Source: Candidatus Gallacutalibacter pullistercoris
GTDB lineage: Bacteria; Bacillota; Clostridia; Oscillospirales; Acutalibacteraceae
Assembly: GCA_018710915.1 (NCBI GenBank)
Contig: DVIY01000162.1
Span: 1-35,712, forward strand
Length of the DNA: 35,712 nucleotides
Reading direction: 5' to 3'
Part shown: positions 1 through 35,712 of the stretch, one piece after another
Layout of the letters: each line of letters starts with the position of its first letter
Numbering within the stretch: position 1 is the stretch's first letter
Notes under the pieces: model-generated
The model's input: the letters and a program-made list of their open reading frames with translations, nothing else
Databases searched by the model: none
Told to the model about the DNA's origin: nothing
Made by a program: the position numbers and the translations under genes

Positions 1-1
1 A

Positions 2-487
2 TCATCCCACAGTAATTCCCGTTACCGATGCACCAAGCAGCTTTACAAGCGCCTCGGGGTCCATTTCAACCTGCGTACCAATTCGCCCGCCGCTGAAAAT
101 AATGGTATCAAACAGTTCGCAGGTTTCGTCAATGACCGTAGGGTACTGCTTCTTCATGCCAATCGGGGAACATCCACCGCGGATATACCCGGTTACTTTA
201 AGCAAATCAGCCACATGCAGCATCGAAACCGATTTTTCACCCACCGCACGGGCCGCGGCTTTCAAATCCAGTTCTTGCCTGACCGGGATGACAAATACAA
301 AATATCCGCCGGATGCGCCCTGGGTCACCAGTGTTTTAAACACCTGGTCAGGGTCTTGCCCTAACTTTTTCGCCACCGCTTCTCCATCGATATGCCCGTC
401 AGAAGCATCATAGGTATAATGGCGGTAAGGAAGCCCCTCTTTGTCCAGTACGCGCATAACATTGGTTTTCTCTTCTTTTTTTGCCAT
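2..487 (-). CDS. ybaK: YbaK/EbsC-family Cys-tRNA(Pro)/aminoacyl-tRNA deacylase
   Basis: ORF protein MAKKEEKTNVMRVLDKEGLPYRHYTYD...GGCSPIGMKKQYPTVIDETCELFDTIIFSGGRIGTQVEMDP matches the YbaK family by recognition. Start chosen at 487 (AAAGGTGG SD just upstream) rather than the 571 start of the ORF track. Confidence 0.85.
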   Translation of the reverse strand: MAKKEEKTNVMRVLDKEGLPYRHYTYDASDGHIDGEAVAKKLGQDPDQVFKTLVTQGASGGYFVFVIPVRQELDLKAAARAVGEKSVSMLHVADLLKVTGYIRGGCSPIGMKKQYPTVIDETCELFDTIIFSGGRIGTQVEMDPEALVKLLGASVTGITVG

Positions 488-595
488 GGAACCACCTTTT
501 CTGTTGGAATCCCGGAAAAAGTTTTCAGGGGAAACTCCGGATACCGGCATCCCCTGAAAATTTTCCTTCATATCATAGCAAAACTGATTCTCTGC

Positions 596-1993
596 TTATT
601 CTTCAATGTGCCACTTCACACCCTGGGGGGTATCCTCCAGCACCACATGGCGGGCCTTCAGCTCGTCACGGATGGCGTCGGCAGTGGCCCAGTCGCGGTT
701 CTTTCTGGCCTGGGTGCGCTTTTCGATCAGGGCTTCAATTTCGGCGTCCAGAGAATTGTCCTTCTCTACATACAGCAGGCCCAGCACGTTAGCCAGCTCC
801 ATATACAGGTCCAGCGCCTTCTGGCACAGCTCTTTGGAGGAGCCGCCGTTCACACTGGAGTTGATTTCTCTTGCCAGTCCGAACAGTGCTGCCAAACCGT
901 CGGCGGTGTTCAGGTCGTCGTCCATGGCTGCGATAAACTGGTCACGGTATTGGGTCATGCGTTCAAACGCCTCGTTTTCGCCATCCTTCTGGCCTTCTGC
1001 GGCGTTTTCCAGCAGGAAGCGAAGATTATCACGGCAGTTGTAAAGGCGCTCCAGAGAGGCCTTGCACTGCTCGATAATGTCCACGCTGTAGTTGATTGGC
1101 ATCCGGTAGTGGGAGGAAACCATCAGGTAACGGATGGGCTCATAGCCGTATTTTTCCGCCACATCGCGGACGGTGAAGAAGTTCCCCAGGGATTTGCTCA
1201 TCTTCTTGTTGTCCACGTTGATATAGCCGTTGTGCATCCAGTAATGTGCAAAGGGGACGCCGTTGCAGCACTCGCTCTGGGCGATTTCGTTTTCGTGGTG
1301 GGGGAAAATCAGGTCCTGCCCGCCGCAGTGCAGGTCAATGGTCTCGCCCAGATAGCGGCGCACCATAGCGGAGCACTCAATGTGCCAGCCGGGACGGCCG
1401 TGGCCCCAGGGGGATTCCCAGTAGGGCTCGCCGGGCTTGGCAGCCTTCCAGACCGCGAAGTCCATGGGGTCTTCCTTCACGTCACCCACACTGATGCGGG
1501 CGCCGGCCTGAAGCTCTTCCAGCGGCTGATGGGACAGCTTGCCGTATTCGCTGAACTTGTTGGTGCGGAAATACACGTCGCCGCCCACAGCATAGGCAAA
1601 GCCTTTTTCTTCCAGCTTGGAGATAATGGCGATAATCTCGTCGATGTTCTCGGTGGCCAGCGGATGGATGGTGGCCGGACGGACATTCAGACCGGCGGCG
1701 TCCTTTTTGTATTCCTCCATGTACCGGCGGGAAACGGTCAGGTAATCGCTGTTTTCCTCGTTGGCCTTGTTGATGATTTTGTCGTCGATGTCGGTGAAGT
1801 TCTGAACATAGGTGACTTTCATGCCCCGGTATTCCAGATAGCGGCGCAGCACGTCAAACACGCAGATGGGGCGGGCGTTGCCAATGTGAATATAGTTGTA
1901 CACGGTGGGGCCGCAAGCGTAAATTTTCAGCTCGCCCGGAGTCATAGGGACAAGCTCTTCTTTTTGGCGTGACATGGTGTTGTAAATTCTCAT
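596..1993 (-). CDS. cysS: Cysteinyl-tRNA synthetase
   Basis: MRIYNTMSRQKEELVPMTPGELKIYACGPTVYNYIHIGNARPICVFDVLRRYLEYRG, plus KMSKSLGN motif; AAAGGAG SD before ATG. Confidence 0.97.
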   Translation of the reverse strand: MRIYNTMSRQKEELVPMTPGELKIYACGPTVYNYIHIGNARPICVFDVLRRYLEYRGMKVTYVQNFTDIDDKIINKANEENSDYLTVSRRYMEEYKKDAAGLNVRPATIHPLATENIDEIIAIISKLEEKGFAYAVGGDVYFRTNKFSEYGKLSHQPLEELQAGARISVGDVKEDPMDFAVWKAAKPGEPYWESPWGHGRPGWHIECSAMVRRYLGETIDLHCGGQDLIFPHHENEIAQSECCNGVPFAHYWMHNGYINVDNKKMSKSLGNFFTVRDVAEKYGYEPIRYLMVSSHYRMPINYSVDIIEQCKASLERLYNCRDNLRFLLENAAEGQKDGENEAFERMTQYRDQFIAAMDDDLNTADGLAALFGLAREINSSVNGGSSKELCQKALDLYMELANVLGLLYVEKDNSLDAEIEALIEKRTQARKNRDWATADAIRDELKARHVVLEDTPQGVKWHIEE

Positions 1994-2079
1994 GACGATT
2001 CTCCTTTATGTGTAATTTGAACGTAGTCTATTCATCAGTTCGCGGCAAATCATACCCAAATCCGCGGGGAAGCGGCTTT

Positions 2080-2355
2080 AAAATTTGCACCTGCTGCCCC
2101 GCGGCATAAAAGTTTTACTCGATTTTTTTCAAAAAATCGTGGGGGATCCAAAGGGGTGTTGTTTGCCAGTGGCAAACGTTGAACACCGACCGAGCCGGCA
2201 GGCGAGAACAAAACCCCTTGGTCGCCCGTCGCAACGGGCGAAACACCCCAACCTAAAGGGCGCATTTTTGAAAAGTGAATTTAAAATCTTCCGGGGGAAG
2301 ATTTTAAAGAGAAAAACTTTTTGAAAGAAAAAAAGTTTTTCTTCTCTGTTCCTGA
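2080..2355 (+). repeat. Structured interspersed repeat, copy A (about 276 bp)
   Basis: Aligns over its whole length with the reverse complement of 5481-5757. Shared blocks: AAAATTTGCAC, CCCCGCGGC(A/G)TAAAAGTTTTACTCGATTTTTTTCAAAAAATCG, CCAAAGGGGTGTTGTTTGCC(A/G)GTGGCAAACGTTGAACACCGACCGAGCCGGCAGGCGAGA, GGCGCATTTTTGAAAAGTGAATTT, GAGAAAAACTTTTTG.AAGAAAAAAAGTTTTTCT. Contains several perfect inverted repeats. Confidence 0.9.
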
Positions 2356-2409
2356 AAGTAGAATCAGAACCGGCAGCACACACCGGTGCGCTCCCTACAG
2401 ATATCCCAA

Positions 2410-2425
2410 TGTTTCACATGAAACG
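2410..2425. promoter_or_regulatory. Candidate parS (ParB/Spo0J centromere-like) site
   Basis: TGTTTCACATGAAACG, versus the known consensus TGTTNCACGTGAAACA (two mismatches), in an intergenic region of an origin-proximal segment. Confidence 0.6.
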
Positions 2426-2428
2426 GTC

Positions 2429-3094
2429 TTATGCCGACTGGTTTCTGCACATCTCTTCGATTTCTTTCATGCGCTCTTCCAGACGCTCTGTCTCCTCCTG
2501 TACCCTGTTCAGGCACTGGCATAGCGGGTCTGTCACATGGATCTGATCCAGATTTTCAGATGGGCGGGTAACCTTTTCACCGTTCACCCGGACAATCCGG
2601 GCGGGAACACCCACGGCGGTGGCGTTATCGGGCACCTCTTCCAGCACGACTGCCCCGGCAGCTACCCGGGCGTTATCGCCCACCCGGAAAGGCCCCAGCA
2701 CCTTTGCGCCGGAACCAATCAGCACGTTGTCGCCCAGCGTAGGGTGGCGCTTGCCATGCTCTTTGCCGGTACCGCCCAAAGTCACGTTCTGGTAAATGGT
2801 GCAGTTGTCGCCGATTTCGGTGGTTTCGCCGATGACCACACCCATACCGTGGTCGATGAACAGTCCCTTGCCAATGGTAGCGCCGGGATGGATTTCAATG
2901 CCTGTTTTGTGCCGTGCATGCTGGCTAATCCAACGGGCGATAAATTTATGATTGTGGCGGTAAAACCAGTTGGCCTTGCGATAGGCGCGGACCGCCTTGA
3001 ATCCGGAATAGAGGAAGTACACCTCCAGACGGCTTCTGGCGGCCGGGTCACGGGCCATAATGGAGTCCAGCTCCTCTTTCAATGACTTGAACAT
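2429..3094 (-). CDS. cysE: Serine O-acetyltransferase
   Basis: MFKSLKEELDSIMARDPAARSRLEVYFLYSGFKAVRAYRKANWFYRHNHKFIARWISQHARHKTGIEIHPGATIGKGLFIDHGMGVVIGETTEIGDN, hexapeptide-repeat SAT. Start at 3094 (GAAAGGAG SD). Confidence 0.95.
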   Translation of the reverse strand: MFKSLKEELDSIMARDPAARSRLEVYFLYSGFKAVRAYRKANWFYRHNHKFIARWISQHARHKTGIEIHPGATIGKGLFIDHGMGVVIGETTEIGDNCTIYQNVTLGGTGKEHGKRHPTLGDNVLIGSGAKVLGPFRVGDNARVAAGAVVLEEVPDNATAVGVPARIVRVNGEKVTRPSENLDQIHVTDPLCQCLNRVQEETERLEERMKEIEEMCRNQSA

Positions 3095-3109
3095 AATATG
3101 CTCCTTTCT

Positions 3110-3395
3110 CTCCGGGAAATCCGCAAAACAAAACGCCCCCATCCCCAAAAGGGGACAGAGGCGGTATCTCCGCGGTTCCACTCCGTTTTATCACTCAGAC
3201 AGCCGGTAACGGGGCTGAATCGGGCCGGAATTTCCTCCGGCCGGCATGGCTCTTTTGCCCACACAGGCGCATTTCGCCGGTCTTTTGCTGGGAGCGCTTT
3301 CAGCCGGTGACGCTCTCTCTCTGGTACATCCGAGCCCGGGTACTTTTCCTGTGTATTGCCGTTATTTTATCAATTCATTGTATGCGGCAGGGCAC
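3110..3395 (-). ncRNA. T-box riboswitch leader, probable Cys specifier, upstream of cysE
   Basis: Minus strand contains the T-box GAGTGGAACCGCGG (plus-strand ccgcggttcca at 3170-3180). This is followed by a terminator (CGCCTC..CCCC TTTT GGGG..GGGGCG TTTTGTTTT, about 3125-3163). An upstream stem I has CACAGG/CCTGTG pairing and a GAAATGC specifier-like loop (TGC = Cys at 3269-3271). Confidence 0.88.
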
Positions 3396-3443
3396 AGCCC
3401 TGTGTCTTTCAGTATAGCCAGAAACCATCGTTTTGTAAAGGGC

Positions 3444-4031
3444 TTATTTCGCGTTCTTCACGATATCCCAGTTCTGCTTGAGATAAATCAGGCCGGATAA
3501 CACGGCAAAAAGGGTTGCTATCGCCAAAAATACTTCTCCGATGCACCAAAACAGCACTGCCATATCCTCGCTGACGAAATGAACCAGCCCAAGGCCGCCC
3601 AGTTCCCCTATGTATTGCAGCAGCAAAATCACACAGATCGCGACAATCTGGCTGACGGTTTTGACTTTTCCCCAATTGTTGGCGGCAATTACCGAACCTT
3701 TTCCCGCCGCTACCAGCCTGATAGAGGTGACCATAAATTCCCGGGCAATAATCAGCAACACCAGCCAAACGTCACACAGTCCCAGGCTGACAAAACACAC
3801 CAGCGCAGAAATGACCAGGATTTTATCTGCCAGCGGATCCATGAATTTTCCAAAATCGGTAATCTGATTATTTTTTCGTGCCAGCATACCGTCCAGATGG
3901 TCGGTATAAGAAGCCGCACCAAAGAGCACCAGTGCAGCCAGATAATGATGGGGGAAGGGCCACAAAATGGCCAATACGAAGAACGGCACCAGTATCATAC
4001 GCAGCACCGTTAATTTGTTGGGCAGATTCAT
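3444..4031 (-). CDS. pgsA: CDP-diacylglycerol--glycerol-3-phosphate 3-phosphatidyltransferase
   Basis: MNLPNKLTVLRMILVPFFVLA... with CDP-alcohol phosphatidyltransferase motif TDHLDGMLARKNNQITDFGKFMDPLADK. Confidence 0.95.
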   Translation of the reverse strand: MNLPNKLTVLRMILVPFFVLAILWPFPHHYLAALVLFGAASYTDHLDGMLARKNNQITDFGKFMDPLADKILVISALVCFVSLGLCDVWLVLLIIAREFMVTSIRLVAAGKGSVIAANNWGKVKTVSQIVAICVILLLQYIGELGGLGLVHFVSEDMAVLFWCIGEVFLAIATLFAVLSGLIYLKQNWDIVKNAK

Positions 4032-4062
4032 GAAGCGGATACCTCCTGCAAAGGGTCGCGGC

Positions 4063-5391
4063 TTAAATTCGTTCGCCGGTCAGGTCGCAGTCCATGCAAT
4101 CGTCGATGCGAACCTTGACAAACTGGCCGAAATAGGGCTTGTTCCCCTGTGCGGTAAAGAATACCTTCCCGTCAATATCGGGGGAGTCGGCGGCGGTACG
4201 CCCAAAGTAGCACTCAGCATACCGGTCAAAGCCTTCGGTAAGCACAGTGACGGCCTTGCCGACCATCTCCTCGCCCTTCTGCTGCATGATTTCCATCTGT
4301 TGTTCCATGATGATTTCAGCGCGGCGGTTCTTGGTTTCCTCGTCGATCTGGTCAGGCAGCAGGGCGGCGGGGGTGTCCTCTTCCTGAGAATAGGCAAAGC
4401 AGCCCAGACGGTCAAAGCGGATTTCCTGCACGAATTCGGAAAGCTCGGTGAAGTCCTCTTCGGTTTCGCCGGGGAAGCCGGTAATCAGCGTGGTGCGCAG
4501 CACCAGGCCCGGCACCTTTTCGCGCATATGGGCAATCAGCTTGGTCAAAGACTCCTTATCGCCGCGGCGGTTCATGGCCTTCAGCACCTTTCCGGAAGCA
4601 TGCTGCAAGGGCAAATCGATATATTTCACGATTTTCGGTTCGCTGGCCATCACGTCCAGCAGTTCGTCGGTGACGGTATCGGGATAGCAGTACAGCAGGC
4701 GCACCCAGCGGAGCTTTTCAATCTGGCACAGCTGGCGCAGCAGCTCCGGCAGCTTCAGCTCGCCGTACAAATCCAGACCATAGCGGCTGGTATCCTGGGC
4801 AATGACAATCAATTCTTTTGCGCCGTCGTCCACCAGCTTCTGTGCCTCTTCCACGACACTCTCGATGGTACGGCTGCGGTAGCCGCCTCGGATAAGGGGA
4901 ATCGCACAATAGGTACAGCGGTTGTCGCAGCCTTCTGCGATTTTCAGATAGGCAAAGTAGCTGGGGGTAGACAGTTCACGGTCGCCGCACAGGGGCATTT
5001 TCTCCTTTTCGGGGAAAACATCCTGCGTCCCGCCCTCCATGACCTTGCCGATAATGTCGGCGATCTCGCCGTTGGCGCCTATACCCACTACTGCATCTAC
5101 CTCGGGAATCTCCTTGCGGATTTCCTGCTGATAGCGCTGAGAAAGACATCCGGTTACAACAATCTTTTTGATGCGGCCCTCTTTTTTCAGGGTTACCAGC
5201 TCGAGGATTTCCTCGATGGATTCAGCCTTTGCGCTCTCAATAAAGCCGCAGGTATTGATGATCGCCACATCGGCCAGCGCTGCGTCGTCGCTGAGCTCAT
5301 AGCCTGCATTTTTCAGGGAAGCCATCAGCATTTCCCCATCTACCTGATTTTTGGCACAGCCTAAGCTGACCATTCCCACTCGTACTGCCAT
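4063..5391 (-). CDS. rimO: Ribosomal protein S12 methylthiotransferase RimO (radical SAM)
   Basis: MAVRVGMVSLGCAKNQVDGEMLMASL..., radical SAM EGCDNRCTYCAIPLIRGGYRSR, C-terminal TRAM-like region. Confidence 0.95.
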   Translation of the reverse strand: MAVRVGMVSLGCAKNQVDGEMLMASLKNAGYELSDDAALADVAIINTCGFIESAKAESIEEILELVTLKKEGRIKKIVVTGCLSQRYQQEIRKEIPEVDAVVGIGANGEIADIIGKVMEGGTQDVFPEKEKMPLCGDRELSTPSYFAYLKIAEGCDNRCTYCAIPLIRGGYRSRTIESVVEEAQKLVDDGAKELIVIAQDTSRYGLDLYGELKLPELLRQLCQIEKLRWVRLLYCYPDTVTDELLDVMASEPKIVKYIDLPLQHASGKVLKAMNRRGDKESLTKLIAHMREKVPGLVLRTTLITGFPGETEEDFTELSEFVQEIRFDRLGCFAYSQEEDTPAALLPDQIDEETKNRRAEIIMEQQMEIMQQKGEEMVGKAVTVLTEGFDRYAECYFGRTAADSPDIDGKVFFTAQGNKPYFGQFVKVRIDDCMDCDLTGERI

Positions 5392-5480
5392 ATCGTCCAT
5401 CCTTATCGTAAATTTATGTGGTAAGCGTTTATGTTATGCGGGTTTTGATTTTCCTTTCAGGAAAACAGAGGAAGGCAACA

Positions 5481-5757
5481 TCAGGAACGAAGCAGAAAAA
5501 CTTTTTTTCTTGCAAAAAGTTTTTCTCTTTGAAATCTTCCACTGGAAGATTTCAAATTCACTTTTCAAAAATGCGCCTTTCAGGAAAAGATTTTCGCTGC
5601 CTGCGGGCAGCGACGCAAAGGGGCGCCGGTCTCGCCTGCCGGCTCGGTCGGTGTTCAACGTTTGCCACCGGCAAACAACACCCCTTTGGAAACCCTGCGA
5701 TTTTTTGAAAAAAATCGAGTAAAACTTTTACGCCGCGGGGAAGCAAGTGCAAATTTT
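5481..5757 (-). repeat. Structured interspersed repeat, copy B (about 277 bp, inverted relative to copy A)
   Basis: Reverse complement aligns end to end with 2080-2355; lies in the recX-rimO gap. Confidence 0.9.
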
Positions 5758-5807
5758 GATGCTGTTCCCACGCGAATCGACTGCGGGGGCTACGCCGGCT
5801 TCGGAAT

Positions 5808-6419
5808 TTATTCCTCTTCGTACAGGAAGTCTGCCAGCACGGTTTTGATATCCTCCCAACCGTATCCCAACCGCTGCAGGGCTGCTACGGTACGCCGGTA
5901 GCCTTTCTCGTCTTTCAGCTGGTTTTGATATTTCCGCTCCACGATTTCCCGCAGCTTTTCTTCGGGGTCGGGGGCCAATTCTTCCAGCAGTTCCTCTATG
6001 AGTTCCCGGTCTATGCCCTTTTGCAGCAGCTCCTGCCGGGCACGGCGTACACCGTATCCCTTTCTCTCCATCAGATATTCTGCCAGCTGCCGGGCATAGC
6101 TCTCATCATTCACCAGCCCCAGTTCTTCCATTCTCTCCACAGCAGCTTCTGCCGCTTCACGGCTGGTAGTTCGGCTAATTTTATCCGCCAGCTCCTTTTT
6201 GGAATGGCTGCGGTATTCCAGCAGATACAGCGCCTTTTCTTTTGCGCGCCGGGCTTCCGATTCCTGTAAAAGCTCGTGCAGCTCTTCATCGCTGATTTCC
6301 ATTCCGGGCTTCCAGCCGGCTTTCAATAGGGTTTCTGTATCCACCTTTACTGCGGCTTCTCCGTCCAAATACAGCTGAGAAAGTCGCTTTCGGCGGGGTT
6401 CAATGGCTGTAATCTCCAT
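5808..6419 (-). CDS. recX: Regulatory protein RecX
   Basis: [43 protein letters not shown]... LLEYRSHSKKELADKI...RKGYGVRRARQELLQKGIDRELIEELLEE; overlaps the recA stop codon (TAATG). Confidence 0.93.
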   Translation of the reverse strand: MEITAIEPRRKRLSQLYLDGEAAVKVDTETLLKAGWKPGMEISDEELHELLQESEARRAKEKALYLLEYRSHSKKELADKISRTTSREAAEAAVERMEELGLVNDESYARQLAEYLMERKGYGVRRARQELLQKGIDRELIEELLEELAPDPEEKLREIVERKYQNQLKDEKGYRRTVAALQRLGYGWEDIKTVLADFLYEEE

Positions 6420-7549
6420 TATTCGTCGTCATCTACTACAATGTCGATATCCGCTGCGGCAGATGCCCGTGTTTTTCCTTCTGCTGCTTCAGGCGTAGGC
6501 GGTTCTACTGCCACTTCTACGGGCTTGGCGGCGCTTCCTTTGGCGGGTTTCTGCTTGCCGAACAGCTTGCCGACATTCGCCTTTACGCCTGCTTCCACCT
6601 CATCGGAAATTTCTTTATGCGTTCCCAAAAATTCCCGGGCATTATCGCGTCCCTGTCCCAAACGGTTGCCGTTATAAGAGAACCATGCGCCGCTCTTCTG
6701 TACAATATCCAGCTTGACCGCCATATCCAGCAGCTCGCCGGTACGGGAAATTCCCTTTCCGTACAGCACATCGAATTCCGCCTCACGGAAGGGGGGAGCC
6801 ATCTTATTTTTGACCACCTTGGCGCGGGTACGGGAGCCAATTCGCTCGCTTCCATCTTTCAGCGCATCGCCTTTGCGCACATCGATACGCACAGAAGCAT
6901 AGAACTTCAAAGCGCGTCCGCCGGGGGTCACTTCGGGGTTGCCGTACATGACACCCACTTTTTCACGCAGCTGGTTGATGAAAATCGCCACACAGTTGGA
7001 CTTGGAAATGGCGCCGGCCAGCTTACGCAGTGCCTGTGACATCAGACGGGCCTGCAAGCCGACATGGGTATCGCCCATTTCACCCTCGATTTCCGCTTTG
7101 GGAACCAATGCGGCCACCGAGTCCACAACAATGATATCAATTGCACCGGAACGCACCAGCGCTTCTGTGATTTCCAGCGCCTGCTCACCGGTATCCGGCT
7201 GAGAAACCAGCAGGGAATCCACATCTACGCCCAATGCTGCTGCATATACGGGATCCAGCGCGTGTTCCACGTCGATAAACGCGGCGTAACCGCCCAGCTT
7301 CTGGGCTTCTGCCACGCAGTGCAGTGCCAGCGTTGTCTTACCGGAAGATTCCGGCCCGTAAATCTCTACAATACGGCCTCTCGGCAGGCCGCCGATTCCC
7401 AGCGCCAGATCGAGCGAAAGCGAGCCGGTGGGGATGACATCCACCTGCATGGCCTCATTCTGTCCCAAACGCATGACTGCGCCCTTACCAAACTGCTTTT
7501 CGATTTGTGCCAGCGCGGTGTCCAACGCCTTCTGCTTATCAATTGCCAT
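6419..7549 (-). CDS. recA: Recombinase RecA
   Basis: [29 protein letters not shown]..., Walker [10 protein letters not shown], conserved RecA core. Confidence 0.99.
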
Positions 7550-7582
7550 CTATATCAGTCCTTCCCATCTATTTTAAAAGAG

Positions 7583-7617
7583 AAAAAACGCTGCGGGAAT
7601 CTCTGCTTCCCGCGGCG
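7583..7617 (-). terminator. Terminator-like hairpin in the recA 5' leader
   Basis: Minus strand CGC-C-GCGGGAA GCAGAGA TTCCCGC-A-GCG TTTTTT: 10 bp with one mismatch followed by T6. It lies between the predicted recA -10 and the start codon. Confidence 0.65.
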
Positions 7618-7628
7618 GGGCTGCTTGT

Positions 7629-7657
7629 ATTATACCGGACTTTACAGGGAAAAGCAA
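7629..7657 (-). promoter_or_regulatory. Predicted sigma-A-type recA promoter
   Basis: Minus strand TTGCTT-N17-TATAAT (TTGCTT TTCCCTGTAAAGTCCGG TATAAT). Confidence 0.65.
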
Positions 7658-7674
7658 CGAATTTCATGTAAAAA

Positions 7675-7692
7675 ATCGAACTTTTGTTTGAT
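7675..7692. promoter_or_regulatory. Candidate SOS/LexA box upstream of recA
   Basis: ATCGAACTTTTGTTTGAT, a near-palindrome resembling the Gram-positive SOS box CGAAC-N4-GTTYG. Confidence 0.55.
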
Positions 7693-7742
7693 TTTGCTTT
7701 TGTTGCAGGAATACACATGTGCACAGCTTCCTGCTTTCCCGG

Positions 7743-8618
7743 TCAGCATTTGCTGCCGGTTCCCTTCACAATACCGGTCACGGCACGATCCAGGCCGCCG
7801 AAATCCTGATGTACAGCCAGCTGTATGACACCGGCATCGCAGAACAGCCCGCACACGTCCTGTGCCTGTTCTTCGCCAATCTCCACAGCGACCACGCCGC
7901 CGGGCCTGACATGCGGCACCCAGAAAGAGGCAATCGCCCGATAAAAATCAAGCCCATCCCCGCCGCCGTCCAGCGCAGTGTGCGGTTCGCGCTGCACTTC
8001 TTCCTGCAAAACCGGGATTTCTGCGGCACGCACATACGGTGGGTTGGAAATGAGCACATCAAGCGGACGGGAAAGCAGGGCAGAAGGGGTGTTTTTTTTC
8101 AGCACGTCCCCACGCACCGGGCGCACCCGGCCTTCTCCAAAACGATTTGTATTCTCTTCCAGAAACGCGAAGGCTTCCGGCAGCCATTCCACGCAATCCA
8201 TCGAAAGCCCCGGAACCAGCGAACACAGGCCAAGCGCCACCGCACCAGTACCGCCGCACAGGTCTGCGCCATAAAGGGGAGCAGGGCGGTTTTGGAGCAG
8301 CGCAGCCGCAGCACGCACCACGACTTCGGTATCTTCGCGGGGGGTAAGTACGCCTTCGCCCACCGAGAGCTCCATATCCATAAACGGCCAGCTTCCCAGA
8401 ATATACTGCAACGGCCGGTGTTCCGCCCGCTCTGCAATCATATTCAAAAAAGCCTTGGCTTCTCTATCTTCTGCGGGGCGGCTGCCATGCAGAAGCACAC
8501 CCTGACGGCCGAGACCCCAGGCTTTTTCTGCCAGGCAGGCCGCATCAAAATCCGGGCTGTCGCAACCGGCAAGGCGCAGCCGGTTCCTGCCTTCCCGATA
8601 CAGTTCCGCCAGCGTCAT
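7743..8618 (-). CDS. prmC: Peptide chain release factor N5-glutamine methyltransferase
   Basis: DVLISNPPYVRAAEIPVLQEEVQREPHTALDGGGDGLDFYR (NPPY motif, PrmC-type). Confidence 0.92.
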   Translation of the reverse strand: MTLAELYREGRNRLRLAGCDSPDFDAACLAEKAWGLGRQGVLLHGSRPAEDREAKAFLNMIAERAEHRPLQYILGSWPFMDMELSVGEGVLTPREDTEVVVRAAAALLQNRPAPLYGADLCGGTGAVALGLCSLVPGLSMDCVEWLPEAFAFLEENTNRFGEGRVRPVRGDVLKKNTPSALLSRPLDVLISNPPYVRAAEIPVLQEEVQREPHTALDGGGDGLDFYRAIASFWVPHVRPGGVVAVEIGEEQAQDVCGLFCDAGVIQLAVHQDFGGLDRAVTGIVKGTGSKC

Positions 8619-9565
8619 AACTGAATCTGATCCTCCCCATTTTCGGGAATGACCTTTTCCATGGCGGCAATCGCCACTTCAATCATACTGTCATCCGGCT
8701 CTTTGGTGGTGATACGCTGTACCCACAGGCCCGGCGCGGCAATGATGCGGGTCAGCCAATTATCACGGCGCCCACAAAGGCGAATCAGCTCATATCCCAG
8801 CCCCATGACCAGCGGGATGCACAGAAGCTTGACGGCTGTGCGCAGGAACGGGTTGGTAAAGGGGATGAAAAATCCGATAACGATGCCCAGCCCCAGCATG
8901 ATGACCATAAAGCTGGTGCCGCAGCGGGGATGAAAACGCCCGTGGCGGCGCACATTTTCAACGGTCAATTCTTCATGGTTTTCATAGCAGAAAATGGTTT
9001 TATGCTCTGCGCCGTGATATTGGAAAGTCCGGTGCAGGTCCGGCTGCAAATCACACAGCGCCACATAGCCGATAAAGATGGCAATGCGCATAACGCCTTC
9101 AATCAGCGAGCGCCAGCCTTCGATTCCATCACCAACCCCCAGTTTCATCAGATTGACCAGCCAGGTGGGCAGCACAAAAAACAGCGCCACTGCCAGCACC
9201 AGCCCCAGCACCATGGCAATGCCCATAATGACATTCATAATCTTTTCGCCAAACACGCGATCCAGCCATTTTTCAAACCGGGAAGGTTCTTCTTCCTCCA
9301 TTCCCTCCATGGATTTTTCCGCAGATTCATTCAAAGCGCTGAACCCGATTCGCAGGGAATCGATCATCGCCGCCGTACCGCGGATGATAGGCAGTCCCAG
9401 AATGGGATATTTATCTTTCAGGTTTTCGGTGGGGCGTTCGCTCACATCAATGGTTTTATCCGGCTTCCGAACACCGATTGCCGTGACTTTCGGGCCCCGC
9501 ATCATAATGCCCTCCATCAGCGCCTGACCGCCGATAGAGGTAATCATCTTCGTTTTTTCTGCCAT
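8615..9565 (-). CDS. DUF1385 domain-containing membrane protein (YqhQ-like)
   Basis: MAEKTKMITSIGGQALMEGIMMRGPKVTAIGVRKPDKTI... FQYHGAEHKTIFCYENHEELTVENVRRHGRFHPRCGTSFMV; overlaps the prmC start. Confidence 0.9.
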   Translation of the reverse strand: MAEKTKMITSIGGQALMEGIMMRGPKVTAIGVRKPDKTIDVSERPTENLKDKYPILGLPIIRGTAAMIDSLRIGFSALNESAEKSMEGMEEEEPSRFEKWLDRVFGEKIMNVIMGIAMVLGLVLAVALFFVLPTWLVNLMKLGVGDGIEGWRSLIEGVMRIAIFIGYVALCDLQPDLHRTFQYHGAEHKTIFCYENHEELTVENVRRHGRFHPRCGTSFMVIMLGLGIVIGFFIPFTNPFLRTAVKLLCIPLVMGLGYELIRLCGRRDNWLTRIIAAPGLWVQRITTKEPDDSMIEVAIAAMEKVIPENGEDQIQL

Positions 9566-9597
9566 AGGAACTTCCTTTCAAGCTATGGTTTTTTTCT

Positions 9598-11019
9598 TTA
9601 TATCTCTTCCTGCTGTTTATCCAGCACGGGAATGGTAATCGTAACGGCTGTACCGACATTTTCATGGCTTTCAATATCCAGCTGGCCGCCGTGCAGCTTC
9701 ATGATTTCGTCAGCCAGTGCAAGGCCAATACCGGAACCGCGAACCGTCTGGTTGGCTTTATAGAACTTCTTTTTGACATTGGGCAGGTGTTCTGCCGGGA
9801 TGCCGCAGCCATTATCGCTGATAACCACCCGGATAAACCCGTCCTGTTCGCTGACGGTTACCTGGATGGTGCCGCCTTTGGAGGTATACTTCAGCGCATT
9901 ATCGATAATATTTACGAACACCTGACGCAGGCGGTTGATATCGCCCAGCACAGGGGAGAGCATAGCCGGCTCTTCATAGAGCAGGTACTTATCCTCGGCT
10001 TTGGCGCGGTCACTGAACATATACACTGCCTCGCCAAGCTCTGCCAGCAAATCGATTTTTTCCATCATCAGCGTCATGCGGCCATTCTGCATGCGCGAAA
10101 AGTCCAGCAGCTCTTCCACCAGCCCCGAAAGCCGCTCGCTTTCGCGTATAATCACACTCATGCCTTTTTCATAAGTGCCGGGGTCCATTCCGCCGCTTTG
10201 CAGCGTTTCAGCCCACCCTTTAATGGCGGTCAGCGGTGTGCGCAGTTCATGTGAAACCGAAGAAATAAATTCATTCTTCATTTTTTCAGCCGCACCCAAC
10301 TCCACCGCCATATCGTTGATGGTATCGCACAGCTGGCCGATTTCATCATTGTTGACCTTTTTGATGCGCGCATTAAAATCGCCCTGTGCAATCCGTTTGG
10401 CGGTTGCACCAATCTGCCGCACCGGCGACACAATGGAATTCATGAAATACAGGTTTGAAAATATGATAAAAGCAATAATCAGCAGGCCGCCCAGCGCCAG
10501 AAAGCCCACTACCAGCAAAATCTGCTGATTGGCCTTTTCCATAGAGACAACATAGCGAAGTGCCCCGGCAACGCCTCCGTTTGAATTCCGGATGATTTTG
10601 GTAACCGCCATCACTTTTTCTCCGCTGTTCAAGCTTCCCACCCAGACGCCAAAACTGGATTCATCCTGCAAAGCTGTCTGATAGTCCGGCATAGGCTGGC
10701 TGTTATCGGGTGCAAATCCGGTAGACGTGATGAATACTTTCCCGCTCAAGTTGATCCCCATCACTTCCATTTCGTTTTTGGCGGTAAAGTTTTCAATATA
10801 ATCCCGCACACTTCCAAAAAAATCCTGGGTTGCCTGGTTGGAATAGCTGGAAAACAGGTTGCCCGCCTCTTCACTGCGGCCTTTCAGCTGTGACTGGATG
10901 GAATTGTACACATACTGCTGCATCATCACCGACAGGATTACCACCAGCATAACCAGCACAAGCACGATAACTGTCAGGCTATTGGCAATCCATCTGCGGG
11001 TAATTCCGCGTACTGCCAT
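9598..11019 (-). CDS. Sensor histidine kinase (HAMP, HisKA, HATPase)
   Basis: N-terminal TM plus extracytoplasmic domain; HAMP; H-box FISSVSHELRTPLTAIKGWAETLQ; GSGIGLALADEIMKLHGG. Confidence 0.94.
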   Translation of the reverse strand: MAVRGITRRWIANSLTVIVLVLVMLVVILSVMMQQYVYNSIQSQLKGRSEEAGNLFSSYSNQATQDFFGSVRDYIENFTAKNEMEVMGINLSGKVFITSTGFAPDNSQPMPDYQTALQDESSFGVWVGSLNSGEKVMAVTKIIRNSNGGVAGALRYVVSMEKANQQILLVVGFLALGGLLIIAFIIFSNLYFMNSIVSPVRQIGATAKRIAQGDFNARIKKVNNDEIGQLCDTINDMAVELGAAEKMKNEFISSVSHELRTPLTAIKGWAETLQSGGMDPGTYEKGMSVIIRESERLSGLVEELLDFSRMQNGRMTLMMEKIDLLAELGEAVYMFSDRAKAEDKYLLYEEPAMLSPVLGDINRLRQVFVNIIDNALKYTSKGGTIQVTVSEQDGFIRVVISDNGCGIPAEHLPNVKKKFYKANQTVRGSGIGLALADEIMKLHGGQLDIESHENVGTAVTITIPVLDKQQEEI

Positions 11020-11052
11020 TTTCTGATGCCTCCTCCTCTCTTTTACCCGGCC

Positions 11053-11760
11053 TTATTTCTGTTCCCAGCGGTATCCAAGCCCCCACACCGTCACGATATA
11101 GTGCGGGTTTGAGGGTTCTTCTTCAATCTTCATGCGCAGGCGGCGGATGTTGACATCCACGATTTTTTCTTCCCCCACATAATTGGCGCCCCAGACGTGC
11201 TTGAGAATCGCAGAACGGTCAAGCGCTACTCCCGGATTGGAAAAGAAATATTCCATAATCTGGAATTCTACCTGTGTCAGTTCAATGGGCTTGCCGTTTT
11301 TCATCAGCGAACGGTTGCGCAGATTCAGCGTAAACTCACCCGAAACAATCTGCTCTTTAAAATTGTTTTCGGTGCGTACTGCCGCCAGCGCTACCCGGCG
11401 GTAAATCGCATCGACACGCGCAACCAGCTCAGAGGGGCTGAACGGCTTTGTAACATAATCATCTGCGCCCATCATCAGGCCGGAAACCTTATCCATCTCC
11501 TGCGTTTTGGCGGTCAGCAATATAATGCCGATGGTCCCGTTTTTCTGGCGAAGCGTCTTGCACACCGCCAGGCCGTCATACTTGCCGGGCATCATGATAT
11601 CCAGCACGGCGACATCGATATCTCCGCCTTCGCGTTCGTAAATCTCCAGTGCTTCCTCGCCGTTAGACGCCTCGTATGTATCGTATCCTGCCCGCTTGAG
11701 ATTGATGACCACAAATTCGCGGATGACCTGCTCGTCTTCCGCAACCAGTATTTTTTTCAT
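11053..11760 (-). CDS. OmpR/PhoB-family response regulator
   Basis: MKKILVAEDEQVIREFVVINLKRAGYDTYEA..., receiver DIMMPG, winged-helix output GYRWEQK. Confidence 0.95.
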   Translation of the reverse strand: MKKILVAEDEQVIREFVVINLKRAGYDTYEASNGEEALEIYEREGGDIDVAVLDIMMPGKYDGLAVCKTLRQKNGTIGIILLTAKTQEMDKVSGLMMGADDYVTKPFSPSELVARVDAIYRRVALAAVRTENNFKEQIVSGEFTLNLRNRSLMKNGKPIELTQVEFQIMEYFFSNPGVALDRSAILKHVWGANYVGEEKIVDVNIRRLRMKIEEEPSNPHYIVTVWGLGYRWEQK

Positions 11761-11784
11761 CGCAAGCCTTTCCTTTCTTTTCTC

Positions 11785-13149
11785 TTATTCTGTATACAGG
11801 AAATAGAAGCTGTTCTGCACTTCTTTAACCGACGGAGCAAGCTCATGGCCCGCTTCTGGAATCGTCGCCGCATAAATCAGGCCGCCCCGCTCCGCAATCT
11901 CTGTAAAACCGCTGCTTCCTGCTTCCCATTCTTCAGCAGTAAAAACCTGAATTTTCAGTACCGCTGCGCCAACTGCGCCAGTACCATTCCCTTCCTCCGG
12001 CAGCCACTCATAAAAAGTCGTACAATGCGTAGCAGTATCGCTTCGGCAGGTAATCCTGTCACGCCACGATTCGGGGAAGAGGTACCAGAACCCGTCATTG
12101 CTGTTGATTACCGTACTCATGGTACGGATTGGTGTTTTTGATTCCACATCGAACTGATTCCAGTTAATCAAATATGCCGCCGGGTCTTTCGACGCGTTTT
12201 CATTTCCCGGCAAAACATTCACAATCGGGAACTCGATAATACTATCATTATCGATATCCCGTGAAGGATACGCCACAGCAGCATTCCGGCTGGTAATATT
12301 AAGCGTCTGGGATTTTCCAGATGCACCCGAATAGGGCGCCTCCAGCGTCTGTTTTTCCTCATTCCAGTAAATAATCTGGGTAATCATACTGTTGTCTGCC
12401 CGAATCCCATCCAACAGGATTCCTGTTGTCCCTGGCGAAATAAAGCCCGCAGAAATTTGAGAGTACTGCAAAACCGAAGAATCCAGTGCGGCAGCTTCTA
12501 TAATGCGAAGCGAGCCTTCTGAAAGACGGACAAGCTGTGCGACTGCTTCACTGGTATCTGAAGCCAGTGTGACGACGCACAATTCATCCTGTACGTCATC
12601 TACCAGATTGGTGACCGCCATTTCCCCATAGCTCTGTTCCATGGGAATTTCGAGGATTCCTCCCTGCGTATAATCATACACACAGGCCGAACTGCTGTTC
12701 ATGGTAGAACTGCCCCATCCAACGACCGCTTCCGTACAGCCATCATCGTCTAAGTCTGCAAAGCATACGCGGTCTACCTGTACTGCGGTATTGGTAAAGC
12801 TTCGCAAAATCTTCCAGCCGTTTTTTTCAGAAACCAAAAAAGAAACCGTCGTTCCGCCGCTTCCATCCACCGATTCATACAGGGCAATCGCATCTTCCTT
12901 GTGGTCCCCTGTAAAATCCTTTGTAATGATTGCAGAGCGATATTCCCCCTTACGAGGGTACCGAAAGGTAACCTCTTCACCAGCGGTATCAATCAACAGG
13001 CTGTGAATCTCGCCTCGTTCGCCTTCCTCTTTCGGGGGGCTCATCAACGCTTTGGAATCCAGGCCAATTACTGTACAGCCTGAAAACAGCGTTATACATG
13101 CCAGCATCATGGCAACCGACGCGCATATGGCCGCGCCGTATTTTTTCAT
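11785..13149 (-). CDS. Lipoprotein, FG-GAP/VCBS-like repeats likely
   Basis: MKKYGAAICASVAMMLACITLFSGC lipobox. Internal D-x-D-x-D repeats: TKDFTGDHKEDAIALYE, FADLDDDGCTEAVVGWG, SRDIDNDSIIEFPI. Start 13149 rather than 13215. Confidence 0.8.
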   Translation of the reverse strand: MKKYGAAICASVAMMLACITLFSGCTVIGLDSKALMSPPKEEGERGEIHSLLIDTAGEEVTFRYPRKGEYRSAIITKDFTGDHKEDAIALYESVDGSGGTTVSFLVSEKNGWKILRSFTNTAVQVDRVCFADLDDDGCTEAVVGWGSSTMNSSSACVYDYTQGGILEIPMEQSYGEMAVTNLVDDVQDELCVVTLASDTSEAVAQLVRLSEGSLRIIEAAALDSSVLQYSQISAGFISPGTTGILLDGIRADNSMITQIIYWNEEKQTLEAPYSGASGKSQTLNITSRNAAVAYPSRDIDNDSIIEFPIVNVLPGNENASKDPAAYLINWNQFDVESKTPIRTMSTVINSNDGFWYLFPESWRDRITCRSDTATHCTTFYEWLPEEGNGTGAVGAAVLKIQVFTAEEWEAGSSGFTEIAERGGLIYAATIPEAGHELAPSVKEVQNSFYFLYTE

Positions 13150-13308
13150 AGGATTCCATCCCTTTCTTTCATATTTATTCTTTCTGCACACTATTTTGGC
13201 GTGCTTATTCTTCACTTTACATATTCTTTTTTATTATATCATTTTTAACATCAAAAAAACAGTCACAATCCTGTAATCCCTGTAATTTATTCCCCGGGAA
13301 AAAGCAAA

Positions 13309-13339
13309 CCGCCGTCCTCATAAAACAAGGACGGCGGCT
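13309..13339 (-). terminator. Intrinsic terminator of the 13344-13754 gene
   Basis: Minus strand CCGCCGTCCT tgttttatg AGGACGGCGG TTTGCTTTTT. Confidence 0.75.
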
Positions 13340-13343
13340 GATG

Positions 13344-13754
13344 TCAGACGCGCTTGATAAACTGGGCATGGCACCGCTGGCAGGTAACCTGGATTTTCCC
13401 GCGGCCCTTTGGTGCGCGAAGGCGCAGGCCGCAGCTGGGGCATTTAAAATATTTATACTGCTTTCTCTGCTGGAATTTGGTTCTCTGGAAAGAAAACCAC
13501 TGCGCAACCGGATGCCACAAACGCAAAAACTGTTGGTTTTCCTTCTGGCGTGCAGCAAGGTTACGGGAAAAAATACGAAACAGCGTCCAAAAATACACCA
13601 GATAAGACACAAAAATCAGCGGCCAGAAAAACAGCTGTGCAATTACAGAAAGAAGTATGCCGAAAATCAGGCCGGCCAATGCCAGCTGGTCTGTACCGTT
13701 GCGGCCCATCATCCAATATTGAAACTTCTGTAAAAACCGGTAAACCAAAACCAA
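13344..13754 (-). CDS. Small membrane protein with C-terminal zinc ribbon
   Basis: Two TM segments, then KYFKCPSCGLRLRAPKGRGKIQVTCQRCHAQF; probable TTG start after AAAGGAG. Confidence 0.75.
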   Translation of the reverse strand: MVLVYRFLQKFQYWMMGRNGTDQLALAGLIFGILLSVIAQLFFWPLIFVSYLVYFWTLFRIFSRNLAARQKENQQFLRLWHPVAQWFSFQRTKFQQRKQYKYFKCPSCGLRLRAPKGRGKIQVTCQRCHAQFIKRV

Positions 13755-13898
13755 ACGGCTCCTTTCGTTGTGGGAAACGGGATCCCCTTTGGAATCCCGT
13801 TACTTTTCTAAGAGAAATTATAGCGTTTTCCTCTGTAAAACACAACGGAAAGTAAAATCATTTCAAACTAAATTTACAGAAAAGCCGCAATTTGATTT

Positions 13899-16064
13899 TC
13901 AATTCAAGGCGATTTTCGGCGCACCTTTCATGGTCAGGGAAATTCTTCCCTTTTTGCTGTCCACTGACAGCACCCACACGGTGACGATATCGCCTACCTT
14001 GAGCACCTCGCCCGGGTGCTTGATGAATTTATTGCAGATCTGGGAGATATGCACCAGCCCATCCTGGTGCACGCCGATATCCACAAACGCGCCGAAGTCA
14101 ATGACGTTCCGCACGGTGCCTTTCAGCTCCATACCGGGTTTTAAGTCCTCCATCTTCATCACGTCGGTGCGGAGCATGGGGGCGGGCAGTTCATCACGGG
14201 GGTCACGTCCGGGCTGAAGCAGCTCCTTGACAATGTCCCGCAGGGTGGGCTCGCCGATGCCCAGTTTTTCCGCCGCGGCAGAGAATCCCATCCCCTCCAC
14301 CTTTTCGCGCAGGCCGGGAAACTCCGCTTTGCCCTTTACACTGTAGCCCGCCATTTCCAGCAGCGCTTTTGCCGCGTCATAGGATTCCGGGTGGACGGCG
14401 GTATGGTCCAGCACATTGGCACTTTCGCTGACCCGCAAAAATCCTGCGCACTGTTCAAAGGCTTTCGGCCCCAGCTTGGGCACTTTTTTCAATTCTGCCC
14501 GGGAGTGGAACGCACCGTTTTCCTCCCTGTAGGTGACGATGTTTTTGGAAACCGCTGCGGAAATGCCCGCTACTTTTTCCAGCAGTGACGGGGAAGCGGT
14601 GTTTAAATCCACGCCCACACTGTTCACGCAGTCTTCTACCACGCCGCCCAGTGCTTCCGTCAGCCGTTTCTGGGGCATATCGTGCTGGTACTGTCCCACG
14701 CCGATAGCCTTGGGGTCGATTTTGACCAGCTCCGCCAGCGGGTCTTGCAGCCGACGGGCAATGGAAACCGCGCTGCGGAGGGTCAAATCAAACTGAGGGA
14801 ACTCCTGCGCCGCCAGCTTGGAGGCGGAATAGACCGAAGCGCCCGCTTCGCTGACCACCATGTAAGAAACTTTCCGGCCTTTCAGGGAGGAAATCAGCCC
14901 GGCGGTAAAGATCTCCGTTTCCTTGGAGGCAGTGCCGTTGCCGATGGCAATGATTTCCGCGTTGTGCTCTTCAATCAGCCGGGTCAAAAACTCCTTGGCT
15001 TGCTCTTTCTGGTGCTGGGAATGGGTGATGTAAATTACGCCGGTATCCAACACCCGGCCGGTAGCGTCTACGACGGCCACCTTACAGCCAGTACGGTAGC
15101 CGGGGTCCAGACCGATAGCGGTTTTCCCCTTTACCGGCGGCTGCATCAGCAGCTGGCGCAGGTTTACGGCAAACACCTTGATAGCGGCTTCGTCTGCCTC
15201 CTCGGTGAGGGAAGAGCGCAGCTCCCGTTCAATGGCCGGGAAAATCAGACGGGAATAAGCGTCTTGTGCCGCTTCGCGCACCGTTTCAGTGCAGGGGGAA
15301 CCCTCTTTTACTGCGGTGTTTTCCACAATCCGCACGCCCCGGTCGTCTTCCAGCTGGATGGATACCTTCAAAAAACCTTCGCGCTCACCCCGGTCAATCG
15401 CCAGCACGCGATGGCCTGCCAGCGCTTTGATAGGCTGGCTGAAATCGTAGTAGGGCTCATAGACAGATTCTTCGTCCTTTTTGGCGGCCTTGGAAACCAG
15501 CAGTCCGTTGGCCTGGGTCACCACACGCAGACGGCGGCGGATGGAAGCGTCATCAGAGAGCTGTTCCGCGATGATATCCCGGGCGCCTGCCAGCGCATCT
15601 TCTGCGGTTTCCACGCACTTTTCCGGATTTACATAGGCTGCGGCCAGTTCCAGCGGGTCGGGGGAGTTCCGCTTCTGTTCCAAAATGGTTTTGGCAAGGG
15701 GTTCCAGCCCTTTTTCTTTGGCCACGGAAGCACGGGTTTTGCGCTTGGGACGGTAGGGGCGATAAATATCGTCGATTTCCGAGAGAGTGGCGGCCTTGTC
15801 CAGTGCAGCGCTGATTTCAGGCGTCAGCGCATCCAAACCGGCAATGAGGGTACGCACCTCTTCCCGGCGTTTTTCCAGATTCCGTAGAGCTTCCAGCTTT
15901 TCAGAAAGGGCGCGGATGGTCTGGTCATCCAGGGAGCCGTGAGCCTCTTTGCGGTATCGAGCGATAAAAGGGATGGTGTTGCCTTCATCGAGAAGCTGGG
16001 TGACCTTTTCTACCTGCCAGTTTTGCAGATTGAATTGAGAAGCCAGAACGGGCGTAAAATCCAT
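13899..16064 (-). CDS. tex: Tex-family transcription accessory / RNA-binding protein (S1 domain)
   Basis: RPKRKTRASVAKEKGLEPLA, GLDPGYRTGCKVAVVD, C-terminal S1 domain LKGTVRNVIDFGAFVDIGVHQDGLVHISQI. Start 16064 (GGAAAGG SD) rather than 16202. Confidence 0.95.
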   Translation of the reverse strand: MDFTPVLASQFNLQNWQVEKVTQLLDEGNTIPFIARYRKEAHGSLDDQTIRALSEKLEALRNLEKRREEVRTLIAGLDALTPEISAALDKAATLSEIDDIYRPYRPKRKTRASVAKEKGLEPLAKTILEQKRNSPDPLELAAAYVNPEKCVETAEDALAGARDIIAEQLSDDASIRRRLRVVTQANGLLVSKAAKKDEESVYEPYYDFSQPIKALAGHRVLAIDRGEREGFLKVSIQLEDDRGVRIVENTAVKEGSPCTETVREAAQDAYSRLIFPAIERELRSSLTEEADEAAIKVFAVNLRQLLMQPPVKGKTAIGLDPGYRTGCKVAVVDATGRVLDTGVIYITHSQHQKEQAKEFLTRLIEEHNAEIIAIGNGTASKETEIFTAGLISSLKGRKVSYMVVSEAGASVYSASKLAAQEFPQFDLTLRSAVSIARRLQDPLAELVKIDPKAIGVGQYQHDMPQKRLTEALGGVVEDCVNSVGVDLNTASPSLLEKVAGISAAVSKNIVTYREENGAFHSRAELKKVPKLGPKAFEQCAGFLRVSESANVLDHTAVHPESYDAAKALLEMAGYSVKGKAEFPGLREKVEGMGFSAAAEKLGIGEPTLRDIVKELLQPGRDPRDELPAPMLRTDVMKMEDLKPGMELKGTVRNVIDFGAFVDIGVHQDGLVHISQICNKFIKHPGEVLKVGDIVTVWVLSVDSKKGRISLTMKGAPKIALN

Positions 16065-16099
16065 AAAAAAACATCCTTTCCAAAATTCAGTGCGCGTGG

Positions 16100-16275
16100 A
16101 GACAGCCAAAAATTTGCAGAAGCTGACCCGCGACGCAAAAATTTTCGTCCAAGTCTTCGCTACCGCTACGGTCGGCGCCTTGTTTGTGTGCCACTGGCAC
16201 ACAGCGCCCTTTTATAAAAGGTGGCGAGGGGGCAAGGGGGCGAGAAGCCCCCCAAACAGGCGAAGCCTGCATGAT
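16100..16275 (-). repeat. Divergent third relative of the structured repeat (copy C)
   Basis: Minus strand AAAGGGCGCTGTGTGCCAGTGGCACACAAACAAGGCGCCGACCG resembles copy A AAGGGGTGTTGTTTGCCAGTGGCAAACGTTGAACACCGACCG. Core 16170-16212; outer limits uncertain. Confidence 0.6.
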
Positions 16276-16402
16276 AAAAAACTGAAGGTTCCCACCAAAC
16301 AGCAAGAGCTGCCAAGGGCAGCGCGAGCAAACAGAGCGCTAAGCCGAAAAATACACATATCCCAAAAGCTGCCAAACGCAGACAAATACGTTCTACGATT
16401 TA

Positions 16403-17164
16403 TTACCCAATCATTTTTACTGCCCACTCCACTGCCATACAAATGCCGATAATCACCGGCTGATGGACGATATACAGAATCAGTGCGTGACGGCCCATCC
16501 AGGCAAGGGGCGGAATACGGGAAGGGTACATCCAGCGGGGGAATTTTCCCTGCGCCGCCCAGCGCCCCGCAAAGGTCCCTGCCGAAAACACAAAGGCCCA
16601 GGGCAGCAGGGGAAAATAATCCGAAGAGAAAAATTCCGCATTGTGAAATCCCAACGGCGCCAGCCAGTTGGTCTGGTACAGCGTGTCCGGCAGAGGGATT
16701 CCAAAAGCAAAAATCCCGGAGGAAACCTGCATGGTGCAAAGATACAACACGATACTTATCCCAAGACCCACCCAAAGGTTCAGTTTTTCCTGCAATGGAC
16801 GCAGCAGCCCGAAGAGGATCATACAAACAGAGAGAAAATGGAGGATTCCAAATACAATTACCTGGGCCGGAACCGCCAAAAAGGTGACGATACTCACCAA
16901 CACCGCAATGCCCAGAAGCTTTATGCCCCGCAGCAGGTTCGAGTGGGACAGGTTGGAGGAAATGCCGGAAATGAAGATAAACAGCCCAGCAAAAAACGGC
17001 TCTGCCGGCATGAAAAAACGCAGCAGCGCCATGCCCCAATCCAACCCAAACAAAACCGCCAGAGAATAGAACCCGTGGTAAAAAATCATACAAAGAACGG
17101 CAAATCCCCGGATTTCATCCAGAAGATGAATCCTCTTCCGGGGAGAAGTTGTCATGTTTTCCAA
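16403..17164 (-). CDS. Heparan-alpha-glucosaminide N-acetyltransferase-like (DUF1624) membrane acyltransferase
   Basis: MENMTTSPRKRIHLLDEIRGFAVLCMIFYHGFYSL...FFAGLFIFISGISSNLSHSNLLRGIKLL..., multiple TM. Confidence 0.8.
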   Translation of the reverse strand: MENMTTSPRKRIHLLDEIRGFAVLCMIFYHGFYSLAVLFGLDWGMALLRFFMPAEPFFAGLFIFISGISSNLSHSNLLRGIKLLGIAVLVSIVTFLAVPAQVIVFGILHFLSVCMILFGLLRPLQEKLNLWVGLGISIVLYLCTMQVSSGIFAFGIPLPDTLYQTNWLAPLGFHNAEFFSSDYFPLLPWAFVFSAGTFAGRWAAQGKFPRWMYPSRIPPLAWMGRHALILYIVHQPVIIGICMAVEWAVKMIG

Positions 17165-17447
17165 AAAAGCACCCGCTTTCCTTTCCGCACTTCTTACGGC
17201 GCGGAAACTGTGGTATACTGAATCCGGCCTGTCCGCCGGAATTTCATTATAACATGGTAAAGAACAGCTTTCAACGCGGGCTTTGTCAGTTTTTGCCCTA
17301 TCCTATTTCCTATGGAACCATCATTTTTGATGGGCAAAAGAGACGTATTTTTTCTTGTTTTCAAATAAGTTTTATATTACAATGATATTATATTTTGAAT
17401 CCAGGAAAAGTGCGGTACGCCTTTTTCTTGAGATGGGAGATGAAAAA

Positions 17448-18749
17448 ATGAAAAAAGCCTGTAAACGCATTTCCGGAATTTTTTTGACTGTCATGCTGGC
17501 TTGTCTTTTCCTGTTTCCCCAGCAGGCAACAGCCAAAAACGCAAGCAACGGTTGGGTAGGCGCCTGGAGCACCAGCCCGGTGGAATTCAATGTAAAAAAA
17601 ATGTTGGAGCTGGATTGTATACCCGGTGAAATTGGATTGAAAAATTTGACTTTTCGTACCCGGCTGCAGCCCACCATTTCCGGCAGCCAGATCCGTTTTA
17701 CCCTTACCAATGAGTTTGGTACCGGTCCCCTGACCATCAACGCCGTCACAGTTGGCAAAGGGTATGAATCATTGCCTCAGGCATTGAAGCCTTTCAGCAA
17801 AAAGAACGTAACATTTAACGGGTCTAAAAAAGTCACGATTCCCGCAGGGGAGGCCGTCACTTCGGACCCTGTAAAAATGTCGGTGGAGGCACTTGAATAC
17901 GTTACAGTTTCTCTGTACATGAAGGAAACCGCCAATATGAAGACTTACGGCCTTATTGGCGGCGACACCTATATCATGTCCGGTAATTTGGCCGGCTCCT
18001 ATGCAACACTGGGCGTCCCTATGCGGATGGAGGGGGATTTTGGGGAGTACTCGGTGATTCCCGTTATCAGCTGTATGGAGGTCTATGCCCCCGGCGCTTC
18101 TTCCTGCGTGTTTATCGGTGATTCCACCCTGGCCAATGATATCCCCATCCTGCTGGCAGGACGGCTGCAAAAGGCCGGGATTACTGATATGGGCATTTTA
18201 CAGCAGGCCATCAAAGGCAACCGTTTGCTGGATGACGGCGCGGGCTTTCTGGGCATGGCCTATGGCGAATCTATGATGGACCGCTTTGAACGGGACGCCC
18301 TGAACCAGCCGGGCGTAGAATCTGTTTTCCTCAAAGTCGGGGCTAATGACATTATCCACCCAAACTGTGAAAGCATGAAGGGGGAAGCCCGGCCGGTGAC
18401 CACAGAGGAAATGATTGCCGGGTACACGGAGCTGATTGAAAAAGCCCATGAACGGGGCATCAAGGTGTATCTCTTTACCCGCTCCGCGTGGAAGGGTTAT
18501 ACCCGGAACCTGCTGGGAGGCGGAGATGATATCCAGTGGACACCAGAACTGGACCAGATGCGGGTGGAGATCAATAAGTGGATTCGAAGCAGCGACAACC
18601 CCGCTGATGGTGTGATTGAGTTGGACTGGATGTGCCAAGATGAAGCTGCTACTCAGTTGAAAGATGCATACACGACAGACGGCGTTCACTTTACCGCCGA
18701 AGGCCAGCAGGCGCTGGTAGATAGCCTGCCGATGGAATTTTTCAAATAA
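17448..18749 (+). CDS. Secreted SGNH/GDSL-type hydrolase
   Basis: Signal peptide MKKACKRISGIFLTVMLACLFLFPQQATA; VFIGDSTLAND, FLKVGANDIIHPN, DGVHFTAEGQQALVD motifs; GGGAGATG SD. Confidence 0.85.
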   Translation: MKKACKRISGIFLTVMLACLFLFPQQATAKNASNGWVGAWSTSPVEFNVKKMLELDCIPGEIGLKNLTFRTRLQPTISGSQIRFTLTNEFGTGPLTINAVTVGKGYESLPQALKPFSKKNVTFNGSKKVTIPAGEAVTSDPVKMSVEALEYVTVSLYMKETANMKTYGLIGGDTYIMSGNLAGSYATLGVPMRMEGDFGEYSVIPVISCMEVYAPGASSCVFIGDSTLANDIPILLAGRLQKAGITDMGILQQAIKGNRLLDDGAGFLGMAYGESMMDRFERDALNQPGVESVFLKVGANDIIHPNCESMKGEARPVTTEEMIAGYTELIEKAHERGIKVYLFTRSAWKGYTRNLLGGGDDIQWTPELDQMRVEINKWIRSSDNPADGVIELDWMCQDEAATQLKDAYTTDGVHFTAEGQQALVDSLPMEFFK

Positions 18750-18758
18750 TATCGGGGG

Positions 18759-18794
18759 AGGAACGGCGCGGCCTTTTGCTGTGCCGTTCTTCCT
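18759..18794 (+). terminator. Possible terminator hairpin after the GDSL gene
   Basis: AGGAACGGC..GCCGTTCTTCCT inverted repeat; weak U-tract. Confidence 0.4.
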
Positions 18795-18817
18795 GTCATC
18801 ACAATGGAGCGTGAATT

Positions 18818-19468
18818 ATGAAACCATATGATCTGATCCTGTTCGACCTGGATGGAACCCTTACGCAGTCACATCCGGGTATTTTGCGGTGCATCCGCGA
18901 TACCATGAAAAAACTCAACGTACCGGAGCCGCCCGCCGAAACCATGCGGAAATTTATCGGCCCGCCACTGGTACTGAGCTTAAAGGAATACTGCGGGATC
19001 CCCCAGGAAAAAATCATGGAATTCGTGGAAGAGTACCGCAACATCTACAATATAGAAGGCGTTTTCGAAGCCAATGTATTTGACGGGATGTTCCCTCTGC
19101 TGGAAGAACTGCGGCAGGCTGGCTACAAGCTGGCGCTGGCAACCTCCAAACCGCAGAGTTCTGCCAAACTGGTTTCTGACCACTTTGGGATTACGCCATA
19201 TCTCGATATGATTTCAGGCGCTTCTGAAGATGAAAATGATACCAAGGCGAATGTAATCCGACGGGCCATCGCCGCAATGAATACCACTCCCGGGCGCACG
19301 CTGATGATCGGGGACACCCGTTTTGACGCAGAGGGCGCACAGCAGACCGGGACAGATTTTCTGGGTGCCCTGTATGGGTACGGTACGCAAAAAGAAATGG
19401 AAGTATTTGGCGCCGTACATTTTGCCGATACCCCCATGGGCCTTGGCAAATGGATTTTGGAAAAATAA
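18818..19468 (+). CDS. HAD-family hydrolase, phosphoglycolate phosphatase-like
   Basis: DLILFDLDGTLTQSHPGILRCI ... LALATSKPQ ... LMIGDTRFDAEGA. Confidence 0.88.
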   Translation: MKPYDLILFDLDGTLTQSHPGILRCIRDTMKKLNVPEPPAETMRKFIGPPLVLSLKEYCGIPQEKIMEFVEEYRNIYNIEGVFEANVFDGMFPLLEELRQAGYKLALATSKPQSSAKLVSDHFGITPYLDMISGASEDENDTKANVIRRAIAAMNTTPGRTLMIGDTRFDAEGAQQTGTDFLGALYGYGTQKEMEVFGAVHFADTPMGLGKWILEK

Positions 19469-19703
19469 ATACTCTCAGTTGCGGTTTTTTTTTAAAGAAA
19501 GTATAATAGAACCATAAAATATCGCGATGTTTGAGAAATAACCGGCTGCACACTATTTGATAATTGATAATTCTGCCTGTTATGTTCATATTGATATCCT
19601 GTTTTTTCAAACAAAGCATTTGGTAGAAATATAAAAATGCAAAAATCGGGATCATTCTTGGAGTTATCCAATGATTAGTAAAGATATGAAAGGAAGTTTT
19701 GTT

Positions 19704-21473
19704 ATGGCACGGAAGAAAGCAGAACCCAGCAAAAAACAAACTGCTGCAAAAGCGGCTGCTCCTGTGGCAGCCGAGAAGGAACCTGCCGCAGCAGTAAAAC
19801 CTGCGGCTGAAGAAACTGCGGCCCCAGCCGTCGAAAAAGCAAAGCCTGCTGCTAAAAAAGCTGCATCCACCACCAAAAAAGCAGCGCCAGCGAAAAAAGC
19901 CGCTCCTGTGGTTGAACCGGCTGCTCCCGCAGAAGAAGCTGCTCCTGCAGAAGCTACTGCTCCCGCAGAAGAAGCTGCTCCCGCAGAAGAAGCCGCTCCC
20001 GCAGAAGAAGCTAATCTGCCTCGCAGAAGCGTTGCATTCATTGGTTCAGAGTGCCATCCGTTCGTCAAGACGGGCGGTTTGGGCGATGTCATGTACGCGC
20101 TGCCCCGCGAACTGGTTCGGCTGAATTGTGATGTGCGCGTTATTCTGCCCCGTTATGCCTGCATCCCGCAGAAATATCAGGATAAAATGATTTATCGCGG
20201 CGAGTTCTACATGGATCTTGGAAAGACCGGACGCCAGTATTACGTGGGTATTATGGAATATATCTGCGATGGCGTGGTATATGATTTCATCGACAACCAG
20301 GAATTTTTCTCTGCGGGCAATCCCTATATCAACCTGGTAGACGACATCCCCAAGTACTGCTTCTTCAGCAAGGCTGCTCTGGCTGCACTGAACTATATGG
20401 ACTGGATTCCCGACATCATCCACTGCCACGACTGGCAGGCAGGCCTTGTACCGGTTTATCTGCGCACGCTGTTCAAGGATTCCCCGGTGGGCCGTGCACG
20501 TTCCATCATCACTATCCACAACCTCCGCTTCCAGGGTATCTACAATATCCCCACCATCCAATACTGGTCCGGCCTGCCCGACGAAGTATTCAATATGGGC
20601 GCATTGAAGCAGGGATATGAAGACGCCAACATGTTCAAGGGCGGCCTCGCCTATGCAGACCGCATCACCACTGTCAGTGGTACATATGCACAGGAAATCC
20701 AGACCAGCGAGTACGGTGAGAACCTGGAAGACCATCTGCGTTACCACAGCGGCAAACTGAGAGGCATTGTCAATGGTATCGACTATGAAATGTGGAACCC
20801 GGAAACGGACCCCGCACTGGCAGTCAACTATGGGCTTGGCAATGTGCTCGACCACAAGATGGCGAATAAACTGGCACTTCAAAAAGAGCTTGGCCTGGAA
20901 GAAGACAAAGACAAATTTGTTATCGGGCTTATCTCCCGCCTCACCAACCAGAAGGGATTGGATCTCGTCAGCTCCATTATCCCGCAGGTATTGGACGGCA
21001 ACACACAGGTCGTGGTTCTGGGTACCGGCGATAAGCAGTATGAAGACACCTTCCGTTACTATGAGAACGCTTACCACGGCATGTTCAGCGCCTGCATCCA
21101 GTATGATGAAGCCAGAGCGCACCGTATCTATGCAGGTGCAGACGCACTGCTGGTGCCGTCCCGCTTTGAGCCCTGCGGCCTGACGCAGCTCAACGCAATG
21201 CACTACGGCACACTTCCCATTGTCCGCGAGACCGGCGGCCTAAAGGATACTGTGGAGCCTTACAACGACTTCACCGGCGACGGCAACGGCTTTACGTTTG
21301 ACCGCTACGACGCAGGCCTGCTGCTCGACGCAATCAACCGCGCCAAGACCGTTTACTTTACCAACCGCTATCACTGGGACGAAATTGTCCAGCGCGATAT
21401 GGCAAAAGATGTCTCTTGGGAGAATTCTGCGAAGCAGTATAAAGACCTGTACCTGGAGCTGACACAGTGGTAA
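19704..21473 (+). CDS. glgA: Glycogen (starch) synthase, GT5, with Ala/Lys/Pro/Glu-rich N-terminal extension
   Basis: Catalytic part RRSVAFIGSECHPFVKTGGLGDVMYALPRELVRLNCDVRVILPRY ... IITIHNLRFQGIYN ... PSRFEPCGLTQLNAMHYGTLPIVRETGGLKDTVEPY. Start 19704 (AAAGGAAG SD). Confidence 0.94.
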   Translation: MARKKAEPSKKQTAAKAAAPVAAEKEPAAAVKPAAEETAAPAVEKAKPAAKKAASTTKKAAPAKKAAPVVEPAAPAEEAAPAEATAPAEEAAPAEEAAPAEEANLPRRSVAFIGSECHPFVKTGGLGDVMYALPRELVRLNCDVRVILPRYACIPQKYQDKMIYRGEFYMDLGKTGRQYYVGIMEYICDGVVYDFIDNQEFFSAGNPYINLVDDIPKYCFFSKAALAALNYMDWIPDIIHCHDWQAGLVPVYLRTLFKDSPVGRARSIITIHNLRFQGIYNIPTIQYWSGLPDEVFNMGALKQGYEDANMFKGGLAYADRITTVSGTYAQEIQTSEYGENLEDHLRYHSGKLRGIVNGIDYEMWNPETDPALAVNYGLGNVLDHKMANKLALQKELGLEEDKDKFVIGLISRLTNQKGLDLVSSIIPQVLDGNTQVVVLGTGDKQYEDTFRYYENAYHGMFSACIQYDEARAHRIYAGADALLVPSRFEPCGLTQLNAMHYGTLPIVRETGGLKDTVEPYNDFTGDGNGFTFDRYDAGLLLDAINRAKTVYFTNRYHWDEIVQRDMAKDVSWENSAKQYKDLYLELTQW

Positions 21474-21519
21474 TCATTTGATTTCCATGTGCCGCCTGCT
21501 CTGAAAAATATTGACAAAA

Positions 21520-21553
21520 AAGCGAGAGGCTGGCCCCAAAGGGGGCTGGCCTT
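21520..21553 (+). terminator. Intrinsic terminator after glgA
   Basis: AGGCTGGCCCC AAAG GGGGCTGGCCT TTCC hairpin (with G-U pairs). Confidence 0.6.
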
Positions 21554-21605
21554 TCCTGCTGCTTTGAGCTTTTATAAAAATCACCGGCGGAATACGGAAA
21601 AATCC

Positions 21606-21634
21606 TTGAGAGGAAGCTGGCAATCTGGTATAAT
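21606..21634 (+). promoter_or_regulatory. Predicted sigma-A-type ychF promoter
   Basis: TTGAGA-N17-TATAAT. Confidence 0.75.
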
Positions 21635-21754
21635 ATGATGTTGCAGCAGGGCTTTTTCAACCAAAGCCAACGGCGTAAAAAAGGCGTAGCGCCAAAACGC
21701 CAAATCGCCAAAAACCTTGAAAACACGCGAAATTTTAAGGAGATGTCATCATAT

Positions 21755-22849
21755 ATGAAATTAGGTATCGTCGGTCTGCCCAACGTGGGCAAGAGCACCC
21801 TGTTTAATGCCATTACCAATGCAGGCGCACAGTCCGCAAACTATCCCTTCTGTACTATCGAGCCCAATGTGGGCGTGGTAGCTGTTCCGGATAAGCGTCT
21901 GGACAAGCTGGCCGAAATGTATGAGCCGGAAAAATACACCCCCGCCACCATCGAATTCGTGGACATCGCCGGCCTGGTCAAGGGCGCTTCCAAGGGCGAA
22001 GGCCTGGGAAATAAATTCCTGTCCAACATCCGCGAAGTGGACGCCATTGTCCATGTCGTGCGCTGCTTTGTCAATGACGACATCATCCATGTGGAAGGCA
22101 GCATTGACCCCGCCCGCGATATTGAGACCATCAACCTCGAACTGATTCTCTCTGATATGGAGATTCTGGATCGCCGTATTGACAAAACCCGTAAAATGCT
22201 CAAGGCCGACAAGAAATATCAGGAAGAGCTGGACTTCTTCCTGCGGGTGCGTGAAACACTGGACGCCGGAAAATCTGCCCGCTCGGTCGAGTGCAATGAA
22301 GAAGAAAAAGAGCTGCTGGCCACTGTTTCCCTGCTGACCAACAAACCCATTATCTATGCCGCCAACATGAGCGAGGACGACTTTAAAAACGGCGTGGAGA
22401 ACAACCCCGGCTATCAGGCCGTGAAAAAGATTGCCGAAGAAGAGCACGCTGCTGTGCTGCCCATCTGCGCCGAAATCGAAGCTGAAATTTCCGGCATGGA
22501 CTGGGAAGAGAAAGAGCTGTTCCTCTCTGATATGGGGCTGGAAGAGTCTGGCCTGGACCGCCTGATTAATGCCTGCTATTCTTTGCTTGGCCTGATTTCC
22601 TATCTGACCGCCGGAAAACCGGAGGTCCGCGCCTGGACGATTACCAAGGGCACAAAGGCTCCCCAGGCTGCGGGTAAAATTCACACCGACTTTGAACGCG
22701 GCTTTATCCGTGCAGAAGTCATCGCCTTTGACGACCTGATGGCATGCGGCTCTATGGCTGCCGCCAAAGAAAAGGGCCTTGTCCGCAGCGAAGGCAAAGA
22801 ATATGTGATGCAGGACGGCGACATCGTGCTGTTCCGCTTTAACGTGTAA
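21755..22849 (+). CDS. ychF: Redox-regulated ATPase / GTP-binding protein YchF (Obg family)
   Basis: [42 protein letters not shown] ... [32 protein letters not shown]; start 21755 rather than 21635. Confidence 0.97.
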
Positions 22850-22887
22850 GGTTCTGCATACCTTTATCCCTTTTCAGACATATTTTT

Positions 22888-22936
22888 CCCCCTTTCCGGC
22901 ATATAATTTGAGAAATGCCGGAAAGGGGGATTTTTT
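22888..22936 (+). terminator. Perfect 15-bp hairpin with T-tract that includes the downstream gene's Shine-Dalgarno
   Basis: CCCCCTTTCCGGCAT ataatttgagaa ATGCCGGAAAGGGGG A TTTTTTT directly followed by ATG at 22938. Confidence 0.85.
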
Positions 22937-22937
22937 T

Positions 22938-23825
22938 ATGTACGACTATGCCCGGCTGACTCGGGAAGCACAACAACTGGCTGACCGGTATGAAACATGC
23001 CGGATGTCTTCTATTGGAAAAAGCCTGTGCGGACGCACATTGCATCTGCTGAAAATTGGGACAGGGCCTATGCCGGTTCTATACGCCGGTGCGTTTCACG
23101 GTCTGGAATGGATGACTGCCGCCGTATTGCTGCATTTCTGCCGCAGGCTGTGCCAGGCGCAGGAAAGCGGCCTAACCGTATATCAGATTCCCGTGCGTCC
23201 TCTTCTGCGGGAGATTACCTTATACTGTGTCCCTATGGTAAACCCGGATGGGGTGGAAATTTCGCTGCACGGAGAAAGCGCAGCCGAAGATTACGCACCA
23301 ATTTGCGCGGGAAAAACACACCGCTGGCAGGCAAACGCCCGTGGGGTAGACATCAACCATAATTTTGACGCAGGGTGGCATGTACTGCATGAAATGGAAC
23401 AGAACGCCGGTATTACCGGCCCCGGCCCCACCCGCTACGGCGGCCACTACCCAGAAAGCGAGCCGGAAACTGCTGCCATTGCCGCACTGTGCCGCAAGAC
23501 TCCCTTTGCAATGGCGATTGCTTTTCACACACAGGGCGAAGAAATTTACTGGCAATACGGCCGGCATACGCCCCCGGTTTCCCGTGAAATCGCACGGCAG
23601 CTGGCGCAGGCTTCCGGCTATCAGGTGTCACAGCCCGAAGCGCTGGCTTCGATGGGTGGGTTTAAAGACTGGTTTATCGATGCCTTCCATCGTCCAGGTT
23701 TCACTGTAGAAGCAGGGAAAGGGAAAAACCCGCTCCCATTTACACAGCTGCCTGCCATAGAGGGGAAGCTGTTTCCATTGATGGCATGCGGGTTACATAC
23801 GGCGCAGGACCTTGATAAAAAATGA
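22938..23825 (+). CDS. M14-family zinc carboxypeptidase
   Basis: VLYAGAFHGLEWMTAAVLL (HxxE), YCVPMVNPDGVEIS, NARGVDINHNFDAGW, FTVEAGKGKNPLP. Confidence 0.88.
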   Translation: MYDYARLTREAQQLADRYETCRMSSIGKSLCGRTLHLLKIGTGPMPVLYAGAFHGLEWMTAAVLLHFCRRLCQAQESGLTVYQIPVRPLLREITLYCVPMVNPDGVEISLHGESAAEDYAPICAGKTHRWQANARGVDINHNFDAGWHVLHEMEQNAGITGPGPTRYGGHYPESEPETAAIAALCRKTPFAMAIAFHTQGEEIYWQYGRHTPPVSREIARQLAQASGYQVSQPEALASMGGFKDWFIDAFHRPGFTVEAGKGKNPLPFTQLPAIEGKLFPLMACGLHTAQDLDKK

Positions 23826-23858
23826 CAAAACGGTTGCAATCCTTTCATTTTTCTGTAG

Positions 23859-23887
23859 TTGTTTCTGGTCAAAACTTGTGGTATGAT
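23859..23887 (+). promoter_or_regulatory. Predicted promoter of the lipoprotein gene
   Basis: TTGTTT-N17-TATGAT. Confidence 0.6.
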
Positions 23888-23936
23888 AGGAACACATAAG
23901 GGAAAATGCACGAAAATTGAAAGGAATGTTCTTTGT

Positions 23937-24713
23937 ATGAAAATAAACCTGAAAAAATCAGCAGCATGGCTGAGCGCGGTGGTGATTCTGGCTGTATTCG
24001 TATTTTCCGGCTGTACCTCTGAAACACCAGACCCGGTTGTCAGCCCTTCGCCAAAACCCACAGCCTCACAGACAGCTTCCCCGGAACCCTCTGAACCTGT
24101 TTCAGAGAATTCTTCTGAAACTTCTTCCGAAACTTCTTCCGACACTGCTTCCTCAGAACCCAGTTATATTTCTTCTGAACCCAGCACCAATTCAGAACCC
24201 TCTTCTGATACGGAAACTCCCTCTGATTCATCTGATATTCCTGATGTTTCCTTCTCCTCGTCCTCCAGTACTTCTTCAGAAGGAGACAGCAGCATTTTAC
24301 CGGATATCAGTGCAGATGACCCGGATTTTGCCCTGCTCTTCTCGCAGAACCCGCTGGATATTGATTACAATGCTGAACTCGATGAAGCTACCAGCACCGG
24401 TAAAATGGTAGGAACTATCAGCAAATACATTGACCTATGGAAAGTGGAAGTGGATTCCGCCTATCAGACTTTAATGCAAAAGACCTCCGGTGAAGCCAAA
24501 TCAGCCATCCGCGAGGAGCAAAGCGAGTGGGTTTCGGGTACCGGGGCAGCCATTGAGTCGATTCAAAACAGCGCTTCCGGAAACGGTTCTGCGCGCCAGC
24601 TGGAAATTGCGGGACAAATCCTGTCCTATTACCGAGCAAGGGCCGCTACGTTGTACAGCCAGCTGTTCCAGATTGAACCCGATTTTTCATTTGCCTATCA
24701 GGGGAATTCTTAA
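23937..24713 (+). CDS. Lipoprotein with Ser/Glu/Pro-rich linker and C-terminal LprI/DUF1311-like domain (tentative)
   Basis: MKINLKKSAAWLSAVVILAVFVFSGC lipobox; low-complexity SSETSSETSSDTASSEPS; C-terminal EAKSAIREEQSEWVSGTGAAIES...YYRARAATLYSQL. Confidence 0.7.
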   Translation: MKINLKKSAAWLSAVVILAVFVFSGCTSETPDPVVSPSPKPTASQTASPEPSEPVSENSSETSSETSSDTASSEPSYISSEPSTNSEPSSDTETPSDSSDIPDVSFSSSSSTSSEGDSSILPDISADDPDFALLFSQNPLDIDYNAELDEATSTGKMVGTISKYIDLWKVEVDSAYQTLMQKTSGEAKSAIREEQSEWVSGTGAAIESIQNSASGNGSARQLEIAGQILSYYRARAATLYSQLFQIEPDFSFAYQGNS

Positions 24714-24734
24714 TTTTACAATCATTTACAATCC

Positions 24735-24779
24735 AAAAACTCCGCCCGATGCAATTCACTGCATCAGGCGGAGTTTTTT
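24735..24779. terminator. Bidirectional terminator between convergent genes
   Basis: AAAAACTCCGCC-C-GATGCA attcac TGCATC-A-GGCGGAGTTTTTT. Confidence 0.85.
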
Positions 24780-24785
24780 AATTAA

Positions 24786-27305
24786 TTATTCTTCTTCGGA
24801 ATTTTCTTCTTCCATAATTTCTGAATCATCGATTTCTTCCTCTGATTCATCTTCTTCATGCGGGGCGCGGGACAACGTGACAACCTTATTGTTTTCACCG
24901 GTAATCTTCATCACGCGCACACCCTTGCTGGGACGCGCACACAGCCGGATGGAGCTGGCCTGAATCCGGATAATGATACCGTCAGCCGAGATCAGGATAA
25001 TATCATCATCAAGGTCTACCACCTTGATAGCGGCTACATCACCGTATTTCTCTACATGGTAGTTCAGCAGGCCCTTGCCGCCGCGGCTTTGCAGACGGTA
25101 ATCAGAGATGGGGGAGAGACGGCCATAACCGGTCTCGGACACGGTGAGCACCAGGCCGTTCTCACGCAGGATGGACATACCGACCACGCAATCCCCTTCT
25201 TTGAGGGTAATGGCCTTCACGCCGCGTGCAGTACGGCCCATCGCGCGCACATCCGTCTCACTGAAACGGATGGCCATGCCCTTGCGGGTAGCTGCCAGCA
25301 ATTCATCATGGCCGTCTGTCAGGCGTACCCAGCTCAGCGCATCGCCTTCGTCCAGGTCAATCGCAATCACGCCGCCCTTTCTGGCGGTATTAAACGCACT
25401 CAGGCTGGTACGCTTAATGATACCGTTACGGGTTACCATCACCAGATATTTTTCCTCCTGCATATCCTGCACACGGATCATGGAAGTGACCTTTTCACCG
25501 CTGGAAAGGGGCAGCAGGTTGGCAATATTCATCCCCTTGCTGGTACGGGAGCCCTCAGGCACTTCATAAGCCTTGAGGCGGTACACACGTCCCAGATTGG
25601 AGAAGTACATCACATAGTCATGGTTGTTCAGCACGAACATTTCAGTAGCCACGTCTTCATCCCGGCGTGTCATGCCGCTGATACCGCGGCCGCCACGGCG
25701 CTGGGTATGATAGATGTCCACCTTTTGGCGCTTCACATAACCGGCTTCGGTCAGTGTCAGCACACATTCCTCATTGGGAATCAGGTCTTCAATATCCACT
25801 TCGCCGCTGATCGCTGCAATCTCCGTGCGGCGTTCATCGGCGTATTTTTTCTTCATTGCAAGCGCTTCTTCTTTGACAATTGCCAGAATACGCTCTTCAT
25901 GTGCCAGGATATCCAGGAAGTCAGCAATTTTCACTTTGAGGGCTTCCAGTTCATCCTCAATCTTCTGGCGCTCCAGGCCGGTCAGCTGTCCCAGACGCAT
26001 CTGTACAATCGCCTGTGACTGCACATCATCCAGGCCGAAACGCTCGCACAGGCGGGCCTTTGCGGTGGGCTGGTCGGGGGAAGAACGGATAATCGCGATG
26101 ACTTCATCAATAAAGTCTACGGCGATTTTCAAACCTTCCAGGATATGCTCGCGCTCCTGTGCTTTTTTCAGCTCGAAGCGGGTGCGGCGGGTAACGACTT
26201 CCTCCTGGAAGCGGATATATTCCTTGAGCAGCTGGATGAGCGTCAGGGTGCGGGGCTGGCCATCCACAATTGCCAGCATAATCACGCCGAACGTGGTCTG
26301 CATCTGGGTGTAGGAATACAGCTGGTTTAGGACAATCTGCGGGGAAGCATCGCGTTTGACATCAATGACAATATGCATACCCTCACGGTCAGAGTGGTCT
26401 TCCACATTGGAGATGCCTTCAATACGCTTTTCCTTTACCAGATCAGCGATACTCTCGATCAAACGTGCCTTGTTCACCTGATAGGGTATCTCGGACACTA
26501 CGATTTTGAAGCGGCCGTTTTTCTCTTCCTCAATTTCTGCACGGGCGCGCACGGTAATGCGGCCGCGGCCGGTACCATAAGCAGCCCGGATTCCGCTGCG
26601 GCCCATAATGATGCCGCCGGTGGGGAAGTCAGGCCCTTTGATATGCTCCATCACTTCATCCAGTGTAGCATCAGGGTTATCAATCAGGCAGCACACACCG
26701 TCAATGGCTTCGCCCATGTTGTGGGGCGGAATGTTGGTGGCCATACCTACGGCAATACCGGTAGAGCCATTCACCAGCAGATTTGGGAAATGGCAGGGGA
26801 GCACCTGGGGCTCCTTCAAACGGTCATCATAGTTGGGGCCAAAATCTACGGTATCCTTGTCGATATCAGCCAACATATCGACAGACAGCTTGCACATACG
26901 CGCTTCTGTATAACGATAAGCAGCCGCCGGGTCGCCGTCCACAGAACCAAAGTTACCGTGGCCGTCTACCAGCATATACCGCATGGAGAAATCCTGTGCC
27001 AGGCGCACCAGTGCATCATAAACTGATGTATCGCCATGCGGATGATAACGGCCCAGCACGCTGCCGACGGTATCAGCGCACTTACGGTAGGCTTTTTCCG
27101 GCCACAGGCTGTTTTCATACATGGTATACAGAATCCTTCTATGTACCGGTTTTAAACCGTCCCGCACATCGGGCAGGGCCCGGGAAATAATAACCGACAT
27201 GGAATAGTCCAGGAAGGAGTCCTTCATTTCCTTTTCCAGGTTTACCGGTATAATCCTGTTGTTTTCCTGCTCCTGCTGCTCCTGCAGCTCTTGTTTTTCA
27301 TCCAT
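24786..27305 (-). CDS. gyrA: DNA gyrase subunit A
   Basis: [32 protein letters not shown] ... [17 protein letters not shown]; acidic C-terminus. ATG at 27305 preferred over the upstream GTG. Confidence 0.98.
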
Positions 27306-27306
27306 G

Positions 27307-27861
27307 TTAGCAGACACCTTCCTGCAGATATTTTTCTCTCAGGGCCCGTTTCAGGAACTTTTGAACCCCTTTATATTCATCCAGGGTTAACACCCGTTTG
27401 GGGACAAAGCGCAATTCCTGCTCTTTTTCAAACAGGATAACCCTCTTATCTTCATACACGCGGCGAAGCATCCCATATGGAATTCTCTCGCGCCCTTCTT
27501 CGGTAACAAAACAGATGCCGGTATCGTCAAATTCGGTGTGGCTGGCTACCAGGCAGCGGCGCGATGCAAAATACCGCTGCGCCCGCCGGCGCACTACATA
27601 TGGCATACAATAGTCATAGTACAGACAAATCCCAATTCCAAGGCAGATCATCAGAAAATAGACGGTATGATTATACTGGCTGCGTCCCCCAAAATAGACG
27701 CGCCCCAGAAGAGACGCAAGTATCAGCGCCATTCCTGCGATTCTGAACAGGAACAGCTCCCTTCTTCCGGTTTTCATCCTGCGAACTGCTACCTGAAAAT
27801 CAGCGTAATCGCTGCCTGTAATCAGGTAGCTTTCGAGGACATATTTTTCCTGTTTTTCCAT
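27307..27861 (-). CDS. YcxB-like membrane protein
   Basis: Two TM segments then TEFDDTGICFVTEEGRERIPYGMLRRVYEDKRVILFEKEQELRFVPKRVL; stop abuts the gyrA start. Confidence 0.65.
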   Translation of the reverse strand: MEKQEKYVLESYLITGSDYADFQVAVRRMKTGRRELFLFRIAGMALILASLLGRVYFGGRSQYNHTVYFLMICLGIGICLYYDYCMPYVVRRRAQRYFASRRCLVASHTEFDDTGICFVTEEGRERIPYGMLRRVYEDKRVILFEKEQELRFVPKRVLTLDEYKGVQKFLKRALREKYLQEGVC

Positions 27862-27938
27862 GGTGTCCTCCGTCTTATCGTCCGCTGTACGGGCGTGTTA
27901 CCACCAGTTTTGCCCGCCCGTCTGCTTTTTATACCGTA

Positions 27939-28559
27939 TTATTCGTGCGGCAGTGTCCCCGCAATAATCATGGCCTGCACTTCAGGCAGTACAGCCGGTT
28001 CCACACACCGCAGCGGTAAAACCACGATTTTCCCCTGATAGAATAACGCTACAATATTCTCATACTGTGCACAGGAAGCCGATTTGCCATCCAGCGGGAT
28101 TTCCCATTCCTGGCCGTTCTTTTCCACCACAATGGAATCAGGGTAAATCTCCATGGTGAATTCTTCCCCGGAGGCCTGTTTTTTGGCCTGGTGGCGCATG
28201 CCCAGTTCGGGAACCAGCCAAATCACTGCGATTAAAACCACACAGACCACTGCCATCACCATTGCCCCGGTAAACCCATCAGCAATAAAATTTACCAGGA
28301 AAATAACAGCGGCAATCGCAAGCACAATTGTCTCAATCACTGCCCGCATACCGGTTGTTTTGATATACCCGGTATTTTTCAGGCACTGATAGATTTCTTC
28401 TTCGCGCAGGGTATAGTTCAGACGGATACCGGTCTGCACATCTTCATAAACAGCGGCGTCATCATCCGCCACCAGCTCCGCCTCCGAACCGTCCCATTCG
28501 GTAGCATCATCGTCTTCGGGTTCCTGACTGATTGTCTCCAATTCTCGGTCTTGATCCAT
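27939..28559 (-). CDS. YcxB-like membrane protein
   Basis: TM pair then EIYPDSIVVEKNGQEWEIPLDGKSASCAQYENIVALFYQGKIVVLPLRCVEP. Confidence 0.6.
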   Translation of the reverse strand: MDQDRELETISQEPEDDDATEWDGSEAELVADDDAAVYEDVQTGIRLNYTLREEEIYQCLKNTGYIKTTGMRAVIETIVLAIAAVIFLVNFIADGFTGAMVMAVVCVVLIAVIWLVPELGMRHQAKKQASGEEFTMEIYPDSIVVEKNGQEWEIPLDGKSASCAQYENIVALFYQGKIVVLPLRCVEPAVLPEVQAMIIAGTLPHE

Positions 28560-28652
28560 TTTGTTTTTATGCGCGCCAGAAAACGGCGCTTTCCTCCTTT
28601 GTGCAATTACAATGAGTTTAATTTTATTTTATATATACAAAAGGTTGTTGCT

Positions 28653-30698
<2,046 letters not shown>

Positions 30699-30771
30699 TC
30701 AATCATGATGGAAGGGAACCCCCGTAAGCCGAAACCGCCGGGGATTCCCACCAATACGATTCTATGTAGTT

Positions 30772-30777
30772 ATTATA
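30772..30777 (-). promoter_or_regulatory. Predicted extended -10 promoter element of gyrB
   Basis: Minus strand TGCTATAAT (TGnTATAAT). Confidence 0.6.
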
Positions 30778-30900
30778 GCACAAACGGCTTGAAAACACAA
30801 CAAAAGAGCGCAAAACAGCGTGTAAAAACCAGCTTTTTACAGAGGTTAAAAAACAATCAGCGGGGCAGCAGAAAAAACAGCTGCCCCGCAAAATTCATTT

Positions 30901-31314
30901 TCAAAGCACACGCGTCCGGCTCATTTCTTCCGGTGATTCTGCCGGTGCAGAATCCGCCTGCTGCTTCAGGTCATCCGGCTGCGTTTGGGAAGAAGCTCCG
31001 TTGACCCGGCGAAAAACCGGACGGCGAAGCTGCACACAGAACAGGCATAAAAGATAGAACACCACAAAAGGTGCCAGGACCGCCAGGACAGACCACCACG
31101 GCGCAGGGTTGAGCATCATGGTATACAGCAGGATCAACGCTCCCAGTACGACAGCTCCCAGCGCCATAAACGGCACCGCACTGGACAAAAACACGTTGGA
31201 GATCCCCATACACCGCGGGCAGCGGTATTCACCGCGGCGGCGCAGCCCCCAGCTGATAACGGGGTTTACTTTTTTCCCGCAATAGGGGCACTGAGCCCTT
31301 CCAAACAGTTTCAT
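30901..31314 (-). CDS. Small Zn-ribbon membrane protein
   Basis: MKLFGRAQCPYCGKKVNPVISWGLRRRGEYRCPRCMGISNVFLS followed by two TM segments. Confidence 0.7.
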   Translation of the reverse strand: MKLFGRAQCPYCGKKVNPVISWGLRRRGEYRCPRCMGISNVFLSSAVPFMALGAVVLGALILLYTMMLNPAPWWSVLAVLAPFVVFYLLCLFCVQLRRPVFRRVNGASSQTQPDDLKQQADSAPAESPEEMSRTRVL

Positions 31315-31348
31315 CGTCAGACTTCCTTTCGTGAATAAAATCGGCATT

Positions 31349-31621
31349 TTATAAATTTGCAAGGCCTTCTACAAATCCGGTGCGTTTACGCAGCGTGGCT
31401 GTAGAGATTTGTGAGATATAAACGGTAGTCCTGCCCGTTTCTCCCCTGCATAGGACAAAGGATTTGGGCATTTCCATAGACACGTTGATAACCCGCCCAG
31501 CCTTTTCTGCCGCCGCCAGATAGTCCCGCGTAATGCGGGAAACAGTGGAGTTTTCCATATCGAAGATCCCGATGATCTCATCCATTTTGATCACCGTATC
31601 CTGCCCTAAATGGAGATACAT
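31349..31621 (-). CDS. remB: Extracellular matrix regulator RemB-like (DUF370)
   Basis: MYLHLGQDTVIKMDEIIGIFDMENSTVSRITRDYL...KSFVLC...TTVYISQISTATLRKR; recF-remB-gyrB context. Confidence 0.88.
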   Translation of the reverse strand: MYLHLGQDTVIKMDEIIGIFDMENSTVSRITRDYLAAAEKAGRVINVSMEMPKSFVLCRGETGRTTVYISQISTATLRKRTGFVEGLANL

Positions 31622-31651
31622 CCGCTTTTTGCTCCTTTCTTCAGCGGCCGC

Positions 31652-32758
31652 TCATTCCTGACGGACCGCGCCTTCCTGCACACTGAAAATCCGCCCTTTT
31701 TCCAGCAGCCGAACACTGCCGGGATCACAGCAGGTAATAAAAATCTGCCGGCCTTCCAGATGGTTGAGCAAATAATCCTGCCTTCCCACATCCAGCTCGC
31801 TCATCACATCATCCAGCAGAACAGCCGGTGCTTCTCCAATTACCTGTTCCAACACCTCGGCCTCTGCAAGCTTCAGCGCAAGCACCACCGAGCGCTGCTG
31901 CCCCTGAGAACCAAAAATACGCGCTGCCGTTCCGTTAATCGTCAGCAGCAGGTCATCCCTGTGCGGGCCAACCGTTGTAAACCCCGCCCCAAGATCATCC
32001 CTGCGGCACGAAGACAGCGCCCGCAGCATCGCTGCACCGTATTCTCCCGAAGAAAGCCCCTCCTTTACCGCCGTCATCTGGCAGCACAGGCCGATCTCTT
32101 CACGCGCACCGGAAATCCCACGATAGATTTCAGCCGCCGATGGGCGAAGCCGCTGCACATAGCGCAGCCGCTCTTCCATAATGGCTCCGCCAAATCCCGC
32201 GAGGCGTTCATCCCAAATTTCCAGCGTGTCGAGCAGCTCGCGATGGCGGGGGATATCTTTCAAAAGGGAATTGCGCTGCTGGAGTGTACGGGCATATTGC
32301 GAAAGCAGCCCGGCATAGGAGGGCCGGATTTGGCAAAGAGCACTATCCAGAAACGCACGGCGTTCTGCAGGGCCGTCTTTTACCATCGAGAGATGCTCGG
32401 GTGAAAATACCACTGCGCAAAAAGTGCCGACCAGCGAAGAAGCTGACCGTTTATTCACGCCGTTCAAAACGGCGCTCCGGCGCCCTCCGCGAATTTTCAG
32501 CTGTGCCAGCTGTTCCCGTCCTCCGCCAAAAAAGGTCATCTCCAAAGAAGCCGGTTCTTCCCCAGCTTCCATTCGAACCAGGTCGCTGTCCCGCGCACCG
32601 CGGAAAGAATGTCCACCGGTAAAAAGCCAGATCCCTTCGATCAGGTTGGTTTTTCCCTGCGCATTGCTGCCGCAGATCACATTCACGCCAGGCGCCGGAC
32701 GGAAACTTCCCGAAAGCAGATTCCGATAATTTTCAAAACGAAGTTCGGTAACTCTCAC
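31652..32758 (-). CDS. recF: DNA replication/repair protein RecF
   Basis: [46 protein letters not shown] ... [17 protein letters not shown] ... [10 protein letters not shown]. Confidence 0.97.
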
Positions 32759-32970
32759 TCGGCAGCCACCCGATAATCGATTCCAGCAAAAGAGGCCCCA
32801 TCGCCCGGACGCATTTTCTTTCCGCGCATGGTGCAGACTTCTCCATTGACCAGCACCTCGCCGTTTTGAATCGCGATTTTTGCCTGTCCGCCGGTTTCAA
32901 AAGCACCGGCCAGCTTGAGAAGGGCATCCAGCCGGATAAACTCCGTATCAATTGCAATGACATGTTCCAT
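32755..32970 (-). CDS. yaaA: S4-domain RNA-binding protein YaaA
   Basis: [56 protein letters not shown]; between dnaN and recF. Confidence 0.9.
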
Positions 32971-33027
32971 AGAATCCCTCCTAAAATATACAAAAAGTAT
33001 AAAATAAAAAATATACAAATAGTATAA

Positions 33028-34137
33028 TTAAAATTGTTCCGACTTCATCCGGACCGGCAGCACCAGGAAAAGGAAGGAATCGCCTTCTACCGGAAGCACT
33101 TTCATCGGGGAAAGCTCCCCGTTGAGCAGCAGCCGGACTTCATCTCCCTCGGAATTACGCAGCGCATCCAACAAATAGCGGTTATTAAAGCCAATCTCTA
33201 CGCGGTTCCCGCTGGTTTTGCAAAGAAGCTGATCAGTAGCACGGCCAATAGAAGTAGAACAAGAAAGCCGGATTTCGTTTTCTTCAAAGATAACTCTAAC
33301 CGGGCTTTTTAAACGGTCTGTAATCAAAAGCGAGACACGTTCAACGCTGTTAATAAATTCTCGCGTTTTAACAAAAACTTCAGTTGAAGTGCCCCCTCCA
33401 ATAGCAGCACGGTAATCCAGGAATTCCCCTTCCAGCAGGCTGGAGATCACCATATAATTGCCAATCGTAAAAAGGATATGGCGCCGCCCCACAAAAACCT
33501 CCAAATCTTCCTCTTCATCTCTCAGAAGCTTTAACAACTCAGAAAGTGTCTTTCCAGGAACGACAAATTTCATTTCTTCACCGCAGACAACAGGTTCCGT
33601 GCGGATCGCAAGCCGGTAACCATCTACAGAAACTACCCGTAATGTGTTGTTCGATATTTCGAACAGGCTGCCGGTGTGTACTGGTTTGGAATCATTATCT
33701 GCAACCGCAAACAGTGTCTGGCGGATCATACTTTTCAGCAATGGCTGCGAAAGTTTGAAAGAAACTGTTTCAGAAACAGATGGGAATTCGGGAAATTCTT
33801 CGGCCGGAATACCAATAATTGAAAAATCACTTGTGCCACTATGAATTATTGCTGTATTTTTTTCATCTGTATCAATAAAAAGTGTCTCTCCTGGCATTTT
33901 TCTAACGATATCACCGAAAAGCTTTGCGTTTAAAATGATTCTGCCGGGTTCTTCTACCGTGGCTTCCAGCCCAGTTTTCATTCCCAGTTCCATATCATAA
34001 GCGCTTAAACAGAGATTCCCGTTGTCTGCAGAAAGCAAAATTCCTTCCAATGCCGGAATTGTCGATTTGGTAGAAACAGCTCGCTGTATATTCAACACAG
34101 CTTCGGCTAAATCTTTTTGTGAAAGCGAGATTTTCAT
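33028..34137 (-). CDS. dnaN: DNA polymerase III beta subunit (sliding clamp)
   Basis: MKISLSQKDLAEAVLNIQRAVSTKSTIPALEGILLSADNGNLCLSAYDMELGMKT. Confidence 0.98.
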   Translation of the reverse strand: MKISLSQKDLAEAVLNIQRAVSTKSTIPALEGILLSADNGNLCLSAYDMELGMKTGLEATVEEPGRIILNAKLFGDIVRKMPGETLFIDTDEKNTAIIHSGTSDFSIIGIPAEEFPEFPSVSETVSFKLSQPLLKSMIRQTLFAVADNDSKPVHTGSLFEISNNTLRVVSVDGYRLAIRTEPVVCGEEMKFVVPGKTLSELLKLLRDEEEDLEVFVGRRHILFTIGNYMVISSLLEGEFLDYRAAIGGGTSTEVFVKTREFINSVERVSLLITDRLKSPVRVIFEENEIRLSCSTSIGRATDQLLCKTSGNRVEIGFNNRYLLDALRNSEGDEVRLLLNGELSPMKVLPVEGDSFLFLVLPVRMKSEQF

Positions 34138-34443
34138 AGGCAGTATCCTTTCTGCTGATATAAGCCAGCAATCTACAATGATAATTTAGTAACAGTAGTA
34201 GGCAGGACAAAAAAGTTGAATTCTTCGATTTTTCCAGATAAATTCTAAAGAAAATGAATTTTTATTCAGGGAAAGCAGGTTGAAGAAAAGAGGAAATCAA
34301 AGTGGGAGATTTTAATTCCCCACAGGGGTGTTGAAAACTCTGTGGGGAAAGTTGAAAAAATGTTGGCGCAGTAAAATCTTCAAAAAACGAGGTTTCCCCC
34401 GAAAATGTTTATAAGTGGAATGGAATTCAACTTTTTATATTGG
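34138..34443. other. dnaA-dnaN intergenic region, candidate part of oriC
   Basis: 306-bp AT-rich gap between dnaA and dnaN. Contains an inverted TTCCCCACA...TGTGGGGAA pair (34316-34349) and a trinucleotide-like run TAGTAACAGTAGTAGG (34187-34202). Confidence 0.5.
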
Positions 34444-35712
34444 TTATCGATCGCGGATATTTTTGATAATATCTTCGATGGTTGCTTTGGTTCGGGGATC
34501 TTTTACCATGTTCTTTTCGACCTGCTGAATAGCATATACTACGGTAGAATGATCCCGGCCCCCAAACTCTTCCCCGATGGATGCCATAGGAAGCTGTGTG
34601 ATATCCCGAACAACATACATGGCAATCTGTCTGGCATTTGAGACGGCAGCGTTCCGTTTGGCAGAACGGATATCATCCGGGGAAACGCCGAATGTCCGTC
34701 CGACTTCCTCGATAATCTTCTCAATGGTGACAGGGGCAGGCTGATCGTTGTTGATGATATCGCTGATAGCCGCTTGTGCGGTATTGATGCTGGGGGTCTT
34801 CCCTTCCAGAAGGTAATAAGCTTTCAGTTTTTTGACGGCGCCTTCCAGCTGGCGGATGTTGCTTTTTAATTTGTTTGCGATATATTCGCTCACGTTGTCC
34901 GGCACTACAATGTCGAGCAGCTCGGCTTTACGTTTGATAATTGCGATCCTTGTTTCAAAATCCGGAGGCTGAATATCTGCGGTCAGGCCCCATTCAAAAC
35001 GCGTTTTCAGGCGGTCTTCCAGGGTGGCAATATCTTTAGGCGGCCGGTCGGATGTCAGTACGATCTGCTTTTTGGATTCATACAGGGTATTAAAGGTATG
35101 GAAGAATTCTTCCTGGGTGGATTCCTTGCCGGCAATGAACTGGATATCGTCCACCAGCAGCGCGTCGGCCTGGCGGTATTTCTGTCTGAATTCCGGGGTC
35201 GTACCTTTACGGATGGCTTCGATAATCTCGTTTGTGAAATCGTCCCCTTTAATGTACAGGATGTTCATTTCAGGGTGGGTTTTTGAGATTTCGTTGCAGA
35301 TCGCGTACAGCAAATGCGTTTTGCCCAGTCCGGAGTTGCCATAAATAAACAGCGGGTTATACAGGGCGGCCGGTTTGGTTGCGACTGCCAGCGAAGCGGC
35401 ATGTGCAAATTTGTTGGAGGGCCCTACAATAAAAGTATCGAAGGTAAACTCGTAATCGTCGCTCTTTTTTTCCGCGCTTGATTTTTCACGTTTATCAGAA
35501 AGCTCTTCCTGTGTGCACAGTTTAATTTCGATTCCTGAACCGAAAACCTGTCCGAATGCTTCGGTTAATAAGTCGGAGTAGCAGCGGGTCAATGTTTGTT
35601 TGTGGAATTCGTTGGGAACTTCCAGGATTGCAATCCCCTTTGAGAAGTCCAGTGTTACAGGGGTGATCCGGCTGATCCAGGAGTTGTAGGCAACTTCTGT
35701 AATGTGTTTTTT
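34444..35712 (-). CDS. dnaA: Chromosomal replication initiator DnaA (N-terminus truncated by window edge)
   Basis: YNPLFIYGNSGLGKTHLLYAICNEI, LLVDDIQFIAGKESTQEEFFHTFN, GGRDHSTVVYAIQQVEK. The frame stays open through 35593-35712 (..VAYNSWISRITPVTLDFSKGIAILEVPNEFHKQTLTRCYSDLL). Confidence 0.98.
   Translation of the reverse strand, partial: KKHITEVAYNSWISRITPVTLDFSKGIAILEVPNEFHKQTLTRCYSDLLTEAFGQVFGSGIEIKLCTQEELSDKREKSSAEKKSDDYEFTFDTFIVGPSNKFAHAASLAVATKPAALYNPLFIYGNSGLGKTHLLYAICNEISKTHPEMNILYIKGDDFTNEIIEAIRKGTTPEFRQKYRQADALLVDDIQFIAGKESTQEEFFHTFNTLYESKKQIVLTSDRPPKDIATLEDRLKTRFEWGLTADIQPPDFETRIAIIKRKAELLDIVVPDNVSEYIANKLKSNIRQLEGAVKKLKAYYLLEGKTPSINTAQAAISDIINNDQPAPVTIEKIIEEVGRTFGVSPDDIRSAKRNAAVSNARQIAMYVVRDITQLPMASIGEEFGGRDHSTVVYAIQQVEKNMVKDPRTKATIEDIIKNIRDR

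Follow-up and report, generated by a model that had tools for sequence, protein, structure and literature searches.

A folded element of 51–67 nt, probably mobile as DNA, within a palindromic repeat mosaic of Candidatus Gallacutalibacter pullistercoris and in other Clostridia and phages

The closest described systems are the REP elements, which in the literature measure 21–65 nt and are recognized as folded single-stranded DNA by TnpA_REP (PMC8266576, PMC6006769). According to the accessible portion of one survey (PMC3733652), REPs of the CGTC type have no dedicated transposase, some of them lie within genes, Rickettsia elements included, and RPE-4/6 (Rickettsia palindromic elements) are equated with them; the same portion gives Proteobacteria, Chlorobi, Bacteroidetes, Spirochaetes and Thermotogae as the phyla of the CGTC superfamily. 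The element described here resembles REP/BIME sequences in being short palindromic DNA, present in many copies, intergenic and arranged in mosaic clusters. However, its consensus has no GTAG/GTGG or CGTC foot tag at either end, it is not a single palindrome of 20–40 nt but a unit of 51–67 nt (stem A, hairpin 1, in some copies hairpin 2, and hairpin 3, with invariant unpaired bases), and its hosts are Clostridia, outside the phyla that the accessible portion of the survey lists for REP superfamilies (PMC3733652). With the ends of IS200/IS605 elements (IS608 type, Y1 HUH) it shares insertion 3' of a short motif, lack of target duplication, subterminal hairpins and possible pairing of a target base with an internal guide, but it has no transposase gene, spans 51–67 nt only, does not correlate with Y1_Tnp and shows no strand bias. 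Like RPEs, it is a small palindromic element found within protein genes, sometimes in frame, yet its sequence is unrelated, its fold has three to four stems and it is mostly intergenic; like MITEs, it is non-autonomous, small and patchy, but the empty sites examined reveal neither terminal inverted repeats nor target duplication. The best reading is that the element is a well-delimited variant of small palindromic mobile DNA of the REP-like kind. A literature search with a 20-mer and related terms found no description of it in open full text, which is weak evidence of novelty.

The window, i.e. the whole stretch of 35,712 nt that was analysed, had been given a preliminary description in which a repeat of 277 bp, starting at position 2080 and present in two near-complete copies of opposite orientation, was taken to be a small non-autonomous element acting at the DNA level. 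The two inverted copies are real (2060–2355 against the reverse of 5481–5777, 88–90% alike): a repeat search within the window recovered inverted arms at 2060–2219/5618–5777 (160 nt, 88% alike) and 2252–2355/5481–5584 (104 nt, 90% alike), and the similarity begins about 20 nt before position 2080. The cysE/cysS and recX/rimO gene pairs that enclose the copies are both on the minus strand, copy 1 of the repeat being antisense to its pair and copy 2 sense. When window positions 2060–2370 (311 bp) were compared by BLAST with the organism's own genome (G000; 2.35 Mb in 269 contigs), the second copy was matched at 84% over 296 of 311 bases (E 3e-88), and there were 68 matches altogether, far above chance and nearly all partial; the genome thus does have further copies, the lack of which would have told against the earlier view. 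These partial matches form three blocks (query positions of about 1–97, 92–148 and 155–296), the middle one recurring as an identical stretch of 57 bp in four or more other contigs. The 277-bp repeat is therefore modular, with a middle module that spreads alone, so that the sequence previously treated as one unit combines a palindromic mosaic of the genus, referred to here as the chassis, with an independently inserted element of about 52 nt. The earlier view held as to kind (the repeat is orientation-neutral, absent from the corresponding gap in congeners and without a match to any Rfam family) but not as to unit, and a third, degraded copy of the element had been overlooked. The window thus contains the following features.

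2157..2208, plus strand: 52-nt folded, putatively mobile element, copy 1 (covariance model R1 match 2154–2208, E 5e-10; ends ±1 nt)
2187..2207, plus strand: 3' block CGACCGA-NNC-GRCA-GN'N'-GAGA, almost invariant and serving as the search key
2062..2156, plus strand: left half of the chassis, copy 1 (repeat arms; element-free at C256, C218, C238, C103 and C266)
2209..2355, plus strand: right half of the chassis, copy 1 (repeat arms; own-genome copies)
5629..5680, minus strand: 52-nt element, copy 2, oriented as recX/rimO (model R1 match 5629–5683, E 1.9e-10)
5481..5628, minus strand: right half of the chassis, copy 2 (repeat arms; recX–rimO gap comparison)
5681..5777, minus strand: left half of the chassis, copy 2 (repeat arms; recX–rimO gap comparison)
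16153..16206, minus strand: third, degraded element copy, upstream of a tex-like S1-domain gene (model R1 match 16153–16209, E 4.5e-6; sequence)

The chassis is an ordinary palindromic intergenic repeat, a genus-specific mosaic. Its left half consists of a weak GC palindrome, a CGATTTTTTTCAAAAAATCG hairpin and then CCAAAGGGG, the left arm of the element-bearing palindrome, and its right half of a CCCCTTGG arm, TCGCCCGTCGCAACGGGCGA and the hairpins AAAATCTTCC..GGAAGATTTT and AGAGAAAAACTTTTT..AAAAAGTTTTTCTTCTCT; as a whole it is a run of palindromes (CGATTTTTTTCAAAAAATCG; CCAAAGGGG..CCCCTTTGG; TCGCCC..GGGCGA; AAAATCTTCC..GGAAGATTTT; AGAGAAAAACTTTTT..AAAAAGTTTTTCT), and in both main window copies the element sits at its GGGG^C. 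Relatives of the 311-bp query were found by BLAST in all genomes of the same genus, while outside the genus it was mainly a core (query positions 125–151) that was matched, and the composite had no match among phage and plasmid sequences. The element itself occurs without the chassis mosaic in other genera and inside genes. The window repeat is probably an older palindromic mosaic with a later insertion. The degraded third copy adjoins inverted chassis pieces.

Comparison of filled and empty sites delimits the insertion. Paralogous chassis sites that are empty (C256, C218, C238, C103 and C266) read CCAAAGGGG^CAAAGCCCC or near variants, the filled counterpart in the window being CCAAAGGGG-TGTTG...GAGAA-CAAAACCCC, and at C225 and C150 the module has the opposite orientation to the chassis repeat around it. 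At the recX gap, a sister species (G001) has an orthologous site in which the chassis is kept and the flanks match (GTAGCCCCCGCAG.CGATTCGCG) with the element missing, the junctions being CCAAAAGGG^CGGCGCCC as against CCAAAGGGG-(52 nt)-CGGCGCCCC in the window. Chassis and element are both absent from the cysE–cysS gap of three congeners (G001, G002 and G004) and from the recX–rimO gap of two (G002 and G004). Phage genes also offer filled and empty sites: a methylase gene (L224) and its element-free counterparts (L589/L590) have near-identical flanks, with a net gain of 63 nt, in frame, at TATAATATGGG^..^CAGAACGC; taking out 66 nt from L272 restores MG^KNAQ, L592 being its empty counterpart (ATGGGG^AAAAACGC); and subtraction of 62 nt from a holin gene (PF05105; L220), of which L509 is a close homologue without the element, gives back DYITG^KMCAIS together with a full-length Pfam match. 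The target is RGG^, just 3' of a G run, the next base usually being C or A. Insertion is precise and 3' of this short target, with an end that shifts by one base between sites (YGC..GAGA or ..GAGAN), and the target-site duplication that was looked for is absent from the filled and empty sites aligned (chassis paralogues, the recX gap, the phage methylase and others). In tnpV genes (PF14198) the element lies repeatedly at the same codon, IGIWG^ (L117, L149, L203, L214, L393, L405 and others), a hot spot that arises from TTTGGGG^C or ATGGGG^; here too, joining the two sides restores the frame and reveals no target duplication. Further insertions were seen in tRNA genes: at about 1990–2060 of L100 the element is antisense within a tRNA-Glu gene of a phage-like tRNA array, and tRNA-Pro fragments in Lachnospiraceae (L254; L164) hold two copies in tandem.

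Some coding insertions are in frame and open (methylase genes in L155, twice, L224 and L631/L632), whereas others introduce a TGA stop (L214) or a frameshift (L117 and L220), and because of this we claim no function at the protein level. The length of the element is divisible by three in 52 of 150 copies, so no selection for such lengths is seen; 70 of 150 copies are stop-free against at most 48 in single-base shuffles, but as the copies share one conserved core this depletion is not used as evidence.

Every full copy follows a common plan, with three or four short stems. Next to the target (RGG^) comes YGC, the 5' side of stem A, then hairpin 1, whose loop is CC-RGT-GG, and hairpin 2 in one subtype; these are followed by GCRCC (the 3' side of stem A), GACCGA, hairpin 3 (NNC GRCA GN'N') and GAGA before the C or A of the target. 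Copy 1 of the window is made up as TGTTG-hairpin 1 (GTTTGCC AGT GGCAAAC)-GTTG-AACACC-GACCGA-hairpin 3 (GCC GGCA GGC)-GAGAA. In an alignment of 40 sequences, 98.3% of the cells are paired and 13 of 20 pairs show compensatory changes; two-sided changes occupy 91 cells against 18.6 ± 3.1 after shuffling (none of 500 shuffles reached the observed value), and changes on one side only are confined to 5 of 800 cells. Sliding the partners lowers pairing to 35–50%, a control biased in favour of the fold as the structure was read from the same sequences, the shuffles being the better control. The bases of hairpin 3 left free by the search key are complementary in most fold-bearing copies (GC/GC 15, GG/CC 9, GT/AC 5, AC/GT 3, AG/CT 2, AT/AT 2), with a few exceptions such as L276 and L310, while in fold-free matches of a degenerate search, from unrelated phages, they are mostly non-complementary. 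Two deviating variants, CGACCGTAG..CGAAGAC and CGACCGGAG..CGGAGAC, point to an A.G mismatch beneath hairpin 3. The covarying stems lie around invariant unpaired bases. The loop of hairpin 1 recurs, flanked by GGTGAA..AGAGG, in other repeat hairpins of these genomes (chassis hairpins such as window 5528–5556, L013, L196 and L200), which may represent a second element that the same enzyme reads; the idea that CCRGTGG marks hairpins in general was dropped, the loop being no more than weakly enriched outside the element.

Our favoured reading, to which we give a probability of roughly 70%, is that this is a non-autonomous mobile DNA element of about 51–67 nt, moved in trans and recognized in the form of a folded single strand. 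One strand would fold into stem A around hairpin 1 (loop CC-RGT-GG), plus hairpin 2 in one subtype, with the invariant CGACCGA, hairpin 3 (NNC-GRCA-GN'N') and the GAGA 3' end lying 3' of stem A. Insertion would then take place 3' of a G run (RGG^), usually before C or A and without target duplication, the last G of the target perhaps pairing with an internal C atop stem A in the manner of a guide. In the genus of the window, the element would have entered the GGGG arm of the pre-existing palindromic mosaic in either orientation and have ridden along with it since, and larger genome-specific repeats would also carry it about. Of this, covariation establishes the fold and empty sites the precise insertion, and patchy copy number, tandem arrays and occurrence in phages are likewise observed; the substrate is probably single-stranded DNA, and the enzyme might, more tentatively, be an HUH/Y1-type or other structure-specific recombinase. 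A more ambitious proposition, on which we would put rather less than even odds, is that the element represents a new, minimal class of mobile DNA, among the smallest known, in which a three- to four-stem single-stranded DNA fold with a built-in target guide is recognized by a putative recombinase, a class common to Clostridia chromosomes and phages and possibly spread by the latter.

Could the element be an ordinary REP mobilized by a TnpA_REP (RAYT) transposase? It is small, palindromic and mostly intergenic, forms BIME-like mosaic clusters and makes no target duplication, and the REPs of 21–65 nt in the literature are recognized as folded single-stranded DNA, but the missing tag at the hairpin foot and the three or four stems noted above render this unlikely, as does the distribution of the enzyme. 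Y1_Tnp (PF01797) is absent from seven genomes that hold copies (G002, G004, G019, G039, G153, G635 and G924), present in a copy-free one (G210) and broken or weak in two other copy-free ones (G285 and G257), and it shows no correlation with copies when copy-rich and copy-free relatives are compared. No RAYT gene is flanked by copies. The organism's own genome has a single intact Y1 transposase (C121, 13543–13899; L093), with no copy of the element in the 4.4 kb examined. An all-against-all comparison of ORFs beside copies revealed no recurring gene family, only ordinary synteny, and the genes between close copy pairs are housekeeping or uncharacterized, none of them recurrent.

The 20-mer CGACCGAGCCGGCAGGCGAG was found in more than 119 contig stretches of named genomes and in six IMG/VR contigs, and among the matches listed most are from Oscillospirales and other Clostridia (Acutalibacter, Neglectibacter, rumen and gut MAGs). 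A 21-mer with up to one mismatch occurs in 28 of 394 genomes of the order and in 2 of 399 genomes drawn from the phylum, one of these being the organism's own; a reversed-pattern control gave zero in every set. With the covariance model (E≤1e-5) the element was detected in 23 of 245 genomes of the order, the frequency thus being about 7–9%. Copy number is patchy: the model counts 18 copies in the organism's own genome, 125 in G360 (by inference an Acutalibacter isolate), 55 in G330 and 28 in G019, with none in G210 and G396, and a single genus includes G324 with 33, G413 with one, and G257, G285, G342, G348 and G372 with none. The element also stands alone in tandem arrays: contig C33 of G324 ends in six or more near-identical units of 63 nt, and core-only arrays occur in L131 and L244 as well.

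In copy-rich genomes most copies lie within one larger, genome-specific repeat and share long flanks (43 of 65, 18 of 24 and 16 of 27 copies), so much of the copy number may come from movement of the larger repeat. It is nevertheless quite unlikely that the element is a mere inner part of larger palindromic or MITE-like repeats that do the moving, even though in some rumen MAGs it stands between terminal-like TATA..CCGC and GCGG..TATA ends: the larger repeats differ wholly between genomes while the element is unchanged, and the core alone has entered genes and tRNA fragments, is found in both orientations in the same chassis and forms tandem arrays. Copies in L107, L118, L123, L124, L143 and G379 (L423–L427) have a 3' extension, GGGGACAT..GTTATA, with a matching TATA..CCGC sequence upstream of part of them; here the element seems to be built into a MITE. 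In eight related phages (L271, L277, L279, L282, L283, L291, L295 and L296) it lies between ACCGAAAGG and a GGAGG ribosome site, which looks like a gene leader.

Deep covariation and invariant unpaired bases are also what an RNA family would show, and the exact restoration of reading frames once the element is removed recalls an intron. If the fold acted as RNA, G.U should be tolerated far more readily than A.C. Among some 2,700 pairs (15 stem positions in about 190 distinct copies, parsed by Watson–Crick scoring, which favours neither), G.T pairs number 23 and A.C pairs 27; since G.T is no commoner than A.C, the fold appears to be selected as single-stranded DNA, not RNA. Both might be rare in part because the copies are young or because imperfect palindromes have been corrected by mutation; template-switch correction can yield perfect palindromes, but hairpin 3 is only 3 bp long and the constancy of loop and linker bases must have some other cause. 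Orientation is equally neutral, with 41 copies sense and 50 antisense to ORFs (from a crude caller that over-calls), 13 against 16 in co-directional gaps and 69 against 76 relative to the leading strand by GC skew, i.e. without lagging-strand bias. Rfam gave nothing at gathering score and, even at E≤10, nothing that aligned to the element's fold. That the element is a structured RNA (riboswitch, ribozyme, attenuator or small intron) which happens to be repeated is therefore highly unlikely, the more so as it lies antisense in a tRNA gene (L100) and to cysE–cysS, and as several insertions are stop-free and in frame, where splicing is unneeded. The intron or ribozyme reading, prompted by frame restoration and the tRNA insertions, was rejected on the absence of G.U preference and orientation bias; the literature on Faecalibacterium HDV-like ribozymes offered no lead. 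There is very little chance that selection keeps the repeat at these gaps as a bidirectional terminator or a host-protein site, as, although the chassis hairpins of copy 2 score terminator-like (3 against 0.8 expected), those of copy 1 are at chance level (1 against 0.8), convergent and divergent gaps are used alike (11 and 12) and the repeat is missing from cysE–cysS in G001, G002 and G004 and from recX–rimO in G002 and G004.

If the reading of a mobile single-stranded DNA element is true, a family is added to the mobile elements of Clostridia and their phages that goes unnamed there in REP surveys, as far as their accessible portions go, and the 51–67-nt unit is a possible handle on a structure-guided, target-pairing recombinase. 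The element is short enough for gene callers to miss and is counted inside annotated ‘hypothetical’ ORFs, and phage methylase, holin and tnpV genes are disrupted or lengthened by it, in or out of frame. Its covarying fold, together with natural empty and filled sites, makes RAYT-free movement of REP-like DNA directly testable. Elsewhere in the window, six direct repeats of 18 nt (19879–20022) encode an Ala/Glu/Pro-rich protein stretch.

Follow-up and report, generated by a model that had tools for sequence, protein, structure and literature searches.

Among described mobile elements, those of the IS200/IS605 family carry single-stranded DNA hairpins which, together with short pairing to bases on the target side, guide cleavage. 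The palindromic elements of Rickettsia and Wolbachia are short sequences that occupy intergenic DNA and RNA genes and that also lie in frame within protein-coding genes (PMC2229807). Compensatory changes have been described in the hairpins of REPINs (PMC3116915), and a survey of REP sequences makes no mention of Clostridia or Firmicutes (PMC3733652). Here we analyzed a repeat present in the window, i.e., the whole stretch of 35,712 nt from Candidatus Gallacutalibacter pullistercoris, whose hairpins had been predicted to remain intact through compensatory changes. We found that this repeat is composed of two nested mobile elements, which we name XY and M, and is not one structured unit. We found no account of the XY/M family in the open-access papers that we searched, although this does not prove that none exists.

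Composition and distribution of XY and M

The two main copies of the repeat, A (~2062–2356, forward strand) and B (~5481–5777, reverse strand), are inverted relative to each other, are 86% identical and lie in opposite orientations relative to their transcription units. The original prediction described h4, h5 and a nested hairpin, and all of these strings were found at their expected positions in both copies (Table 1). When folded as RNA, the 277-nt copies A and B present z-scores of −4.2 and −4.3 relative to 200 dinucleotide shuffles, none of which folds as well, and copy A folded as single-stranded DNA presents a z-score of −5.8 relative to dinucleotide shuffles. XY comprises a succession of about seven hairpins, of which three (h2-h3-h4) constitute its core. 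It spans ~300–340 bp in the genus of the window and is represented by the 80-nt core elsewhere. When the copies of the genus were cut and aligned, base XY copies presented the order h1-h2-h3-h4-h5-h6. In L020/L026, L025 and L092, two other hairpins (AAGTTGACGC..GCGTCAACTT and GAAGAAAGC..GCTTTCTTC) stand in place of h5, which resembles the insertion of yet another element.

The loop of h3 contains M, a block of ~52 nt, in A, in B and in other XY copies, and this block can be found in either orientation. In M-free copies (L014, L016, L021, L028, L058 and L061), the two arms of h3 are separated only by a short loop, e.g., CCAAAGGGG-CAAAG-CCCCTTGG, and the M block is all that distinguishes these copies from those bearing M. 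The sequence GGTGTT[GTTTGCC-RGT-GGCAAAC]..AACACC is present in both A and B; it had been considered a nested hairpin of the repeat itself and belongs in fact to the separate inserted element. M is organized as follows: a GG of the target, P1, the P2 hairpin with the apex CC(A/G)GTGG, an optional P3, P1' and the conserved tail GACCGA[GCC]GGCA[GGC]GAGA. It measures 52 nt in A and B and ~50–70 nt elsewhere. P1 is about 5 bp long and is partly completed by the GG of the target, and its arms are separated by 20–45 nt. The base preceding the parsed P1 is a G in 108 of 116 distinct M cores. P2 of M resembles h5 of XY in its CC(A/G)GTGG-type apex. In the third, decayed copy of the window, the M-like element is located within h2 instead of h3, again after GG.

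Table 1. Positions of the XY and M features in the window
Feature	Position	Strand	Basis
Copy A, h1 (CCGCGGGG .. CCCCGCGG)	2062..2104	+	sequence
Copy A, h2 (CGATTTTTT-TC-AAAAAATCG)	2120..2139	+	sequence; covarying across copies
Copy A, h3 5' arm (CCAAAGGGG), M inserted in h3 loop	2148..2156	+	sequence, copy alignment
Copy A, element M, TGTT[GTTTGCC-AGT-GGCAAAC]GTTGAACACC-GACCGAGCCGGCAGGCGAGA (+1 nt)	2157..2208	+	missing in M-free copies
Copy A, conserved 3' part of M, hairpin P4 (GACCGA[GCC]GGCA[GGC]GAG)	2188..2206	+	conserved, covarying
Copy A, h3 3' arm (CCCCTTGG)	2214..2221	+	sequence
Copy A, h4, TCGCCCGT-CGCA-ACGGGCGA, CGCA loop conserved	2222..2241	+	sequence; covarying
Copy A, h5, TTTAAAATCTTCC-GGG-GGAAGATTTTAAA	2280..2308	+	sequence
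Copy A, h6, AT-rich	2309..2346	+	sequence
Copy A, XY core model match (h2-h3-h4, M inside)	2109..2244	+	78.0 bits, E 5.5e-21
Copy B, h6	5495..5527	-	sequence
Copy B, h5, TTTGAAATCTTCC-AGT-GGAAGATTTCAAA	5528..5556	-	sequence
Copy B, h4, TCGCTGCC-CGCA-GGCAGCGA, loop CGCA	5594..5613	-	sequence
Copy B, h3 3' arm (CCCCTTTG)	5616..5623	-	sequence
Copy B, element M, 52 nt	5629..5680	-	sequence
Copy B, h3 5' arm (CCAAAGGGG)	5681..5689	-	sequence
Copy B, h2	5698..5717	-	sequence
Copy B, XY core model match	5591..5728	-	76.5 bits, E 1.5e-20
Third XY core copy, decayed, upstream of Tex-like gene	16138..16272	+	31.1 bits, E 3.2e-7
Third copy, M-like element (tail GACCGTAGCGGTAGCGAAGAC, differs)	16153..16207	-	sequence

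The genome that contains the window (2.35 Mb in 269 contigs) matches the repeat at 55 places, and four further genomes of the genus contain many more copies. Four loci of genome G000 (L009–L012, on contigs C220, C126, C32 and C31) carry identical copies of M with common flanks near contig ends. The larger repeat around them interrupts the assembly, and copy numbers are therefore underestimated. In practice, these elements matter because identical copies lie at the contig ends of a fragmented assembly and because gene callers annotate M as protein.

We built a covariance model of the XY core (h2-h3-h4) from 18 M-free copies and searched 149 genomes of the order with it. Matches were obtained in 24 genomes from 11 families (eight of them with E-values below 1e-7), and several carriers present at least 30 matches per genome. 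The layout AAAGTTTTCG-h2-h3-h4(CGCA loop)-GAAA is kept across the order and its stems vary freely. XY was absent from the phage collections, and an Anaerotruncus plasmid provided the single, partial match of the plasmid collections. Of 297 genomes of the order, 17 contain the 19-nt tail of M, and the reversed control pattern gave zero matches. At least 120 stretches of the species collection also carry the tail, among them records of Acutalibacter, Neglectibacter, Ruminococcus and Lachnospiraceae. The sole match in Geminicoccaceae (L214) does not possess the upstream structure and is probably due to chance. In the phage and plasmid collections, the sole credible relative of M was found in two Ruminococcus phages.

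Kept pairing and probable exchange of hairpins

Across 18 XY core sequences of the genus, 97.6% of the cells are paired, relative to 84.1% in shuffles, and both members changed in 14 of the 23 pairs. The covariation score is 0.453 (0.192 when shuffled). The results are similar for the 69 distinct cores of M: 96.8% of the cells are paired (78.5% in shuffles), 12 of the 15 pairs changed on both sides and the covariation score reaches 0.476 (0.125 when shuffled). For neither element was the observed score attained by any of 500 shuffles. These shuffles preserve the composition of the columns and not relatedness; relatedness is preserved when the partner is slid by 1–3 columns, a control in which pairing collapses for both the XY core and M. 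Covariation extends to P4, the short stem of the conserved M tail (GCC/GGC, GGC/GCC and ACC/GGT). Among 65 distinct rows of the core collected across the order, nearly all stem cells remain Watson–Crick. A total of 38 distinct versions of the h4 stem surround the CGCA loop, of which 26 are perfect and 10 present one mismatch, which is not what stem-breaking changes at neutral frequency would produce. Collecting the copies therefore strongly supports the prediction that structure rather than sequence is kept, and this is true across dozens of copies and many families, although not for the repeat as a single structured unit. An outer stem around h3 and h4, which looked likely by eye, does not covary (mean run of 3.32 both observed and shuffled) and was rejected.

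We next asked by which steps the stems evolve. In 58 copies of XY from five genomes, the version of h4 predicts neither the version of h2 or h6 nor whether M is present (mutual information similar to that of shuffles, P = 0.19–0.50), and weak linkage could escape this test. As a positive control, each arm of h4 strongly predicts the other (mutual information of 1.83 relative to 0.82). This independent assortment indicates that whole hairpins appear to be exchanged between XY copies, as in mosaic repeats. In addition, 27 pairs of perfect h4 versions are exactly one base pair apart, which indicates that single paired steps occur too. The paired changes that had been noted between A and B are real. 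However, because versions of neighboring hairpins assort independently, the h4 difference between A and B need not represent a series of separate compensatory mutations.

RNA or one strand of DNA tolerates G-T mismatches better than A-C mismatches, and a duplex or a cruciform makes no distinction between them. The mismatches of h3 and h4 in XY comprise 18 G-T and two A-C when counted without alignment bias (P ~ 0.0004; two-sided binomial test); counts from the covariance-model alignment were set aside since such alignments favor G-U. The 18:2 bias points to one strand, as a two-stranded cruciform would give none. Terminator-like controls present 38 G-T and 18 A-C. P2 of M (positions 2–8) presents six mismatches of each type, and h4 within the genus presents three of each. 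The excess of G-T thus suggests a single-strand structure for XY (RNA or single-stranded DNA), a signal that comes mainly from h3, and these counts are silent on the strandedness of M. The balanced counts of P2 and of h4 within the genus weigh against the recognition of a single strand.

Alternatively, the structure might not be under selection at all: template switching from arm to arm during replication would perfect the palindromes, and each paired change would represent one mutational event. Quasipalindrome correction is established in other bacteria. It would account for stems that differ entirely from copy to copy and are nevertheless almost perfectly Watson–Crick (681 of 696 cells in h4). 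However, this process does not predict the conserved loops (CGCA in h4 and CC(A/G)GTGG in P2), nor the stem lengths conserved across families, nor the G-T excess of h3 and h4, and P1 of M covaries despite the distance between its arms. We consider this explanation somewhat unlikely, and we infer that selection, rather than palindrome-repairing mutation, keeps the stems paired. These elements, in which dozens of stems differ freely under a constant shape, constitute a natural experiment that allows the two processes to be directly tested against each other.

Empty sites and insertion sites

The gap between cysE and cysS measures 435 nt in the window and ~175, 112 and 57 nt in the relatives G001, G002 and G004, respectively, which do not possess XY at this position. 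Likewise, XY is missing from the gap between recX and rimO in G002 and G004. G001 does possess an XY behind recX; this copy is M-free, and its h2, h4, h5 and h6 are formed by different stems. These empty orthologous sites in close relatives establish that XY is mobile. Most of its insertions are located in intergenic DNA. The left neighboring gene is on the same strand as XY in 26 of 40 copies, which is only a weak bias, and a strict orientation of XY relative to genes was rejected.

It is conceivable that XY is a functional structured RNA that spread as a repeat, such as a 3'-UTR stabilizer, a processing site or a terminator, with selection acting on the transcript. The strong folding, the strand bias of the left neighbor and the G-T excess of h3 and h4, whose direction is that of the terminator-like controls, are all in line with such a role. 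However, the 26:14 bias is weak, A and B are opposite relative to transcription, close relatives possess the same genes without XY and M is also inserted within coding sequence and a tRNA gene. Moreover, no Rfam family matched at the gathering score, and permissive scans gave chance-level scores alone. These observations make an RNA function quite unlikely.

Insertions of M follow short runs of G and are found in XY, in other repeats, alone, in a tRNA gene and in protein genes. In a TnpV gene (PF14198; L124), the sequence TGGGGG|M(63 nt)|CAGCGG corresponds to the empty site TGGGGG|CAACGG of WP_001129922.1 (TGGGGGCAACGG); the insertion is in frame and target duplication is absent at this junction. 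In MobA/VirD2-type relaxases of two genomes (PF03432; L140 and L039), M adds 23 residues in frame at the residues MWG (69 nt net), with one base lost at the junction, and the relaxase homologues of G177 and Cohnella do not possess this insert. These sites demonstrate that M is mobile and that it enters coding genes in frame, as well as being nested in XY. In L148 (~1960–2090), M lies antisense within a tRNA-Glu-like gene of a tRNA array, and ten other tRNA genes were identified by ARAGORN within the same 8 kb. The junctions of M in this tRNA gene and in TTGAGGGG repeats offer no empty site that is clean to the base.

Several other insertions were observed. In TnpV genes of several lineages (L124, L165, L200, L125, L134 and L213), M recurs at one W-G codon pair. 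The two relaxases have diverged, and their M elements occupy one position but differ in the stems of P2 and P3; it is possible that M was repeatedly inserted at this preferred site. One long ORF without Pfam match (L122) contains two in-frame M elements. Finally, seven loci (L041, L050, L130, L142, L210, L244 and L030) present M within another widespread hairpin repeat, CCTTCCCCTTTGAGGGG..AGGTGG..GGATGAGG, in which the junctions are imprecise at the level of single bases.

The precise insertion of M and the formation of P1 with the target GG raise the question of whether M behaves like a minute intron or a bypassed element and is thereby lost from the message; the GG of the 5' exon would then pair with M as in the P1 of introns. 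Two of the TnpV copies (L125 and L134) would agree with this, as M shifts the frame and leaves the right part of the gene intact, whereas the frame is kept in L124. However, the reading frame runs uninterrupted through M in both TnpV (63 nt) and the relaxase (69 nt net), in agreement with read-through. Moreover, the M of the tRNA gene is antisense, and M is also present in intergenic repeats. Known self-splicing introns are far longer than 50–70 nt. Removal from the message therefore appears highly improbable.

Candidate mobilizers and comparison with known systems

Among the ORFs located within 2 kb of M (8-kb loci), no family was found in more than three loci and the shared ones were ordinary genes. 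An autonomous partner adjacent to M was rejected, since no ORF family accompanies M. Using family cut-offs, the Y1 transposase was absent from 12 of 13 carriers of XY/M with 97–100% completeness, IS110 from 10 of the 13 and RVT_1 from seven of the 13. All three were absent from G002, G004, G051 and G042. The Y1 transposase of the genome containing the window is an ordinary IS200, and M is not found nearby. RAYT/IS200, IS110 and group II/retron-type reverse transcriptases were each rejected as a common mobilizer because each is missing from carriers: none of them can play this role, unless the copies in these genomes are relics. This raises the question of what moves XY and M, and the absence of all three enzymes from several near-complete carriers also counts against a mobile nest recognized by its shape.

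Nevertheless, we consider that XY and M probably represent such a nest of two non-autonomous mobile elements recognized by shape. XY would be an interspersed, mosaic chain of hairpins inserting mostly between genes. M would insert after runs of G, often inside hairpins and in either orientation, with the target GG completing P1. Stems would be altered by single-pair steps and by swaps of whole hairpin versions between copies, and they would stay paired because a trans-acting mobilizing or processing factor recognizes the single-stranded hairpin, either in the single-stranded DNA of replication or in RNA. This recognition by a candidate factor is our inference, and the signal for a single strand comes mainly from h3. 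Much more tentatively, XY and M could constitute an undescribed clostridial class of mobile elements recognized by shape. A trans-acting enzyme other than the Y1 transposase, IS110 or a reverse transcriptase would move them, hairpin versions would be freely exchanged between copies, and M would select its sites, some of them in frame in the genes of mobile elements, by pairing with the target GG.

Both elements resemble MITEs in being small non-autonomous insertions that fold strongly, but the terminal inverted repeats and target duplication of MITEs were not seen for M. The inclusion of the target GG in P1 is reminiscent of IS200/IS605 elements; in contrast, the Y1 transposase is missing from most of the carriers that were tested. 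XY resembles REP, REPIN and BIME sequences as an interspersed mosaic of hairpins and, as in BIMEs, the modules h2, h4, h6 and M are combined differently among the 58 copies. Unlike REP/BIME sequences, however, it contains three to seven different hairpins in a fixed order, and most carriers (12 of the 13 tested) do not possess the Y1 (RAYT-type) transposase of the REP/RAYT system. We noticed no GTAG or CGTC tag adjoining a 20–40-nt palindrome, another trait of REP/RAYT systems. XY works like a mosaic REP/BIME repeat in which the link to RAYT is missing.

M is most similar to the Rickettsia palindromic elements, as it is found in frame in TnpV and relaxase genes, in intergenic repeats and in a tRNA-Glu-like gene. 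Those elements measure 105–146 nt and present a 12-bp terminal inverted repeat, whereas M, with 50–70 nt, is about half as long and does not possess such a repeat. M also differs by its multiple stems, its conserved 3' hairpin and its P1 of ~5 bp completed by target bases. Finally, the Rickettsia elements are confined to one genus, and M spans many families of Clostridia. M thus works like a Rickettsia palindromic element while departing from it in length, terminal repeats and host, and it extends the coding palindromes known from Rickettsia and Wolbachia to Clostridia of the gut and rumen, across an entire order.
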